Assembly: GCA_902778165.1 (NCBI GenBank)
Contig: CACYWQ010000004.1
Span: forward strand, 48,218-112,217
Direction of reading: 5' to 3'
Source: an uncultured Lachnospiraceae bacterium
GTDB taxonomy: Bacteria; Bacillota; Clostridia; Lachnospirales; Lachnospiraceae
DNA length: 64,000 nucleotides
Positions 1-64,000 of the stretch are shown here, in pieces. How positions within the stretch are numbered: the first letter of the stretch is position 1; every line of letters starts with the position of its first letter. Under the pieces are notes generated by a model that ran no database searches, was not told where the DNA came from, and saw only the letters and a program-made list of their open reading frames with translations. The translations under genes were made by a program, and so were the position numbers.

Positions 1-242
1 ATATCATTGTATATGTCTACAAGGCGTTTTAGCTCGTCCATGCGGTATTGATATTCGCTTTTAATTGTTATATTAGGATTAAAGAAATAGACGGTTGTCT
101 CAAAGTGATCGCGGACTCTGTCCATACATATACTGCTGCACGGCGCACAGCAGGCATGCAAAAGAAGCCTCTTTGGGTGTATGGAAGCATTCTGTGCTGA
201 GATTATTCTGTTGAATTCTTTGTTGTAATCAATCTTATTCAT
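1..242 (-). CDS. queH: Epoxyqueuosine reductase QueH (partial, N-terminal ~80 residues)
   Basis: The reverse strand reads from an ATG at 242-240 and runs off the left edge, so the C-terminal part is missing. The visible protein contains LLLHACCAPCSS (residues ~27-38) followed by FFNPNITIKSEYQYRMDEL. This is the hallmark of the QueH (DUF208) family: a paired-Cys metal-binding motif and the NPNI...EY..R..EL stretch. QueH reduces epoxyqueuosine to queuosine in the anticodon of tRNAs in bacteria that lack QueG. No strong Shine-Dalgarno is seen; the start was chosen because it places the CCAPC motif at its usual distance. Transcription diverges from the chemoreceptor gene. Confidence 0.87.
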   Translation of the reverse strand, partial: MNKIDYNKEFNRIISAQNASIHPKRLLLHACCAPCSSICMDRVRDHFETTVYFFNPNITIKSEYQYRMDELKRLVDIYND

Positions 243-406
243 AATTATCTGCAATATTCTATCATATATACGCGCATCTGCGCAAAAACAGGAGTGGTGG
301 AAATAAGAAAAGACCGTCATCTTACGTAGAAAAGCATTCATTGCGTTGACGCGTTGAATCAGCAAATTTTTTTGCGTAAAGTATTGCAGATATGGGGTTT
401 TGCTTG

Positions 407-432
407 TAAAATCTTATATATAGTCCGACATA
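407..432 (+). promoter_or_regulatory. Sigma-D/FliA-type (motility) promoter of the chemoreceptor
   Basis: TAAA at 407-410, a 14-base spacer, then CCGACATA at 425-432. The Bacillus sigma-D (sigma-28) consensus is TAAA-N15-GCCGATAT, so this is a close match. It lies 30 bases before the receptor start. Its target is a chemotaxis protein, the usual regulon of this sigma factor. The match is by eye and not experimentally supported. The rest of 243-461 shows no gene. Confidence 0.6.
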
Positions 433-461
433 AGGATTATATTCAAGGAGGGATTATAGAA

Positions 462-2453
462 ATGAGAGGAACTATCAAAAGTAAATTGACGTTTGCCGTA
501 ATACTTATCGTGGTTGCCGCGATGTTGGTATCTACGGCCATAATTGTAGGTGCTTCAGGAAAGAACCTTACAAGCAGACTTACGGGTGAACTTCAGACTA
601 ATGCCGATAAGTATGCCAATTCAATCAACAGCTGGATTGAGATGGAGAAAGGTCTTAATTCGGCAGGCGCAGCAGCCTTTGCGGCGCTTCCCGAAACTTC
701 TTATGATAGGGAACATATACAGAATATCGTAACGACTGAGGCATCGGGTCATCCCGAATTCCTTAATCTGTATTACGGTATGTCAGATAAGCAACATATT
801 CAGATGGACCCCAATGCAACGGTGCCTGACGGATATGATCCTACGGCAAGAGGTTGGTATAAGGCGGCCGCAGCAGCCGGTACAACGATTGTTACCGATC
901 CGTACATGGATGTATTGATTGGCGGTATGTGTATTACGATAGCAACTCCCGTATACAGAAACGGTGAGCTTGTCGGTGTGTTGGGTGCGGATTTTACTCT
1001 TGACTACATATCTGAAGTAGTTAACAGTATTCCTTATGAAAAGGGAGAATACGGGTTCTTAATAGATGCAAGTGCCAATTATATAATGCATGAGAATAAA
1101 GATTATCTTCCGGGTGAAGATGTTGCTACTGCAGTTTCATCGGTAATGCCTGCGATTAATTCAATTGTAACGACACCTGGAACGGAAGTTATTCTTACGG
1201 CGGATTATGACGGTGAGAAGAATTATTTCGCAACATCAACCATAGAAGGTTGCGGTTGGTCACTCGGTCTTGCAATGCCTAAAGGTAATGTAAGCGGTAC
1301 GATAACAAGACTTATAGTTACAGCCATTATTATTACACTTGTTGCTATCGCTGCGGTTGTAATCTTTATGACAAGACTTATCGGTTCGCAGCTTGCGCCG
1401 ATGGAGGATATGAAGACCTTCGTTAAGAATAAGATTATAGGCGAAGCTAATGTTAAGAAGGCGAATTCGGAGGTTGAAGAAATAAGATATCTTCTGTCAG
1501 AACTTGAGGATCGTGTTATAGATACGATTCATAAGACGCAGGATGAGTCGCAACTTATCAAGGATAAGATGGCTTCTGCATCTGATAAGATAAGCGGAAT
1601 CAATGATTCCATAACCGAGATTAATGAAGCAATGCATCGTACCGAAGGCGGAATAGAGACTCAGACCGATAGTATCAGAAGCATTGAAGAGATTTGCAAT
1701 AACGTGATGATAGCGGCAGATACCTTTGCAACGGATACAAGAGACATGACCGACAGGACGGATGAGATCATCGCAAGAGTTAAGGGCATTGTCCCGGAGA
1801 TAATAGCCAATAAGAGACATGCCGTTGAGGTTACCAACCAGACCAAGGAAGAACTTGAAGAGGCAATTAAGGGTATTCAGGTAATTGAACAGATAGTAGA
1901 AGTGGCTTCGGCTATACAGGGAATTGCCAATCAGACTAATTTGCTTGCGCTTAATGCATCGATAGAGGCAGCAAGAGCCGGTGAAGCCGGAAGAGGATTT
2001 GCGGTTGTTGCGGATGAGATCAACAGCTTAAGTACTACGACCGGAAGCGAAATAGAGAAGGTTAATGCGCTTACTAAGGAAGTAACCTACAATATTGATG
2101 AGCTCTCTAAGGTTTGTGACAGAATTGTAAAGTTCTTAACGGAAAATGTGCTTAAGGATTATGATAATCTTGAAACATTGGCAAATAATTACATGGAAGA
2201 TGCAAATTATTACGGCGATGTAAGTAAGGAACTCGGTGCAGGAGCCGAAGAAGTAAATGCTTCCGTTACGGATATCAATAATGTCTTAGAGACAATAAGC
2301 AAAGCACAGGAAGAGCTTGGCAGCGCAGTGCATGATATCTCCGGCAACATGCAGAGCATCACGGAATCAAGTGCAAATGTATCGGATGAGACTAAGGAAG
2401 TAATGGACAGCATTACTACACTGCAGGATACAACAGGAAGGTTTAATCTGTAG
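462..2453 (+). CDS. Methyl-accepting chemotaxis protein with Cache sensor
   Basis: Transmembrane chemoreceptor of 663 residues. TM1 is at residues ~8-32, an extracellular double-Cache-like ligand domain at ~35-280 (it contains ARGWYKAA and [12 protein letters not shown], typical of dCache) and TM2 at ~283-305. A long coiled-coil signalling domain follows. The hairpin tip at ~487-520 carries [19 protein letters not shown] and [11 protein letters not shown], the interface that binds CheA/CheW. The ATG at 462 was preferred over upstream TTG codons because AAGGAGG lies at ~445-451 and the protein then begins with a short basic stretch before TM1. It is monocistronic: a sigma-D-like promoter precedes it and a strong terminator follows. 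The ligand is unknown; dCache receptors often bind amino acids. Confidence 0.93.
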
Positions 2454-2495
2454 AATAACAGAATAACAAAGGTCCCCACGGGACCGGAAATATAT

Positions 2496-2530
2496 AAAAA
2501 GGCGAAGGAGTATATCTCCTTTGCCTTTTT
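2496..2530 (+). terminator. Rho-independent terminator after the chemoreceptor
   Basis: AAAAAGGCGAAGGAG pairs with CTCCTTTGCCTTTTT around a five-base TATAT loop, ending in a T-run. A smaller hairpin, GGTCCC-ACG-GGACC, sits just upstream at ~2471-2485. The A-run on the other arm means it could act in both directions. Confidence 0.85.
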
Positions 2531-2609
2531 ATGTTAAATATGTGGAAAAATAAGCAGAAAAGTTATACAATGTACAGAGTGAAATTTAAAGTTGGGGTAT
2601 TATGGGTAT

Positions 2610-3722
2610 ATGACAGGAATTATTAAGCATTTTCACGATGTTCGCCTGGTGCTTGAAGGCAAGAGACTGATCGAAGATGAAGCCAAGTATAGGATAATAT
2701 GTATCGGCGCGGCACTGATACATGTTGTATTTACAATATGTATGTATATCATGCATGCGGACATAATGGTCTACTACAATTTTTGTATTGTTGTGGCGTA
2801 TTTCTTTATGGGATTAGTCTTATCGGCAAGAAGTAAGAGAAGGCTGTTATTAGGCCTGCTGTTTGGTGAGATTGTGTTCCATTCGGCCCTTGCCAGCTTT
2901 ATGCTTGGAATAGATTGCGAGTTTATGTTATATACGGTGTCTTTGATTCCAATGGCATTCTATCTGACCAATACCGCCACGAAGAAGACAAGGCGAACCA
3001 ATTTCGCTGTGATGCTGTCTTCCTTTGTAGTATTGGCATATCTGTTTGTGAGCATAATTCATCCCAGTCAGGCGTATTATGATCTGTCTGCATACGGTTC
3101 CATTAAGACGGGAATAAGATTCTTTAATATGTTCATTGCATTCATGCTTCAGTTAAGCTTCTCGCTGCTGTTTGCATTGGAAGCGCAGTATCTGTCAAGA
3201 TTGTTAGAGAATGAGAATGTTAAGCTTACGGAAGATGCGAATGTGGATCCCCTTACCAAATTGTGGAACAGAAGAAGCCTGTCCAATGCCGTTACGGAAG
3301 CGATTAACACAATGGAACATATTGATGTATTCAGTGTTGTTATGATGGACATAGATGATTTTAAGAAAGTCAACGATACTTACGGACATGATGTAGGTGA
3401 TGAAGTGCTGGTGAAACTTGCTGAAATCATCAAAGAAGAGGTAAGAAACGGAGACTATTCCTGCCGTTGGGGTGGTGAGGAATTCCTGTTATTCGCTCAC
3501 GGACCGCGTAATGAGGTTCAATATGTGGCGGAGAGGATTCTTGAGAGACTTAAGAGTATAAGCTTTGAAGACAGAAAGGGCGGTAATTTCAGCGTAACAC
3601 TGACCGCCGGTGTTGCAGAGTTTAAATACGGTGCACAGTTAAGAAACGTCATAGAAGCTGCCGATAAGAGACTGTATTACGGTAAGACCCACGGCAAGAA
3701 TCAGATTGTAAGCGCATCATAA
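2610..3722 (+). CDS. Membrane diguanylate cyclase (GGDEF domain)
   Basis: Predicted to make cyclic di-GMP from two GTP. The ~370-residue protein has about six hydrophobic segments in residues ~20-200, a short linker, and a GGDEF domain from DPLTKLWNRR (~212) to the C terminus. The active-site motif is RWGGEEF (~287), a catalytically competent variant, and MDIDDFKKVND is present upstream of it. The ATG at 2610 is chosen; an in-frame TTG at 2592 would add six residues, and GGGG at ~2594-2597 fits the ATG better. No accessory sensor domain other than the membrane part is visible, so the input signal is unknown. One of three c-di-GMP synthesis or turnover proteins in this window. Confidence 0.88.
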   Translation: MTGIIKHFHDVRLVLEGKRLIEDEAKYRIICIGAALIHVVFTICMYIMHADIMVYYNFCIVVAYFFMGLVLSARSKRRLLLGLLFGEIVFHSALASFMLGIDCEFMLYTVSLIPMAFYLTNTATKKTRRTNFAVMLSSFVVLAYLFVSIIHPSQAYYDLSAYGSIKTGIRFFNMFIAFMLQLSFSLLFALEAQYLSRLLENENVKLTEDANVDPLTKLWNRRSLSNAVTEAINTMEHIDVFSVVMMDIDDFKKVNDTYGHDVGDEVLVKLAEIIKEEVRNGDYSCRWGGEEFLLFAHGPRNEVQYVAERILERLKSISFEDRKGGNFSVTLTAGVAEFKYGAQLRNVIEAADKRLYYGKTHGKNQIVSAS

Positions 3723-3748
3723 TCCAAATAATCAAGGAGGATTCCCTT

Positions 3749-5533
3749 TTGAAAAGCATAGCGGAATTAATTAGCGAAGAAGTTAAAACTGCATTTAATA
3801 ACGCGGGATATGATCCCGAATTAGGTCAGGTAACTGTATCTAACAGGCCGGATCTGTGTGAATTTCAGTGTAACGGAGCTATGGCAGGTGCCAAATTGTA
3901 TCATAAGGCTCCGATTCAGATTGCAACGGAAGTGGCAGATAAGCTTAAGGATAACAGGGTAATAGAGAGTGCTCTGGCGGTTAATCCGGGATTTCTGAAT
4001 ATAAATATCAAAGGTGAGTGGTTAGCAGAATACTTAACGGCCATGGCAGCGTGCCCGGACGGAAGACTTGGCATAGAGACACCCGAAACACAAACCGTTA
4101 TTGTGGATTACGGCGGAGCGAATGTGGCCAAGCCGCTTCATGTAGGACATTTAAGAAGTGCTGTTATCGGTGAGAGTATTAAGCGAATATCCAGATATAT
4201 GGGACATAAGACCATAGGAGATGTTCATCTCGGCGATTGGGGCCTTCAGATGGGTCTTGTAATTACGGAACTTAAGCAGCGTAAGCCTGATCTGCCTTAT
4301 TTTGACGATGAGTTCTGCGGTGAGTATCCCAAGGAAGCTCCTTTTACGATAGCCGAGCTTGAGGAGATATATCCTGCTGCTTCAGCAAAGAGTAAAGAAG
4401 ATGAGGAATTTAAGAGAGCCGCAATGGAAGCAACTGCCAAGCTTCAGAGCGGTGTAAGAGGATACAGGGCTTTATGGAAGCATATCATAGATGTATCTGT
4501 AGCAGATCTTAAGCGTAATTATGATTCACTTGATGTAGAATTTGATCTATGGAAAGGTGAAAGCGACGTTCATGATCTTATTCCGGGCATGGTGGATTAT
4601 CTTAAGGCGGGCGGTTATACACGAATGAGTGACGGCGCCCTTGTGGTTGATGTTAAGGAAGATACGGACAATAAAGAGATGCCGCCTTGTATGATTCTTA
4701 AGTCAGACGGTGCATCATTATATAATACAACCGACCTTGCCACTATTATGGACAGGGTGAAGCAATATAATCCCGACAGACTGGTTTATCTGACCGATAA
4801 GAGACAGAATCTGTATTTTGAACAGGTCTTCAGATGTGCAAGGAAGACGGGTTTAATTGATAAGGATAAGGAACTTATACATATCGGCTTCGGTACTGTT
4901 AACGGTAAGGACGGTAAGCCGTTTAAGACACGAGACGGCGGAGTCATGCGTTTGGAATATCTGATTAAGGATATTAATGACAGGATGTATGAGAGAATCA
5001 CCCAGAATCGTGACATAGATGAGGATGAGGCTCTTAAAATCAGCCGTATTGTCGGACTGGCTGCAATCAAATACGGTGATCTGTCTAATCAGGCATCCAA
5101 GGACTATATATTTGATGTAGACAAGTTTACATCAAGTGAGGGTAATACGGGTCCATATATACTTTATACGATTGTAAGAATTAAGAGTATATTGGATAAG
5201 TATTCAGATCAGGGCGGAACTATCCCTGACATTGATTCCGGTAAGATCAATTTCATCGCTCCGGTATGTTCTTCTCATAAGAATCTTATGATGGAGCTTA
5301 CAGGATTTGCAGAAACGATAAGCGGTGCATATACGGAAGCAGCCCCTCACAGAATATGCGCATATATCTATGGATTGGCTAATGCATTTAACAGCTTCTA
5401 CCATGAAGTTAAGGTCCTTGCGGAAGAGGATGCAGACAAAAAAGAAGGATATATAGCCCTGCTTGCGCTCACGAAGAAGGTCTTGACGATATGTATCGAT
5501 TTGTTGGGATTTAAGGCACCTGACAGAATGTAA
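3749..5533 (+). CDS. argS: Arginyl-tRNA synthetase
   Basis: Charges tRNA-Arg with arginine in the cytoplasm. The 594-residue class I enzyme has the N-terminal Arg-tRNA synthetase domain (residues ~1-90), the HIGH-type signature KPLHVGHLRS (~128-137), the Rossmann core and a C-terminal DALR anticodon-binding domain. The KMSKS loop is replaced by DGKPFKTRDGGVMRL, the form I recognise from clostridial ArgS. It starts with TTG at 3749, seven to eight bases after AAGGAGG at 3734-3740; no ATG in frame gives a full N terminus. It follows the GGDEF gene by 26 bases. Confidence 0.95.
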   Translation: MKSIAELISEEVKTAFNNAGYDPELGQVTVSNRPDLCEFQCNGAMAGAKLYHKAPIQIATEVADKLKDNRVIESALAVNPGFLNINIKGEWLAEYLTAMAACPDGRLGIETPETQTVIVDYGGANVAKPLHVGHLRSAVIGESIKRISRYMGHKTIGDVHLGDWGLQMGLVITELKQRKPDLPYFDDEFCGEYPKEAPFTIAELEEIYPAASAKSKEDEEFKRAAMEATAKLQSGVRGYRALWKHIIDVSVADLKRNYDSLDVEFDLWKGESDVHDLIPGMVDYLKAGGYTRMSDGALVVDVKEDTDNKEMPPCMILKSDGASLYNTTDLATIMDRVKQYNPDRLVYLTDKRQNLYFEQVFRCARKTGLIDKDKELIHIGFGTVNGKDGKPFKTRDGGVMRLEYLIKDINDRMYERITQNRDIDEDEALKISRIVGLAAIKYGDLSNQASKDYIFDVDKFTSSEGNTGPYILYTIVRIKSILDKYSDQGGTIPDIDSGKINFIAPVCSSHKNLMMELTGFAETISGAYTEAAPHRICAYIYGLANAFNSFYHEVKVLAEEDADKKEGYIALLALTKKVLTICIDLLGFKAPDRM

Positions 5534-5550
5534 CTTATTGGGAGATTTGT

Positions 5551-6546
5551 ATGATATTTAAGTGTAAGAATTGCGGTGGAAATATAGTATATAATCCCGA
5601 GAAAGGTACCATGTGCTGCCCGCACTGTGACGGACTTGATACCGATGAGAAGATAACGGGTGAAGATACGATGCACACCTGTATAAGTTGCGGAGCCCCG
5701 TTGGAGAATGTCATCCTTGAGCATACTTCGGCAACTAAGTGCCCCAACTGCGGAACATATGTAGTATTGGATGAGAGGGTGCAGGGAACATATGAACCTC
5801 AGCTTATACTGCCGTTTAGGATAAGCAAGAATAAAGCGATTGACCTGCTTAAGAGCGAATTCGGTAAGAGAGTATTTACTCCCGCAGGATTCTTAAGCAA
5901 TGCATCGGTGAGCAAAATAGAGGGTACATATGTACCTTTCTTTATGTATGACTATGATACTTCTACGGAGTATCAGGGAACGGGAACTAAAGTAAGGCAC
6001 TGGACTTCCGGAGATTATGAATATACCGAGACATCATATTACGATATTCACAGATCCATGGATGCAACATTTGACAAGGTTCCTGTGGATGCATCGGATT
6101 ATATGGAAGATCAGTATATGGATCTTCTTGAGCCTTACGCGTATGAAGGACTTGAGCAATTCCAAGAGAAATACATGTCTGGATTCTTCGGTGAGAAGTA
6201 TAACAGATCTGAAGAGGAACTGGCACCCAGAGCGGTAGAGAAGATTAAGACCGCGATTGAATCTTTGATAGGTGAGAGTATCACCGGATATACAACCGTA
6301 ACCAAGAAGAGCATGGATGCCAATGCATCCAAGAAGAAGGTAGATTATGCGCTTCTGCCTGTATGGGAGTATGTATTCAGATATAAGAATGTTAATTACA
6401 AATTCCATGTCAACGGACAAACCGGTAAGGTAGTCGGTAAGACGCCTGTAGCCAAGGATAAGGTAGTGTTGTACGGAACCACGGTATTTGGCTTAATTAC
6501 GCTGATAGGAGCAATGATCAGACTTTTGTTGGCGGCAGTAATGTGA
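5551..6546 (+). CDS. Zinc-ribbon protein with C-terminal membrane anchor, function unknown
   Basis: A 331-residue protein with two N-terminal zinc ribbons: CKNCGG with CCPHC at ~4-27, then CISCG and CPNCG at ~45-68. A central ~230-residue domain follows, then one hydrophobic helix near the C terminus (TTVFGLITLIGAMIRLLLA). Similar tail-anchored ribbon proteins are common in Lachnospiraceae and are sometimes misnamed as helicase fragments; no helicase motif is present. ATG at 5551 follows GGGAGA. It lies 17 bases after argS and is followed by a TPM-domain protein, so the two may be co-expressed. I cannot assign a reaction. Confidence 0.75.
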   Translation: MIFKCKNCGGNIVYNPEKGTMCCPHCDGLDTDEKITGEDTMHTCISCGAPLENVILEHTSATKCPNCGTYVVLDERVQGTYEPQLILPFRISKNKAIDLLKSEFGKRVFTPAGFLSNASVSKIEGTYVPFFMYDYDTSTEYQGTGTKVRHWTSGDYEYTETSYYDIHRSMDATFDKVPVDASDYMEDQYMDLLEPYAYEGLEQFQEKYMSGFFGEKYNRSEEELAPRAVEKIKTAIESLIGESITGYTTVTKKSMDANASKKKVDYALLPVWEYVFRYKNVNYKFHVNGQTGKVVGKTPVAKDKVVLYGTTVFGLITLIGAMIRLLLAAVM

Positions 6547-6595
6547 TATATAGGGAATTAAGCAGACGTAATACAAAGAGTTGTTGAGGATAGAA

Positions 6596-7408
6596 ATGAA
6601 ATCGTATTTTAAGTATTTTAAAATCCCGTTTATAATAGCAATAGTTATCACGGTAATTGCCATACCGTTATATCTTAAGAAAAAGGCCGACTTTATGGCT
6701 TCTGAGAGGAACAATTCCTCTTGGGATAATACTGTAACGGTAATAGATGCAGCCGATAAGATGACAGATGAAGAAGAACAGGTCCTTGGTGAACAGATAC
6801 GTGTGATAGAGGACAAATGTCAGTCGGATATTGTCTTTGTTATTCTGAACGATCCGGCGAACGGATACCTTGATTCTGTGAGAAGGCTTGCGGACTCATT
6901 CTCTGAAGATAATCATATGGGATATGATTATCCGGGCGGATCGGCAATTGTCTTTGTAGATAACTGGAGCCGAGGAGGAGACGGTGGCATACATTCATGG
7001 ATGTCTACGACCGGAAATATAAGGGATAGGATTGACAATGATGATGCGACAGAGGTGCTCAATGTATTGGATGAGCTGAGTGATGATGACGATCCTTACT
7101 ATGTTTATTCCAAACTTGCAGCTTCGATAGAGAAAAGAGGCTCTCTTCTCAGAGCACCTTATTCAGTTGGTGCGGTACTTATTGTATCTCTTATTATTTC
7201 GGTAATATACATTATTCTGAATTGGCACAGTAAACTTGGTGATGTTACAGTTACTTCCGGTACATATTTAGAAGGAAAAACTGCTAAATTCAGAGTCAAG
7301 ACGGATACATTTAATCACAAGACCGTTACTTCTCATAAGATTGAGAGAAGTTCCGGCGGCGGAGGCGGCGGAGGCGGAAGCCATGGCGGAGGCGGTCATT
7401 CAAGATAA
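6596..7408 (+). CDS. TPM-domain membrane protein with poly-glycine tail
   Basis: A 270-residue protein: an N-terminal TM helix at ~6-24, an extracellular TPM (DUF477-like) domain at ~45-175 (starting VIDAADKMTDEEE, with YDYPGGSAIVFVD), a second TM helix at ~190-210, and a cytoplasmic tail ending in eight glycines, SH, four glycines and HSR. TPM proteins include plant and bacterial photosystem-repair or phosphatase-like proteins and membrane proteins with glycine-rich ends. The ATG at 6596 is six bases after GAGG; in-frame TTGs at 6581/6584 are less likely. Its architecture (outside domain, TM, low-complexity tail) parallels the Cys-Ala-tailed protein at 37361. Confidence 0.78.
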   Translation: MKSYFKYFKIPFIIAIVITVIAIPLYLKKKADFMASERNNSSWDNTVTVIDAADKMTDEEEQVLGEQIRVIEDKCQSDIVFVILNDPANGYLDSVRRLADSFSEDNHMGYDYPGGSAIVFVDNWSRGGDGGIHSWMSTTGNIRDRIDNDDATEVLNVLDELSDDDDPYYVYSKLAASIEKRGSLLRAPYSVGAVLIVSLIISVIYIILNWHSKLGDVTVTSGTYLEGKTAKFRVKTDTFNHKTVTSHKIERSSGGGGGGGGSHGGGGHSR

Positions 7409-7438
7409 GCAAGAAATTATTAAGGTAGGATTTAATTA

Positions 7439-9244
7439 ATGGACCAAAACCATATCAGAAATTTCTGTATAGTGGCGCATATAGATCACGGTAAGAGTAC
7501 CTTGGCAGACAGAATTATCGAGAAAACCGGCCTTCTGACCGAACGTGAGATGCAGGAGCAGGTGCTTGATAACATGGATATTGAGCGTGAGAGAGGCATT
7601 ACAATCAAAGCGCAGACTGTACGTACCGTATATAAGGCCAAGGACGGACAGGAATATGTATTTAACCTTATAGATACTCCGGGACATGTGGATTTCAACT
7701 ATGAAGTCAGCAGATCTTTGGCTGCATGTGACGGAGCAATTCTCGTTGTTGATGCAGCTCAGGGCATAGAAGCTCAGACTCTTGCCAATGTGTATCTTGC
7801 GCTTGATCATGATTTGGAAGTATTTCCTGTAATCAATAAGATTGATCTTCCAAGCGCAGAACCCCAGAGAGTAATAGAAGAGATTGAGGATGTAATAGGT
7901 ATTGAAGCAGAAGATGCTCCGTTAATATCGGCCAAGAACGGAATTGGAATAGAAGATGTGTTAGAGCGTATTGTAGAACGTGTACCTGCCCCGAAGGGTG
8001 ATGCATCTGCACCTCTTAAGGCGCTTATCTTTGATTCTTTATACGATTCATACAGGGGCGTGATTATATTCTGCAGAATTATGGATGGCAAGGTATCCAA
8101 GGGTACCCGAATCAGAATGATGGCTACCGGTGCGGTTGCCGAGGTTGTGGAAGTCGGAGTGTTCGGAGCCGGACAGTTTATTCCCGATGAAGAATTGTCG
8201 GCCGGTATGGTTGGATATATCACTGCATCCATTAAGAATGTAAGAGATACGGCAGTTGGTGATACGGTTACGGATGATGATAATCCCTGCTTAGAAGCTC
8301 TTCCCGGATATAAGAAGGTTCAGTCAATGGTGTACTGCGGAATGTACCCTGCGGATGGAGCTAAGTATCCGGATTTAAGGGATGCACTTGAGAAACTGCA
8401 GCTTAATGATGCATCGCTTAACTATGAGCCCGAAACGTCGGTGGCTTTGGGATTCGGATTCAGATGTGGATTCTTAGGTCTGCTTCATCTTGAGATTGTC
8501 CAGGAAAGACTGGAGAGAGAGTATAATCTCGATCTTGTTACGACAGCCCCGGGTGTTATATATCATGTATGGAAGACAAATGGTGAGATGATAGAACTTA
8601 CCAATCCGACCAATATGCCGGATCCGTCTGAGATAGATTATATGGAAGAACCCATAGTATCTGCTGAGATTATGCTTACTTCTGAGTATTTGGGTGCAAT
8701 AATGGGCTTATGTCAGGAAAGACGAGGAAGACAGACAGGAATGGAATATATAGAAGCTAACAGAGTGCTTCTTAAGTACGATCTTCCTCTGAATGAGATA
8801 ATATATGACTTCTTCGACGCGCTTAAGAGTAGATCAAGAGGATATGCTTCATTTGACTATGAACTTAAGGGATATGAGAAGAGTTCTCTTGTTAAGCTCG
8901 ATATTCTGATTAACAGAGAGGAAGTTGATGCTCTGTCGTTTATTGTTCATGCAGACAGCGCCTATGAAAGAGGCCGTAAAATGTGTGAGAAACTTAAGGA
9001 TGAGATTCCCAGACATCTATTCGAGATTCCGATTCAGGCAGCTGTGGGCGGAAAGATTATAGCAAGAGAGACAGTTAAGGCTATGCGTAAAGATGTCCTG
9101 GCCAAGTGTTACGGTGGTGATATAACGCGTAAGAAGAAACTGTTGGAGAAACAGAAGGAAGGTAAGAAGCGTATGCGACAGATAGGAAACGTTGAGATAC
9201 CGCAGAAAGCCTTTATGTCTGTGCTTAAGCTGGATTCGGAATAA
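7439..9244 (+). CDS. lepA: Elongation factor 4 (LepA), ribosome back-translocase GTPase
   Basis: A 601-residue translational GTPase acting on stalled or mispositioned ribosomes. GTPase motifs are visible: AHIDHGKST (P-loop, ~13-21), RGITIKAQT (switch I), DTPGH (G3) and NKIDLP (G4). The LepA-specific C-terminal domain ends in [20 protein letters not shown]. Full length for the family. ATG at 7439 follows AAGGTAGGA. The seven-base gap to hemW indicates a lepA-hemW operon, a common order in Firmicutes. Confidence 0.97.
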
Positions 9245-9251
9245 TTAATTC

Positions 9252-10493
9252 ATGATTTCATTTTATATACATTTCCCCTTTTGCATAAAGAAATGCAATT
9301 ACTGTGATTTCCTGTCTTTTTCGGCAGGAGATGACATAAGGGATAGATATGTTGATTCGTTGTGCGGTGAGATCAGGCGGTATTCTGAGTATATAAAAGA
9401 ACCTGTATTTACCGTATTCTTCGGCGGAGGGACCCCTTCGCTGCTTACTCCTAAACAAACAGAAAGAATAATGAATGCAATAACGGATTGTTATCGCATG
9501 GATAAGTGCAACGAGATAAGCCTAGAGTGCAATCCCGGTGCTTCTTTATATGACAATCTTAAAGCATATAGAGATTTGGGAATCAACAGATTAAGCATCG
9601 GACTTCAATCAACCGATGATAATGAACTTAAGATTCTCGGTCGAATACATAATTATGAGCAATTTGTATCAACCTACAGCGATGCAAGAAGGGCCGGATT
9701 TGATAATATCAATATTGATATTATGAGTGCAATCCCGGGTCAGACCATAAAGAGTTACAAGGATACTTTGACTCAAATAGTCAACGTCGACCCGGAGCAC
9801 ATATCTGCATATAGCCTGATTATCGAAGAAGGTACTAAATTCCACGATTTGTACGCACATGACAACAGTGTCACATCAAGCATTTCGAACCACTCAGAAC
9901 GACCAAAAAGGAATATGATTCCACCTCTTCCGAATGAGGATGAGGAGCGTGAGATGTATTATATAACACATGATATCCTAGACAAAGCAGGATTCTCTCG
10001 ATACGAGATATCCAACTATGCCAAGGAAGGATATGAATGCAGGCACAATAATGTATATTGGACAGGAGGAGACTATATCGGATTCGGTCTTAATGCTTCT
10101 TCATATTATATGGGGTACAGATATAGGAATCCCGCGGATATAGGAAGATATTCAGAACTATATACAGATTATGAGAACTCTTTCACTGCGTTTAAACCGG
10201 ATATGTCTGTATATGAGTATATAGACAATCCTGAATTGCATGAGGAGATCAACAAACTATCGGTTAAAGACATGATGGAAGAGTATATGTTCCTTGGATT
10301 AAGAAGAATGAAAGGTGTAAGTACAGAAGGATTTAAGAAGAAGTTCTTAACTGAAATGAGGAATGTGTACGGTTTGATTACAGACAAACTAATTAAGGAT
10401 GGTCTTATTATTGAAGAAGAGGGTTATATAAGATTGTCCGACAGAGGAATAGATGTCAGTAATGTGGTGTTATCTAACTTTTTACTGGACTGA
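9252..10493 (+). CDS. hemW: HemW-like radical SAM haem chaperone
   Basis: A 413-residue radical SAM protein of the HemW family (formerly called oxygen-independent coproporphyrinogen III oxidase-like). The cluster motif CIKKCNYC (Cys11, 15, 18) is CxxxCxxC. FGGGTPSLL, LECNPG and LSIGLQS follow in family order, with a C-terminal HemN-type domain near the end. HemW binds haem and delivers it to respiratory proteins and is not a true decarboxylase. A ~30-residue Ser/Asn/Pro-rich stretch around residues 205-235 looks like an extra loop. Located directly after lepA. Confidence 0.92.
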   Translation: MISFYIHFPFCIKKCNYCDFLSFSAGDDIRDRYVDSLCGEIRRYSEYIKEPVFTVFFGGGTPSLLTPKQTERIMNAITDCYRMDKCNEISLECNPGASLYDNLKAYRDLGINRLSIGLQSTDDNELKILGRIHNYEQFVSTYSDARRAGFDNINIDIMSAIPGQTIKSYKDTLTQIVNVDPEHISAYSLIIEEGTKFHDLYAHDNSVTSSISNHSERPKRNMIPPLPNEDEEREMYYITHDILDKAGFSRYEISNYAKEGYECRHNNVYWTGGDYIGFGLNASSYYMGYRYRNPADIGRYSELYTDYENSFTAFKPDMSVYEYIDNPELHEEINKLSVKDMMEEYMFLGLRRMKGVSTEGFKKKFLTEMRNVYGLITDKLIKDGLIIEEEGYIRLSDRGIDVSNVVLSNFLLD

Positions 10494-10587
10494 TATTATA
10501 TATAGGTGGTATCATAGTATCGATATGGGTTACACGAAGCGGATATAGCAATACAAGGTATTAACTCCAAGAAAACCAAATTTCCTA

Positions 10588-10616
10588 TTGACTTATGGGC
10601 TTCCTTGACATACAAT
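10588..10616 (+). promoter_or_regulatory. Promoter of rpsT
   Basis: TTGACT at 10588-10593, a 17-base spacer and TACAAT at 10611-10616, a good vegetative promoter. It predicts a leader of about 75 nt before the rpsT start. The 94 bases between hemW and this promoter show no gene. Confidence 0.7.
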
Positions 10617-10626
10617 AACATTTGCG

Positions 10627-10664
10627 TGTGACAAGACGTCCGTGTCCGGATTGCTCACACCTAT
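10627..10664 (+). promoter_or_regulatory. Stem-loop in the rpsT leader
   Basis: GTGTGA (10626-10631) can pair with TCACAC (~10656-10661), enclosing a GC-rich inner part (GACGTCCGTGTCCGG). This places a structured element between the promoter and the start codon of S20. It could serve autogenous control, which is known for S20 in other bacteria. It is proposed from base pairing only. Confidence 0.4.
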
Positions 10665-10697
10665 TACTAACACTGAATCTGATAGGAGGTGGAGAAC

Positions 10698-10961
10698 TTG
10701 GCTAATATCAAATCCGCTAAGAAGAGAATCTTAGTATCAAATGCCAATGCAGAGCGCAATAAGGCTATCAAGTCCGGCGTTAAGACTTCTGTTAAGAAGG
10801 TAATGAGCGCAATTGAATCCGGGGACAAGGAAGCTGCAGCAGCTGCTTTAGTCGAGGCCACAGCTACAATAGACAAGGCTACATCTAAGGGAGTATATCA
10901 TAAGAATACTTCATCAAGAAAGGTATCTCGTCTTAGCCAGGCTGTTAACAAGATGGCATAA
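10698..10961 (+). CDS. rpsT: 30S ribosomal protein S20
   Basis: An 87-residue basic protein that binds 16S rRNA in the body of the small subunit. The TTG at 10698 gives the canonical N terminus MANIKSAKKRI. A GTG nine bases upstream (10689) is in frame but overlaps the Shine-Dalgarno AGGAGG (10684-10689), so it is rejected. Length and composition match the family. It has its own promoter and terminator, so it is a single-gene unit. The weak start codon may relate to autoregulation, since E. coli rpsT also uses a non-ATG start. Confidence 0.95.
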   Translation: MANIKSAKKRILVSNANAERNKAIKSGVKTSVKKVMSAIESGDKEAAAAALVEATATIDKATSKGVYHKNTSSRKVSRLSQAVNKMA

Positions 10962-10983
10962 TATCTAAGTATTGTAATTCTGA

Positions 10984-11012
10984 CCGCGTGACCGTCATCA
11001 CGCGGTTTTTTT
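10984..11012 (+). terminator. Rho-independent terminator of rpsT
   Basis: CCGCGTGA (10984-10991) pairs with TCACGCGG (10998-11005) around a six-base loop, followed by seven T residues. Confidence 0.93.
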
Positions 11013-11051
11013 ATGCATTAAAATATAATGTGAAGGGTAGGTAGAGAAGTA

Positions 11052-12113
11052 ATGGCTAATTTTACCATTGAACAGGTTCTAAGAGTTGCGGTAGAAGCGG
11101 GGGCTTCAGATGTGCATATCACTGTTGGTGTGCCGCCTAAGATGCGTGTCAACGGAAGATTGATGGCTATGGAGTATGACAGACTCATGCCGGATGACAC
11201 TAAGGAACTGCTGTACAGCATAATGAACGATCAACAAATTCAGAAGTTTACGGAGAAGGGTGAGCATGACTTCTCATACTCGCTTCCGGAGTTGGGACGT
11301 TACCGTGTCAATGCTTTCAGACAGCGTGGTACATGTGCAATGGCACTTCGTTTGGTTAGTTCCGATGTTCCGTCTCCGGAATCATTGGGTGTTCCGGAGT
11401 CTGTTATAGATTTGTATAACCGTAAGAGAGGACTTATTCTTGTAACCGGTCCCACCGGTTCAGGTAAGTCAACAACACTTGCGGCTATTATTGACAGAAT
11501 CAATCATCAAAGAGATGCTCACGTAATCACACTTGAGGATCCCATCGAGTATTTGCACAGACATGATAAGTCAATCGTCAATCAGCGAGAAATCGGTCTT
11601 GACAGCCAGTCATATGCCAACGCTTTAAGAGCGGCTCTTCGTGAAGATCCCGATGTAATTCTGGTCGGTGAGATGCGTGACTTTGAGACAATATCCGTAG
11701 CTATTACGGCTGCCGAGACGGGCCACTTGGTGCTTTCTACATTGCATACCATCGGTGCTGCATCTACAGTAGACCGTGTAATTGATGTATTCCCGCCTCA
11801 TCAGCAGCAGCAGATAAGAGTTCAGCTTGCAAACGTGCTCGAAGCAGTTATTTCACAGCAACTTATGCCGACATCAGACGGAAAGGGCCGTGTAGCTGCA
11901 TTTGAGGTGCTTCACACAACTAATGCCGTTAAGAACCTTATAAGAGAAGGTAAATCTCATCAGCTTACTTCCGTTATGCAGACCAACCGTAAGATGGGCA
12001 TGATTACGATGGATGATTGCATACAGCAGATTTATTTCGCTAACAGAATCAGCAAGGAGACTGCGGTTCAGTTTGCCGTAGATCCCGATGCTATGGAGAA
12101 TAAACTCTTCTAG
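11052..12113 (+). CDS. pilT: PilT-type twitching motility ATPase
   Basis: A hexameric secretion ATPase of 353 residues that drives type IV pilus retraction in characterised species. N-terminal PAS-like PilT domain (SDVHITVGVPPKMRVNG), Walker A GPTGSGKST (~132-140), Asp box, Walker B ILVGEMRD (~203), His box HLVLSTLHT, and the PilT-specific C-terminal part including the AIRNLIRE-like AVKNLIREGK. Full family length. No pilin, PilB, PilC or prepilin peptidase gene is adjacent. Flanked by terminators, so it is transcribed alone. A PilT-like role in DNA uptake is suggested by comM and dprA following it, but that is inference. Confidence 0.92.
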   Translation: MANFTIEQVLRVAVEAGASDVHITVGVPPKMRVNGRLMAMEYDRLMPDDTKELLYSIMNDQQIQKFTEKGEHDFSYSLPELGRYRVNAFRQRGTCAMALRLVSSDVPSPESLGVPESVIDLYNRKRGLILVTGPTGSGKSTTLAAIIDRINHQRDAHVITLEDPIEYLHRHDKSIVNQREIGLDSQSYANALRAALREDPDVILVGEMRDFETISVAITAAETGHLVLSTLHTIGAASTVDRVIDVFPPHQQQQIRVQLANVLEAVISQQLMPTSDGKGRVAAFEVLHTTNAVKNLIREGKSHQLTSVMQTNRKMGMITMDDCIQQIYFANRISKETAVQFAVDPDAMENKLF

Positions 12114-12132
12114 AAATGATATATAATATATG

Positions 12133-12165
12133 ATAAGGACCGGTGTATTCCGGTCCTTATTTTTT
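12133..12165 (+). terminator. Rho-independent terminator of pilT
   Basis: ATAAGGACCGG (12133-12143) pairs perfectly with CCGGTCCTTAT (12150-12160) around a TGTATT loop, followed by a T-run. Confidence 0.94.
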
Positions 12166-12168
12166 GTG

Positions 12169-12197
12169 TTGACACCACAACGCGTGTATGCTATTTT
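12169..12197 (+). promoter_or_regulatory. Promoter of comM-dprA
   Basis: TTGACA at 12169-12174, a 17-base spacer, TATTTT at 12192-12197. It begins just after the pilT terminator and lies ~84 bases before the comM start. Confidence 0.72.
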
Positions 12198-12280
12198 AAC
12201 AGTACTTCGATTCATTTCGATTTTTCACTTAGGTTTTCCCAGTTATATCAAGTAAATAATTATGGAATGGAGGGACGTTT

Positions 12281-13816
12281 ATGTATTCTTCTGTCTGTTC
12301 GGGTGCCGTTAACGGAATGGCATCCTATATCGCGTCCGTTGAAGTGGACGTAAGCAGAGGATTGCCCGGATTTGATATGGTGGGCAAATTATCCAATGAA
12401 GTAAAAGAAGCAAAGGAAAGAATTAAGGTTGCACTCAAAAACTGCGGAATAGATATTCCGCCGGTTAAGATTACAGTCAATATATCGCCTGCGGATATAA
12501 GCAAATCCGGGGTCGGATTCGATCTTCCGATTGCTATGGGCATACTGACATCATTGGGACAAATACCCAAAGAGAATATTGAAGATATTCTGATAATCGG
12601 AGAACTCGGACTTATGGGCGATGTCAAGCCTGTAAGCGGGGTGCTTCCCATAGTGATTAAGGCCAAGGAAGAAGGAAAAAGGGGATGTATATTGCCTGTC
12701 GGGAATATAAAGGAGGCATCATATGTTAAAGGCATAGATGTTATTCCTGTCACTGATATGTGTGAGGCAGTGAGTATACTGCAGAATAGGGAACTTTTAA
12801 GAACCATGGTCTGTGAAATGTCTGATTATGTAAGTGATGATAAGTATTCGGAGGATATTCCGGATTACTCGGATGTTGTGGGTCAGGAGAGCTGTATAAG
12901 GGCAGCCACGGTCGCGGCGGCAGGATTTCATCATATGTTAATAACCGGGCCTCCGGGAGCGGGCAAGACAATGATTGCCAAGCGTATCAGATCAATCATG
13001 CAACCTCTTGATGAAGCTGAAAGTCTTGAAGTATCAACAATATACAGTATATCGGGAATGTTAAATGAGGAAAGACCGTATATTACCGTAAGGCCGTTTA
13101 TACAACCGCACCATACGGCAACGCGTGTAACCCTGGCGGGAGGGGGAATGTATCCGAGGCCGGGAGCTATGTCCCTTGCACACAAAGGAGTATTATTCCT
13201 TGATGAGTTCCCGGAATTTAGCAGAGAGTGCATAGAGGTATTAAGAGAGCCCTTAGAGGAGAAGAAAATACAATTATCCAGGGGAAAGGCGACTTATACA
13301 TACCCTGCTGATTTTATGCTTGTAGCTGCAGCCAATCCCTGCCCCTGCGGCCATTATCCAGACAGAAATCAGTGTAACTGCTCGGATGGAATGATAGCCA
13401 GATACAGGAGCAGAATATCGGGCCCCGTCAAAGACAGAATAGACATCATAGTAAGTGCATCCCGAATCGATGCCGACAGAATGATCGGCAGTAAAAGAAA
13501 TGAGAATAAAAGAAATATCAGCAGTGAGATATTAAGAGAAGATGTCAGGAGAGCACTAAATAAACAGCAAACCAGATATTCAGGAACGAATATCAGATAT
13601 AACAGCGAGATACCTTCGGGGCATATTGATGAATATTGTGCGCTTATGGGTGAGGAGAAGGAGTATATGAAGGATGTATATGATGCAATGGAATTAACCG
13701 CAAGGTCTTACCATAAGATACTTAAGGTTGCCAGGACAATAGCTGATCTTGACGATGATGATGAAATACGGATTAAGCATTTGGCTGAGGCGGTAAGTTA
13801 TAGGGGAGGACTGTAA
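12281..13816 (+). CDS. comM: ComM/YifB family Mg-chelatase-like AAA+ ATPase
   Basis: A 511-residue AAA+ protein. It has an N-terminal Lon-like fold domain (residues ~1-170), then an AAA+ module with Walker A GPPGAGKTM (~223), Walker B GVLFLDEFPEF, the CPCGHYPD zinc-like loop, and a C-terminal Mg-chelatase domain. ComM is a hexameric helicase promoting branch migration during natural transformation; the family is widespread also in species not shown to be competent. ATG at 12281 follows GGAGGGAC. Its stop overlaps the dprA ATG by one base, so the two are translationally coupled. Confidence 0.93.
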   Translation: MYSSVCSGAVNGMASYIASVEVDVSRGLPGFDMVGKLSNEVKEAKERIKVALKNCGIDIPPVKITVNISPADISKSGVGFDLPIAMGILTSLGQIPKENIEDILIIGELGLMGDVKPVSGVLPIVIKAKEEGKRGCILPVGNIKEASYVKGIDVIPVTDMCEAVSILQNRELLRTMVCEMSDYVSDDKYSEDIPDYSDVVGQESCIRAATVAAAGFHHMLITGPPGAGKTMIAKRIRSIMQPLDEAESLEVSTIYSISGMLNEERPYITVRPFIQPHHTATRVTLAGGGMYPRPGAMSLAHKGVLFLDEFPEFSRECIEVLREPLEEKKIQLSRGKATYTYPADFMLVAAANPCPCGHYPDRNQCNCSDGMIARYRSRISGPVKDRIDIIVSASRIDADRMIGSKRNENKRNISSEILREDVRRALNKQQTRYSGTNIRYNSEIPSGHIDEYCALMGEEKEYMKDVYDAMELTARSYHKILKVARTIADLDDDDEIRIKHLAEAVSYRGGL

Positions 13817-14781
13817 TGAATTCAAAGATAACGTCACAATTAATTAAAAGAGAAATTAATTATATCACACGCGATGACGAGGAGTATCCAAGGCGCTTAA
13901 GAGATATCAATTCCGCTCCAAAACAATTATATTACATTGGAAATCTGCCGGATCAGAATATGTTAAGTGTGGCAATAGTGGGGGCGAGGAATTGCTCCGG
14001 ATACGGAAGGCAAATGGCCAGGGAATTTGCCAGAGAGATTGCACAGGCAGGGATCCAGGTGATCAGCGGTATGGCTGACGGAATCGACGGTATAGCTCAG
14101 ATGTCGGCATTATCGGTGGGCGGTAAATCTTATGCAGTGTTAGGCGGAGGAGTGGATATATGCTATCCCACGGGCAATATGAGATTATACGAACGACTTA
14201 TGGATGAAGGCGGGCTTATAAGTGAATTTCCCGTAGGCAGTCCGACGCTGGGGCGTAATTTTGCGATTCGAAACAGGATAATATCTGCACTTTCGGATGC
14301 AGTCCTTGTCATTGAGGCAAGAGAAAAAAGCGGAACGCTTATTACGGTGACTTATGCCCTTGAGCAAGGCAAAGATGTATATGCGCTCCCGGGAAGGGTG
14401 ACTGATTCACTGAGCTTGGGATGCAATAAATTAATTGCGGACGGAGCAATTCCGTTAATAAGACCCTATGATTTTGTAAGAGATTTTCTTGATAATATGG
14501 GGAATAAAGAAAGGACAGACAATTACAAAGCACCTACCACAAACCCTGGAAATGACAATATTCATGAATTCATGACATCCAAACAAAGAGCAATAGTTTC
14601 AGTGCTTGATTATAATCCCAAAAGTGTCAGCGAAATACTTTATGACTTAAGTGATAAAACCGATATTGAGATTCCTGAATTGCTTGAGAACCTGACTCAT
14701 ATGACCATTCGGCATATGATTGATTGCGTCGACGGAAATAACTATTGCATCCATGCCGAAAATGACGGTGCAAGCCGTTAA
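13816..14781 (+). CDS. dprA: DNA processing protein DprA
   Basis: Loads RecA on incoming single-stranded DNA during transformation. A 321-residue protein with an extended Rossmann fold: VGARNCSGYGRQMAREFA, then GMADGIDGIAQ and GGGVDICYP, with IVSEFP-like LISEFPVGSP. A short C-terminal region resembles the DprA winged helix. Reading frame overlaps comM (TAATG). Together with comM and the neighbouring pilT it forms a DNA-uptake-associated block. The usual clostridial downstream partner topA is absent here. Confidence 0.95.
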   Translation: MNSKITSQLIKREINYITRDDEEYPRRLRDINSAPKQLYYIGNLPDQNMLSVAIVGARNCSGYGRQMAREFAREIAQAGIQVISGMADGIDGIAQMSALSVGGKSYAVLGGGVDICYPTGNMRLYERLMDEGGLISEFPVGSPTLGRNFAIRNRIISALSDAVLVIEAREKSGTLITVTYALEQGKDVYALPGRVTDSLSLGCNKLIADGAIPLIRPYDFVRDFLDNMGNKERTDNYKAPTTNPGNDNIHEFMTSKQRAIVSVLDYNPKSVSEILYDLSDKTDIEIPELLENLTHMTIRHMIDCVDGNNYCIHAENDGASR

Positions 14782-14842
14782 TAATACTTGTTAGAATCTG
14801 GGTTATTTGGTAAAATATAAGACGTTTCGGAAAGCAGACGGA

Positions 14843-14888
14843 AGAGATATTTTGACTCATAACATAGGTAGTGGTATGATATATCTCT
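14843..14888 (+). promoter_or_regulatory. ptb-buk promoter framed by an inverted repeat
   Basis: TTGACT (14852-14857), 17-base spacer, TATGAT (14875-14880). AGAGATAT at 14843-14850 and its exact reverse complement ATATCTCT at 14881-14888 bracket the promoter core. A second hairpin, GTACATA-N5-TATGTAC (14897-14915), lies in the leader without a T-run. The promoter call is good; the operator reading is speculative. Confidence 0.65.
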
Positions 14889-14979
14889 GTGGGTTTGTAC
14901 ATATTATTTATGTACCACCATACATTTAAGCAAATTACAGGCATAAGCCTGCAACAATACAAATAAACGGAGGATTAAA

Positions 14980-15900
14980 ATGAGCGACACTAACAGCAAA
15001 TCATTTGAAGATTTATTATCTAAGGTAGGTCAGGCAGGACGCAAGAAACTGTCTGTTGCGGTAGCACAGGACAAGGCGGTTTTGGAGGCCGTTAAGGTAG
15101 CCAAAGAGAGTGGCATTGCTGATTCCATTCTGGTAGGTGATGCGGATGAAATAGCCAAGATTGCCGCTGAGATAGGTATGAATCTTGACGAATACAGTGT
15201 AATAGATGAGAAGGATATTGTAGAGGCTTCACTTAAGGCGGTTAAGCTTGTTCACGACGGTGAGGCAGATATGTACATGAAGGGCCTTCTGCCTACGGGA
15301 ACATTCCTTAAGAGCGTACTTAACAAGGAAGTTGGTCTTCGTACAGGTAAGCCCTTATCGCATGTATGCGTGTTCGAGATTCCCGGCATAGACAGACTCT
15401 TGTTCTTCACGGATGTGGCTTTCATGCCTTATCCTACGCTTGAAGATAAGAAGTGCATGATAGAGTATACGGTTGATGTTGCCAAGGCATGCGGAGTGAA
15501 CATGCCTAAGGTAGCAGCACTTGCGGCACTTGAGACAGTCAATGAGAAGATGCCCGTAACTTTGGATGCTGCAGAACTTACAAAGATGAATGAAGCAGGA
15601 GAAATTAAGGATTGTATAATCGACGGACCTCTTTCGCTTGATATAGCTCTGTATAAGGAAGCTGCAGAAGAGAAGGGCGCGCTTGACCGAAGAGTTGCAG
15701 GAGATGCAGATATCCTTGTATTCCCTGATATCCATGCGGGTAATCTTACATATAAGGCAATAGTGCATATGGTTCCTTGCAAGAACGGTAATATCTTAAC
15801 AGGAACCAAGGCTCCGGTTATATTGACATCTAGATCTGATACCGTGGATGTTAAGGTTAATTCGATTGCCTTAGCAGCACTTGTATCAAACAGATTATAA
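14980..15900 (+). CDS. ptb: Phosphate butyryltransferase
   Basis: Converts butyryl-CoA and phosphate to butyryl phosphate, the first step of the kinase route to butyrate. A 306-residue protein of the phosphotransacetylase/phosphotransbutyrylase fold, with [12 protein letters not shown] near the N terminus, [19 protein letters not shown], and the C-terminal [17 protein letters not shown]. Length is that of Ptb and shorter than classical Pta. The butyrate kinase gene 37 bases downstream supports butyryl rather than acetyl specificity. ATG at 14980 follows GGAGG. Substrate range (isobutyryl, valeryl) cannot be told from sequence. Confidence 0.92.
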
Positions 15901-15937
15901 TCAATCGTCAGGATTCAAAATCAGAAAGGAATTATTT

Positions 15938-17005
15938 ATGAGTATTAAGAGTCTTATTATCAATCCCGGTTCAACTTCCACCAAGATAGGTGTATTCGAG
16001 GATGAGAATCTGTTATTTGAGGAGACGCTTCGTCATTCAACGGAAGAGATAGGCAAGTATGCATCGATTGTTGATCAGAAGGATTTTCGTAAGAACATTA
16101 TCATAGATCTTCTTAAGAAGAAGGATTTTGATATCAAGTCGCTTAACATGGTTGTGGGAAGAGGAGGAATGCTTAAGCCCATCCCCGGCGGTACATATAA
16201 GGTTACTGATAATCTGTTACATGACCTTGAGATTGGTAAGCAGGGACAGCATGCATCTAATTTAGGTGGTATCCTTGCTAAAGAAATCGGCGATGAGATT
16301 GGTGTTCCGAGCTTTATCGTTGATCCCGTAGTAGTGGATGAACTCTGTGACATAGCAAGATATTCAGGCGTTCCTGAGCTTCCGCGTACAAGTGTGTTCC
16401 ATGCGCTTAACCAGAAGGCGGTAGCCAAGAGATATGCCAAGGAGAATAATAAAGCATATGACAGTCTTAATCTCATAGTAGTACATATGGGTGGAGGAGT
16501 ATCTGTAGGTGCTCACAAAAACGGTTGTGTAATAGATGTATTCAATGCCCTTGACGGTGACGGTGCATTCTCACCAGAGCGTGCAGGTGCAGCTCCTTCA
16601 GGTGCACTTATCAAGATGTGTTTCTCAGGCAAATATACGGAAGCTGAAGTCTACAAGAAGTTCGTGGGCGGCGGCGGATTCAATGCATATCTTGGAACCA
16701 ATGACATGAGAGATGTTGATAAGATGGTTGAAAGCGGAGATGCCAAAGCCAAAGAAGCAAGAGATGCATTTATTTTCCAGGTAAGCAAGAATATCGGCTC
16801 AATGTCGACAGTCCTTAAAGGTAAGGTAGATGCCATTGTGGTAACCGGCGGAATCGCATATGACAAGGCTGTTGTAAACGGCCTTAAGGAAGCCTGCGAG
16901 TGGATTGCACCATTCACGGTATATCCCGGAGAAGATGAGTTACTTGCGCTTGTACAGGGCGGATTAAGAGTATTAAACGGCGAGGAAGAAGCCAAAGAAT
17001 ATTAA
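15938..17005 (+). CDS. buk: Butyrate kinase
   Basis: Transfers the phosphate of butyryl phosphate to ADP, giving butyrate and ATP. A 355-residue ASKHA-fold acid kinase: [12 protein letters not shown] at the N terminus (~8-19), [21 protein letters not shown]-like [14 protein letters not shown], and [12 protein letters not shown]. The ATG at 15938 lies seven bases after AGAAAGGA; an upstream ATG at 15881 would overlap the ptb end and add 19 residues with no ribosome site. Forms the ptb-buk operon. Confidence 0.95.
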
Positions 17006-17043
17006 TTCCTGAATTAATTTATGGAATATGATCAAGGAGTTCT

Positions 17044-19620
17044 ATGAGTAAAATATCTGATAAGATCTTCGGCACACACAGTGAACGAGAGCTTAAGCGC
17101 ATATATCCGATAGTGGATAAGATAGAGAAGTTGCGTCCCGAGTATAAGAAATTGAGCGACGATCAACTTAAAGCTAAAACCAAGGAATTTAAGGACAGAC
17201 TTGAAGCCGGAGAGACCCTGGATGATCTGTTGCCGGAAGCTTTTGCAACGGTAAGAGAGGCAGCAAGCAGAGTGCTTGGTATGGAGCATTACAGGGTACA
17301 GTTAATCGGTGGTATTATATTGCATCAGGGTCGAATCGCTGAGATGCGTACCGGTGAAGGTAAGACGCTTGTATCAACATGTCCGGCTTATCTTAATGCA
17401 CTTAAGGGTGAGGGTGTATACATTGTCACGGTCAACGACTATCTGGCCAAGCGTGATGCCGAACTCATGGGACAGGTTCATGTCTTCTTGGGATTAACCG
17501 TCGGAGTTGTACTTGCGGGAATGACTCCCGAGGAGAGGCAGAAAGCCTACGGTTGCGACATAACGTATGTTACCAATAACGAGTTGGGCTTCGATTACTT
17601 AAGAGATAACATGGTAATCTACAAGGAGCAGCTCGTGCTTCGTAATTTAAGCTACTGTATCATCGACGAGGTTGACTCGGTTCTTATCGATGAAGCGAGA
17701 ACCCCTCTTATCATATCCGGTCAGAGTGGTAAGTCAACGAAACTGTATGAGGCTTGTGATATCCTGGCACGTCAGATGCAACGTGGTGCCGATATGGAAG
17801 ATTTATCCAAGATGGATATCATCATGGGTGTCGTTCAGGAGGAAAGCGGTGACTTTATTGTAAATGAGAAGGATAAGAACCTTAATCTTACCGAGCGCGG
17901 TGTGGAGAAGGTAGAGCAGTTCTTCCATATAGACAATCTTGCAGATCCCGAGAATATCGAGATACAGCATAATATCATTCTTGCATTAAGAGCCCATAAT
18001 CTGATGTTCAGAGATCAGGATTACGTGGTTAAAGATGATCAGGTTATGATAGTCGATGAATTTACCGGACGTATAATGCCCGGAAGAAGATATTCAGACG
18101 GATTACATCAGGCGATTGAAGCCAAGGAACACGTTAAGGTTAAGCGCGAGAGTAAGACACTTGCTACGGTTACTTTCCAGAACTTCTTTAATAAGTTTGA
18201 GAAGAAAGCCGGTATGACAGGTACGGCGCTTACCGAGGAACACGAGTTCAGAGATATATATGAGATGGACGTAATAGTCATTCCAACCAACCGTCCAGTT
18301 CTTCGTGTTGACCATCAGGATGCGGTATATAAGACAAAACGTGAGAAACTTAATGCTATTGTCAATGCCGTTAAGGAAGCGCATGATAAAGGCCAGCCTG
18401 TTTTGGTAGGTACGATTACGATAGAAGCCAGTGAGGAACTCTCAGCTATGCTTCGTAAGCAGGGAATAGAGCATAAGGTTTTAAATGCGAAGTTCCATGA
18501 ACTTGAGGCTGAGATCGTGGCAGAGGCCGGAGGCAAAGGCAAGGTTACGATTGCTACCAACATGGCCGGTCGTGGTACGGATATTAAGATTGATGATGAA
18601 GTTAAGAGTCTTGGCGGACTTAAGATAATAGGTACGGAGCGACATGAGTCAAGACGTATCGACAACCAGTTAAGAGGTCGTTCAGGTCGTCAGGGAGATC
18701 CCGGTGAATCCAAGTTCTACATATCACTTGAAGACGATCTTATGAGATTGTTCGGTTCTGAGAGACTTATCAATATGTTCAATACTTTGGGTATACCCGA
18801 GGGACAGGAAATTGAGCATAAGATGTTAAGTAATGCCATAGAGAATGCTCAGAAGAAGATAGAGATGAACAACTTCGGTATACGTAAGAATCTTCTTGAG
18901 TATGACCGTGTAAACAATGAGCAAAGAGAGATAATCTATGCAGAGCGTCGCAGAGTTCTTGACGGTGAGAGCATGAGAGACGTTATCTATAAGATGCTTC
19001 AGGATATTGTCGAGAGTACCGTGGATAATACCATCGGTGAAGATAACAGACCGGAAGACTGGGATTTAAAGGATCTTAATGCTGAACTGTTGCCTATCAT
19101 TCCACTTGAGCCGGTTACGGTTGAAAGACTGAATGTTAAGAATAAGGCAGGACTTAAGCAGGCGCTTAAGGAAGAAGCGGTTAAGTTCTATGAGAGCAAG
19201 GAAGCGGAATTCCCTCAGGCTGAGATGATAAGAGAACTTGAGCGAGTAATCTTGCTTAAGACCATAGACCGTAAGTGGATGGATCATATCGATGATATGG
19301 ATCAGTTACGTCAGGGTATCGGATTGCAGGCATACGGTCAGAGAGATCCGGTTGTTGAGTATAAGATGAGCGGTTATGATATGTTCGATTCCATGACCGA
19401 TGCAATAAGAGAAGATACCGTTAAACTTCTGTGCCATGTAAGAGTGGAGGAGAAGGTTGAGCGTGAGCAGGTAGCCAAGGTTACGGGTACCAACAAAGAC
19501 GATTCACTGGCCAAGCAGCCGGTTAAGCGTATGGAGGGTAAGGTATACCCCAACGATCCGTGTCCCTGCGGCAGCGGCAAGAAGTATAAGCAGTGCCACG
19601 GCAGGAGAGAACAGATTTAA
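17044..19620 (+). CDS. secA: Preprotein translocase ATPase SecA
   Basis: Motor that pushes unfolded preproteins through SecYEG at the membrane. An 858-residue protein with Walker A MRTGEGKT (~100-107), [13 protein letters not shown], the preprotein cross-linking and helical scaffold domains, and a C-terminal SEC-C zinc motif [15 protein letters not shown]. Length is normal for the family. ATG at 17044, with AAGGAG at ~17034-17039. It is followed by prfB after 42 bases, the conserved secA-prfB order of Firmicutes. Confidence 0.97.
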
Positions 19621-19662
19621 TCACTCCCGTGAAAATTCGGGAATTATAAGATAGGACGTATT

Positions 19663-20778
19663 ATGGTAGAGTTAGACCAGTTCAAAGGCGAACTGTCCAA
19701 GTATAAAGAGCCCCTTGCCGAAGTGGAGGCGTCTCTTGGTCTTAAGGATAAAGAGGCCAGAATTGAAGAATTGGAACGTGAGATGGAGGCACCCGGATTC
19801 TGGGATGCCCCCGATTCTTCCAATGCCAAGATGAAGGACCTTAAGAACATGAAGGACACGGTAGCCAAGATTGAGGGTCTTAAGACGCAATATGAGGATA
19901 TTGAGACCCTTATCGAGATGGGCTATGAAGAGTCCGATGAGAGCCTTATTCCTGAGATAAGAAGCGAACTTGATAAATTTATTGCTGATCTTGAGGATAT
20001 TCGTATAAGTACTCTGTTATCCGGAGAATTTGACAGAAACAATGCGATTCTTAAGTTAAATGCCGGCGCAGGAGGAACGGAGAGTTGTGACTGGGCGCAG
20101 ATGCTATACCGTATGTATACAAGATGGGCCGAGAAGAAGGGCTATTCGTTAGAAGTGCTTGATTATCTTGACGGAGATGAAGCCGGAATCAAATCCGTTA
20201 CTTTCCAGGTAAACGGTGAGAATGCATATGGATATCTTAAGTCTGAGAAAGGTGTTCACAGACTTGTGCGTATTTCGCCCTTTAATGCACAGGGTAAGAG
20301 ACAGACTTCGTTTGTGTCGCTTGATGTAATGCCTGAGATAGATGAGGATCTGGATGTTGAGATAAACGACGATGATATCCGTGTAGATACTTACAGAAGC
20401 TCGGGCGCGGGCGGTCAGCATATCAATAAGACTTCATCTGCCATTCGTATCACGCATCTTCCCACGGGAATTGTGGTTCAATGCCAGAACGAGAGAAGTC
20501 AGCACATGAATAAAGATAAAGCGATGCAGATGCTTAAGAGTAAGCTCTACATGCTTAAATTAGAGGAAAACAAAGAGAAACTTGATGATATAAGAGGCGA
20601 GGTTACCGAGATTGGCTGGGGTAACCAGATAAGATCCTATGTCTTCCAACCCTATAAGCTTGTTAAAGACTTGCGTACCGGAGTGGAAAGCGGTAATGTC
20701 GATGCTGTCATGGACGGCGCACTGGATCCGTTTATAGGCGGTTATCTTAAGTATATCAATAACGGCGGCAAAGCCTAG
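19663..20778 (+). CDS. prfB: Peptide chain release factor 2, read in one frame
   Basis: Terminates translation at UGA and UAA. A 371-residue protein with SPF-type motif region HRLVRISPFNAQGKRQTSF and the catalytic GGQ loop (SGAGGQHINK, ~249-252). Many bacterial prfB genes need a +1 frameshift at CUU-UGA near codon 25. Here the equivalent place reads GGT CTT AAG GAT (Gly-Leu-Lys-Asp) and the whole gene is open without a shift, so the autoregulatory recoding site is absent. ATG at 19663. Confidence 0.95.
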   Translation: MVELDQFKGELSKYKEPLAEVEASLGLKDKEARIEELEREMEAPGFWDAPDSSNAKMKDLKNMKDTVAKIEGLKTQYEDIETLIEMGYEESDESLIPEIRSELDKFIADLEDIRISTLLSGEFDRNNAILKLNAGAGGTESCDWAQMLYRMYTRWAEKKGYSLEVLDYLDGDEAGIKSVTFQVNGENAYGYLKSEKGVHRLVRISPFNAQGKRQTSFVSLDVMPEIDEDLDVEINDDDIRVDTYRSSGAGGQHINKTSSAIRITHLPTGIVVQCQNERSQHMNKDKAMQMLKSKLYMLKLEENKEKLDDIRGEVTEIGWGNQIRSYVFQPYKLVKDLRTGVESGNVDAVMDGALDPFIGGYLKYINNGGKA

Positions 20779-20792
20779 TCTTGGAGCGTAAT

Positions 20793-21248
20793 ATGCAGGA
20801 GAATGAGCATAACAACCCATATGTCAGACGTCCGGGGTCAGTATCCGGTGACGGTGCCGATGAAAGGCGCTTAGAGGCAGGTATGCCCAATTCCATGGCC
20901 AAGGCTGCAAGTACGGTAGGGATAATTGCGGTTGCATCTATATTTACGATGCTGTTATATCCGGCAATAGTGCTCGGTGCAACTGCCGTTATATTGGCGC
21001 TTTTATCAAGAGACAGAGAAGGCAGGATGCATGATAAGGCTAAATCCGCCATAACCACGGGAGTTGTGGCAATAGTTGCAGATGCTGCCGTTATCATATT
21101 TGCAATGACTCTGTTATTTTCTAACGGGTCGTTTAAACAACAGATCAATGATTCTTTCAAGCAGACCTACGGGCAGACTTTCGACGATATGTGGGAAGAT
21201 GCCATGGATGGTCAACTTGATCTTGATTATACCCTTGGTAATCTGTAA
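20793..21248 (+). CDS. Small membrane protein, function unknown
   Basis: A ~151-residue protein: a charged, Asn/Arg-rich N-terminal ~35 residues, then two hydrophobic helices (~41-68 and ~82-110), and a C-terminal acidic tail (QTFDDMWEDAMDGQLDLDY). The TM layout resembles DUF4190-type proteins but I do not see enough to assign a family. The ATG at 20793 follows TTGGAG; an in-frame TTG at 20781 is possible. Lies 14 bases after prfB and is probably co-transcribed. Confidence 0.65.
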   Translation: MQENEHNNPYVRRPGSVSGDGADERRLEAGMPNSMAKAASTVGIIAVASIFTMLLYPAIVLGATAVILALLSRDREGRMHDKAKSAITTGVVAIVADAAVIIFAMTLLFSNGSFKQQINDSFKQTYGQTFDDMWEDAMDGQLDLDYTLGNL

Positions 21249-21276
21249 ATAATTGGTGCATTTCGTATACCGCTTG

Positions 21277-21285
21277 TGGTATAAT
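21277..21285 (+). promoter_or_regulatory. Extended -10 promoter
   Basis: TGG followed by TATAAT (21280-21285), matching the TGnTATAAT extended -10 form. The region 17 bases upstream (TGCATT) is a poor -35, as expected for this promoter class. It would drive the SprA-like gene at 21324. Confidence 0.5.
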
Positions 21286-21323
21286 GTACATAGGACTATT
21301 GTCTTATCAGATACGGAGGTCTT

Positions 21324-21914
21324 ATGGTACCTGTAGGCTGGGACCCTTTTGCCGGATATAATTCGACGATGAATTTTACAGGGACACCCGGAATGGGCAG
21401 AACGACAGGCGGTACATTCGGTACGGCTTATGGTAACGGTGCGGGAATTGACGGCTCTGTTAAGCCCTTAGGAGGTACGGAGGATGCAGGGCGCGTTAAG
21501 CCGATTGTTAACCCCGGTGAATCCACTAAGGTGCAGCCCGGTAAGAAATCATCGCCTGCGGAGTGTGAGACATGTAAGGAGCGTAAGTATCAGGACGGAT
21601 CGGATGAGTGCAACGTGTCTTTCCAGACAGCCCAGCATATATCTCCGGAAGCTGCGGGAGCAGCAGTAAGAGCGCATGAGGGACAGCACGTATCCAATGC
21701 CTATAAGAAGGCTGCGCAGAATAACGGTAAGGTCTTACAGGCATCTGTAGCCATACATACGTCTATATGCCCTGAATGCGGCAGAACTTATGTATCGGGC
21801 GGAACCACAACCACCAAGATACAGTACGGTAATGAAGAAAACCCGTATATGAAGAATCTTAAGAACAGAGACAACGGCTTATTGGCCGGAATGAATTTTG
21901 ACATAAGGGGATAA
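21324..21914 (+). CDS. SprA-related putative metalloprotease-like protein
   Basis: A 196-residue protein with a low-complexity Gly/Thr-rich N-terminal third (residues ~1-80), then CETCKERKYQDGSDE, VSFQTAQHISPEAA, and HEGQH (~115), an HExxH-type zinc site. A later CPECG pair gives a second possible metal site. The order CETC..RKYQDGSD..VSFQ..HISPE..A..AHE..H is that of the SprA-related family found in many anaerobes. No signal peptide is seen. Proteolytic activity is unproven. ATG at 21324 follows CGGAGGT. Confidence 0.72.
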   Translation: MVPVGWDPFAGYNSTMNFTGTPGMGRTTGGTFGTAYGNGAGIDGSVKPLGGTEDAGRVKPIVNPGESTKVQPGKKSSPAECETCKERKYQDGSDECNVSFQTAQHISPEAAGAAVRAHEGQHVSNAYKKAAQNNGKVLQASVAIHTSICPECGRTYVSGGTTTTKIQYGNEENPYMKNLKNRDNGLLAGMNFDIRG

Positions 21915-21921
21915 TCCGGTT

Positions 21922-22725
21922 ATGAATATCCGTTTGTCCGGCAATTATAAAGGAATAGCGAGAGAGAAGCTGCTTGGCAGGTATAGCACGGTGATAGGGG
22001 CTATACTTATTATGCAGCTTATTTTTATGGGTATAAGTTATATAACTGATATGGTTGTGGATAACACAACTGCTCCGGGTATGATCATATATACTGCAAT
22101 ACTTGTAATAGTCGGCCTTATAAGCGCCGTATTTACCGTAGGAGAATTGACCATATACATTAAGTTATCCTGTGATGACAAGATATCGGTATGGGATATA
22201 TTTGTAGGATTTACCGGTCATCCGGATAAGGCTATAATGTTGCAGTTTAATATCGCGGTAAGATGCTTGATATTCTGGCTGCCGTTTATAATTACCGCTG
22301 CATATATGGTATCTGCCGGTATGATATCGTTATTTGCCGGAGTAGATGTTTTGCTTGCAGATAACAGTCAGATAGGAAGCGGGTATATACTTATGTGCGG
22401 ACTGTTCGCTGCAGTGGGTGCAATCGGATCCATATATATAAGAATCCTGTATTCGCAGGTTTTTTTCATGTTAATTGATCATCCTGAGTATGAGGCGGGT
22501 GAGATATTGTTTAGGAGCCGTAAGCTTATAACCGGACATATGTGGGATTACCTGTATATCAATATAAGCTTTATTCCTATAATATTGCTTGGAATATTAA
22601 GCCTTGGCGTGGGGCTTATGTATGTTCAACCGTACAGAGGAGTGACACTTGCACAGTTTTATCTGGATCTGGCCGGTGGAGAACTTGACAGGGGAAGAAA
22701 TATAGACGTAGCAATAGACGACTAG
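21922..22725 (+). CDS. DUF975-like integral membrane protein
   Basis: A 267-residue protein with about six TM helices, beginning with IRLSGNYKGIAREKLLGRY, a short amphipathic start typical of DUF975-type proteins, and a C-terminal acidic tail. This family has no known function. Begins eight bases after the SprA-like gene, so the two form a pair. ATG at 21922, with AAGGGG upstream. Confidence 0.65.
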   Translation: MNIRLSGNYKGIAREKLLGRYSTVIGAILIMQLIFMGISYITDMVVDNTTAPGMIIYTAILVIVGLISAVFTVGELTIYIKLSCDDKISVWDIFVGFTGHPDKAIMLQFNIAVRCLIFWLPFIITAAYMVSAGMISLFAGVDVLLADNSQIGSGYILMCGLFAAVGAIGSIYIRILYSQVFFMLIDHPEYEAGEILFRSRKLITGHMWDYLYINISFIPIILLGILSLGVGLMYVQPYRGVTLAQFYLDLAGGELDRGRNIDVAIDD

Positions 22726-22754
22726 AGTATCAATTATCTTAAGGAGGGCATAAA

Positions 22755-24272
22755 ATGGCTGAGGGGCAGGAAATCAACATTAAGGAATTAAAGGAGTTGG
22801 CAGAGCAATCTGAATACAGGATAGCCAACAGGACTACACTTATTTGCTACACGGTTATCACATCTATTCTTTCGGCGGCATATGTACTTGAAATCTTCAA
22901 GGGCGCAAGGACTGTCGGATACATTGCAATAACGCTTCTTCTTGCGTTAGTTCCGGTGGTGATATGCCATGTAGCATACAGAGCAAACGGAGAGACAACT
23001 GTAATACTTCATGTAGCTTCAATCGGATACGGAGCTTTGTATACGTTCCTGTTGTTCACGGCACAGAATGACCTGGTATTTACATATTCGATACCGATGA
23101 TAATCGTTATCTCGCTTTATAATAACAGGAAACAGACAGCTTTGGTCGGCAGTATCATATGTATAGAGAATATTATTGATGCGGTTATCAGAGTATCCAA
23201 GGCAGAAGATCCTGCCGCTGTTACGGCAACGATTGAAATACAGGTGTTAGTGATGATACTTATTGTGGCATATCTTCTTGCGGTTAACACGGGTACCATC
23301 AATTTCGAGAATATAAGACGCGCAAGGCTTATGCTTCAGGAGAATAAGAACAATGCTTTGCTTAGCGAGATACTTAAAGTGTCATCGCATATGTCTGACA
23401 CAATCGGTGTAGTAAGCGAGGAGATGGATAGACTCAAGGATTCTGTTGACAGGACGGTATCTTCGATGGAAGAGGTGTCTACGGGAACTGGAGAGTCAGC
23501 CGATGCGGTTCAGAAGCAGTTGCTTAAGACAGAAGAGATACAGACGCATATAAGCAATGTTGAAGAAGCCAGCAAGGTAATATTTGATAATGTGTCAGCG
23601 GCTAATGATGCCGTAGGTGAAGGTCAGAAGAAGATAACACAGATGACTAAGTATACCGAGCAGGTGGATAAGGCCGGTAAGGATGTAGCTGCGGTACTTG
23701 ATGTATTTAAAGAGACTACATCTAAGATGAATACCATCACGGATCTTATCACGAATGTGGCATCGGAGACATCGTTACTTGCGCTTAATGCTTCTATTGA
23801 GGCGGCAAGAGCGGGAGATGCCGGAAGAGGATTCGCGGTAGTAGCTAGTGAGATATCAGGACTTGCAAGTCAGACAACAGAGGCAACGGATAACATTGTG
23901 GCGCTTATCAATGATATTACTTCTCAGGTAGGAACGATGATAAGTACTATCGATGAACTTATACAGACCGGAGCAGAGGAGAGTAAGTGTGCGGAAGAGA
24001 CAGCTGAGAGCTTCTCGGCAATAGCCGATAATGTAGTTAATATCAATGAGCATTCAAGACAGTTGTCAGAAGCCTTGGATGATCTTACCGTAGCCAATAA
24101 AGAAATCGTTGAGAGCATTCAGACAATATCTTCTATCACTGAGGAAGTTACGGCTCATGCAACCGAGACTCATGCGGCCAGCGAACAGAATCAGTCTATC
24201 GTTAATGATATTAACGGCATGGTAGACAGCCTAAGAGAAGATGCATCCGAACTTAAAGCTGCGGAAGCATAA
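22755..24272 (+). CDS. Methyl-accepting chemotaxis protein with multi-TM sensor
   Basis: A 505-residue receptor lacking a periplasmic-type ligand domain. Residues ~30-190 hold about six closely spaced TM helices, followed directly by the coiled-coil signalling domain without a clear HAMP. The tip contains [20 protein letters not shown] and [11 protein letters not shown] (~338-370). Such receptors may sense membrane or intracellular cues. ATG at 22755 with AAGGAGGG at 22741-22748. No sigma-D-type promoter is obvious directly upstream, so it may be read with the preceding genes. Confidence 0.9.
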   Translation: MAEGQEINIKELKELAEQSEYRIANRTTLICYTVITSILSAAYVLEIFKGARTVGYIAITLLLALVPVVICHVAYRANGETTVILHVASIGYGALYTFLLFTAQNDLVFTYSIPMIIVISLYNNRKQTALVGSIICIENIIDAVIRVSKAEDPAAVTATIEIQVLVMILIVAYLLAVNTGTINFENIRRARLMLQENKNNALLSEILKVSSHMSDTIGVVSEEMDRLKDSVDRTVSSMEEVSTGTGESADAVQKQLLKTEEIQTHISNVEEASKVIFDNVSAANDAVGEGQKKITQMTKYTEQVDKAGKDVAAVLDVFKETTSKMNTITDLITNVASETSLLALNASIEAARAGDAGRGFAVVASEISGLASQTTEATDNIVALINDITSQVGTMISTIDELIQTGAEESKCAEETAESFSAIADNVVNINEHSRQLSEALDDLTVANKEIVESIQTISSITEEVTAHATETHAASEQNQSIVNDINGMVDSLREDASELKAAEA

Positions 24273-24329
24273 GTAATAATCGGTATTTGCCCGGTTATAA
24301 TGATTTGATAACAGAATATGAAAATTTTT

Positions 24330-24362
24330 ACATAGGATGCTTGCAATGCAAGCATCCTATGT
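24330..24362 (+). repeat. 33-base perfect palindrome overlapping the ribU promoter
   Basis: ACATAGGATGCTTGCA (24330-24345) and its exact complement (24347-24362) around one central base. It could serve as a transcription end for the receptor gene, but no T-run follows. Its right half covers the -35 and spacer of the promoter reading toward ribU. Either an operator-like site or a terminator; not decidable by eye. Confidence 0.8.
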
Positions 24363-24369
24363 GTATAAT
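24341..24369 (+). promoter_or_regulatory. Promoter of the FMN riboswitch-ribU unit
   Basis: TTGCAA (24341-24346), a 17-base spacer, and a perfect TATAAT (24364-24369). The predicted transcript would begin just before the riboswitch P1 helix. Confidence 0.68.
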
Positions 24370-24377
24370 GTAGTAGT

Positions 24378-24487
24378 TTCTTGAGGCAGGGTGTAATTCC
24401 CGACCGGTAGTTATAGTCTACAACCCGCATAAGGCGGCTGATGTGGTGTAATTCCGCAACCGACGGTACAGTCCGGATGGAAAAGGA
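24378..24487 (+). promoter_or_regulatory. FMN riboswitch (RFN element)
   Basis: Conserved blocks are in order: GAGGCAGGGTGTAATTCCCG, ACCGGTAGT, GCTGATGTGGTGTAATTCCG, CAACCGACGGTACAGTCCGG, then ATGGAAAAGGA. The closing P1 helix can form between TTCTT (24378-24382) and AAGGA (24483-24487). That AAGGA is part of the ribU Shine-Dalgarno AAGGAGG (24483-24489). FMN binding should therefore hide the ribosome site, i.e. translational repression. No terminator hairpin lies between aptamer and start codon. Confidence 0.96.
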
Positions 24488-24495
24488 GGATACAA

Positions 24496-25227
24496 ATGAA
24501 CAATGATCTGTTATCTGTTGTAGCTCAGAACGCTATGTTCGTTCTGACGTTTCTTGGCATCGTAATCGCCGTTTTTCTCATCGCATATTTATGTGAGAAA
24601 TTTGGAAAGACAAAAGAAGTCGACGCAGCCGCTTCAAATGAGAGAATACTTTCTACGAAGAAGATTGTGGTGATCGGCATGTTCTCAGCGATTGCAACTA
24701 TCTTAATGTTGCTTGATTTTCCGGTGCCTTTTGCTCCGCCGTTTTATAAGTTCGATTTCTCCGAACTTCCGGCGCTTATAGCGGGATTCGCATACGGACC
24801 CGTTGCCGGTATTATGGTTGAGTTTATTAAGATTGTGCTTAAAGTGCTGTTTAAGGGTACAAGTACGGCGTTTGTCGGTGAACTGGCCAACTTCGTTATC
24901 GGTTGCGGACTGATATTACCGGCAGCAATCATATACAGACTTAATAAGTCCAAAAAGACCGCATTGGCAGCCTGCATTACCGGAACGGTACTTATTACAT
25001 TAATCGGATCGTTATTCAATGCCTTCTATCTGCTCCCGGCATTTGCCAAGTTATACGGCATGCCCATGGAGGCGATAATAGGCATGGGAACGAAGGTCAA
25101 CCCGAATATCACTTCGGTGAACAGCCTTGTTGTACTGGCGGTTGCACCCCTTAATCTGCTTAAGGGTGTGGTCAACAGTATAATAACAATGCTTGTGTAT
25201 AAGCACATAAGTCATTTGATTAAGTAG
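24496..25227 (+). CDS. ribU: Riboflavin ECF transporter substrate-binding subunit RibU
   Basis: The membrane S component that binds riboflavin and works with the shared EcfA/EcfA'/EcfT energy module, which is encoded elsewhere. A 243-residue protein with an extra N-terminal TM helix (~12-32), a linker, and the six-TM S-component fold from ~55 on; FPVPFAPPFYKFDFSELPALIAG-type segments mark the RibU/ThiT superfamily. The FMN riboswitch directly upstream supports riboflavin specificity. ATG at 24496 follows AAGGAGG, which is controlled by the riboswitch. Confidence 0.94.
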   Translation: MNNDLLSVVAQNAMFVLTFLGIVIAVFLIAYLCEKFGKTKEVDAAASNERILSTKKIVVIGMFSAIATILMLLDFPVPFAPPFYKFDFSELPALIAGFAYGPVAGIMVEFIKIVLKVLFKGTSTAFVGELANFVIGCGLILPAAIIYRLNKSKKTALAACITGTVLITLIGSLFNAFYLLPAFAKLYGMPMEAIIGMGTKVNPNITSVNSLVVLAVAPLNLLKGVVNSIITMLVYKHISHLIK

Positions 25228-25235
25228 AGTCATCT

Positions 25236-25264
25236 GTTCTGCCGGCTTATGCCGGCAGAACTTG
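25236..25264 (+). terminator. Terminator-like hairpin after ribU
   Basis: GTTCTGCCGGC (25236-25246), TTAT loop, GCCGGCAGAAC (25251-25261). The 11-bp GC-rich stem is perfect but only a short TTG follows, so termination may be partial. Confidence 0.65.
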
Positions 25265-25308
25265 TATAAAGACAAGGTTCATATGTATAATCATATGGAG
25301 GCTTATAT

Positions 25309-25668
25309 ATGAAAGAGAGAATTCTTAACTACAGGCAGAGAATAGATGATTGTATAGACGGTAAGGTTGCAGTCAAAGACTGGAATGCGCTGCTTGAGGA
25401 ACATCTTATTCAGATAGGATTCTTTCAACATGAAAGACTTGTTCATCTTATGGTTACGCTTACATTCGCGATTCTTACGATCGGATGTGTATTTACCATG
25501 ATCATTACTGAGTATTATCCCCTTGCATTTCTTGCAATATTACTCATGGTTCTGTTAATTCCCTATATAGCTCACTATTATCTTCTGGAAAACGAGACAC
25601 AGAAGATGTATGTTCAGTACGATAGGATACTTAAGATCATTTCAGATAATTCTTGTGATATCCACTGA
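25309..25668 (+). CDS. Small two-TM membrane protein, function unknown
   Basis: A 119-residue protein: a basic/acidic N-terminal ~45 residues, then two adjacent TM helices (~46-70 and ~73-95) and a short C-terminal tail. I recognise no family motif. ATG at 25309 follows GGAGG. Followed after 100 bases by a YcxB-like gene, with no clear terminator between them. Confidence 0.6.
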   Translation: MKERILNYRQRIDDCIDGKVAVKDWNALLEEHLIQIGFFQHERLVHLMVTLTFAILTIGCVFTMIITEYYPLAFLAILLMVLLIPYIAHYYLLENETQKMYVQYDRILKIISDNSCDIH

Positions 25669-25768
25669 TTTCCAGTATAATTGTAACTTAGGGTAGTATG
25701 TATAATTATGCCCATTTGACAGTCTTAATTAGTGCACAACAATATGCAGAATGCGTACAAGGTGAAAT

Positions 25769-26248
25769 ATGAAATGTGAATTTGACGTGCAGATGACCAC
25801 AGCTGCATTGTATGACTATAATATGTACCATACTTATACAGGAAGCGCCGGAATAGCAGGTACGGCAGCAGGTGCGATATTCATAATAATCTATTTATCA
25901 GTTAAGAATCCCATGTATCTGGCAGCAGGTCTGCTGCTCATCTTATACAGCCCGGTGGCTTTGTATGTGAGTTCGTATAAGCAGATCAAGCTTAACCCTG
26001 CATACAAGAAGCCTCTTCATTATATATTGGATTATGAGGGCGTTACGGTCATATCAGGTGATGAAAGCATCAAAGTGGGATGGGATAAGATGTATAAGGC
26101 CAGATCCACCAATCAGAGCATACTTCTGTATACCGGAAGGGCGAGTGCGTGGGTATTTCCTAAGAAGGATTTAGGACAGCAGAGATATGACGTGATAGAG
26201 ATAATATCTACACATATGTCGCCGGATAAGGTAAAGATCAGACAGTAA
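25769..26248 (+). CDS. YcxB-like membrane protein
   Basis: A 159-residue protein with two TM helices (~28-46 and ~50-68). A C-terminal soluble domain has VTVISGDESIKVGWDKMYK and a late YTGRASAWVFPKKDLG; this VGWD...I.Y...A.VFPK pattern is that of the YcxB-like C-terminal domain. Function unknown. ATG at 25769 follows AAGGTG. Precedes tsaB by 24 bases. Confidence 0.68.
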   Translation: MKCEFDVQMTTAALYDYNMYHTYTGSAGIAGTAAGAIFIIIYLSVKNPMYLAAGLLLILYSPVALYVSSYKQIKLNPAYKKPLHYILDYEGVTVISGDESIKVGWDKMYKARSTNQSILLYTGRASAWVFPKKDLGQQRYDVIEIISTHMSPDKVKIRQ

Positions 26249-26272
26249 GCGTAAGAATATAAGGACAGAGAA

Positions 26273-27043
26273 ATGATACTTGCAATAGACAGCTCGGGAC
26301 TTACTGCATCCGTAGCTATTACAGATGAAGAACAGGATACGGCCATAGCGGAATATACGGTCAATCTTAAGAAGACTCATTCAGAGACGCTTCTGCCGAT
26401 GATTGACGAGATATTTAGATTGACCGGAGTGGTCAAGGGCGAGATAGATGCAGTTGCCGTGGCGGCAGGACCGGGTTCATTTACCGGACTTCGAATAGGC
26501 GGAGCAGCAGCCAAGGGTATTGCAAGCGCACTTAACATACCGATCATTCCCGTTCCAACCGTGGACGGATTGGCATATAACTTATACGGATATTCTAGTC
26601 TGGTATGTCCGATTATGGATGCCAGAAGGAATCAGACATATACGGGAATATATGAATATGTCAAAAAAGAATGCGATTTAAATGTGGATACAGCGAAGGA
26701 AATTAAGTCCGGGGCGTACCGTTATGAAATGAAGAACGTACTAAGTCAGTGTGCGATTGGCATAGAGGAACTGATTGATAAGCTTAATACATTAGACAGG
26801 GATGTGATATTCGTCGGTGACGGAATCCCTGTATTTAAAGAGATTATAACCTCTAAACTAAAGGTTATGCACACATATGCACCTGCCGGACTAAACAGGC
26901 AGAGTGCTGTGTCGATAGGTCGTCTGGGCGCGTTGTATATGGAAAAGGGACAGACAGTCAGTGCTGCCGAATTTGCCCCTGAATACTTAAGGCAGTCGCA
27001 GGCAGAGCGTGAACTTAGTGAGGGATTGGGTGAGAAGTCATGA
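26273..27043 (+). CDS. tsaB: tRNA t6A biosynthesis protein TsaB
   Basis: Partner of TsaD and TsaE in transferring the threonylcarbamoyl group to A37 of ANN-decoding tRNAs. A 256-residue ASKHA-like protein with N-terminal ILAIDSSGLTASVAI, AVAAGPGSFTGLRIG (~64-78) and MDARRNQTYTGIYE. Head of an operon that also carries tsaD and tsaE. Overlaps the rnz start by four bases (ATGA). ATG at 26273 follows AAGGACAGAG. Confidence 0.93.
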   Translation: MILAIDSSGLTASVAITDEEQDTAIAEYTVNLKKTHSETLLPMIDEIFRLTGVVKGEIDAVAVAAGPGSFTGLRIGGAAAKGIASALNIPIIPVPTVDGLAYNLYGYSSLVCPIMDARRNQTYTGIYEYVKKECDLNVDTAKEIKSGAYRYEMKNVLSQCAIGIEELIDKLNTLDRDVIFVGDGIPVFKEIITSKLKVMHTYAPAGLNRQSAVSIGRLGALYMEKGQTVSAAEFAPEYLRQSQAERELSEGLGEKS

Positions 27044-27951
27044 TAGATGTATGCCTGTTGGGAACGGGCGGTATGATGCCGCTGCCGAACAGATGGCTGA
27101 CAGCCATGATGTTAAGATATAACGGACACAGTATATTGGTTGATTGCGGAGAAGGAACGCAGATAGCCCTTAAGGAAGTGGGATGGAGCCCCAAACCTAT
27201 CGACGTGATAGCTTTTACACATTTCCATGCGGACCATATATCCGGACTTCCCGGTATGTTGCTTACAATGGGTAATGCGGAGAGGACGGAGCCGTTACTT
27301 ATTATCGGACCTAAGAATGTGGAACGAGTGGTGGAATCAGTCAGAATCATAGCCAGAGACCTTCCCTTCGCGATTGAATACAAGGAACTTAAGGCTAATG
27401 AAGAGGAGTTTGAAGTATTCGGATTAAGGGCCAGGGCTTATAAGGTCAGTCATAACGTAACTTGCTACGGTTATACATTTGAACTTGACAGAACGGGCAA
27501 ATTCGATGTCGAGAGAGCCAAGAAAGAAGGCATAGAAGTATGCTATTGGAACAGGCTGCAGAAGGGTGAGACGATTACTACACCCGAAGGATTGATATAC
27601 ACGCCCGATATGGTCCTTGGACCGGACAGAAAGGGCCTTAAACTGACATATTGTACCGATTCAAGACCTACGGACTCTATAGTAAGGAATGCACGGGGTT
27701 CTGATCTGTTCATATGCGAAGGAATGTATGCCGAACCGGATAAGATAGATAAAGCCAAAGAGCATAAACACATGACGTTTTATGAGGCGGCCGAGATGGC
27801 TAAGGAAGCTGATGTTAAGGAATTGTGGCTGACGCATTATTCTCCGTCACTTCCCAATCCCGGTTCATATGCGGGGGAAGTTCGTAAGATATTCCCTTCT
27901 ACGGTTGTTGCCAAGGACGGCAGATGTACCAGCCTTATATTTGAGGATTGA
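27040..27951 (+). CDS. rnz: Ribonuclease Z
   Basis: A metallo-beta-lactamase-fold endonuclease that trims tRNA 3' ends. A 303-residue protein with the zinc motif THFHADHISGLPG (~60-73), upstream DCGEGTQIAL, and late His at LTHYSP. Length equals that of the short bacterial RNase Z. Both tRNA genes in this window lack an encoded CCA, so trimming by RNase Z followed by CCA addition fits. Starts within tsaB (ATGA overlap), hence tight coupling. Confidence 0.93.
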   Translation: MIDVCLLGTGGMMPLPNRWLTAMMLRYNGHSILVDCGEGTQIALKEVGWSPKPIDVIAFTHFHADHISGLPGMLLTMGNAERTEPLLIIGPKNVERVVESVRIIARDLPFAIEYKELKANEEEFEVFGLRARAYKVSHNVTCYGYTFELDRTGKFDVERAKKEGIEVCYWNRLQKGETITTPEGLIYTPDMVLGPDRKGLKLTYCTDSRPTDSIVRNARGSDLFICEGMYAEPDKIDKAKEHKHMTFYEAAEMAKEADVKELWLTHYSPSLPNPGSYAGEVRKIFPSTVVAKDGRCTSLIFED

Positions 27952-27964
27952 GAGGATCGATGAC

Positions 27965-28543
27965 ATGAAAAGCCCCAAAGGAGTAAAGGGTTTTATTATC
28001 ATCTTAATATTGATTCTTCTTGTTGTCGGATATTATTATTATCTGTCTAACAGAAATTACAATGAGAGGAAAGAAACTGAGGTAGTGCTTACGCCGGCTC
28101 AGTCACTTCTGTTGCTTAATTTTGAGATTAATTATCCGCCTACCCCCAAGGAAGTCGTCAAGCAGTATATGGAATTCTCCAAGGTATTGCATAACGAGGA
28201 TTTAACCGATGAAGAGGTTAATGACGTAGGTATTAAGCTGCTTGAGATCCTGGATGATGATCTTGCGAACAATAAGAGCAAGGAAGATTATCTGCTTGAT
28301 CTTAAGAGCGAACTTAAGACATTTAAGAACAATAACTATTCAATAGTGAATATGTATACTTCACAGAGTACGGATGTGGAGTATTTCACCGTTGAAGATA
28401 AGGAGTGCGCTAGCTTATACGGCACTTTCAATATACGTACCGCATCGGGAACGCAGGTACTTACGGATATATTTATCTTGCGTAAAGACGCAAACGGCCA
28501 TTGGAAGATATACGGATGGCAGCCCATACAGAACGAACAGTAA
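27965..28543 (+). CDS. Single-TM anchored protein, function unknown
   Basis: A 192-residue protein with one N-terminal TM helix (~9-28, followed by several Tyr) and an extracellular domain of ~160 residues that begins with acidic helices and ends in VLTDIFILRKDANGHWKIYG, a C-terminal beta-rich ending often seen in NTF2-like or DUF4829-like domains. No lipobox. The ATG at 27965 after GAGAGGAT is preferred; upstream in-frame codons fall inside rnz. Sits inside the t6A operon between rnz and tsaD. Confidence 0.62.
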   Translation: MKSPKGVKGFIIILILILLVVGYYYYLSNRNYNERKETEVVLTPAQSLLLLNFEINYPPTPKEVVKQYMEFSKVLHNEDLTDEEVNDVGIKLLEILDDDLANNKSKEDYLLDLKSELKTFKNNNYSIVNMYTSQSTDVEYFTVEDKECASLYGTFNIRTASGTQVLTDIFILRKDANGHWKIYGWQPIQNEQ

Positions 28544-28566
28544 GAATATGTACAGAATAGGTAGAT

Positions 28567-29589
28567 ATGAAAGACATAAGAATTCTGGGAATTGAATCTT
28601 CGTGTGATGAAACAGCAGCATCTGTCGTCCTTAACGGACGTAAGGTGCTGTCTAATATTATATCCTCACAGATTGACATACATACGTTATACGGTGGAGT
28701 TGTACCTGAGATTGCATCCCGTAAGCATATGGAGAGAATAGACAGGGTAGTAAATGCTGCACTTAAGGAAAGTAAAGTGAGCATAGACGATATCGACGCG
28801 ATAGCGGTAACATACGGTCCCGGCCTTGTGGGTGCACTGCTTGTAGGTGTGTCATATGCCAAATCATATGCCTGGGCGCTTAATAAACCGCTTGTTGGTG
28901 TACATCATATAGAAGGACATATTTGTGCCAATTATATAGAGCATGAAGATCTTAAGCCACCGTTTATATCACTTGTTGTATCCGGAGGCCATACCCATCT
29001 GGTTAAAGTATCCGATTACGGTAAATATGAGATATTGGGACGAACAAGAGACGATGCGGCAGGTGAAGCATTTGATAAAGTGGCAAGAGTTATAGGACTG
29101 GGCTATCCGGGTGGCCCTAAGATTGATAAAGTGAGTTATGAAGGCAATCCGAATGCCTATTCATTCCCCAGAGCAAAGATAAGTGAAAACGAGTATGACT
29201 TCTCTTTCTCAGGACTTAAATCTGCGGTTTTAAATGAACTTAACAGCCTTAAGATGAACGGGCAGACTTATGTGCAGGCAGATGTTGCCGCCTCGTTCCA
29301 ACAGGCTGTTGTTGATGTGCTGGTATCACACAGTATGGCGGCAATCGATGAATACAAGCCCGAGTGTTTCGCTATAGCAGGCGGTGTTGCTTCCAATTCG
29401 CATTTAAGAAAGGCTATGGAAGAAGCCTGCGCAGCCAAAGGAGTGAGATTCTATATGCCTTCGCCTGTATATTGTACGGATAATGCCGCCATGATTGCGG
29501 TGGCCGGATATCATGAATATCTGGCAGGAAATATTTCGGGTTGGGATTTAAACGCGATACCGGGTCTTAAGCTTGGTGAGAGAAATTAA
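28567..29589 (+). CDS. tsaD: tRNA t6A synthase catalytic subunit TsaD
   Basis: Transfers threonylcarbamoyl-AMP to tRNA A37. A 340-residue protein with [14 protein letters not shown] at the N terminus, [24 protein letters not shown] (metal-binding His pair ~113-117), VSGGHTHLV, and C-terminal [12 protein letters not shown] (metal Asp). Complete and canonical. ATG at 28567; only a weak ribosome site, consistent with translation from upstream genes. Confidence 0.97.
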
Positions 29590-29591
29590 AT

Positions 29592-30122
29592 ATGAATTTA
29601 ATTATCAGGAAGCTTAGGATTAAAGATATCGATTCTGTATGTGCTATGGAAAAAGAAGCTTTCTCTATGCCTTGGCACAGAGAGTCTTTTGTTGATATGA
29701 CTAATAACTGCGATGCGTTATATCTTGTTGCCGAATTGTCTGATGACGGAAACAATCAAATGACTGACCCGGATGATGGAATTATAAAAATATATGATTT
29801 TGCATCTGATTATGACGGAGATGTCACAGTAGTAGGATGTGCCGGATTAATCAGTGTTGTGGGCGAAGGAAACATATGTAATATAGTCATAAAAAAGGAG
29901 TTTCGTCGACTGGGAATTGCTCGAAGACTCGTTCAGTCAATGATTGATACAGGTAAAGAACAATTTGGGATTAAGGATTTTACCCTTGAGGTAAGACAAA
30001 GTAACGAAGCAGCAAAGAGATTATATGAAGAACTGGGATTTGAATGTGAAGGGATCAGACCTAAGTTCTATGTGAAACCGGTTGAAGATGCATGCATATA
30101 TTGGTTAAGAGAATCGAAATGA
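29592..30122 (+). CDS. rimI: Ribosomal protein S18 alanine N-acetyltransferase RimI-like
   Basis: A GNAT acetyltransferase of 176 residues. AMEKEAFSMPWHRESF near the N terminus and the acetyl-CoA loop VIKKEFRRLGIARRLV (~100-115) with LEVRQSNEAAKRLYEELGF are typical of RimI. A ~25-residue Asp/Asn-rich insertion at ~53-75 is longer than usual. Starts two bases after tsaD; tsaB-tsaD-rimI clustering is common in Firmicutes. Confidence 0.9.
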   Translation: MNLIIRKLRIKDIDSVCAMEKEAFSMPWHRESFVDMTNNCDALYLVAELSDDGNNQMTDPDDGIIKIYDFASDYDGDVTVVGCAGLISVVGEGNICNIVIKKEFRRLGIARRLVQSMIDTGKEQFGIKDFTLEVRQSNEAAKRLYEELGFECEGIRPKFYVKPVEDACIYWLRESK

Positions 30123-30147
30123 CCGGGATTACTGACGGAGTCTTATT

Positions 30148-30600
30148 ATGGAAATAAACGAACCTGAAAATAAAATAACATGTACACGCAGCGCAGAGGA
30201 GACATATGAGTTTGCCAAGAACCTTGGTGAGGGTGCCAAATCGGGAGAGGTGTATTGCCTGATTGGAGATCTTGGAACAGGAAAGACTGTGTTTGCGCAG
30301 GGTTTTGCCGCCGGAGTCGGAGTGACTGATACGGTCAATAGCCCTACATTTACCATAGTTCAGGTATATGAAGACGGGAGGATTCCCTTCTATCATTTTG
30401 ATGTATACAGAATAGGTGATTCAGAGGAAATGTTTGAGATTGGATATGATGAATATATATCCGGTGACGGAGTATGTTTAATAGAATGGGCGGATCTGAT
30501 AGAGGATATTCTGCCTAAGACATATATAAAGGTATTGATTGATAAGGATTTAAATCAGGGAAGTGATTATCGAAGGATTATCACGGAGAGAATCGGGTAG
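30148..30600 (+). CDS. tsaE: t6A biosynthesis ATPase TsaE
   Basis: A 150-residue P-loop ATPase that resets the TsaBD complex. Walker A GDLGTGKTVFAQG (~46-58), SPTFTIVQVYE, FYHFDVYRIGD, and IEWADLIEDILP are the TsaE signatures. Last t6A gene in the operon; the fourth factor TsaC is not in the window. ATG at 30148 follows ACGGAG. Six bases before ispD. Confidence 0.95.
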   Translation: MEINEPENKITCTRSAEETYEFAKNLGEGAKSGEVYCLIGDLGTGKTVFAQGFAAGVGVTDTVNSPTFTIVQVYEDGRIPFYHFDVYRIGDSEEMFEIGYDEYISGDGVCLIEWADLIEDILPKTYIKVLIDKDLNQGSDYRRIITERIG

Positions 30601-30606
30601 GAGTAT

Positions 30607-31329
30607 ATGAGAAATGTTGCAATAGTTCTGGCTGCGGGGAGTGGAAGCAGGATGAACTTAAATGTTAAGAAGCAATATATGTTGCTTAATGACAAGCCTC
30701 TTCTGGCATATTCCATGGATGTATTTGAAAAATCAGATATAATAACAGACGTTATACTTGTGACATCCAAAGAGGATATCGAGTATTGCAGAAATGAGAT
30801 AGTATCCGCCTTCGGCTATTCTAAAGTCAGAGCGGTTATTGCAGGCGGCAAGGAAAGATATCATTCTGTTATGGCAGGTCTTGACAGGATAAGAGAAGAT
30901 GGCGACGCGGAATATGTATTCATACATGATGCTGCAAGACCGTTTGTGACAGAAGATATGATTAAGCGTCTGTATGAGGATGTTATCAGTACGTATGCAT
31001 CGGTTGCAGCGGTTAAGAGCAAGGATACGGTTAAGATTGCCAATAATGCGGACTATGTTGTTTCCACACCAAACAGAGAATTAACCTGGATCATACAGAC
31101 ACCGCAGACATTCAGATATTCGTTGGCGTTGGAAGCTTATGACAGATTAAGAGAAGAAGAGGATGGTCTTGGCTGTCAGGGTATTAAGGTTACAGATGAT
31201 GCCATGGTGGTTGAGACATGGACGGATCATAAGGTAAGGCTCATTGAAGGAAGTTATGAGAATATCAAGGTTACTACGCCTGAAGATATTGATATAGCTG
31301 AGGCAATTATTAAAAGAAGAATTAATTAA
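30607..31329 (+). CDS. ispD: 2-C-methyl-D-erythritol 4-phosphate cytidylyltransferase
   Basis: The third step of the MEP isoprenoid pathway: MEP + CTP to CDP-ME. A 240-residue protein with the nucleotide-binding N terminus VLAAGSGSRMNLNVKKQY (AAGxGxRM), HDAARPFV, and C-terminal VKVTTPEDIDIAEAI. Its stop overlaps the next ATG by one base. Start at 30607 follows GGTAGGAG. Confidence 0.95.
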   Translation: MRNVAIVLAAGSGSRMNLNVKKQYMLLNDKPLLAYSMDVFEKSDIITDVILVTSKEDIEYCRNEIVSAFGYSKVRAVIAGGKERYHSVMAGLDRIREDGDAEYVFIHDAARPFVTEDMIKRLYEDVISTYASVAAVKSKDTVKIANNADYVVSTPNRELTWIIQTPQTFRYSLALEAYDRLREEEDGLGCQGIKVTDDAMVVETWTDHKVRLIEGSYENIKVTTPEDIDIAEAIIKRRIN

Positions 31330-32339
31330 TGAAGAGCGAGCGAAATGTTTGGATTGACATAGCAAAGACTGTGGCCATAATCGGAGTTGTATTTCAACAT
31401 TTACGCGGTTGGGCTTATGATAATACTACGGTATACAATCTTATTCTGTATGCCGTGGCTTTATTTGTCTTAACAGGTGGATACAATATCATGAAGTCAT
31501 ATCTTCGTATAGGTCATGTATCCGTGCTTAAACGGATATTCAGTATGGTGATTGCATATGTGATTGCCACACTATTCTATTCTCTGTATGAAGGTGAGAT
31601 TACCAATCCGGTATATATAGCTCATAGCATCACGCATTTTGATGCATGTGCACCTATGTACTACGTTGCCGTATATATATGGCTTATGATCGGTACGTTG
31701 CCATTAGCCTTAATACTGGGTAACAAACAAGGGAAGAGCAGGCATATCAGGTTTATCGCAGGGCTAATTCTTGTAGCTGCAGTCTCATATTATACTACGG
31801 GTTATAATGATATCCTTGGAATAATCTTAGGCGGTGGCAAGATTCTTGCGGGACCGTGGTTGTTGTTCCATTATTTGGGTATGTCAGTTGCATTATATGA
31901 AGAGGAGATTATTAAGAACCTGTGCAAGCCGGTATTTTTAGGTGCCAATACGGTTATATTGATTGCATGGCAGTATGTATTTGTATTTAAGGGATATGCA
32001 GGGAGCGTTCCCGCAATATTCGGATATGAAGATCTGTTAATCTCATGGGCCACATTGCCTGAAGTGATACTTATGCTTATCTGGTTTATCCAGATGTCGG
32101 TGATAACAGGTAATAAAGAGAATGCGCTCATTAAACTGATGGCAGTACCCGGAAGATATTCGCTATATATATTCCTGTATCATATTCTGTTTCTTAAGAT
32201 ATATGTTACGCACATGCTGACTATGATGCTTAATATAAGTCATTTACTTAACAGGATAACCCTGATTGCATATGTATTCATATGCCCGATACTTCTTGGA
32301 TATTTAATGAAGGGATTTCATAAGGATAAATCTAGATGA
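31329..32339 (+). CDS. Acyltransferase-3-like integral membrane protein
   Basis: A 336-residue protein with about ten TM helices. The N-terminal pattern [21 protein letters not shown] resembles the acyltransferase-3 (OafA/WecH) family, in which an Arg-x-x-x-D..R..A..V..H start holds the active-site His. These enzymes O-acetylate or succinylate cell-surface sugars or lipids. Overlaps ispD (TAATG) and the kinase gene (ATGA), so it sits in a coupled block. Substrate unknown. Confidence 0.75.
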
Positions 32340-35149
32340 ATATGAAGAGTATGTTGGTCATAATCCAATACATCACCATCGCGGGCATGATGACAGAGTG
32401 TCTTATTGTGTTTAAGGTATGGCGAAGCAGGATGCACGGATATCTGTTCTTTAGTTGCATGGCAGCTTTGGTACATGGTGTCGGATATCTTCTGCAGTTA
32501 AATACATGGACCAGGGATGCATATATAACGGCACTTCAGTTCACTTATCTCGGAACTATTTTCTATTCCTATGCTTTATTTATGTTCATAGCTGAATTGG
32601 TAGGGATCAGGATTCGGTATTATATCAAGCTTATTCTTATTGCCATTCATTCTCTTACATACTGGACGATCCTTAATATCAAATGTAATGATCTGTATTA
32701 TAAGAATATAGAATTTGTGGTAAGGGGAATCTTTCCTAAACTTATGCATGACAACGGAATCATGCATCATGTTCATATAGCAGTGCAAATCATATATATT
32801 CTTCTTGGAATGACATGGCTTTTTATGGCTCATCATAAGGAAAGAAACGCAAGAATAAGAAAGCGTCTTACTATGGTTTTTTTGTCGCTTTTGGTACAGG
32901 CAGTCTTCTTTGTTATATATTTAATCGGTATTCCCGGCCTTTCCGATGTATACGACATCACGATGTTAGGATATTTCTTCGGAACGATTATTATGCTTGT
33001 GGCTATCTTCTCATTCGATCTTCTCGGTACGGGTGATATAGCCAAAGAATATATGATTGACAGAATATCGGAGGCAATTATCGCAACCGATGCTACGGGA
33101 GTAATACAATACTTCAATTCTCCGGCGGCAAGCTTATATCCGGGGCTTAAAAGCGGGGAAATTATCGACGTTCCGAATGAGATAACCGCTGCTGTAGAGA
33201 AAAATGATAAGATTGTCATTGATGAGCGTATATATTTACCGGAAGTAAACAGTCTTATAAGGGGCGGTGTTGATTACGGTAAATTATATGCCATGGTTGA
33301 TGAAACCGACCATTTTAAGTATATGGAGGAACTTAAGCAGCAGAAAGAGATTGCGGACTCCGCGAACAAGGCCAAGAGTAAGTTCCTTGCTAATATGTCC
33401 CATGAAATACGTACTCCCATCAATGCGGTACTTGGCATGGATGAGATGATATTAAGGGAGACTAAAGAAGATAACACACGTTCATACGCGGCAGATATAA
33501 TGTCGGCCGGCAAAACACTGTTATCGTTAATAGGTGATATCCTTGATCTGTCAAAGGTTGAAGAAGGCAAGATGGAGATTATCCCGGTACAGTATGAGCT
33601 GTCATCGCTTATTAACGATTTGGTGAATATGACTCGTGACAGAGCGATATCCAAGGGGCTTAAGTTTAATGTAAAAGTTGACAGCCACATTCCGCACCTG
33701 TTATTCGGTGATGAGATTCGTATAAGACAGTGTGTGGTCAATCTTCTTACCAATGCGGTTAAATATACAGAGAAGGGCAGCGTAACCCTGGATGTATCTT
33801 ATGCATGGGAAGATGAGACCTATATTAAACTCAAATTCTCAGTAGCAGATACGGGCATCGGTATGAAGCCTGAAGAAATGGAGGAACTGTTTGCTCCGTA
33901 TAAGAGAATGGATGAGAAGAGGAATCGCGCCATAGAGGGCACGGGACTAGGAATGTCCATCACAAGGCAACTGCTTGACCTTATGGGAACGACCCTTGAT
34001 GTAAGCAGTGAGTACGGCAAAGGCTCTGTTATTTCTTTTGCCGTAAGTCAGGGTGTTGCAGGTAAGGATGAAATCGGTGATTATTCCGCAAGATATAATG
34101 ACATAAGAAGCGGAGCATCCACATATCATGAACTGTTCCATGCGCCTGATGCAAGGATACTGGTGGTTGATGATACCGAGATGAATCTGACGGTAATAAC
34201 AAGTCTGCTTAAGAAGACCAAGATTGCAATAGATACGGCTACGTCGGGTAAGGATGCAGTGGCACTTGCTGCCGCAAATAAATATGATGCGGTATTTATA
34301 GATCATATGATGCCTGATATGGACGGAATTGATACGCTTAAGGCAATTCAAAGTGACGGACTTAATAAGGATACTCCGGCCATAGCGCTTACCGCCAATG
34401 CCGTATCCGGAGCAAGACAGATGTATCTTGAAGCGGGATTTAACGATTATCTGTCTAAACCTGTGGACGGTATTAGGCTTGAGAAGATGTTATATGAACT
34501 GATACCGGATGAGAAGATCAGGACATCGGATGAGGTTACAGAGCCGGCGGATGATACCTTGGAGAGTCTTCCGGATTGGCTTGAAAAATTAAGTGAGATT
34601 GACGTTAAGGCAGGCCTTGATAACTGCGGTTCCGTGGATGGTTATCTGTCGGTTTTAAGTGTATTCCACAAGACTGCCGTAAGTAAGGCTATAGAGATAG
34701 AGGAATTGTTTGAATCAGGTGATTATCCCGGCTATACCATCAAGGTTCATGCGCTTAAGAGTTCTGCCAGAATAATAGGTGCGGATGAGATATCTAGGCT
34801 TGCGGCTGATTTAGAGGCAGCAGGTAAGGAGAACAATACGGACTATATAACTGCAAATACCGGCAGGCTGATAAGTATGTACAGGGAACTAAACGGCAAA
34901 TTATCAGCACTTGATATGCAGGATGATAATCTTAAGGATATTGATGATAAGACCATGATAGAAGCTTATCAGACCGTTGTAGAAGTAGCACAGAGTATGG
35001 ACTATGAGATGATGGATGGTCTGCTTAAGGATATTAGGGGATACAGATTATCTTCTGAAGATAATCAGAGAATTAATAAGATAGAAGGATTATTAACGCA
35101 ACTTAATTGGGACGAAATATCAAATACTGCGCGAGAAGCGCTTAAGTAG
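32336..35149 (+). CDS. Hybrid sensor histidine kinase with 7TM sensor, receiver and Hpt
   Basis: A 937-residue phosphorelay protein. Seven TM helices at ~1-230 (7TM histidine-kinase N-terminal type), a PAS-like region ~235-325, HisKA with the phospho-His in [14 protein letters not shown] (His ~356), HATPase_c (~455-590, [10 protein letters not shown] and GTGLGMSI), a receiver with Asp ~656 in [12 protein letters not shown], and an Hpt domain with VHALKSSAR (His ~805). All phosphotransfer residues are present. No DNA-binding output, so it probably acts through the response regulator 25 bases downstream or another partner. The signal is unknown. ATGA overlap with the preceding gene. Confidence 0.93.
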
Positions 35150-35174
35150 CCATTGCATGACAGAGGAGGCAATC

Positions 35175-35951
35175 ATGAGTACAACAGATAATGCTAAGGT
35201 AGTGATAATAAGCCTTGCGGACACATTCCTAGCCAAGAGCCTTGTGACTAAGCTTGAGGGAGCGGATGTATCGTCGGTATTTGTTAAGGCTGATATTGCG
35301 GAGATTAAACCGCATATGACGGATGCGGCACTTATAATCTTATTTATGAGTGAGGAACTTGAGGGCATGCCTGAGACACTGGTATATCTTAAGGATACGG
35401 TTCAGGATAAGGACTTGGGACTTATTCTTATCGGTGATGAGTCGCAGTATGACGTAGTGATGAAGACAGTTCCCGCACAGGCGGTTACGGAATGGTTTAA
35501 GCGTCCGCTTGATATCGATAAGTTAATCAAGGATACAAGTACATATCTTGATGAGAATACGGGGGAAAAGGCTAAAAAGACAATACTTATAGTTGATGAT
35601 GACATCACTTATATGAGAACCGTATATGAGTGGCTTAAGGGCAGTTATCATGTAGGAATGGCAGCAAGCGGAGTTCAGGCCATAAGTTATCTTGCCAAGA
35701 ATAAGGCAGATCTTGTGTTGCTTGACTATGAGATGCCTGTGGCTGACGGTCCGCAGGTGTTGTCTATGCTTAAGAGTGATTCCGAGACAGGTCAGATTCC
35801 GGTAATGTTCCTTACAGGACACGGAGACAAAGAAAGTGTATTGTCAGTAGTCGGCCTTAATCCTGCGGATTATCTGCTTAAGACAATAGGTAAGGAAGCC
35901 CTGCTTAAGAAACTTGATGATTTCTTCCGTGAGAAAAGAGTTATTGTCTGA
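35175..35951 (+). CDS. Response regulator with two receiver-like domains, no output domain
   Basis: A 258-residue protein. The N-terminal ~120 residues look like a degenerate receiver (IISLADTFLAKSLVTKLEGA, no clear phospho-Asp). The C-terminal ~125 residues are an intact receiver: ILIVDDDITYMRTV, phospho-Asp ~184 in LVLLDYEMP, MFLTGHG, and LLKTIGKEALL with the conserved Lys. The ATG at 35175 follows AGAGGAGG; an earlier in-frame ATG at 35157 is less well placed. Likely partner of the upstream hybrid kinase. Lacks DNA-binding or enzyme domains, so it works by protein contacts. Confidence 0.88.
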   Translation: MSTTDNAKVVIISLADTFLAKSLVTKLEGADVSSVFVKADIAEIKPHMTDAALIILFMSEELEGMPETLVYLKDTVQDKDLGLILIGDESQYDVVMKTVPAQAVTEWFKRPLDIDKLIKDTSTYLDENTGEKAKKTILIVDDDITYMRTVYEWLKGSYHVGMAASGVQAISYLAKNKADLVLLDYEMPVADGPQVLSMLKSDSETGQIPVMFLTGHGDKESVLSVVGLNPADYLLKTIGKEALLKKLDDFFREKRVIV

Positions 35952-35990
35952 TAGAATTTCAGAAAAGATTAATATACGAAAGGTCAGGAT

Positions 35991-37364
35991 ATGAAGACAT
36001 CAAAAAGGGTGCTTGAATATGCCCAAAACAATTATAAAGAGGTGAAGCATACCACGCTTAATCCCGAGGGACCGGGTGTGGTAAGAATACATCTGATTCC
36101 GCCTGTTGTTACGGACGATGAGATTGGTCCGTCCGTAGCCATTATAAACGGACAGGATATTATCCCGGTAGATGTATCGTGGACAATACTGTTATCCGAA
36201 TTCATAGACGAGGTCAACAAATACAGCGGCCGTGCAGTTACTGCGAATGAGACAGAGCAGATCGTTAAGGATACAGTAAAACGAATGCGTAAAGTATATC
36301 CTTTCTTGCCGGCTAAGTATATCCGTACTGATATAGTAACCATTATGGATATATTTAAGAAGATCGCATATAGAGAGCCTCTTACGGAAGAGATCCCATA
36401 TATGAGCATAGGCGAGTATGCTCCTTATATGAGAGCTCCTCACAGAATGGATCTTATGGTATCGGCAATGACCAAGGATCAAAAATGGCACTGTAATCTT
36501 AAGTGTCTGCATTGCTATGCTGCCGGTCAGGAACATTCGGGCGAGAGTGAATTAACTACTGAACAGTGGAAGCAGATAATTGATAAACTTAAAGAAATCG
36601 GTGTACCGCAGATAACATTCACAGGTGGAGAGCCGACTATGAGGGATGACCTTATAGAACTTATCGAATACGGACAGTGGTTCGTAACAAGACTTAATAC
36701 CAATGGTATTAAGCTTACGGAAGAGTATTGCCATTCGCTTAAGGCTGCTTCTCTTGACAGCGTGCAGATAACATTCTATTCCCAGGATAAAGATATACAC
36801 AATAAGCTTGTCGGTGCAGAAGGGTATGACAGTACGGTAAGCGGTATTAAGAATGCACTTGCGTTAAATATGAGTGTAAGTGTCAATACTCCGTTGTGTA
36901 CTCTTAATAAGGACTATGTTAAGACCCTTGAATATTTACACAGCCTGGGTGTTACATATGTGACATGTTCGGGGCTTATTACTACCGGTAATGCAACTAA
37001 GGAAGAATCTGAGAGTCTTCAGCTTAATAAAGACGAAATGAGCAAGGTTCTGACCGATGCGGTCAATTATTGTTATAGTAATAATATGGAGATCAACTTC
37101 ACGTCACCGGGATGGGTAGATGATTCATTGTGTGACAAACTCGGTATTGCGACTCCCACATGCGGAGCATGCTTAAGCAATATGGCCATAACTCCCGGCG
37201 GTAATGTGGTACCTTGTCAGAGTTGGTTATCTGATGACGCGCTGGGTAACATACTTACAGATGATTGGGTGAATATTTGGGACAGTGATAAATGTGTTCA
37301 AAGAAGAGACTTCTCGGCTAAGATGTCGGGCGAATGTCCGCTTAGAAGAGGAGGTGCAAGATGA
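35991..37364 (+). CDS. Radical SAM/SPASM protein, putative modifier of the adjacent Cys-Ala-tailed protein
   Basis: A 457-residue enzyme. The radical SAM cluster motif is CNLKCLHC (Cys168, 172, 175), followed by FTGGEPTMRDDL. The C-terminal SPASM-like region has Cys391, 394, 409, ~435 and 449 (TCGAC, VVPCQ, GECP), able to hold auxiliary Fe-S clusters. The ~165 residues before the cluster are unusually long and could be a substrate-recognition domain; I cannot confirm an RRE (PqqD-like) fold by eye. SPASM enzymes commonly form thioether or carbon cross-links in peptides. The stop TGA overlaps the next ATG (ATGA), so the two products are made together. Exact reaction unknown. Confidence 0.88.
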   Translation: MKTSKRVLEYAQNNYKEVKHTTLNPEGPGVVRIHLIPPVVTDDEIGPSVAIINGQDIIPVDVSWTILLSEFIDEVNKYSGRAVTANETEQIVKDTVKRMRKVYPFLPAKYIRTDIVTIMDIFKKIAYREPLTEEIPYMSIGEYAPYMRAPHRMDLMVSAMTKDQKWHCNLKCLHCYAAGQEHSGESELTTEQWKQIIDKLKEIGVPQITFTGGEPTMRDDLIELIEYGQWFVTRLNTNGIKLTEEYCHSLKAASLDSVQITFYSQDKDIHNKLVGAEGYDSTVSGIKNALALNMSVSVNTPLCTLNKDYVKTLEYLHSLGVTYVTCSGLITTGNATKEESESLQLNKDEMSKVLTDAVNYCYSNNMEINFTSPGWVDDSLCDKLGIATPTCGACLSNMAITPGGNVVPCQSWLSDDALGNILTDDWVNIWDSDKCVQRRDFSAKMSGECPLRRGGAR

Positions 37365-38590
37365 ATAAGATGACAGGTATGTTTAAGAATTTTATAACCA
37401 AACTTCTCCTTGCAGCAGCAGTTATGACAGCAGTGTCATGTGCCATTAAAGCTGATGTATACGCCAAAGCACTTGATGAAATAACAAATTATGAAATTGA
37501 GGCGACAGTTAATGATGACGCAACTGTCACTCTTAAATATCATGTTGAATGGAAGGTGCTTGATTCCAGTTCCGAGGGACCGCTTACGTGGGTTAAGATC
37601 GGAATCCCCAATAGTCACTATACGGATATGAAGGCACTGACCGCTAATATCGATAAGATTGGTTATATGTCATCAGGTGGCTCATATGCAAGAATCGATC
37701 TTGACAGAGCATATTATTCCGGAGAGGTTGTTACATTCGAATTCAGTGTGGTGCAGGATTATCTGTATCAGGTTAATAAGCTTGCTGATGGTTATACAGT
37801 GTATTCCTTCACTCCGGGATGGTTTGATGATATAGAAGTAGATAAGATGTCGCTTGCATGGAATGCCGATAAGGCGGACAGTTGGACACCTGACTGCTAT
37901 GTGATCAACGGTAATCTGAACTGGACCCAGAAGAATATGTCACCCGGTGAGAAGTTCACCATATCGGTTACATATCCTAATGATGCATACGGCTTCGATA
38001 TGAGTAAGACTATAGAAGAAGATGATGATGATCTTGAGCATCCGGTATTGTTCGCAATACTTTTTCTGTTCTTCATGTCCATTCCCTTCCTTATATTCTG
38101 GGCAATAGGAGCGCTTATCAGTAAAGCTATATATGTGGGTCAGGCAGCTTTTGGGCTTAACAGCAATAAGAAGATTACGCGTACTAAGATTACCTATTAT
38201 GATTCATGTCCTAGCTGCGGATCTGTACGTGAAGAAGGCAAGAAGGCCTGCCCCTATTGCGGTCACAGCTATGTTAAGAGTGAAGAGGTCGTGGAGACTA
38301 AGGATATCGGAGTTAAGAATGCGGTTAAGTACAGCAAAGAGGGTACGTTTAAGTATAACGATTCACCCAATACATATATCAATGTCCATGTGGTGAATAT
38401 CCCTCGTCCCCGTTCATACAGTTCAAGTTCTTCACACCACAGCTCATGTGCACACAGCTCTTGTGCTTGTGCCTGTGCATGTGCCTGCGCCTGTGCCGGA
38501 GGCGGAAGAGCCGGATGTTCAACTAAGGACTTCTACAGAACAGACCTTAAGCTTAAGTATCTTAAGCGAATGAAATGCAAGAAGGATTAA
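37361..38590 (+). CDS. Membrane protein with zinc ribbon and (Cys-Ala)6-Gly tail
   Basis: A 409-residue protein, probable partner of the radical SAM enzyme. Layout: signal/TM helix ~8-36; extracellular beta domain ~40-225 resembling the N-terminal part of DUF2207 proteins (NYEIEATVNDDATVTLKYHV); acidic spacer; TM ~229-258; zinc ribbon CPSCG/CPYCG at ~283-303; then a Ser/His stretch and a tail with eight Cys: SSCAHSS, six Cys-Ala repeats (38462-38497), GGGRAGC, and a basic C terminus. If the first helix is a signal, the tail faces the cytoplasm, where a radical SAM enzyme could reach it. The CA codons vary (TGT GCT, TGT GCC, TGT GCA, TGC GCC), which suggests selection on the peptide. Function unknown. 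Confidence 0.8.
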   Translation: MNKMTGMFKNFITKLLLAAAVMTAVSCAIKADVYAKALDEITNYEIEATVNDDATVTLKYHVEWKVLDSSSEGPLTWVKIGIPNSHYTDMKALTANIDKIGYMSSGGSYARIDLDRAYYSGEVVTFEFSVVQDYLYQVNKLADGYTVYSFTPGWFDDIEVDKMSLAWNADKADSWTPDCYVINGNLNWTQKNMSPGEKFTISVTYPNDAYGFDMSKTIEEDDDDLEHPVLFAILFLFFMSIPFLIFWAIGALISKAIYVGQAAFGLNSNKKITRTKITYYDSCPSCGSVREEGKKACPYCGHSYVKSEEVVETKDIGVKNAVKYSKEGTFKYNDSPNTYINVHVVNIPRPRSYSSSSSHHSSCAHSSCACACACACACAGGGRAGCSTKDFYRTDLKLKYLKRMKCKKD

Positions 38591-38593
38591 ACC

Positions 38594-39565
38594 TTGAATA
38601 ATGCATATATAGACATAGTAGGTCAGTATATTGACAGACCTATTGATGATATCAAAGGATTAAACGGAGGACATATTAATCAGAGCCTGCTTATAAAAGC
38701 AGGAACAAGTAAATATGTCCTTCAGTGTATAAGTCCTGCAATCAAGGGTGAGAGTCTGCCTGATCTGGAATCCAATTACCTTGTCTACAGGGCAGCATGT
38801 GAGGCAGATGCCCCCGTAACGGACAGTTCGCCCTGTGGGTGGGAATGCCCCGAGTGGATTAATGACCGAGACGGTCAATATTTCCATAAAGATGTGCAGG
38901 GAAAAACATGGAGACTGTATCGCTATATAGACGGAGATGCCTTAACACCGGGCGAACCGTATGAGGCGGGATTGGCACTTGGCAGAATTCACCGGATACT
39001 TAAGAATTGTGATCCGGGTGATATTCATTCGGTATTTCCCAATCTTCATAATTTTAAGCATTATTATGAGGAATATCTTACAACTGAGTGTGTCGGGTCT
39101 ATGCGTGATTACGAATTGGAAGATGTCATAGAGCAGAACGCTACGGAAATGCTGGGGATACCCGTATTGACTGGTTCGGTCATTCACGGAGATGCCAAGG
39201 TAAGTAATATGATTATGCGAGACGGTCATGTTGTGGGATTTATCGACCTTGATACGATCATGACAGGTTCCGTATTTGATGATATAGCGGATTGCACGCG
39301 CTCCTGTTGTGTAGATGAGAATTATAATTCTGTCCCGGATAAGGTTGCATCGCTTCTTAACGGATACAGCGAGGCAACCGGAATGGAGATAACAAACGAA
39401 GTGGCAGAAACGGCAGAATATAATCTTATAAAAAATATATTTATGTTGGGACTCAGGTATTATACGGATTATCTTGCGGGCAATAAGTATTTTGTTGAAT
39501 CGATGCCCGGTGATAATCTTAAGAAAGCAAGGAGATTGCTTAAGGGAAATAAATTTATGTTATGA
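38594..39565 (+). CDS. APH-family phosphotransferase-like protein
   Basis: A 323-residue kinase-fold protein of the aminoglycoside/homoserine/choline kinase group. N-lobe GGHINQSLLIK (nucleotide loop), catalytic loop SVIHGDAKVSNMIM (~199-212) and DFG-like FIDLDTIMTG (~216). This resembles N-acetylhexosamine or homoserine-type kinases. It starts with TTG at 38594, seven bases after GAAGGA; no ATG gives a full N-lobe. Starts three bases after the Cys-Ala-tailed protein gene, so it belongs to the same transcript. It may phosphorylate a sugar or small molecule; substrate unknown. Confidence 0.8.
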   Translation: MNNAYIDIVGQYIDRPIDDIKGLNGGHINQSLLIKAGTSKYVLQCISPAIKGESLPDLESNYLVYRAACEADAPVTDSSPCGWECPEWINDRDGQYFHKDVQGKTWRLYRYIDGDALTPGEPYEAGLALGRIHRILKNCDPGDIHSVFPNLHNFKHYYEEYLTTECVGSMRDYELEDVIEQNATEMLGIPVLTGSVIHGDAKVSNMIMRDGHVVGFIDLDTIMTGSVFDDIADCTRSCCVDENYNSVPDKVASLLNGYSEATGMEITNEVAETAEYNLIKNIFMLGLRYYTDYLAGNKYFVESMPGDNLKKARRLLKGNKFML

Positions 39566-39578
39566 AAGAGAGCGGCAT

Positions 39579-40343
39579 ATGATTAAATGTCCTAACTGTG
39601 GGGCCGAGATAGACAGTAATCTCGCCAAATGCTCATACTGCGGTTATATTAATATACATGGTGCAGAGAAGAAGTATCTTGATAACCTTGAGGATATCAG
39701 GGAGAATCTTGAGGCTGTTAAAGAAGAACCCGTTAAAGCGCTTAAAGAAGGAGTATCCAAGGGAACCAAAGTCGTTATCCTGACCGTGGCTACGCTTCTA
39801 GTATTGCTCGTTGCCTGTACGTTAAGGCTATTCTATGAGTCTAAGGATAAGCCCAAGTTATTCTTAAGTGCCGAGGATGAAGCATATGCTTCCGCATACC
39901 GGATTATTGCGGGAGAACAGTTATCTGCGGCTTATGATGATAAAGATATAGAACAGATGGCTGCAATATTTGATAAGGCATATTCTGAAGACAGAGTTTC
40001 TCTGTGGGGAGATCCTCACTATGAAACTGCATATGCAGCAAGTTGCTATATGAAGCTTAAGAAGTGTCTGCCGAATCTTGACAAAGATAAGATAAGCAAG
40101 CATGAAGCCGAGGAGATAACATATTATTGCTTCTATTTCTATTACAGAGCATACGGAGAAGACGGCAAAGATTTATTTGATTCAATCAGGGATGAAGAGA
40201 TAATGCCCATAATAACGGACAGACTTGGATTCAGTATTGAAGATATGGAGAACTTCAGAGATAAGGTAACGGATCCGCCGCATGTTAACAGAACGAATGT
40301 ATACAGAGTGGCGGTTAAGAAGAATTATAAGAATTACCATTAA
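39579..40343 (+). CDS. Zinc-ribbon single-TM protein, function unknown
   Basis: A 254-residue protein with an N-terminal zinc ribbon CPNCG...CSYCG (~4-22), a charged linker, one TM helix (~67-88) and an extracellular helical domain. The N-terminal ribbon and central TM are shared with the next gene, suggesting paralogy or a common assembly. ATG at 39579; the ribosome site is weak. Upstream in-frame codons lie within the previous gene and are rejected. Confidence 0.68.
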   Translation: MIKCPNCGAEIDSNLAKCSYCGYINIHGAEKKYLDNLEDIRENLEAVKEEPVKALKEGVSKGTKVVILTVATLLVLLVACTLRLFYESKDKPKLFLSAEDEAYASAYRIIAGEQLSAAYDDKDIEQMAAIFDKAYSEDRVSLWGDPHYETAYAASCYMKLKKCLPNLDKDKISKHEAEEITYYCFYFYYRAYGEDGKDLFDSIRDEEIMPIITDRLGFSIEDMENFRDKVTDPPHVNRTNVYRVAVKKNYKNYH

Positions 40344-40352
40344 GAGGAAGTA

Positions 40353-41141
40353 ATGATGAAGTGTAAGTATTGCGGATATAATATCGGACTTGAGGATGAA
40401 TACTGTCCCCATTGCGGCAAATTAAACGAACTGGCGGCTGCGCATATTGCAGATATGAAGCACTATGAAGAGGATTATAAGCAGACCAAGGAATCGGTTA
40501 TCACAAAGAGCGCCAGGTTTAACAGCAGGACGGGAAGACTAATGGTCATAGCGATATTGCTTATGATCATTGTCATTTTGCTTGGAATAGCCGCCAGATA
40601 TTCGGATGTTGAGACAAGAATAAATGTTAAAAAACAGAGGACGGAGAAAGCGGTAGAGAAGAACAGGCAGGATATTACGGCTACTCTTAAGGAGATGGAG
40701 GAGCACAGAGAATATCTGGCCATGAGATATTATGTGCTTAATCATCAGCTAAGAAGCGATGATACTTACAATGATTACACGCGAGTATTCACTGCGGTAA
40801 TAAACTATGGGGCAATATATGATGATATTCTAAATATTGTCGACGGATATGAAGGGTACGAAGATACGGGCAAGAAGCAATGGTGCGATGATATGGCAAT
40901 ATACATATCCAACTGGAACAGCTATGTAGGCGGTGAGTTCTGGGGTGATTCACCCGATTCGCCGATGCATTCGGGTGAACACGGTGCATTCATAGCGGAT
41001 GCCAAGAAAGAGACGCAGGATATGGTTCAGGTATATTTTAAACTGTCGGATGAACAGGCTAAGAAAATGTGGACTATGGATAAGGATGAGGTAGCTCGGA
41101 TGTTATATGAGAAGTGCGAAGAACTGTATCCGGAGGAATAA
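40353..41141 (+). CDS. Zinc-ribbon single-TM protein, function unknown (second)
   Basis: A 262-residue protein: zinc ribbon CKYCG...CPHCG (~3-20), a ~40-residue linker, TM helix (~65-83), and an extracellular domain with several Trp/Tyr-Gly motifs (NWNSYVGGEFWGD). Two adjacent ATGs (40353, 40356) follow AAGAGGAAG; the first is given. Same layout as the previous protein. It lies ten bases after that gene and three bases before the next. Confidence 0.7.
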   Translation: MMKCKYCGYNIGLEDEYCPHCGKLNELAAAHIADMKHYEEDYKQTKESVITKSARFNSRTGRLMVIAILLMIIVILLGIAARYSDVETRINVKKQRTEKAVEKNRQDITATLKEMEEHREYLAMRYYVLNHQLRSDDTYNDYTRVFTAVINYGAIYDDILNIVDGYEGYEDTGKKQWCDDMAIYISNWNSYVGGEFWGDSPDSPMHSGEHGAFIADAKKETQDMVQVYFKLSDEQAKKMWTMDKDEVARMLYEKCEELYPEE

Positions 41142-41144
41142 GCG

Positions 41145-41582
41145 GTGAGTAGGCATAAGGAGAAGAAGAAAAAAGATCCTATAGTTACACTGTTGGATTT
41201 TATAATAGTCATAATGATATTGGCGATGATCCCTGTCGGAATTAATGCATGGTTTTATTTGGACAGATTAAACTATACCGGCTCTTTCACACAGGATGCA
41301 TCGAGGATGTCCTTTGATCTTACCAGAGATGATTATGCGTCGTTAATTCAGGGCAAATACGTCAATGAATTTAACGGTATTACCGAATCGGTGAGCTACC
41401 ACGCTCTTGCGGATTATACGGAGGCCGTATCCAAATATAAGGTATATGAAGGCAAAGGATATACCGACAAAGCGGATAAACAGAAGGAGATCATGGACAG
41501 ATCCCGTAATAATTTGGGAGAGCTTACCGTATTTGCCGACAAAGTCGATGCAATGTTTGATATGGACAGTATTGCGGATTAA
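41145..41582 (+). CDS. Small single-TM protein, function unknown
   Basis: A 145-residue protein: strongly basic start (HKEKKKK), one TM helix (~14-36) and an acidic/polar extracellular part of ~105 residues ending in DKVDAMFDMDSIAD. GTG start at 41145 with GGAGG at 41132-41136. Lacks a zinc ribbon, but its outer domain may be related to those of the two preceding proteins. Last gene of the block that starts at ispD or at the radical SAM gene. Confidence 0.62.
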   Translation: MSRHKEKKKKDPIVTLLDFIIVIMILAMIPVGINAWFYLDRLNYTGSFTQDASRMSFDLTRDDYASLIQGKYVNEFNGITESVSYHALADYTEAVSKYKVYEGKGYTDKADKQKEIMDRSRNNLGELTVFADKVDAMFDMDSIAD

Positions 41583-41721
41583 GTCACTAAATAGAGCGGT
41601 TATTTGGTCGGTCAAGAATTGATATATCAGGTGTCAAATAATAAGAAGTAAATAATGTAGCAGGATATTATCATATATTCTGTTGCATAGTATATATGAC
41701 CGAGAGATATAAGCAAGATTA

Positions 41722-43077
41722 ATGAATACAAAGAAGACAATCGTTATAGATGAGAATACACCGCTGCTTTTGCTGGCAGGTCCGATGTTTCTTGAATTGT
41801 TCTTAAATACGATGCTTAACAACGTGGATACGCTTATGCTAAGCCACTATAATGAGTATGCGGTAGGAGCAGTCGGAAATGCAAATATTATCATGTTCAT
41901 GATGAACATATTGTTTAATGTCATAGCAACAGCCACAAGTGTTGTTGTTGCTCAGTATCTGGGAGCCAAGCACTATGACAAGATGAATATGATATACACA
42001 CTTGCATTTGTAGTGAATCTGTTTATCGGAATACTCTTAAGCGGAGCCTTCTGTGCAGCCAATCCGCTTATCATGAATTTTCTTAACGTATCCCCGCAGA
42101 TGCGCCCTTACTCAATGATATACATTTATATTGTGGGCGGAAGCGGGTTCCTTATGGCGGTATTTAACGTCATGCTCCAGATCTTAAGGTGCAACGGATA
42201 TACCAAGATCGGAATGTGGGTCACTTTTGCAATAAATATAATAAATATCTGCGGAAATTATCTGTTCTTATACGGTCCTCTGTCATCACTTAATATGGGA
42301 GTTGCCGGAGTTGCGATTTCGACGGTTGTTGCAAGAACCCTGGCGGTAACTGCACTTATCGTATTCTTCTATGTGACTAAGACAGGCCGATTCTCATTAC
42401 GCTATCTTAATCCGTTCCCCGGCAAACTTCTTGCAAAGATGATTAAGATCGGTCTTCCGACTGCAGGCGAGAATCTTACATATAATCTCTATCAGACAAC
42501 ATTACTTTCGTTTGTAAACGCTATGGGAAATGATGCGGTAAATGCGAGAGCATATTGTAATTCGCTTATCGCATTTGCAATGATATTCTCAAATGCTGCG
42601 GCGATGTCTACTCAGATAATAACCGGTCACCTTGTGGGAGCGGGTAAATCGGATGAAGCATACAGAAGAGTATTTAAGACGCTTAAAACGTCGATGCCCA
42701 TAACATTGGCTCTGTCGGTGGCCAATGCGTTACTGTGTCGCTATACGCTTAGGTTCTTCACTGCCAATGAGCATATAATTGCGCTTGGTCAGATGATAAT
42801 GATTGTTGATATATTCGTCGAATTGGGTCGTTGTCTTAACATGACGTTTGTCAGCAGTCTGAAGGCAGCAGGTGCATATATTTTCCCGCTGATTATGGGT
42901 GTATTGTGCAATTGGGGATTGGGACTTACAACAGGATATACAGTCGGCGTATTACTTGGCGCAGGCGTTGCGGGGATATTCGCGGGAACAGCGACCGATG
43001 AATGCATTCGCGGACTTATCGTTATGTATTATTGGTATAAGAAGAAGTGGCTTGGCAAGTCTGTTGTTGATAAGTGA
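41722..43077 (+). CDS. MATE family efflux transporter
   Basis: A 451-residue Na+- or H+-driven multidrug/metabolite exporter with 12 TM helices in two related halves. The start (LLLLAGPMFLELFLNTMLNNVDTLML) and the motif GVAGVAISTVVART are typical of the NorM/DinF-type MATE family. ATG at 41722 without a strong ribosome site. The 139 bases before it show no clear terminator or promoter. Substrate unknown; export of a modified product from the preceding cluster is possible but unsupported. Confidence 0.9.
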   Translation: MNTKKTIVIDENTPLLLLAGPMFLELFLNTMLNNVDTLMLSHYNEYAVGAVGNANIIMFMMNILFNVIATATSVVVAQYLGAKHYDKMNMIYTLAFVVNLFIGILLSGAFCAANPLIMNFLNVSPQMRPYSMIYIYIVGGSGFLMAVFNVMLQILRCNGYTKIGMWVTFAINIINICGNYLFLYGPLSSLNMGVAGVAISTVVARTLAVTALIVFFYVTKTGRFSLRYLNPFPGKLLAKMIKIGLPTAGENLTYNLYQTTLLSFVNAMGNDAVNARAYCNSLIAFAMIFSNAAAMSTQIITGHLVGAGKSDEAYRRVFKTLKTSMPITLALSVANALLCRYTLRFFTANEHIIALGQMIMIVDIFVELGRCLNMTFVSSLKAAGAYIFPLIMGVLCNWGLGLTTGYTVGVLLGAGVAGIFAGTATDECIRGLIVMYYWYKKKWLGKSVVDK

Positions 43078-43149
43078 GATATGACAATTCGTTATTATTA
43101 TGCTAGAATGGTCCGAAGTCAAAAAATAGCGATTGAGGGAAAGGAAGAC

Positions 43150-43965
43150 ATGATGAGTAACGTAAAGAACAGACGAACAATAGTGTTTATAATGGCTTTT
43201 GTTTTTGCTATGAGCATTATGCTTATGGCATGTGGTGATAAGAAGGATGAAGGAGATTTCGAAGATAAAGAGATATCGGATGATATCGATTATTCGGCCG
43301 ATAAGGATGCGCTTAACACCGACATAGACCTGGATGCAATCAAAGAATCGGCGGATGCCATTAAGAATCTGGATCTTAATGTGGATTTAAATGCTGATTC
43401 AAGCACTGAAGACACATCTATAGAAGGAGAAGAGTCCGTGAACGAACCCAAGGGAGAGAAGACGGTATACAGTTATGCCGACGTATACCGAGACGGTAAT
43501 AGCCTTGCAGTGATACCAAACGGCGGAATGAGCGGTTCCACCAAGTTATTTGATGGAAAGGATCTTAATGGATTTCTTGATTATGTGGATTCAACCGTAT
43601 TGGAGCCCGGCCGTAAGATTAACAGAGAATTCTTCTATGATGTGTTGGCGACAATGCTTGTTGATAAGGAATTGTCAGCCGATCAGACATATATTGAGAA
43701 GCATATGATCATGGCTTTGGCCGTAGCCAATAACTTCCATGACATGCCGATTAAGATAAGTGAATGTGATCTGGATGCGAACAATGCAACGGATTATTCA
43801 TACAAATTAACGGCATACGATAAGGATGATATTTGGATATTCAATTATGCGAACCGTACTCTGTATATGAATAACGGTGGTACGGAGTATGTATCTGATA
43901 TGTTTAAGGATGAGTATCTGGCCGTATGGCTTATGGCTGTTGATGAATACTTCGGATTGAACTGA
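43150..43965 (+). CDS. Putative lipoprotein, function unknown
   Basis: A ~271-residue protein with signal peptide and lipobox LMAC (Cys ~30). A low-complexity acidic region (many Asp/Glu/Lys, residues ~30-100) then a ~160-residue globular domain with no motif I recognise (MLVDKELSADQTYIE). Two adjacent ATGs, 43150 and 43153, follow GGGAAAGGAAG; either is plausible. An upstream ATG at 43081 is rejected because it would hide the signal peptide. Its stop overlaps the start of the hydrolase gene. Confidence 0.7.
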   Translation: MMSNVKNRRTIVFIMAFVFAMSIMLMACGDKKDEGDFEDKEISDDIDYSADKDALNTDIDLDAIKESADAIKNLDLNVDLNADSSTEDTSIEGEESVNEPKGEKTVYSYADVYRDGNSLAVIPNGGMSGSTKLFDGKDLNGFLDYVDSTVLEPGRKINREFFYDVLATMLVDKELSADQTYIEKHMIMALAVANNFHDMPIKISECDLDANNATDYSYKLTAYDKDDIWIFNYANRTLYMNNGGTEYVSDMFKDEYLAVWLMAVDEYFGLN

Positions 43966-44573
43966 TGATAAAGGTATATAACGGGAGAAAGACAATGGAT
44001 TCACCGTATATTGCGGTATTATTTCCGGGAGTGGGATACAATACACATAAGCCTCTTCTGTATTATTCGGCAAAGCTTATGCAGTCTTATGGTTACGATT
44101 TGTGTTACTTAAACTATGAGAATATGCCTAAACGTGTAGGTTCGGATAAGGAATTAATGAGACAAGCCGTAGAAGCGGGCTATGAGAGTGTAGAGAATAC
44201 GCTGTCAGGTATTAATTTCGGCGGGTATGAAAGAGTTGTATTTATCGGCAAGAGTATAGGTACGATAATCGCTACCAGATATGCTTCGGAGCATAGCATA
44301 GATGCTGTACAGATCTGGTATACGCCTCTTATTGAAACTTTTTCTTATGCGGATACGGTCGATAGCAAGAAGTCTGTGGCATTTATCGGAGATAAGGACC
44401 AGTGGTCGGATGTAAATATGGTTAAAGCCGCTGCCAAAGAAAAGGGCATAAAACTTTATTCATATCCCGACTGCAATCATTCCCTGGAAAATTCCGACGT
44501 TTTTGGCAACATGAATAAACTTAATGATGTTATGAAACGTACGGATGAGTTCATTAAAGGGATTAAGTGGTAA
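43965..44573 (+). CDS. Small alpha/beta-hydrolase-fold protein
   Basis: A ~202-residue protein with YIAVLFPGVGYN (oxyanion-type loop), GKSIGTIIATR (nucleophile elbow G-x-S-x-G, Ser ~91), SVAFIGDKDQWSD (acid) and CNHSLEN (His). These are the features of a small serine hydrolase. An ATG at 43995 with GGGAG upstream is an alternative start, ten residues shorter. Overlaps the lipoprotein gene by one base (TGATG). Substrate unknown. Terminated by the hairpin at 44605. Confidence 0.72.
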   Translation: MIKVYNGRKTMDSPYIAVLFPGVGYNTHKPLLYYSAKLMQSYGYDLCYLNYENMPKRVGSDKELMRQAVEAGYESVENTLSGINFGGYERVVFIGKSIGTIIATRYASEHSIDAVQIWYTPLIETFSYADTVDSKKSVAFIGDKDQWSDVNMVKAAAKEKGIKLYSYPDCNHSLENSDVFGNMNKLNDVMKRTDEFIKGIKW

Positions 44574-44604
44574 TGTGTATCTGATCACAGGGTTGAATTT
44601 GTGT

Positions 44605-44638
44605 AAAAAGACTGAAGATTATTCTTCAGTCTTTTTTT
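44605..44638 (+). terminator. Rho-independent terminator after the hydrolase
   Basis: AGACTGAAGA (44609-44618), TTAT loop, TCTTCAGTCT (44623-44632), followed by seven T; A-run on the other side. Confidence 0.94.
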
Positions 44639-44678
44639 ACTTATCGGAGCGTGTTATAGATAAGTAATAGCGAATAAC

Positions 44679-44706
44679 AAAAGGAGTTCCTTGCGGAACT
44701 CCTTTT
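44679..44706 (-). terminator. Terminator of tRNA-Ser
   Basis: AAAAGGAGTTCC and GGAACTCCTTTT around TTGC form a symmetric stem that ends in a T-run on both strands. It lies four bases past the tRNA-Ser 3' end on the minus strand. Confidence 0.9.
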
Positions 44707-44710
44707 CTAA

Positions 44711-44796
44711 CGCAGGGGGTGGGATTCGAACCCACGTGGCTGTTACACCAAACGGTTTTCAAGACCGCCTCGTTATGACCTCTTCGATACCCCTGC
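44711..44796 (-). tRNA. tRNA-Ser (anticodon TGA)
   Basis: On the minus strand, the acceptor GCAGGGG pairs with CCCCTGC. The anticodon loop is CTTGAAA with stem GCGGT/ACCGT, giving anticodon TGA for UCN serine codons. A long variable arm (class II) and T-arm GTGGGTTCGAATCCCAC follow. 86 bases with discriminator G, as in other tRNA-Ser. No CCA is encoded. It has its own promoter and terminator. Confidence 0.95.
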
Positions 44797-44858
44797 ACTG
44801 CCTGACAGTGTACTGTCTGACACCAGTATAATCGCCTGTTATCCCAGACGCAAGTGTT

Positions 44859-44887
44859 ATTTTATCAAAAGGAAATGCTGCTGTCAA
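44859..44887 (-). promoter_or_regulatory. Promoter of tRNA-Ser
   Basis: On the minus strand, TTGACA (44887-44882), a 17-base spacer, TAAAAT (44864-44859). A near-consensus promoter with a predicted ~55-nt leader before the tRNA. Confidence 0.85.
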
Positions 44888-44934
44888 CAGACTTTTTACA
44901 TATGTGAGAATTTATATCATTATATTGAGCATTG

Positions 44935-44943
44935 TGATATAAT
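44935..44943 (+). promoter_or_regulatory. Extended -10 promoter of the GGDEF-EAL gene
   Basis: TGA plus TATAAT (44938-44943) fits TGnTATAAT; no good -35. It lies ~54 bases before the GTG start at 44997. Confidence 0.5.
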
Positions 44944-44996
44944 TTTAAGAGTATATCCCTTATAAGACACTTATTCGCCGATATGGAGGAAAGTCT

Positions 44997-46709
44997 GTGG
45001 AAAGAGATAACAGCATCAGTATGGATGCCACACTAGAGAAACTGACACTTCGTAAACAACCGTCTAAGAGTGGATTTTTTGTGATAATTTTCCTTTATCT
45101 TCTTGTGTCTGTTTTTACGACTATGACTGCCAGAAGCAGTAATTCAGTTGTTGTGCTGGGTGTCGATGTACCCATGACAGCATTTACGGGTGTTTTTTCG
45201 GCTGCAATTAATATCTGTATGATTTTTCTGGTTGTTTTCTATAGAAAGATCGGATTGATAACTTCGATATTCCTCATTGTAATCCAATTCCCCATGATCA
45301 TTATCAATTTTCTTATAAGGCATAATACGTCTTCTATCCCGGGACTTTTCACTAATTTATTTACGATATTGGCGCTTATCATTCTGTATATTAACGGCAT
45401 AAGAGTAAGCAAGTATCAGAGAAGCATAAGAGCACAGGCTATTACGGATTCGCTTACGGGCCTTCCGAATAGATTTGCCTGTACGGAGCTTATTAATAAT
45501 CTTGTCAAAAGAGATATAGGTTTCACCGTCGTGTCGGTGGATCTTAATAATTTCAAGAATATTAATGACACGATGGGTCATGATGTAGGCAATAAGATTC
45601 TTGTAGAGATAGCACATCGCTGGAAAGCACTGGCGGATTCATGGGAATCGTCCACGGTCGATTTTGTCACAAGACTGGGTGGAGATGAATTTGCAATCAT
45701 TATAAGAGAATACAAATTCGACAAGGACATTTTGGGTACAATCAACAGATATAAGGATGAACTTGAGAAGGTAATCACTATCGATGAGTGTGATTATTAT
45801 ATGAGTGCATGTTTCGGATACGCCGAATATCCTACGGATGTTAAGAACGGCGCATTGGTGCTTGCTTATGCGGATGCTGCTTTGCATGAAATTAAAAGAC
45901 AGAATAGCAGCAATTGTATACTTCATTACACTAAGGATCTTACGATGACAGACAAGACTCTTGATATTGAGCGTAAGATCAGAGTGGCCCTTGATGCTGA
46001 CTCGGTGTATTTTAATCTTCAACCCCAGTATGATATGTCGCATAATCTAAGGGGCTTTGAGGCGCTGGCACGTATGAAGGATTCTGAGGGTGATATAATA
46101 AGCCCCGGTGAATTCATACCCATAGCTGAGGCAACAGGACTTATAGATAAGATTGATCTAAGAGTATTAAGCAAAGCGGCTAAGTTTGTGTCTGATATTG
46201 TAAAAGAGAAAGAGACTGACATTCTTGTTAGCTTTAATGTATCGGTGAAGCATCTTATGAAGAACAATTTCATCGATGAGATTATGAGTATCTTAGATGA
46301 ATACAAGGTTACTCCGGCGCATTTTGAACTGGAAGTTACGGAATCGATAATGATCGATTCCACGGATACGGCTTTGCAGAAGATTAATGAAGCCAAGAAT
46401 CTGGGATTTAAGATAGCGATAGATGATTTTGGAACAGGTTATTCATCCCTTAGCTATCTTAACAGATTGCCGGCGGATATTCTTAAGATTGATAAGTCGT
46501 TTATAGATGAGATGAATTCAAGTGAATCGTCTAAGCAGTATGTTGCTTCTATTATATCCATCGGTCGGGTAATGAACCTTGAAATTATTTCCGAAGGTGT
46601 GGAGACAGCCGATCAGCTTGATACACTTAAAGAAATCGGTTGTGACTATATACAGGGTTATATATGGGGACGCCCCATGCCGCCTGAAGAAGCAATTAAA
46701 CTGGTATAA
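44997..46709 (+). CDS. Membrane GGDEF-EAL cyclic di-GMP enzyme
   Basis: A 570-residue protein that may make and/or degrade c-di-GMP. About four TM helices at ~22-140, GGDEF domain from SLTGLPNRF (~155) with an intact RLGGDEFAII (~226), and an EAL domain from ~315 with FEALARM (the EAL motif, ~353), DDFGTGYSSLSYL and SEGVETADQ. Both active-site motifs look complete, so the net activity cannot be predicted. GTG start at 44997, with GGAGGA at 44985-44990. Followed by a second cyclase gene after 24 bases. Confidence 0.92.
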   Translation: MERDNSISMDATLEKLTLRKQPSKSGFFVIIFLYLLVSVFTTMTARSSNSVVVLGVDVPMTAFTGVFSAAINICMIFLVVFYRKIGLITSIFLIVIQFPMIIINFLIRHNTSSIPGLFTNLFTILALIILYINGIRVSKYQRSIRAQAITDSLTGLPNRFACTELINNLVKRDIGFTVVSVDLNNFKNINDTMGHDVGNKILVEIAHRWKALADSWESSTVDFVTRLGGDEFAIIIREYKFDKDILGTINRYKDELEKVITIDECDYYMSACFGYAEYPTDVKNGALVLAYADAALHEIKRQNSSNCILHYTKDLTMTDKTLDIERKIRVALDADSVYFNLQPQYDMSHNLRGFEALARMKDSEGDIISPGEFIPIAEATGLIDKIDLRVLSKAAKFVSDIVKEKETDILVSFNVSVKHLMKNNFIDEIMSILDEYKVTPAHFELEVTESIMIDSTDTALQKINEAKNLGFKIAIDDFGTGYSSLSYLNRLPADILKIDKSFIDEMNSSESSKQYVASIISIGRVMNLEIISEGVETADQLDTLKEIGCDYIQGYIWGRPMPPEEAIKLV

Positions 46710-46733
46710 ATGTTGCGAGGGGAATAATCATAT

Positions 46734-47927
46734 ATGCCTATAGAGATCATTCTGTTATGGACGCTGACCAATACGGTCAATTTTGCTTTTGCAGGATTCG
46801 CCGCCGGCAAGACCTTAAATAAGAAATACAGTAATGCAAGAACATATCTGTCATGGACAGGTATTGCTTTGGTTGTATTTGCGCTGTCGTTCTTCATCTA
46901 TAAGGTTAGCATTCTTAACGATACCGAGGTTTCCCTGTTAATTCTGGCAATTGGATGTGTCAGCATCGTACTTCTGTATAAAGACAGCCTGGTGGCTAAG
47001 TTATTCGTCGGAATGACGATGATTCTGTTTACGACGATTCTTATTTTCGCTTTCTGTGGAACGGCGGATCAGATATGGGGTGCGAGGCTTAAGCTGTTCG
47101 ACCCTGTTAACGGGCCATATACCGTTCGTAATATTCTTTTCTTTACCGTAATCAAACTGCTGGTACTATCATCGGCTACGACTCTGTATCTTGTGTTGCT
47201 TAAAAACAGTTTTATCGATCTGCTCACTCAGGCAAAGGACCAGCTAAGAAAGTATCTGATTGCGCCTGTCGTTTCTTACATCGGTTTCTCGGCCATAACA
47301 TATATATCCAATTCTGTGGGCATATTACCGGACAGTCCACATTTTCTTCCGTTATATGCAAGTATCTGCACTATCCTTGTTGTCGAATATATTATGATCT
47401 TTAATTCGGTTCACTGGGCTTCCGAAGCCATACAGGCAGATAAGAAGGTGCATATGGACGGTCTGACGGGTCTTGACAACCGTTTGGCGTTTGCCGAGAA
47501 AGAAGAGATTATGACTGAAGAAATGAGGAAAGGTAATGCGGTGTTTGGCATTATCATGATAGATCTTAATTTTCTCAAGAAGTTAAATGACACATACGGA
47601 CATGAGAGGGGCGACTTCGCTTTGGAGACCCTTGCAGGATATATAAGAGATGTATTTAAAGGCTGCGAGAACTACCGAATCGGCGGTGATGAATTTGCCG
47701 TCTTGGCATTAAAAGATAAGGTTAATGAATTAAGTGCCCTGACGGAGAAATTCAAGCAGACCCTTATCGATAAAGAGGGTGGACAACCATGGGAGAGTAT
47801 CTCCGCTGCAATCGGTTATGCAATCTATGATAAACAAAAAGACAGGTCTTTTGATGATGTGTATAAGAGAGCTGATGCGGCCATGTACGCCGAGAAGACC
47901 AGAATGAAGGGAGGAAGAGATGATTAA
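46734..47927 (+). CDS. Membrane diguanylate cyclase (GGDEF domain)
   Basis: A 397-residue protein with about seven TM helices in the N-terminal ~235 residues and a C-terminal GGDEF domain: HMDGLTGLDNRLAF, MIDLNFLKKLNDTYGH, and YRIGGDEFAVL with an intact active site. No EAL domain. ATG at 46734 after GAGGGGAAT. Overlaps the LUD gene by eight bases, so it is likely in one transcript with the upstream GGDEF-EAL gene. Confidence 0.88.
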   Translation: MPIEIILLWTLTNTVNFAFAGFAAGKTLNKKYSNARTYLSWTGIALVVFALSFFIYKVSILNDTEVSLLILAIGCVSIVLLYKDSLVAKLFVGMTMILFTTILIFAFCGTADQIWGARLKLFDPVNGPYTVRNILFFTVIKLLVLSSATTLYLVLLKNSFIDLLTQAKDQLRKYLIAPVVSYIGFSAITYISNSVGILPDSPHFLPLYASICTILVVEYIMIFNSVHWASEAIQADKKVHMDGLTGLDNRLAFAEKEEIMTEEMRKGNAVFGIIMIDLNFLKKLNDTYGHERGDFALETLAGYIRDVFKGCENYRIGGDEFAVLALKDKVNELSALTEKFKQTLIDKEGGQPWESISAAIGYAIYDKQKDRSFDDVYKRADAAMYAEKTRMKGGRDD

Positions 47928-48552
47928 TGAGAACATCATCAAGCGCAATGCATTACTGGCTGATAAAGTCATAAAGGGATTACAGTCCAGAAATATGACG
48001 GGTTACTATGCGGCCACCAAGGAGGATGCACTTAAAATTGCGCTTGATCTTATCCCGACAGGAAGTTCAGTCACCATGGGTGGGGCGATGAGTGCTCACG
48101 AGATAGGTCTTGTGAAGGCGCTTAAGGAAGGAGATTATAACTTCATCGACAGAGATGCCGAAGTTGATAAGCGTGCAGCCATGCTTAAGGCTTATGATGC
48201 TGACTATTTCTTATCAAGTGCCAATGCCATGACGGATGACGGAGTTATAGTCAATATCGACGGCAATTCCAACAGAGTATCGGCCATAGCACAGGGCCCC
48301 AAGCATGTACTATTCATAGTAGGTATGAATAAGATATGTTCGGATGTGGATGCTGCCATGAAGCGAGCCCGTAATGTAGCGGCTCCCACCAATGCGCAGA
48401 GATTCGGACTTAATACACCGTGTTCCAAGACAGGCGCATGTTTAAATTGTAAGTCCCCCGATACTATATGCTGTCAGTTCTTAATCACGAGATATTCAAG
48501 GCATGAAGGCAGAATACATGTGATCATAGTAAATGACAATCTGGGATTCTAG
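47920..48552 (+). CDS. LUD-domain (LutC/YkgG-like) protein
   Basis: A 210-residue protein of the LUD (DUF162) family, some members of which are subunits of iron-sulfur lactate dehydrogenases (LutC). PTGSSVTMGGAMSAHEIGL, DYFLSSANAMTDDGVIVNIDG and CLNCKSPDTICC are family features. The last has Cys residues that may bind a metal. No LutA or LutB gene is adjacent, so a role in lactate use is uncertain. ATG at 47920 follows GGGAGGA. Confidence 0.82.
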   Translation: MINENIIKRNALLADKVIKGLQSRNMTGYYAATKEDALKIALDLIPTGSSVTMGGAMSAHEIGLVKALKEGDYNFIDRDAEVDKRAAMLKAYDADYFLSSANAMTDDGVIVNIDGNSNRVSAIAQGPKHVLFIVGMNKICSDVDAAMKRARNVAAPTNAQRFGLNTPCSKTGACLNCKSPDTICCQFLITRYSRHEGRIHVIIVNDNLGF

Positions 48553-48598
48553 ATGATAATCCTATAAGAGTCAGTTAACATAACATGGAGATATAAAT

Positions 48599-50599
48599 AT
48601 GAAAATATATGTAGATATTAATGCGATACCTAACGGTAACGGCAGCAAGGAACATCCATATCGCAAGATCAACGAGGCAGCAGCCGTAGCCGAGGCAGGT
48701 GATGAGGTTATTGTGGCGCCCGGAATATACAGGGAGGATGTTAATCCGATCTACGGCGGTATGAAGACTGCGCCCATAGTGTATAAGAGTGAGAAAGCTC
48801 GTGGGGCTGTTATAACCGGAGCCGATGTATTTAAGGGATGGGAGCACTATGAGGGCGATGTATGGAAACTTACAATAGATAACGGATATTTCGGGGATTA
48901 CAACCCCTATACGACGCTTGTGTACGGCGACTGGCTCGACATAAGTATTCATGCTCACACGGGAGATGTCTTCCTTAATGACAAGTCACTTTATGAGCGA
49001 AAGACGCTTGCTGAAGTGCTTAATCCAGAATTTCTTGATACTTCGTGGGATATGGAATATACGAAGCATGCGTGGTATACCTGTCAGGATGAGAAGGCAG
49101 ATGCGACTGTGATTTATGCCAATTTCCAGGGGGCTGATCCCAATGAGGAGAACGTTGAACTTACGGTACGTCCTCATTGCTTCTGGCCCGTAGCAGAGCA
49201 TGTTAACTATATAGCTCTTACGGGATTTATAGTCACCAAAGCAGCCACACAGTGGGCTCCGCCTACGGCATTGCAGGAAGGCATGATAGGTCCTCACTGG
49301 TCGGTGGGTTGGGTGATAGAAGACTGCGAGGTATCGAATGCTAAGTGCTCAGGTATTTCCCTTGGTAAGTACAGGCAGCAGCATAATGATAATAAGTGGT
49401 CTAAGCTTAAGACCAAGGACGGTGCACAGACTCAGAGAGATTGTTCGTTTATTGCACAGCTTGACGGTTGGAGTAAGGAGACAGTAGGCTCCCATGTAGT
49501 AAGAAACTGTGATATTCATGACTGCGGCCAGACAGGTATTGTGGGCAATTTGGGATGTGTTTTCTCTGTGATTGAGAATAATCATATTTATAATATCAAT
49601 AATAAGAGAGATGTTACGGGTGCGGAAGTCGGCGGTATTAAGTTCCATGCGGCGATCGATGTCATAATAAGGAACAATCATATTCATGACTGTGTCAGAG
49701 GTATATGGCTTGACTGGCAGTGCCAGGGCACAAGGGTGTCAGGTAATCTCTTCCATGACAATTGTATGGCGCGTGATACGTTGCTTGACAATAAGGATAA
49801 CCTGCTTGGCCTTGGAATCGGTGAAGATGTGTTCATAGAGATAGCCCACGGACCGACACTTGTGGATAACAATATCTTCTTATCAGAACGTGCGGTTAAG
49901 GTTCCTACACAGGGTCTTGCCTTCGTGCATAACCTCTTCTACGGTTCTATAACGGCTGTTGGAAGAGGAGTCAAGAATGGTTCGTCTAAGTACGATTCCA
50001 CACGATACACGCCTTTGCATCGACCTCACAGCACGGATATAACAGGTGTTATGTCGGTGCTTCACGGAGACACACGCTATTATAACAACGTATTTATTCA
50101 GCCCAAGGTAAGAGAGAAACTGCTTAAGTTATGTGCAAGCGATGAGTACAATGAGTGGGATGATAACAACTTTGAAGCCGGCACTTTGACTTATAACGGA
50201 TTTAAGACCGAAGAGGAGTGGAGAAGTTATTTTGACGGATACTGCGGCGAAGGAGATGTCGCCGGAAGAGACAAATACTATATGCCGCTTCCGATATGGA
50301 CTGGCGGTAACGTGTTCTTTAACGGCGCTAAACCATCCGATATCGAGCAGGATTATACGGAGGATACCGAGCATGAAGTAAGCATTAAGCTTGTGTGCAA
50401 GGACGGCAAATACAGTGTTGAGACAGACTATATGAAGTATCTGCCTAAAGCTAAGTTAATTGAGACGGATACGCTTGGTAAGGCATTTGAACCTGAGGAG
50501 AGATTTGAGAATCCGGACGGTTCGGACATAGTATTTGACGTTGACTATAACGGTCAAAAGAGGGGCGATAACATAGTCGCAGGCCCTTTTGCAATATAA
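48599..50599 (+). CDS. Right-handed parallel beta-helix protein, putative carbohydrate-active
   Basis: A 666-residue cytoplasmic-looking protein (no signal peptide). The N terminus (IYVDINAIPNGNGSKEHPYRKINEA) is a DUF1565-type beta-helix start. Central repeats with NCDIHDCGQTG, NNHIYNIN, RNNHIHDC and SGNLFHDN are stacked coils of a pectate-lyase-like helix. A C-terminal part ends with KRGDNIVAGPFAI. Similar proteins are found among plant-polysaccharide-degrading gut and rumen bacteria and are often glycoside hydrolases or lyases. Substrate and catalytic residues cannot be named. ATG at 48599 follows GGAGAT. Confidence 0.78.
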   Translation: MKIYVDINAIPNGNGSKEHPYRKINEAAAVAEAGDEVIVAPGIYREDVNPIYGGMKTAPIVYKSEKARGAVITGADVFKGWEHYEGDVWKLTIDNGYFGDYNPYTTLVYGDWLDISIHAHTGDVFLNDKSLYERKTLAEVLNPEFLDTSWDMEYTKHAWYTCQDEKADATVIYANFQGADPNEENVELTVRPHCFWPVAEHVNYIALTGFIVTKAATQWAPPTALQEGMIGPHWSVGWVIEDCEVSNAKCSGISLGKYRQQHNDNKWSKLKTKDGAQTQRDCSFIAQLDGWSKETVGSHVVRNCDIHDCGQTGIVGNLGCVFSVIENNHIYNINNKRDVTGAEVGGIKFHAAIDVIIRNNHIHDCVRGIWLDWQCQGTRVSGNLFHDNCMARDTLLDNKDNLLGLGIGEDVFIEIAHGPTLVDNNIFLSERAVKVPTQGLAFVHNLFYGSITAVGRGVKNGSSKYDSTRYTPLHRPHSTDITGVMSVLHGDTRYYNNVFIQPKVREKLLKLCASDEYNEWDDNNFEAGTLTYNGFKTEEEWRSYFDGYCGEGDVAGRDKYYMPLPIWTGGNVFFNGAKPSDIEQDYTEDTEHEVSIKLVCKDGKYSVETDYMKYLPKAKLIETDTLGKAFEPEERFENPDGSDIVFDVDYNGQKRGDNIVAGPFAI

Positions 50600-50622
50600 A
50601 ATAATAATGGAGGTAATACATA

Positions 50623-51015
50623 ATGGAAAGAGTAGAGAAGTTTCTTAAAGAAGCAGGCACTTATTATCTGGCAACTGTAGAGGGGGATCAGCCTCGCGTG
50701 CGCCCTTTCGGAACGGCCAATATATTCGAGGGTAAGTTATATATTCAGACCGGTAAGTCTAAGAACGTATCTAAGCAGATTCATGCCAATCCCAAGGTTG
50801 AGATCTGTGCATGCAAGGGACCGGAATGGCTGAGAGTTGCCTGCACACTGGTTGAGGATGACAGGGTAGAAGCGCGTCAGGTAATGCTTGATGCATATCC
50901 TTCGCTTCAGGGCATGTATTCAGCGGATGACGGCAATACCGAGGTATTCTACCTTAAGGATGCAACGGCTGTGTTCAGCTCATTTACAGCGGCACCCGAG
51001 ACAGTTACATTCTAA
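50623..51015 (+). CDS. Pyridoxamine 5'-phosphate oxidase-like flavin-binding protein
   Basis: A 130-residue split-barrel protein. YYLATVEGDQPRVRPFGTA, LYIQTGKSKNVSKQIHANP and VEICA are typical of the small PNPOx-like family that binds FMN or F420. The family includes reductases and detoxifying proteins with diverse substrates. ATG at 50623 follows GGAGG. A bidirectional terminator separates it from the convergent ABC transporter. Confidence 0.85.
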   Translation: MERVEKFLKEAGTYYLATVEGDQPRVRPFGTANIFEGKLYIQTGKSKNVSKQIHANPKVEICACKGPEWLRVACTLVEDDRVEARQVMLDAYPSLQGMYSADDGNTEVFYLKDATAVFSSFTAAPETVTF

Positions 51016-51038
51016 ATTATTATATTAAACAGGTAATG

Positions 51039-51077
51039 ATAAAGGCAGTCGAATTAAATCGACTGCCTTTATTATTT
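51039..51077. terminator. Bidirectional terminator between convergent genes
   Basis: ATAAAGGCAGTCGA pairs with TCGACTGCCTTTAT around ATTAAA, flanked by T-runs on both strands. It serves the + strand flavoprotein gene and the minus strand permease gene. Confidence 0.9.
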
Positions 51078-51112
51078 TGGAGTTCTAATCAGAACTAATT
51101 CTTAATTCCGAC

Positions 51113-52003
51113 TTATTTCCATCTGATAAGAATTTTACGTATTAATGATATTAAGACATTTAATAGCGTCACGATTACGCCTATCATGATTATTCCGAAT
51201 ACCACCTTAGAGTAGTTGGCAAAATCCGAATGGTACTTAATGTACCAGCCCAAACCGGATGTAGCTCCGATCATCTCGGCTGCCGTAAGTACTAAGAATG
51301 AAGTTGATACGGATACCGTAAGGCTGTTGATTATTCCCGGCAGGCTGTAGGGTAGAAGTATATGCCATATCATGCTTCCTCTTTGTACGTTAAGCGTCCT
51401 GGCTGAGTCCATTATCTTGTGGTCTATCTGTTGCACACTTAAGATCATATTCATGAATATGGGCCAGAAGATCGTCAGTGTGATGACGAATACAGACGCT
51501 GCTCTGAAGCTTGGAAGCAGTGCTACCGCATAAGGTGAGTAGATGATCGGCGGAATGGGGCTTATTACCTTAACAATCGGCATTAGTATCGAACTTGTTC
51601 TGTTTGACAATCCCACCAACAGTCCGAGGCTGACACCGAATAAAAGAGCCAGGCCGAATCCTGCGAACATAAGTCTTAATGAACTGAATACACCTTCTAA
51701 GATCTTCTCATAGTCCTTGGGGAAGATGGCGAATACATTCTCCGGTGCCGGATATAACATGGCATTCTTAAGTCCTACCTTAGCCGTGAAGTATTCCCAG
51801 ATTATCAGGAATATATACACTATTATTCCTATATCATTGGCTACTTTTTTCTTGAAGTTGAAGATAAATGCCACTTCTATAGCGATGCAGACAACTAAGA
51901 AAGGCAGGTACTGTTCCGTTCCTTCCACAGAGGGAGAAAGGATCAGTGCTATAAGTATAACAAAGAGAATATGCGGTAAAACCGTATGCAGCTTGTGTAT
52001 CAT
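51113..52003 (-). CDS. ABC transporter permease (nitrate/sulfonate/taurine class)
   Basis: A 296-residue inner-membrane protein with six or so TM helices. The EAA-loop region SARTLNVQRGSMIWHILLP marks SsuC/TauC/NrtB-type permeases, as does AAEMIGATSGLGWYI. Start at 52003 after GGAGGAGAAGGAAT; ATGA-type overlap with the ATPase gene. Third gene of a three-gene transporter operon transcribed leftwards. Confidence 0.9.
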   Translation of the reverse strand: MIHKLHTVLPHILFVILIALILSPSVEGTEQYLPFLVVCIAIEVAFIFNFKKKVANDIGIIVYIFLIIWEYFTAKVGLKNAMLYPAPENVFAIFPKDYEKILEGVFSSLRLMFAGFGLALLFGVSLGLLVGLSNRTSSILMPIVKVISPIPPIIYSPYAVALLPSFRAASVFVITLTIFWPIFMNMILSVQQIDHKIMDSARTLNVQRGSMIWHILLPYSLPGIINSLTVSVSTSFLVLTAAEMIGATSGLGWYIKYHSDFANYSKVVFGIIMIGVIVTLLNVLISLIRKILIRWK

Positions 52004-52803
52004 ATTCCTTCTCCTCCTTCCACTTCTGACTTCTCATCCGATTCATAATAGAACAGATTAACAACTCTCTTCCTTAGTGTGCGATATGCTTCTCTGTCGA
52101 TAAGTTCTTCCCTGTTTCGAGGTCGTGGGAAGTTCACCGCAATTTCCTTGGATATCTTCTTCTGATCCATGAAAAGTATCCTGTCCGAGAGCAGTATTGC
52201 CTCATCCACATCGTGAGTAACAAATATTACGGTCTTCTTCTCGTCTGATTCTTCCAAAATATGTAACAGAAGATCCTGAAGGACAACACGATTCTTGGCA
52301 TCTATGGCGCCGAAAGGTTCATCCATAAGAAGTATCTCGGGCTTCATTGCAAGAGTTCTTGCGATGGCGGCTCTCTGTTGCATACCACCGGAGAGCTGGA
52401 ACGGATACTTGTTAATAAACTCGGCAAGACCCACCTTCTCAAGATACTTCTTGGCTTCATTCAGCCGATCTTTTTGGGGTATTTCAGGGAATACCTGGCG
52501 TATTCCGTATTCGACGTTTTTGATGACGGTCATCCAGGGGAACAGTGAGTAATGCTGGAATACAACACCTCTGTTCTTGCCTGTTCCGGTGGTAGGCTGC
52601 CCATCTATTAGCAATGTGCCGCTGTCGGGATTGCGTAATCCCGACAACACACTTAATGCTGTACTTTTCCCGCATCCGCTGGAACCGATGAGACTTACGA
52701 ATTCGCCTTCTTTAACATCAAAGGTAAGTCCGTCGAGGGCATTATATACTGTGCCGTTATCGTTATAATCTAGTTTTACGTTATCTAAACCTATCTTTCC
52801 CAT
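52000..52803 (-). CDS. ABC transporter ATP-binding protein (nitrate/sulfonate/taurine class)
   Basis: A 267-residue ATPase powering the importer. Walker A GSSGCGKST (~37-45), Q-loop FQHYSLFPW, signature LSGGMQQRAAIAR (~137-149), Walker B ILLMDEPFGAID and H-loop VFVTHDVDEA. The strand order and D-loop fit SsuB/TauB. Second in the operon. Confidence 0.93.
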   Translation of the reverse strand: MGKIGLDNVKLDYNDNGTVYNALDGLTFDVKEGEFVSLIGSSGCGKSTALSVLSGLRNPDSGTLLIDGQPTTGTGKNRGVVFQHYSLFPWMTVIKNVEYGIRQVFPEIPQKDRLNEAKKYLEKVGLAEFINKYPFQLSGGMQQRAAIARTLAMKPEILLMDEPFGAIDAKNRVVLQDLLLHILEESDEKKTVIFVTHDVDEAILLSDRILFMDQKKISKEIAVNFPRPRNREELIDREAYRTLRKRVVNLFYYESDEKSEVEGGEGI

Positions 52804-52842
52804 ATTTTTGCTCCATAGTGCCAGAAAAGTATAATTATTTCT

Positions 52843-53982
52843 TTATTTGTTATTCTGGTCTGATTCTGTCTTAAGCTGCTTATATACTTCGTTGTCGGGT
52901 TCTTCCGCAAGAAGCTCATCCAATGCTTCGATGTACAGAGAAGCATCAACATGCTCACTGAAATCGATTCCGCCCTGAGCATAGCCGATTTCCACCATTG
53001 CCTCATAGAACTTTGTTATGTTCTTGACATCGGGACTGGGATTAAGACCCAGATGGCCGTAATCATATACCTGGCTGGTAAGAATATCGTCTTCTATTTC
53101 CATTACATGCTTAGCAAGTTCAAGAGTCTTCTCTCTGTCCTGCTGAATAAGAGAGTAAGCCTTGATATTAGCCTTAACTGCAGCTACATAAGCATCACGA
53201 TTGGCGTTAAGCTTATCTCTTGTGGTGAACAAACGGCAGCATGTATATCCGGGCCAGAGCTCGTCTAAGTGACATACCGGAGTAAGTCCCTGTAATTCCG
53301 CTGTCTCTCTGAATGTCATGTAGAGACTTCCTATATCTACTTCACCCTTCTTGACTGCTTCGATAATGGTTGCGGGAGAATCAAGCTCTACAAATTCGAT
53401 CTTACTAAGATCTGCACCCTGATCCGAAAGAATCTTACGAAGAGCTATATCACCGGTCTGCATACGGGTAACACCGACCTTCTTACCGGCAAGTGAAGCC
53501 TCATTGATCTCCTTAAACTCATCCGCTCTTTCGGGAAGTGAATACAGAGCAACACCTTCGGTCATCTGACCGCCGATGATCACGATATCTGCTCCCTGAT
53601 CAATAAAATTGAGAACGGCTGTTGAGCCTGCCGATACAAGATCGAGCTTATCTTCTAAGAGTGCCTGAATATTGTCTGGATTGGAATTGTTATAGTTCAT
53701 TGTGACATCCAAACCTTCTTCTTCATAGTAACCGGCCTCTTTGGCTATGATCGAGTCAAGGTGAGCCACGATACTGTTATAGGCAACTGCGCGTAATGCG
53801 ACCGGCTCCTTAGCTTCTTCTGAAGCCTCATCAGTTGCGGGTGACTCCTCAGCGGCTGCCGTTTCCTCTGCAGCAGCGGTGCTGTTATTGTCGGCAGCAG
53901 GAGCAGATGCTGAACTACCACAGGCTACCAGACTCACAGTCAATGCGGCAGTCAATAAGGTAATGACAATTTTTCTTTTCAT
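52843..53982 (-). CDS. ABC transporter substrate-binding lipoprotein
   Basis: A 379-residue lipoprotein with signal peptide and lipobox LVAC (Cys ~21), then an Ala/Glu-rich linker and an SsuA/TauA/ThiY-like periplasmic-type fold: VAYNSIVAHLDSIIAKEAGYYEEEGLDVTM-like start, GKKVGVTRMQTGDIALRK, and VKKGEVDIGSLYM. Family members bind sulfonates, nitrate, thiazole/pyrimidine precursors or bicarbonate. The binding pocket cannot be read by eye. First gene of the operon; the ATG at 53982 follows CGGAGG. Divergent from the PLP-enzyme gene. Confidence 0.9.
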   Translation of the reverse strand: MKRKIVITLLTAALTVSLVACGSSASAPAADNNSTAAAEETAAAEESPATDEASEEAKEPVALRAVAYNSIVAHLDSIIAKEAGYYEEEGLDVTMNYNNSNPDNIQALLEDKLDLVSAGSTAVLNFIDQGADIVIIGGQMTEGVALYSLPERADEFKEINEASLAGKKVGVTRMQTGDIALRKILSDQGADLSKIEFVELDSPATIIEAVKKGEVDIGSLYMTFRETAELQGLTPVCHLDELWPGYTCCRLFTTRDKLNANRDAYVAAVKANIKAYSLIQQDREKTLELAKHVMEIEDDILTSQVYDYGHLGLNPSPDVKNITKFYEAMVEIGYAQGGIDFSEHVDASLYIEALDELLAEEPDNEVYKQLKTESDQNNK

Positions 53983-53997
53983 AAAAAAACCTCCGTT

Positions 53998-54029
53998 TTC
54001 TATCCCTACTATCTCAGTAGGAAATTAGT
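53998..54029 (-). promoter_or_regulatory. Leader inverted repeat before the binding-protein gene
   Basis: On the minus strand CCTACT-GAGAT-AGTAGG (about 54020-54004) forms a six-pair hairpin between the promoter and the ribosome site. It could be a regulator site or an RNA hairpin; no T-run follows. Confidence 0.35.
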
Positions 54030-54046
54030 GAATTGCTACGATGGCT

Positions 54047-54075
54047 ATAATAACGCACTTTTTTACCCGTGTCAA
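54047..54075 (-). promoter_or_regulatory. Promoter of the ABC transporter operon
   Basis: On the minus strand TTGACA (54075-54070), 17-base spacer, TATTAT (54052-54047). Near-consensus. Confidence 0.82.
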
Positions 54076-54093
54076 TACTTTTTCAAAAAAATC

Positions 54094-54121
54094 TTGACAT
54101 TTCCCACAGAGATGGTATGAT
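54094..54121 (+). promoter_or_regulatory. Promoter of the PLP-enzyme/dehydrogenase cluster
   Basis: TTGACA (54094-54099), 16-base spacer, TATGAT (54116-54121). It lies only 18 bases from the -35 of the divergent promoter, so a single regulator could control both transcripts. Confidence 0.8.
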
Positions 54122-54142
54122 TTCGCATAAGAGGGCAAGAAA

Positions 54143-55129
54143 ATGAACATTAAACAATCAATTACGGAACTGATAGGTCATACACCGTTGTTGGAATTAA
54201 ACGGTATTGCCAAGGAACTGAATCTTAATGCACATATCATAGCTAAACTTGAATACTATAACGTGAATATGAGCAGTAAAGACAGAGCGGCACTCAGAAT
54301 TATAGAAGATGCCGAGAAAAGCGGAACATTAAGATATGAACAAACGGTAGTAGAGACTACCAGCGGTAATACCGGAATATCATTGGCGGCCATATGTGCT
54401 TCCAAGGGATATCGCTTCTTAGCATATATGCAGGACGGTGTAACAGAAGAAAGGTATCGCACGATCAATGCATTCGGATGTGAGACGATCAACTTCTCTG
54501 AAATAGAAAGTGTTAATAAAGCGATGAAAGAAACCGGCGGTAATTTCATGGCAGGTCTTAATGCTTTAAAAGAAGAATTAAGAGGACGGGATGATCTGTT
54601 CTACACGGATCAGTGCTTTAATACTTCAAATCCCAATGTTCATCGCGACACAACCGGACCTGAGATATGGGAAGATACCGACGGAGAAGTGGATATTATA
54701 GTTGCGTGTGTAGGAACGGGCGGAACCATATCGGGTATAGGACAATATATTAAAGATAAGAATCCTGCGGTGGAGATAGTTGCAGTAGAACCTGATGAGG
54801 ACGCCATGCCGCATCCCGATTATCCGGACAGGAATGTAATAGACGGAATTGAGAGAATCAGTGATGTGCAGGATGACGAGATACCGGGTACGGTGGATTT
54901 CTCGGTAATAGATAAGATTGTCTCGGTAAGTGCAAGTGATGCATATGAGGCTGCAAGGTTGGTTGCGCGTAAGGACGGTGTTTTGCTTGGAAGTTCCTCG
55001 GGAGCAGCGATACATGCGGCAATCAAATTGGCTGAGTTGAAAGAGAATTTCGGTAAGAAGATAGTGGTGATCGCACCTGATACCGGACTTAGATATTTAT
55101 CAACAAATCTTTATAAGGAGGTGGATTAG
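54143..55129 (+). CDS. Cysteine synthase-like PLP enzyme (divergent)
   Basis: A 328-residue fold-type II PLP enzyme related to O-acetylserine sulfhydrylase and cystathionine beta-synthase. TSGNTGISLA (phosphate/substrate loop), GTGGTISGIG (PLP phosphate loop) and GSSSGAA are intact. The usual PTGSVKDR around the PLP-Lys is NVNMSSKDR (Lys ~50), a clear departure. It keeps CysK length but its context is a dehydrogenase cluster, so it may use a substrate other than O-acetylserine. ATG at 54143 follows GAGGGC. First gene after the promoter. Confidence 0.85.
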   Translation: MNIKQSITELIGHTPLLELNGIAKELNLNAHIIAKLEYYNVNMSSKDRAALRIIEDAEKSGTLRYEQTVVETTSGNTGISLAAICASKGYRFLAYMQDGVTEERYRTINAFGCETINFSEIESVNKAMKETGGNFMAGLNALKEELRGRDDLFYTDQCFNTSNPNVHRDTTGPEIWEDTDGEVDIIVACVGTGGTISGIGQYIKDKNPAVEIVAVEPDEDAMPHPDYPDRNVIDGIERISDVQDDEIPGTVDFSVIDKIVSVSASDAYEAARLVARKDGVLLGSSSGAAIHAAIKLAELKENFGKKIVVIAPDTGLRYLSTNLYKEVD

Positions 55130-55133
55130 GATT

Positions 55134-55451
55134 ATGAGGATAAATAAACATCCTATATTGGAGATTTCGAATGACAGAAAGACGATTCGTTTCTCTTTTG
55201 AAGGCAAAGAATATGAAGGCAAAGAAGGAGATACAATTGCAGCGGCATTAACCGCAAATGACATCAGGGTATTGAGAGATCATGGCGGAAGGAAAAGGGG
55301 TTTCTTCTGTGCAATCGGAAACTGTTCTTCTTGTCTTATGACGGTAAACGGCAGGACAAATGTCAGGGTATGTACGGAACTGTTAAGAGACAACATGGAC
55401 ATAAGAAGGCAATCGGATAAGGGTTCTATTTTCGGAGGTGTTGAAAGATGA
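55134..55451 (+). CDS. HcnA-like (2Fe-2S) subunit of an amine dehydrogenase
   Basis: A 105-residue ferredoxin-fold subunit. FEGKEYEGKEGDTIAAAL and the Cys pattern CAIGNCSSCLMTVNG...VRVC are typical of the small gamma subunits of HcnABC, opine oxidases and D-hydroxyproline dehydrogenase. It passes electrons from the flavin subunit. ATG at 55134 after GGAGG; ATGA overlap with the next gene. Confidence 0.85.
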   Translation: MRINKHPILEISNDRKTIRFSFEGKEYEGKEGDTIAAALTANDIRVLRDHGGRKRGFFCAIGNCSSCLMTVNGRTNVRVCTELLRDNMDIRRQSDKGSIFGGVER

Positions 55452-56545
55452 ATTTTACAGAAGTAGCCGTAATAGGCGGAGGCCCTGCCGGTATGTCGGC
55501 GGCCGCAGCAGCAGCCAAAGCCGGAGCCAAGGTTGTTGTATTTGACCGAAATGACAAAGTCGGCGGGCAGTTAATTAAGCAGACTCACCGGTTCTTCGGT
55601 TCAGAGAAAGAATATGCCGGAGAAAGAGGATTAAACATCGCCAAGATCCTTGAGAAAGACTTGGGAAGCAGCAGAATAACGGTTAAGACTAAAGCTACCG
55701 TACTGGGAGTGTATGAGGATGGAGTAATAACCTATTCTGAAGACGGAAAGTATGACAGATTAACTGCTGAAAGCATAATAATCGCCACCGGAGCATCAGA
55801 GAAGCAGGCTTTATTTGAAGGAAATGATCTTCCCGGTGTATACGGAGCGGGAGCGGTTCAGACTCTTATGAATCTGTATGGCGTGCTTCCCGGCAGAAGG
55901 GTACTTATGGTTGGAGCAGGTAATATCGGACTTATAGTCTCATACCAGCTTCTTCAGGCAGGAGCAAAGGTTGAGGCCATCGTGGAAGCATCGCCTAAGA
56001 TAGGAGGATATCTTGTACATGCTTCCAAACTCAGAAGATACGGGGTACCGATATTGACGGGCAAGAGTATAAAGTCAGTCATTGGAGATGATGAGGTAAA
56101 AGGCGCGATAATTGCCGATGTAAATGAAGATTTTAACTTTATAGACGGTACCGAGCAAAGACTTGATGTAGATACTGTTTTGCTTGCAACGGGATTGTCT
56201 CCTCTTAATGAATTGATCGTAAATATCGGATGCAAGCAGAGGTACATACCTGAATTGGGCGGAATGGTAGCACTCAGGGATGACAATATGCAGACTTCTG
56301 TTAAGGGTGTATATGTTGCAGGAGATGTGGCTTCCATTGAAGAGGCATCATCGGCGATTTTGGAGGGCATCATAGCCGGAACATCGGCGGCACTTCAAAT
56401 GGGATTCATAAGTCAGGCTTCGGAAGAAGACAGAGAGCAGGCCGTGGAAAGACTTAATGCACTAAGAGCCGGTGAGACAGGTGCAAAGATAAGAGAAGGT
56501 ATTAAGAAAGCAGTAACAGAAAGGAAGTATCGGGATGTTGTATAG
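55448..56545 (+). CDS. NAD(P)/FAD-dependent oxidoreductase subunit (HcnB-like)
   Basis: A 365-residue two-dinucleotide-binding flavoprotein: GGGPAGMSAAAAAAKAGAKV (~9-28), GAGNIGLIVSYQLLQAGA (second Rossmann), ATGASEKQALF, and C-terminal GVYVAGDVASIEEASSAI. Related to the alpha subunit of proline or hydroxyproline dehydrogenases and HcnB. It lacks the C-terminal BFD domain found in many HcnB proteins; that module is the separate gene at 57026. Overlaps the HcnA-like gene and the next gene. Confidence 0.87.
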   Translation: MNFTEVAVIGGGPAGMSAAAAAAKAGAKVVVFDRNDKVGGQLIKQTHRFFGSEKEYAGERGLNIAKILEKDLGSSRITVKTKATVLGVYEDGVITYSEDGKYDRLTAESIIIATGASEKQALFEGNDLPGVYGAGAVQTLMNLYGVLPGRRVLMVGAGNIGLIVSYQLLQAGAKVEAIVEASPKIGGYLVHASKLRRYGVPILTGKSIKSVIGDDEVKGAIIADVNEDFNFIDGTEQRLDVDTVLLATGLSPLNELIVNIGCKQRYIPELGGMVALRDDNMQTSVKGVYVAGDVASIEEASSAILEGIIAGTSAALQMGFISQASEEDREQAVERLNALRAGETGAKIREGIKKAVTERKYRDVV

Positions 56546-57023
56546 AGATGGAGTATTGACTGAAGAAGAATTCATAAAGCTTCTTCCGAGTGATGAGCGA
56601 CGTAAGAAAGGACCGTATGTTATTGCTGAATGTTTGCAGGGAATACCATGTGATCCCTGCGTAAGATCGTGTCGTACAGGTGCGATAGCTAAGCATAATC
56701 TTGCGGATACTCCGGAAGTAAGTTATGAGAGTTGCATAGGTTGCAGCGCATGTGTGGGAGCATGTCCCGGTCATGCATGTTTTGTAATTGATGAGAGTTT
56801 GTCCGATGACACATATTTGCTTACCTTGCCATATGAGATGATTCCGTCTCCTAAGGCCGGAGAGGCGGCAGATCTGCTTGACAGACAGGGAACTGCGATA
56901 GACAAAGGAACAATCAGAAGAGTGGTGGAACATGATAAGACATATGTTGTAACGGTTGAAGTTCCCAAGAAATACTTATACGAAGTAAGAAGTATACGTC
57001 TTAATAATGGTACGGAGGTATAA
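56535..57023 (+). CDS. 4Fe-4S ferredoxin-like subunit
   Basis: A 162-residue protein with two cluster motifs in residues ~34-80: CLQGIPCDPCVRSCRTGAI and CIGCSACVGACPGHA. Resembles the small iron-sulfur delta subunit of dye-linked proline dehydrogenases. C-terminal half with no motif I recognise. ATG at 56535 overlaps the end of the previous gene by 11 bases. Confidence 0.83.
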   Translation: MLYRDGVLTEEEFIKLLPSDERRKKGPYVIAECLQGIPCDPCVRSCRTGAIAKHNLADTPEVSYESCIGCSACVGACPGHACFVIDESLSDDTYLLTLPYEMIPSPKAGEAADLLDRQGTAIDKGTIRRVVEHDKTYVVTVEVPKKYLYEVRSIRLNNGTEV

Positions 57024-57025
57024 AC

Positions 57026-57301
57026 ATGGAAATAGATGAGAGCAAAGTATATCTGTGCAGATGCGAGAATCTTACGCTTGAAAGGCTTCATCAGCTCTTG
57101 GATGAGGGTGTTACTTCGATGCAGGAGATAAAGAGAAAGACCAGGTGTACAATGGGCAATTGTCAGGGCAAGACCTGCAAGCAGTTGATAGCTAATGAGA
57201 TAGCAAGGTATACGGGCAGAACAATAGAAGAAATAGATGTCCCGATTAACAGGCTTCCGATTGAGCCGGTTACTCTGGGAGAGATCGCCGGAGTGAAGTA
57301 A
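57026..57301 (+). CDS. BFD-like (2Fe-2S) protein
   Basis: A 91-residue protein with CRCENLTLERLHQLLDEG and CTMGNCQGKTC, the four-Cys pattern of the bacterioferritin-associated ferredoxin (BFD) domain. In related dehydrogenases this domain is fused to the alpha subunit; here it is separate. ATG at 57026, three bases after the ferredoxin gene. Confidence 0.85.
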   Translation: MEIDESKVYLCRCENLTLERLHQLLDEGVTSMQEIKRKTRCTMGNCQGKTCKQLIANEIARYTGRTIEEIDVPINRLPIEPVTLGEIAGVK

Positions 57302-57315
57302 TTAGGGAGGTCGTG

Positions 57316-58461
57316 ATGAAGAATAAAGCAGAAGTAGTAATAATAGGCGGAGGTGCTGCCGGAACATCCATAGCATATAACCTTGCCAAAAGAGGGATAA
57401 CGGATGTTGTACTCCTTGAAGAGAAGTATGTTCCATTTGGCGGAACAGGAAGATGTGCCGCACAGTTCAGGCTTCAGTTCGGAAGCGTGGAGAACTGTAA
57501 ACTTGGATTATTAAGTGTATCTCAATTTGACACCCTCGGTGAAGAGACCGGATACGGAGATCTTGAGATAATCAAACACGGATACATACTTACGTCATAT
57601 GAGCAGGAGTCATTAGATATACAGCGTAAGAATGTAGAACTGCAGAAATCACTCGGAATTGATTCTTATATTCTGGATGCCAAGCAGAGTAAGGAAGTTG
57701 TTCCGTATCTTAGTACCGAAGGGTTGGTAGGCGGTTCTTACTGTACCGGAGAAGGACACATCAATCCCATGAAGATGGTGTATGCATACAAAAAGGGTGC
57801 AACGGACAGAGGTGTTGAATTCAATGATTACACCAAAGTTACGGGTATTGAAGTTGAGGGTGGCAAAGTAAAAGCCGTAAAGACAAATAAAGGAACCATA
57901 AGCACGTCATGTGTTGTCTGTGCCGCAGGTGAATCAAGCAAATACATAGGAAGAATGGTCGGAGTTCGTATCCCTGTTGAACCCGCAAAGAGGCAGATAC
58001 TTGCAACCGAACCAGTGGAATATATTAAAGCTCCTATGATTTATTCATTTAAACACGGAACATTTATAACACAGGTCCCCAACGGTAATTTCTTAATGGG
58101 ATCATCTGAGCCGAATGTAAGGCTTGGAGAAGTTGATTTTACACCTACATGGGATTTCCTTGAGAGGATGGCCAAACTCGGCATAGAGCAGGTTCCGATG
58201 TTTGCACATTTAAGAGTGATAAGACAATGGGCCGGACAATACGGAATTGCTCCTGATGACAGTGTAATACTCGGTAAGGTTCCTCAGGTAGAGGGCTTCC
58301 ATGTGGCATGCGGATGTACCAAAGCAACAATGTTTGCCGGAGCCATAGGTACACTTGTTGCCGAAGAAATAGCAGGACTTAAGACTTCACTTCCTATGGA
58401 GTGGTACAGCATAGAAAGATTCGATGAGGGACGTCTTATTAAGGATCCCGCAATTTTGTAG
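57316..58461 (+). CDS. FAD-dependent oxidoreductase, DAO/sarcosine oxidase type (beta subunit)
   Basis: A 381-residue flavoprotein of the D-amino-acid-oxidase/glycine-oxidase/HcnC class, the likely substrate-oxidising subunit. N-terminal GGGAAGTSIAYNLAKRG (~10-26), GGTGRCAAQFRLQFGS (FAD), RQWAGQYGIAPDDSVILG and AGAIGTLVAEEIAGL. Oxidises an amino acid or secondary amine to the imine. ATG at 57316 follows AGGGAGG; a GTG at 57313 is too close to the ribosome site. Confidence 0.88.
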   Translation: MKNKAEVVIIGGGAAGTSIAYNLAKRGITDVVLLEEKYVPFGGTGRCAAQFRLQFGSVENCKLGLLSVSQFDTLGEETGYGDLEIIKHGYILTSYEQESLDIQRKNVELQKSLGIDSYILDAKQSKEVVPYLSTEGLVGGSYCTGEGHINPMKMVYAYKKGATDRGVEFNDYTKVTGIEVEGGKVKAVKTNKGTISTSCVVCAAGESSKYIGRMVGVRIPVEPAKRQILATEPVEYIKAPMIYSFKHGTFITQVPNGNFLMGSSEPNVRLGEVDFTPTWDFLERMAKLGIEQVPMFAHLRVIRQWAGQYGIAPDDSVILGKVPQVEGFHVACGCTKATMFAGAIGTLVAEEIAGLKTSLPMEWYSIERFDEGRLIKDPAIL

Positions 58462-58483
58462 GCTTATTTACGGAGGAAAGAAA

Positions 58484-59077
58484 ATGGAGTACACACCGGA
58501 AAATCTGATTAAAGACGGCAGATTCCGCCTTCTGTATGAGGGTGAATCTGATGGTGTAAGGGCTGATATCAGCAGTCGTTTACAGAAATATATAGATGAA
58601 TGCCCTTATAAGGATGATAAAAATTACGGACATTTATGCAATCTTCTGACTGTTATGGCAGTATATGAGGCATTGCAGAATAAAGGACTGTCTAAGGAAG
58701 AAGCAATAGGTGAGATCAAAAATGCTATGTATACGGCCGTTGAGCCGATGCACATCGCTAATGTGGAGGAAGCTAAGAAAGAGGGATACATAGAGAAGAT
58801 CAAAGCAGAGCATAAGCAGGAGATGTATGAAACATATGGCCTTGGCTGGGATTTCGAATTTCCGGAATGCGATGAAGATGAATTTACTTATCTCATTAAG
58901 ACATGCATCTATAATGAAACATTTAAGAGGTATTCTTATCCGGAACTCGGGCCTCTGTTCTGCCATGTGGATGAGATCCTAAACGGGGATCTTGAGAAGA
59001 TTGATTTTACCTATACCGGACAGTTGTGTGTAAATGCCAAACCCTGTGATTACAGATTCAGATATAAGGAGAGATAA
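58484..59077 (+). CDS. ATC-hydrolase-like protein (first copy)
   Basis: A 197-residue protein resembling the L-2-amino-thiazoline-4-carboxylate (ATC) hydrolase family: a helical N-terminal half, an acidic CD-rich middle, then LGPLFCHVDEILNGDLEKI and the C-terminal CDYRFRY. Characterised ATC hydrolases open a thiazoline ring to N-carbamoyl-cysteine. Such family members in anaerobes occur near redox genes with unknown substrates. ATG at 58484 follows GGAGGA. One base before the amidohydrolase gene. Confidence 0.68.
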   Translation: MEYTPENLIKDGRFRLLYEGESDGVRADISSRLQKYIDECPYKDDKNYGHLCNLLTVMAVYEALQNKGLSKEEAIGEIKNAMYTAVEPMHIANVEEAKKEGYIEKIKAEHKQEMYETYGLGWDFEFPECDEDEFTYLIKTCIYNETFKRYSYPELGPLFCHVDEILNGDLEKIDFTYTGQLCVNAKPCDYRFRYKER

Positions 59078-59078
59078 G

Positions 59079-60329
59079 ATGGCCGATAAGACAATTATAC
59101 TTAAGGGACGATTGATTGACGGAAACGGAGGAACTCCGATAGAGAATTCCGCGGTTATCATAGAAGGCAATAAGATTAAGACGGTATGCCCTGCAAGCGA
59201 ATGCCCCGAGATTCCTGGAGCGATTATTTATGAGAGTGAGAACGGATCTATATTACCGGGTCTTATAGATTCGCATGTTCACATGAGTTGGTGCGGGGCC
59301 AAGGCTATTGAATGGATAACATCCACTCCGCAGATGGCCATGGCTTATGCACTTAAGGATCTTGCTACGGTAAGAAAGTCCGGATACACATCCGTAAGAG
59401 ATATGGGAAGTGATGCGATATTCTTCAAAGAACCCGCCAAGGCAGGACTTATTGATATTCCCAGAATATTCGGTGCAGGTAAGATACTTACCCAGATAGG
59501 AGGACACGGGGATGCTTATCAGAAGCTTTCGTTAGAAGCTTCAATGCATACGTATTCCCCGGCTGTTATCGTAAACGGTGTGGATGAGGTCAGACGTGCA
59601 TGTCGTGTCAATGCAAGAAACGGTGCGGATTTTATTAAGATAATGACTACAGGCGGCGTGTTCTCGTTAGGAGATACCGCTGCTCCCCACAGTCATTTCT
59701 CACAAGATGAAATACGTGCCGCAGTTGAAGAGGCAGAGAATATGGGTACATATGTGGCTGCTCACGCGCAGGCGAATCGCGGAATCCGTATGGCACTTAA
59801 AAACGGTGTGAAGAGTATTGAGCACGGATTCTATCTGGATGATGAATGTGTGGAGATTATGGTCAAAAACGACTGTTATCTTGTTCCGACACTGTCAATA
59901 ATGCATACCTCCAAGACGTATTTTGAGAATAAGGAGGGAGTGCTTGAATACCTTAAGGAGAAGACAAATGCGGCATATGAAGCGCATTATAAGTCTTTGG
60001 AACTTGCACGTAAAGCCGGCGTAAAGATCGCAATGGGATGCGATTTCTTAAGTGATCCGGAATTCGGTTGCTCATATGATAAATCCACAATGGAATTTGA
60101 GAGAATGAAATATGCAGGATTCACTCCCCTTGAGATCATTACAATGGCTACAAAACGCGGAGCGGAACTGATGCTCGCTTCAGATAAGTTAGGAACTGTG
60201 GAAGAAGGTAAGATTGCCGATGTGATATACGTCAAAGGTAACCCCGCAGAAGATATATTGCTTATGTGCAATGAGCAAAACGTGGGACTTGTATTGCAGG
60301 ACGGAAGGGTCGTTAAAGATATTCTGTAA
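59079..60329 (+). CDS. Metal-dependent amidohydrolase (imidazolonepropionase-like)
   Basis: A 416-residue amidohydrolase-superfamily enzyme. The metal motif SHVHMSW (~69-75), later HAQAN, SIEHGFYLD and MGCDFL, the N- and C-terminal beta domains (LKGRLIDGNGGTPIENSAV; AEDILLM). Family members hydrolyse cyclic amides, ureas or dipeptides. In this cluster it may open or deacylate the same substrate. ATG at 59079 after AAGGAGAG. Confidence 0.87.
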   Translation: MADKTIILKGRLIDGNGGTPIENSAVIIEGNKIKTVCPASECPEIPGAIIYESENGSILPGLIDSHVHMSWCGAKAIEWITSTPQMAMAYALKDLATVRKSGYTSVRDMGSDAIFFKEPAKAGLIDIPRIFGAGKILTQIGGHGDAYQKLSLEASMHTYSPAVIVNGVDEVRRACRVNARNGADFIKIMTTGGVFSLGDTAAPHSHFSQDEIRAAVEEAENMGTYVAAHAQANRGIRMALKNGVKSIEHGFYLDDECVEIMVKNDCYLVPTLSIMHTSKTYFENKEGVLEYLKEKTNAAYEAHYKSLELARKAGVKIAMGCDFLSDPEFGCSYDKSTMEFERMKYAGFTPLEIITMATKRGAELMLASDKLGTVEEGKIADVIYVKGNPAEDILLMCNEQNVGLVLQDGRVVKDIL

Positions 60330-60336
60330 AAACCTG

Positions 60337-60365
60337 TTGACAAGGATGTAAACGTAAGATAAAAT
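60337..60365 (+). promoter_or_regulatory. Promoter of the small-peptide/second ATC-hydrolase unit
   Basis: TTGACA (60337-60342), 17-base spacer, TAAAAT (60360-60365). Starts a new transcript eight bases after the amidohydrolase gene. Confidence 0.8.
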
Positions 60366-60386
60366 TAGGAAAACAATAAAGTATAT

Positions 60387-60411
60387 AATTCATACGTATA
60401 TAGTATGAATT
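60387..60411 (+). promoter_or_regulatory. Inverted repeat after the promoter, possible operator
   Basis: AATTCATAC (60387-60395) and GTATGAATT (60403-60411) form a perfect nine-pair repeat around a seven-base centre. It begins ~20 bases after the -10, i.e. in the transcribed leader. AT-rich dyads of this size are typical repressor sites; no T-run, so it is not a terminator. Confidence 0.55.
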
Positions 60412-60438
60412 AAACACAGACAATAAGAGGAGAGAAAA

Positions 60439-60585
60439 ATGAACGTCAAGAAAACGGTAGCATTAGCAATCGGAGGAATAGTACTTGCAGCAGTACTTGT
60501 ATTTGCCGGAATCGGAATTCACAGTACATATGCCGGTACTCAGTCAGTAAATACGGAAGAGTCATGCAACAGTTGCTGCAAGTAA
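60439..60585 (+). CDS. 48-residue membrane or secreted peptide ending in ESCNSCCK
   Basis: A short gene: two Lys at 4-5, a hydrophobic helix (~7-27) and a short outer tail with GTQSVNTEESCNSCCK. Three Cys lie in the last six residues (CxxCC). A ribosome site AGAGGAGAG precedes the ATG by five to eight bases, and a promoter plus dyad lie just upstream, so the gene looks real. It lies 18 bases before a second ATC-hydrolase-like gene. It could be a metal- or heme-binding peptide, a redox carrier or a modified peptide; I know no family. Confidence 0.7.
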   Translation: MNVKKTVALAIGGIVLAAVLVFAGIGIHSTYAGTQSVNTEESCNSCCK

Positions 60586-60603
60586 GTATAAGAAGGTTAC
60601 GTT

Positions 60604-61287
60604 ATGAGCTTTAACGAGAAGGTACATGCATTTATTGCTGCCCGTTATTATGTACGTCTGACCGAGGCATTCGGAAGACGGGGTGAAATGGCATTTTTAC
60701 ATGCAACGCAGTATTATGCTTCACAACGGGGAAGACGAATGGCTCAAAGAGCGATTCGTGATGGTGAAGAATTGACCCAGAGTACATATAACTACTATGG
60801 AGAATGGGTGAATACTGAGGAAATCAAGAAGCAGGGTCTGGGAAACGCCATTTCCAAAGCTTCCAATGGGGATATGATCATAACGACATGTCCGTGGCAT
60901 TCACAGTTTAAGGATATGGGATTGCATGATGCAGGAGAACTGTATTGCAGTGATCTGGATGCGGCAATATCAAGAGGCTTTAATCCGAAATTGGGATATG
61001 AGACGGTGCAGACACTTCATAATGCTGATTGCTGTATACATACACTTCATTCGGGAGATATATTTAAGGGAAGCGAACGGGGCAAGAATCCCGCGGGACT
61101 TAAGAGCTTTGAATACCACTGTGCTCATATATACTGGGCTTTTAATGAAGTGACAAAGGCTATATTCCTTGATGAAGGTAAAGAAGTGAACATAGGTGTA
61201 CTAAATGATATCTCAGATACCTATGGATCGGAAATGGCAGATACTCTGTTAAAATACAGAGACACGAATTTCAATGTATGTGATTGA
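60604..61287 (+). CDS. ATC-hydrolase-like protein (second copy)
   Basis: A 227-residue protein related to the ATC hydrolase family: helical start FIAARYYVRLTEAFGRRGE, the later CPWHSQFKDMGLHDAGELYC, DLDAAISRGFNP and DCCIHTL. Related in pattern to the product at 58484 but too different to be a recent duplicate. The downstream end overlaps the TTG/ATG region of the ProC-like gene. Function unproven; the Cys-rich C-terminal half could bind a metal or act as nucleophile. Confidence 0.68.
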   Translation: MSFNEKVHAFIAARYYVRLTEAFGRRGEMAFLHATQYYASQRGRRMAQRAIRDGEELTQSTYNYYGEWVNTEEIKKQGLGNAISKASNGDMIITTCPWHSQFKDMGLHDAGELYCSDLDAAISRGFNPKLGYETVQTLHNADCCIHTLHSGDIFKGSERGKNPAGLKSFEYHCAHIYWAFNEVTKAIFLDEGKEVNIGVLNDISDTYGSEMADTLLKYRDTNFNVCD

Positions 61288-61307
61288 TGACGGAGGATAT
61301 AAGGAGT

Positions 61308-62105
61308 ATGATCATAGGCTTTATAGGCGGCGGCAATATGGCCGAAGGAATCATAAAAGGCCTGCTTAAGTCAGGCGCAACAGGTTCCGGTGATATATAT
61401 GTGAACGACGTGTCTGAGTCAAGGACTGACTATCTTAGGAAGACCTACGGTATTAAGATCGCGGACAAGGATAGGATAAGTGCCGAAAGTAATCTTATAG
61501 TCCTTGCTGTAAGACCTCAGGATGCCGCAAAGGTGTCAGAGGAGTTAAAAGACATCACAAAGAAGGGTCAGATTATTGTATCCATATGCGCAGGAATAAA
61601 GATCCCTACATTAAAGTCACTTCTCGGTGAAGATAAAAAGTATGCCAGGATAATGCCCAATACTATGACGGAGTTAAGGCGTGGATACAGCGCACTGGCA
61701 TTTGACGCCGGAAGGTTTGACGAAGAAGAGCAGGAACTTGTAAAGACTATAATGAATGCGATCGGCAAGACGCTTTTGCTGGATGAATCGCAGTTTGATG
61801 CATTTACCGCATTAAGTTGCGCAGGACCTGAGTGGTTCATTTTATTTGCAACCGCTTTGGTGGACGGAGGAGTCAAGATAGGTTTATCCAGAGAGGTTTC
61901 AAGGGCCATCGTATATGAGAATATGGAAGCCACCGGAAGACTGTTATCCGAAAGTGATAAACATCCGTATGAAATCACGGATGATATGAATACACCGGGA
62001 GGAATAGGCATAGCAGGTTATCACAGTTTCCAGAACAGCGGCTTAAACGGCGCGGTTATGGATGCCGTGTATGCAGCCTATAAAAGAACTACAGAACTCG
62101 GATGA
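61308..62105 (+). CDS. proC: Pyrroline-5-carboxylate reductase-like imine reductase
   Basis: A 265-residue NAD(P)H-dependent reductase. N-terminal GFIGGGNMAEGI (~3-14), MPNTMTELRRG and C-terminal DDMNTPGGIGIAGYHSF. The core family region GSGPAYVF is SCAGPEWFI and TSPGG is NTPGG, so this is a divergent ProC that may reduce another cyclic imine, such as one formed by the nearby dehydrogenase. The ATG at 61308 gives the usual short start; ATG 61287 overlapping the previous stop is an alternative. Seven bases before an atypical tRNA. Confidence 0.8.
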   Translation: MIIGFIGGGNMAEGIIKGLLKSGATGSGDIYVNDVSESRTDYLRKTYGIKIADKDRISAESNLIVLAVRPQDAAKVSEELKDITKKGQIIVSICAGIKIPTLKSLLGEDKKYARIMPNTMTELRRGYSALAFDAGRFDEEEQELVKTIMNAIGKTLLLDESQFDAFTALSCAGPEWFILFATALVDGGVKIGLSREVSRAIVYENMEATGRLLSESDKHPYEITDDMNTPGGIGIAGYHSFQNSGLNGAVMDAVYAAYKRTTELG

Positions 62106-62112
62106 TTCAGAT

Positions 62113-62182
62113 GATGCTCTGGCCGCTGGTATGGCATAGGTTTGCAAAACTGAAGTTGTGGGTTCGAATCCCGCGAGCATCA
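62113..62182 (+). tRNA. Atypical tRNA-Cys (anticodon GCA), embedded in an operon
   Basis: Acceptor GATGCTC (62113-62119) pairs perfectly with GAGCATC (62175-62181); D-stem GCC/GGC; anticodon loop TTGCAAA with GCA (62144-62146); T-arm GTGGG-TTCGAAT-CCCGC. 70 bases long. Unusual points: discriminator is A (tRNA-Cys normally has U73, a main CysRS identity element), and the anticodon stem has an A-G mismatch and a G-T pair (TAGGT/ACTGA). No encoded CCA. It begins seven bases after the proC-like stop and ends 23 bases before the peptidase start, so it is cotranscribed with proteins. Non-canonical tRNA-Cys genes near redox clusters have been described (I recall the name tRNA-ReCys, not checked). 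It could also be a decaying tRNA. Confidence 0.8.
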
Positions 62183-62205
62183 CTATAATGGGTTATGAGG
62201 TATGT

Positions 62206-63321
62206 ATGATCAATAAAGACAGATTGATAAAGACATTTACGGAACTTACAGCCATAGACTCTCTTTCACTTAAGGAGAGAGCTATGGCTGATATTATTAC
62301 AATTAAATTAAAGGAGTTGGGTCTTGAAGTAACCGAAGATAACAGCGGGGATATTACGGGTTCTGATGCCGGGAATATACTGGCCAGATATACAGTACCC
62401 GGCAAGGAAGATGAACCTTATGTTTTATTTGCGGCACATATGGACACGGTAGGCCCGGGGATTGGTAAGAAGTCGATAATACATGAGGATGGTCGAATCA
62501 CAAGTGACGGCACCACTGTGCTTGGTGCAGATGATGCGGCAGGAATAGCTGAGATTCTTGAGGCGCTTCGGGAATTGACAGAGGAAGGACAGCCTCATCA
62601 TAATATAGAGGTTTTGTTCACGGTAGCTGAAGAATTGTATACGGTCGGCGCAAGTGCCTTTGATATATCGACAATTAAGGCAGACAGAGCCTACTTCTTG
62701 GACCGCGCGGGTGATATCGGTTCAGTTACTATGACAGAACCGACGCTTATATGCTTCACGATTAATATAGAAGGCAAAGCAAGTCATGCCGGATTTGCAC
62801 CTGAGAAAGGAGTCAATTCCATAGTGATTGCCTCTAAGGCAATAGCTTCACTTAATGTGGGCAGGGTAGATGAGAACACTACTCTTGCCATAGGGATGAT
62901 AGAAGGCGGTGTTGCTCCTAATGTTGTGCCTGCATCAGTTAAGGTTTCAGGAGAGATACGAAGTCAGGTACATGAAGAAGCTTTGGCACTGCTTGATAAG
63001 GTTAAGAACACATTTGAAATTGAAGCAGATAAGTTAGGAGGCAAGGCTGTGCTTGAATCTAAGGTGCATTTAACGGCTTATACCGTGCCCGATAATTCAC
63101 GTGCACTTTCTAAATATGAAGAAGTGTTATCCGAATTGGGAGTAACCTGCCTTAAAGAGAAATCATTAGGAGGAAGTGACAGTAATCCTTTCAGAAGACA
63201 GGGAATTGATTCAATTTGTATTGCCAATGCAATGTGGGATATACATTCAGAGAACGAGTATACGGATATAGATTCCATGGCGAAGGTAACGGAGATTATA
63301 AAGAGATTAATGACTGCGTAG
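62206..63321 (+). CDS. Peptidase T-like M20 metallopeptidase
   Basis: A 371-residue zinc amidohydrolase of the M20/M25/M40 family. AAHMDTVGPG (zinc His and Asp, ~72-81), GADDAAGIAEI (bridging Asp), FTVAEELYTVGAS (Glu pair) and the lid domain with HAGFAPEKGVNSI. Resembles the PepT-like group of tripeptidases or carbamoyl-amino-acid hydrolases. The ATG at 62206 follows TGAGG by five bases; an in-frame ATG at 62188 is an alternative. Immediately downstream of tRNA-Cys. Confidence 0.88.
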   Translation: MINKDRLIKTFTELTAIDSLSLKERAMADIITIKLKELGLEVTEDNSGDITGSDAGNILARYTVPGKEDEPYVLFAAHMDTVGPGIGKKSIIHEDGRITSDGTTVLGADDAAGIAEILEALRELTEEGQPHHNIEVLFTVAEELYTVGASAFDISTIKADRAYFLDRAGDIGSVTMTEPTLICFTINIEGKASHAGFAPEKGVNSIVIASKAIASLNVGRVDENTTLAIGMIEGGVAPNVVPASVKVSGEIRSQVHEEALALLDKVKNTFEIEADKLGGKAVLESKVHLTAYTVPDNSRALSKYEEVLSELGVTCLKEKSLGGSDSNPFRRQGIDSICIANAMWDIHSENEYTDIDSMAKVTEIIKRLMTA

Positions 63322-63375
63322 AGATTAATTATTCAGAAGAAAGACATGGCAACGTTTTAACGTGATAAAGCCTGC

Positions 63376-63435
63376 AAAAAATATTTAAAAATATTCAAAA
63401 AATCTGTTGACATCCGCCATATAGGGTGATAAGAT
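63376..63435 (+). promoter_or_regulatory. rRNA operon promoter with AT-rich upstream element
   Basis: TTGACA (63407-63412), 17-base spacer, TAAGAT (63430-63435). The 30 bases before the -35 are almost all A/T (UP-element-like). Confidence 0.85.
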
Positions 63436-63605
63436 AATCAAGCCGCACTGAGAAGGGCGGCTTTTAAAAACTGCGATTTCGCAGGGTTTAATAAAGAAAA
63501 GTTCTTTGAAAACTGAACAGCAATGCAACCCTGAAAATTCCTAAAACACTATCAGGATTCTGAGACTGATAGGAAGGAAAATTTCAGAGAAGAACGAAAA
63601 CCTTA
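63436..63605 (+). ncRNA. 16S rRNA 5' leader
   Basis: Contains a hairpin AAGCCGC...GCGGCTT near 63440-63465, a boxA-like stretch GTTCTTTGAAAACTGAACAG (~63501-63520), and a large imperfect stem formed by CTGAAAATTCC (~63531) and GGAAAATTTCAG, with an inner CTATCAG/CTGATAG stem. Typical antitermination and processing elements of a clostridial rrn leader. Confidence 0.7.

Positions 63606-64000
<395 letters not shown>

Follow-up and report, generated by a model that had tools for sequence, protein, structure and literature searches.

A radical SAM enzyme gene paired with a gene for a Cys-Ala-tailed membrane protein: a candidate cassette for in-place tail modification

Radical SAM enzymes with RRE domains are known mostly from small peptides and cofactors, and SPASM enzymes act on repeated Cys motifs of the ACGX and similar types within short peptides. 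SkfB is described as a Twitch enzyme with one auxiliary cluster, and an N-terminal RRE is reported in each of SkfB, CteB and SuiB (PMC6231123). The quinohemoprotein amine dehydrogenase maturase QhpD is a radical SAM enzyme reported to install thioether links in a subunit of a working protein (PMC8172795). DUF2207 proteins are described as having the N-terminus outside and a Gly/Ser-rich stretch inside, and a member from S. mutans affects stress tolerance and biofilm (PMC10457818).

Within the window (the whole stretch of DNA analysed, 64,000 nucleotides), a radical SAM enzyme gene (35991..37364; 457 aa) is followed by the gene of its putative substrate, a membrane protein (37361..38590; 409 aa), both genes and their parts lying on the + strand; the four-base overlap of the two genes, proposed in an earlier note, is a shared ATGA read directly. 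No paper on the pairing of a radical SAM enzyme with a Cys-Ala tail was found in the open-licence literature, judged by title, a search of open-licence papers for ACGX-type Cys-repeat targets gave nothing, and no curated family covering the pairing was found in Pfam or among the best NCBIfam matches listed.

The two proteins and the Cys-Ala tail

The enzyme matches the Pfam families Radical_SAM (4.7e-21) and SPASM (4.8e-7), both above cut-off, and belongs to the radical SAM superfamily, with the Cys triad of the CxxxCxxC cluster motif (C168, C172, C175; 36492..36515), located by alignment of homologues, invariant in 35/35 of them. The SPASM-type assignment made earlier agrees with the Pfam match, while the second auxiliary-cluster motif is absent in the window's clade. 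The C-terminal region, of Twitch/SPASM type, carries an auxiliary-cluster region (C391-xx-C394...C409...C435...C449; 37161..37337) in which C391, C409 and C449 are invariant among the 35 aligned enzymes and C394 is present in 34, and which is without the CxxCx5CxxxC segment of distant relatives; this segment is missing in 25/35 enzymes, the window's included, with a SPASM-like stretch carried by ten distant enzymes, in one of which its first Cys is replaced. From these motifs, Twitch-like appears to describe the window enzyme better than a seven-Cys, two-cluster SPASM. The motif filter behind the 35-row alignment omitted the tail loci L008, L016, L018, L035, L043, L048 and L069; the first six, as well as L069, still have the enzyme by blast.

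No NCBIfam cut-off is reached by the window enzyme (best 25 of 71 matches) or by three homologues; the best scores, to NirJ2, AhbC/D (heme), WgkB, PqqE and MoaA, are mixed and all far below cut-off, so the enzyme is not assignable to peptide maturases from sequence alone. The best solved relative by sequence is SkfB (1.1e-18). With a model of the enzyme (pLDDT 77.6, built on 12 sequences), Foldseek ranks 1 to 10 are all SkfB, SuiB, CteB or TigE chains, with the peptide maturases SkfB at rank 1, SuiB second and CteB at rank 3 (TM-scores 0.44-0.52 by query length), over alignments of 424-476 columns that suggest participation of the N-terminal domain. This domain (residues 1-130; 35991..36380) is predicted to consist of strands (19-23, 31-36, 48-52, 56-60) and then three helices (62-76, 85-102, 108-126); an RRE or PqqD family was not found in it by Pfam and PDB sequence scans, and its modelled topology and the Foldseek matches would fit an RRE-like fold.

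The membrane protein opens with an N-terminal hydrophobic segment recognised by hydropathy, a signal or anchor (residues 11-29; 37391..37447), followed by an outer all-beta domain (residues 38-215; 37472..38005), a single transmembrane segment supported by hydropathy and model (residues 228-258; 38042..38134), a zinc ribbon of the form CxxC...CxxC (C283, C286, C297, C300; 38207..38263), the tail core CAHSS(CA)6GGGRAGC, the proposed modification site (38447..38518), and a STKDFY segment conserved in the Lachnospiraceae type (38519..38536). The eight-Cys tail was recovered as previously read, comprising C363-AHSS-C368, six consecutive Cys-Ala (368-379), GGGRAG and C386; an extra Cys, C404, lies near the end of the protein, outside the motif. 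One full copy of the tail protein is present in the window's genome. Among named relatives, the four nearest (69-77% identity) all carry Lachnospiraceae labels, with sheep rumen and reindeer as the sources of two.

Across 40 tail proteins, length ranges from 319 to 474 aa, and hydropathy places an N-terminal hydrophobic segment and one transmembrane segment ahead of the tail in 40/40, with some overlapping double peaks; the tail itself scores hydrophobic in nine distant proteins, and L054 has another hydrophobic stretch behind it. The charge behind the transmembrane segment is mostly, not always, more positive. Since one transmembrane segment precedes the tail, and given this flanking charge, the tail is most likely cytosolic, on the same side as the enzyme, in agreement with the cytoplasmic placement first suggested.

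The resemblance of the outer domain to DUF2207, also part of the earlier note, survives only in weak form: PF09972 scores 15.1 bits against a gathering score of 24.4 (E 0.027), and 'DUF2207-like' is a weak label for the window's protein because this match falls below cut-off. DUF2207 appears at E<=0.1 in 7/14 aligned relatives (best 0.012), with no match in the window's own genome at E<=0.001, and the sole listed NCBIfam match of the tail protein is weak and unrelated. In the model of the membrane protein (mean pLDDT 70), the ectodomain is all-beta, with similarity to portions of oligosaccharyltransferase subunits and of M1 aminopeptidases (TM-scores <=0.35 by query length), a resemblance at fold level that is without functional meaning here. 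Both CxxC pairs of the zinc ribbon are present as described, with the Pfam match below cut-off; absent in 14/40 homologues, the ribbon is placed outside the conserved core and ruled out as a mechanistic part.

The most conserved part of the membrane protein is the tail: within the Lachnospiraceae type, mean identities are 0.88 (tail), 0.53 (zinc ribbon) and 0.48 (ectodomain), and between groups they are 0.74, 0.14 and 0.25 in the same order. The proposal that the repeat is kept as peptide is borne out by the (CA)4 that precedes the glycines and the final AGC, which are invariant in 40 tail proteins with freely varying codons (at every invariant site, each of the two codons for Cys or the four for Ala is in use), ruling out a chance or low-complexity artefact. 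In the class members L078-L080, V replaces A before GC, and one also has V for the first G. The 24 distinct cores hold 5 to 10 Cys each, a count from which the second tail of G850, with Tyr for one Cys, is left out as lying outside the pattern. For Cys before the last one (n=177), the next residue is Ala in 160, Val in 13, Gly in 2, Tyr in 1 and His in 1; with Ala or Val thus following 173/177, the conserved unit is Cys-(Ala/Val) in variable copy number. Longer spacers between Cys units are mostly Ser/His-rich, and the segment after the core is clade-specific, being KDFY in the Lachnospiraceae type and xxKF or SERGYQVL elsewhere. Residues 351-390 are modelled without structure (pLDDT blocks of 30-37). 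A YxzE likeness of three distant tail proteins was below cut-off and taken as composition, and a formylglycine-type Cys motif was rejected for a spacing mismatch.

Co-occurrence and genomic setting of the gene pair

With the full-length tail protein as query (E<=1e-3), 21 of 200 genomes from the same family gave a match; 16 of these are true tail proteins and five are partial matches, four of which lie around the transmembrane segment and zinc ribbon, the fifth (G082) covering the ectodomain. The G082 protein (locus L020) is an ectodomain relative at ~20% identity, and neither tail nor enzyme lies in its 3.5 kb. A tail-only profile, A1, built from 24 fragments, found the tail in 16/200 of these genomes, and the enzyme was found in the identical 16, adjoining the tail gene in 16/16; the chance of an identical set, 1/C(200,16) = 6e-24, is a guide only, as it ignores shared ancestry. 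Enzyme presence calls are threshold-dependent (1e-50 in the family, 1e-60 in the phylum). Among the 398 genomes of the phylum sample, the enzyme occurs in 11 and the tail in nine, all inside the 11; in the enzyme-only genomes, the tail ORF of G428 ends at the stretch end within the Cys run, and the stretch of G543 holds an N run and ends early.

The class sample of 391 genomes has the tail in 11, with the enzyme beside the tail gene in nine, among them G925 with its split tail gene, and a tail ORF that reaches the contig end in the remaining two (G806, G844); an enzyme protein search of 128 class genomes returned the window's own only, and bears on the pairing in neither direction. In the genus sample, the tail is present in 10/20 genomes, including 3/5 of the most complete, and the cassette is considered dispensable because half of the sample is without a tail; all 10 also have the enzyme, a short distance away on the contig that carries the tail gene, and it is present too in G624, where it starts at base 1 of its contig. 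The family of G287 has the tail in 8/13 genomes, the sole new tail (L069) also with the enzyme upstream, and G596 of this family is without a tail match. The enzyme lies upstream of the tail gene in 15/15 loci found among genome contigs, and in two other families enzyme homologues at 35-39% identity adjoin a tail protein with (CA)n-GG(G/R)GAGC.

A tail protein with no neighbouring radical SAM gene, the observation that the earlier note set against its own proposal, was encountered in no readable case in the family, genus, class and phylum samples, an outcome in favour of that proposal, and the gene pair is real and exclusive in the samples searched. Distances of enzyme and ectodomain are correlated (rank correlation 0.89 across 33 loci, 0.71 across 25 of Lachnospiraceae type), which is consistent with shared inheritance. 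A minimum of eight families, all within a single bacterial phylum, carry the cassette (f1, f59, f121, f163, f169, f187, f190 and f208), a spread that suggests age or transfer. Two cassette contigs (L042, L048) are labelled Eggerthellaceae and Coriobacteriaceae, reflecting either horizontal transfer or mis-binned metagenome contigs. Spread by plasmid was rejected after a search of 72,556 plasmid records at 1e-30 gave no match to the enzyme, as was spread by phage, viral contigs giving 600 pattern matches and no tail-protein relative.

Flanking genes differ between loci, which defines the cassette as one of two genes. The first gene on either side of nine other loci gave 18 proteins, three without a Pfam match at 1e-5, including triosephosphate isomerase, amylase, a chemotaxis receptor, MatE, SpoIIE, POR and PPIase; a YjbR/DNA_binding_1 protein stands beside the cassette twice among the nine (L036, L039), the cell-wall-type peptidases (S66 in L036, M15 in L045) are not recurrent, and no recurring peptide exporter or leader peptidase was found among the 18. 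A wider operon was rejected after comparison of 11 window neighbours with 20 loci, with close recurrence for IspD alone (L034); the MatE-type match of one window neighbour is found in L040 and L041 at ~21% identity. In the window, a response regulator recognised by Pfam precedes the enzyme gene by 39 bases and, together with a large ORF that is sensor-kinase-like by eye (32336-35951 for both), may regulate the cassette in this genome; neither of the two was seen to accompany the cassette at the 20 comparison loci, of which several contribute only short upstream sequence. Shortly downstream, beyond the next gene, 39579-40343 and 40353-41141 encode proteins that each give a zinc-ribbon match under the cut-off and show a hydrophobic segment by eye, and 41145-41582 encodes a small protein that has no Pfam match at E below 0.9; at the same 20 loci none of the three was found next to the cassette. 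One cassette (L037) adjoins a TIR-domain protein of 807 aa (1049-3469), with no sign that it belongs.

Two loci depart from the usual arrangement. G850 (L084:3782-7075) has two tandem tail proteins and then one enzyme gene, looking like one enzyme with two substrates, and from this reversed order the pairing is seen to withstand a change of gene order. In the single-contig genome G925 (L083:7663-11950), an insertion, carrying what read as transposase-like ORFs, splits the tail-protein gene, and the enzyme ORF is open.

Proposed modification of the tail

That the two genes travel together suggests an enzyme altering the tail, rather than one making a secreted peptide, and the tail is very probably its substrate. 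The favoured reading, given a probability of roughly 0.6, is a dedicated cassette in which the adjacent enzyme modifies the cytosolic tail of the membrane protein in place, most likely by thioether formation. The enzyme would bind the tail of the protein encoded beside it, with its RRE-like N-terminal domain, the KDFY/GGGRAGC flank or both as the probable site of contact; a 5'-deoxyadenosyl radical and an auxiliary Fe-S cluster would then act on the Cys-Ala/Val units. The links, at whose chemistry one may guess, would most likely be thioethers of sactionine or ranthionine type, joining the sulfur of Cys to carbon atoms of the small residues that alternate with it, and a thioether is judged the likelier product by a modest degree; to our knowledge, strict Cys-Ala alternation is unlike known thioether cores, which counts against it. 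The membrane protein would be neither cut nor exported as a peptide, and the product would be a cross-linked, thiol-depleted cytosolic surface on a single-pass protein with a beta domain outside; its role is guessed to be that of a stiff assembly or signalling surface replacing the Gly/Ser-rich inner tail of DUF2207 type.

The cross-link made by SuiB is not a thioether, and the enzyme might likewise modify the tail by other chemistry, such as Cys oxidation, epimerisation, decarboxylation or C-C linking at the conserved Ala, Gly or Arg, with the Cys run as a recognition element or cofactor ligand. This is the most plausible of the alternatives, although unlikely overall: family membership, as seen in the NCBIfam matches, leaves the chemistry unfixed, and SuiB, second in the structural list, cross-links two side chains (PMC6231123), whereas the structures at Foldseek ranks 1 and 3, SkfB and CteB, act on Cys, and the varying number of Cys-(Ala/Val) units, giving 5 to 10 Cys, fits Cys as reaction sites. 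The same drift in Cys number while the enzyme stays argues against a tail that serves as a metal-binding, Fe-S-binding or redox-sensing element, for which the enzyme would be a maturation or repair partner or would act elsewhere in the pathway. In favour of such an element are the eight Cys that follow a zinc ribbon and the predicted lack of structure in the tail (pLDDT 30-37), as in an apo metal site, but the ribbon is missing in 14/40 tail proteins and strict C-A alternation is not known as a common spacing of metal ligands, leaving it improbable. Membrane-proximal Cys clusters can be acylated, and a further alternative is that the tail Cys are S-acylated or disulfide-linked and the enzyme is an operon passenger unrelated to the tail; co-occurrence and adjacency in eight families, in otherwise different neighbourhoods, make this reading very hard to credit.

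Returning to in-place thioether modification, the idea that a RiPP-type enzyme permanently cross-links a (Cys-Ala)n tail, so that a single-pass membrane protein carries a stapled surface inside the cell that is genetically encoded, is put at even odds. If true, RiPP chemistry would build a membrane protein, rather than secreting a natural product. Should the enzyme act on the tail, peptide stapling would also serve as a lasting post-translational modification on an integral membrane protein, and a simple periodic substrate with variable Cys-Ala number would ease the study of mechanism and processivity. The cassette also offers an entry point for studying an uncharacterised family of membrane proteins.

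Comparison with known systems

In its proposed action, the pair resembles a RiPP maturase whose target is a membrane protein, outside the curated maturase families and the natural product pathways. Neither the window enzyme nor three homologues fall within a curated maturase family (best 25 NCBIfam matches), and where a RiPP natural product system has a small leader precursor, protease and exporter, the putative substrate here is large and transmembrane and the flanks are without a recurring exporter or peptidase. With the sactipeptide and ranthipeptide maturases SkfB, CteB and AlbA, the enzyme shares a radical SAM core, an auxiliary-cluster domain and an N-terminal domain modelled with strands and helices in the order seen in an RRE. 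Its best matches by structure and by solved sequence include SkfB and CteB, and its Twitch-like reduction is as in SkfB. Identity to SkfB, SuiB and CteB is nonetheless <=20% in structural alignments, and those systems differ in having a small leader-core precursor, in place of the putative membrane protein substrate, and in that no recurring peptidase or exporter lies beside the cassette among the genes scanned. ACGX-type targets are short peptides, in contrast to the membrane protein here. DUF2207 proteins such as S. mutans SMU.243 share the outer N-terminal domain, transmembrane segment and inner low-complexity tail; they differ in that here Pfam DUF2207 falls below cut-off (best 0.012), the tail is Cys-Ala and an enzyme is its partner. 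QhpD offers the parallel of radical SAM thioether links placed in a subunit of a working protein and not in a natural product, although QhpC is a small dehydrogenase subunit with links to Asp/Glu and the tail here is a Cys-Ala tail of a membrane protein, and the two systems are likened by modification.
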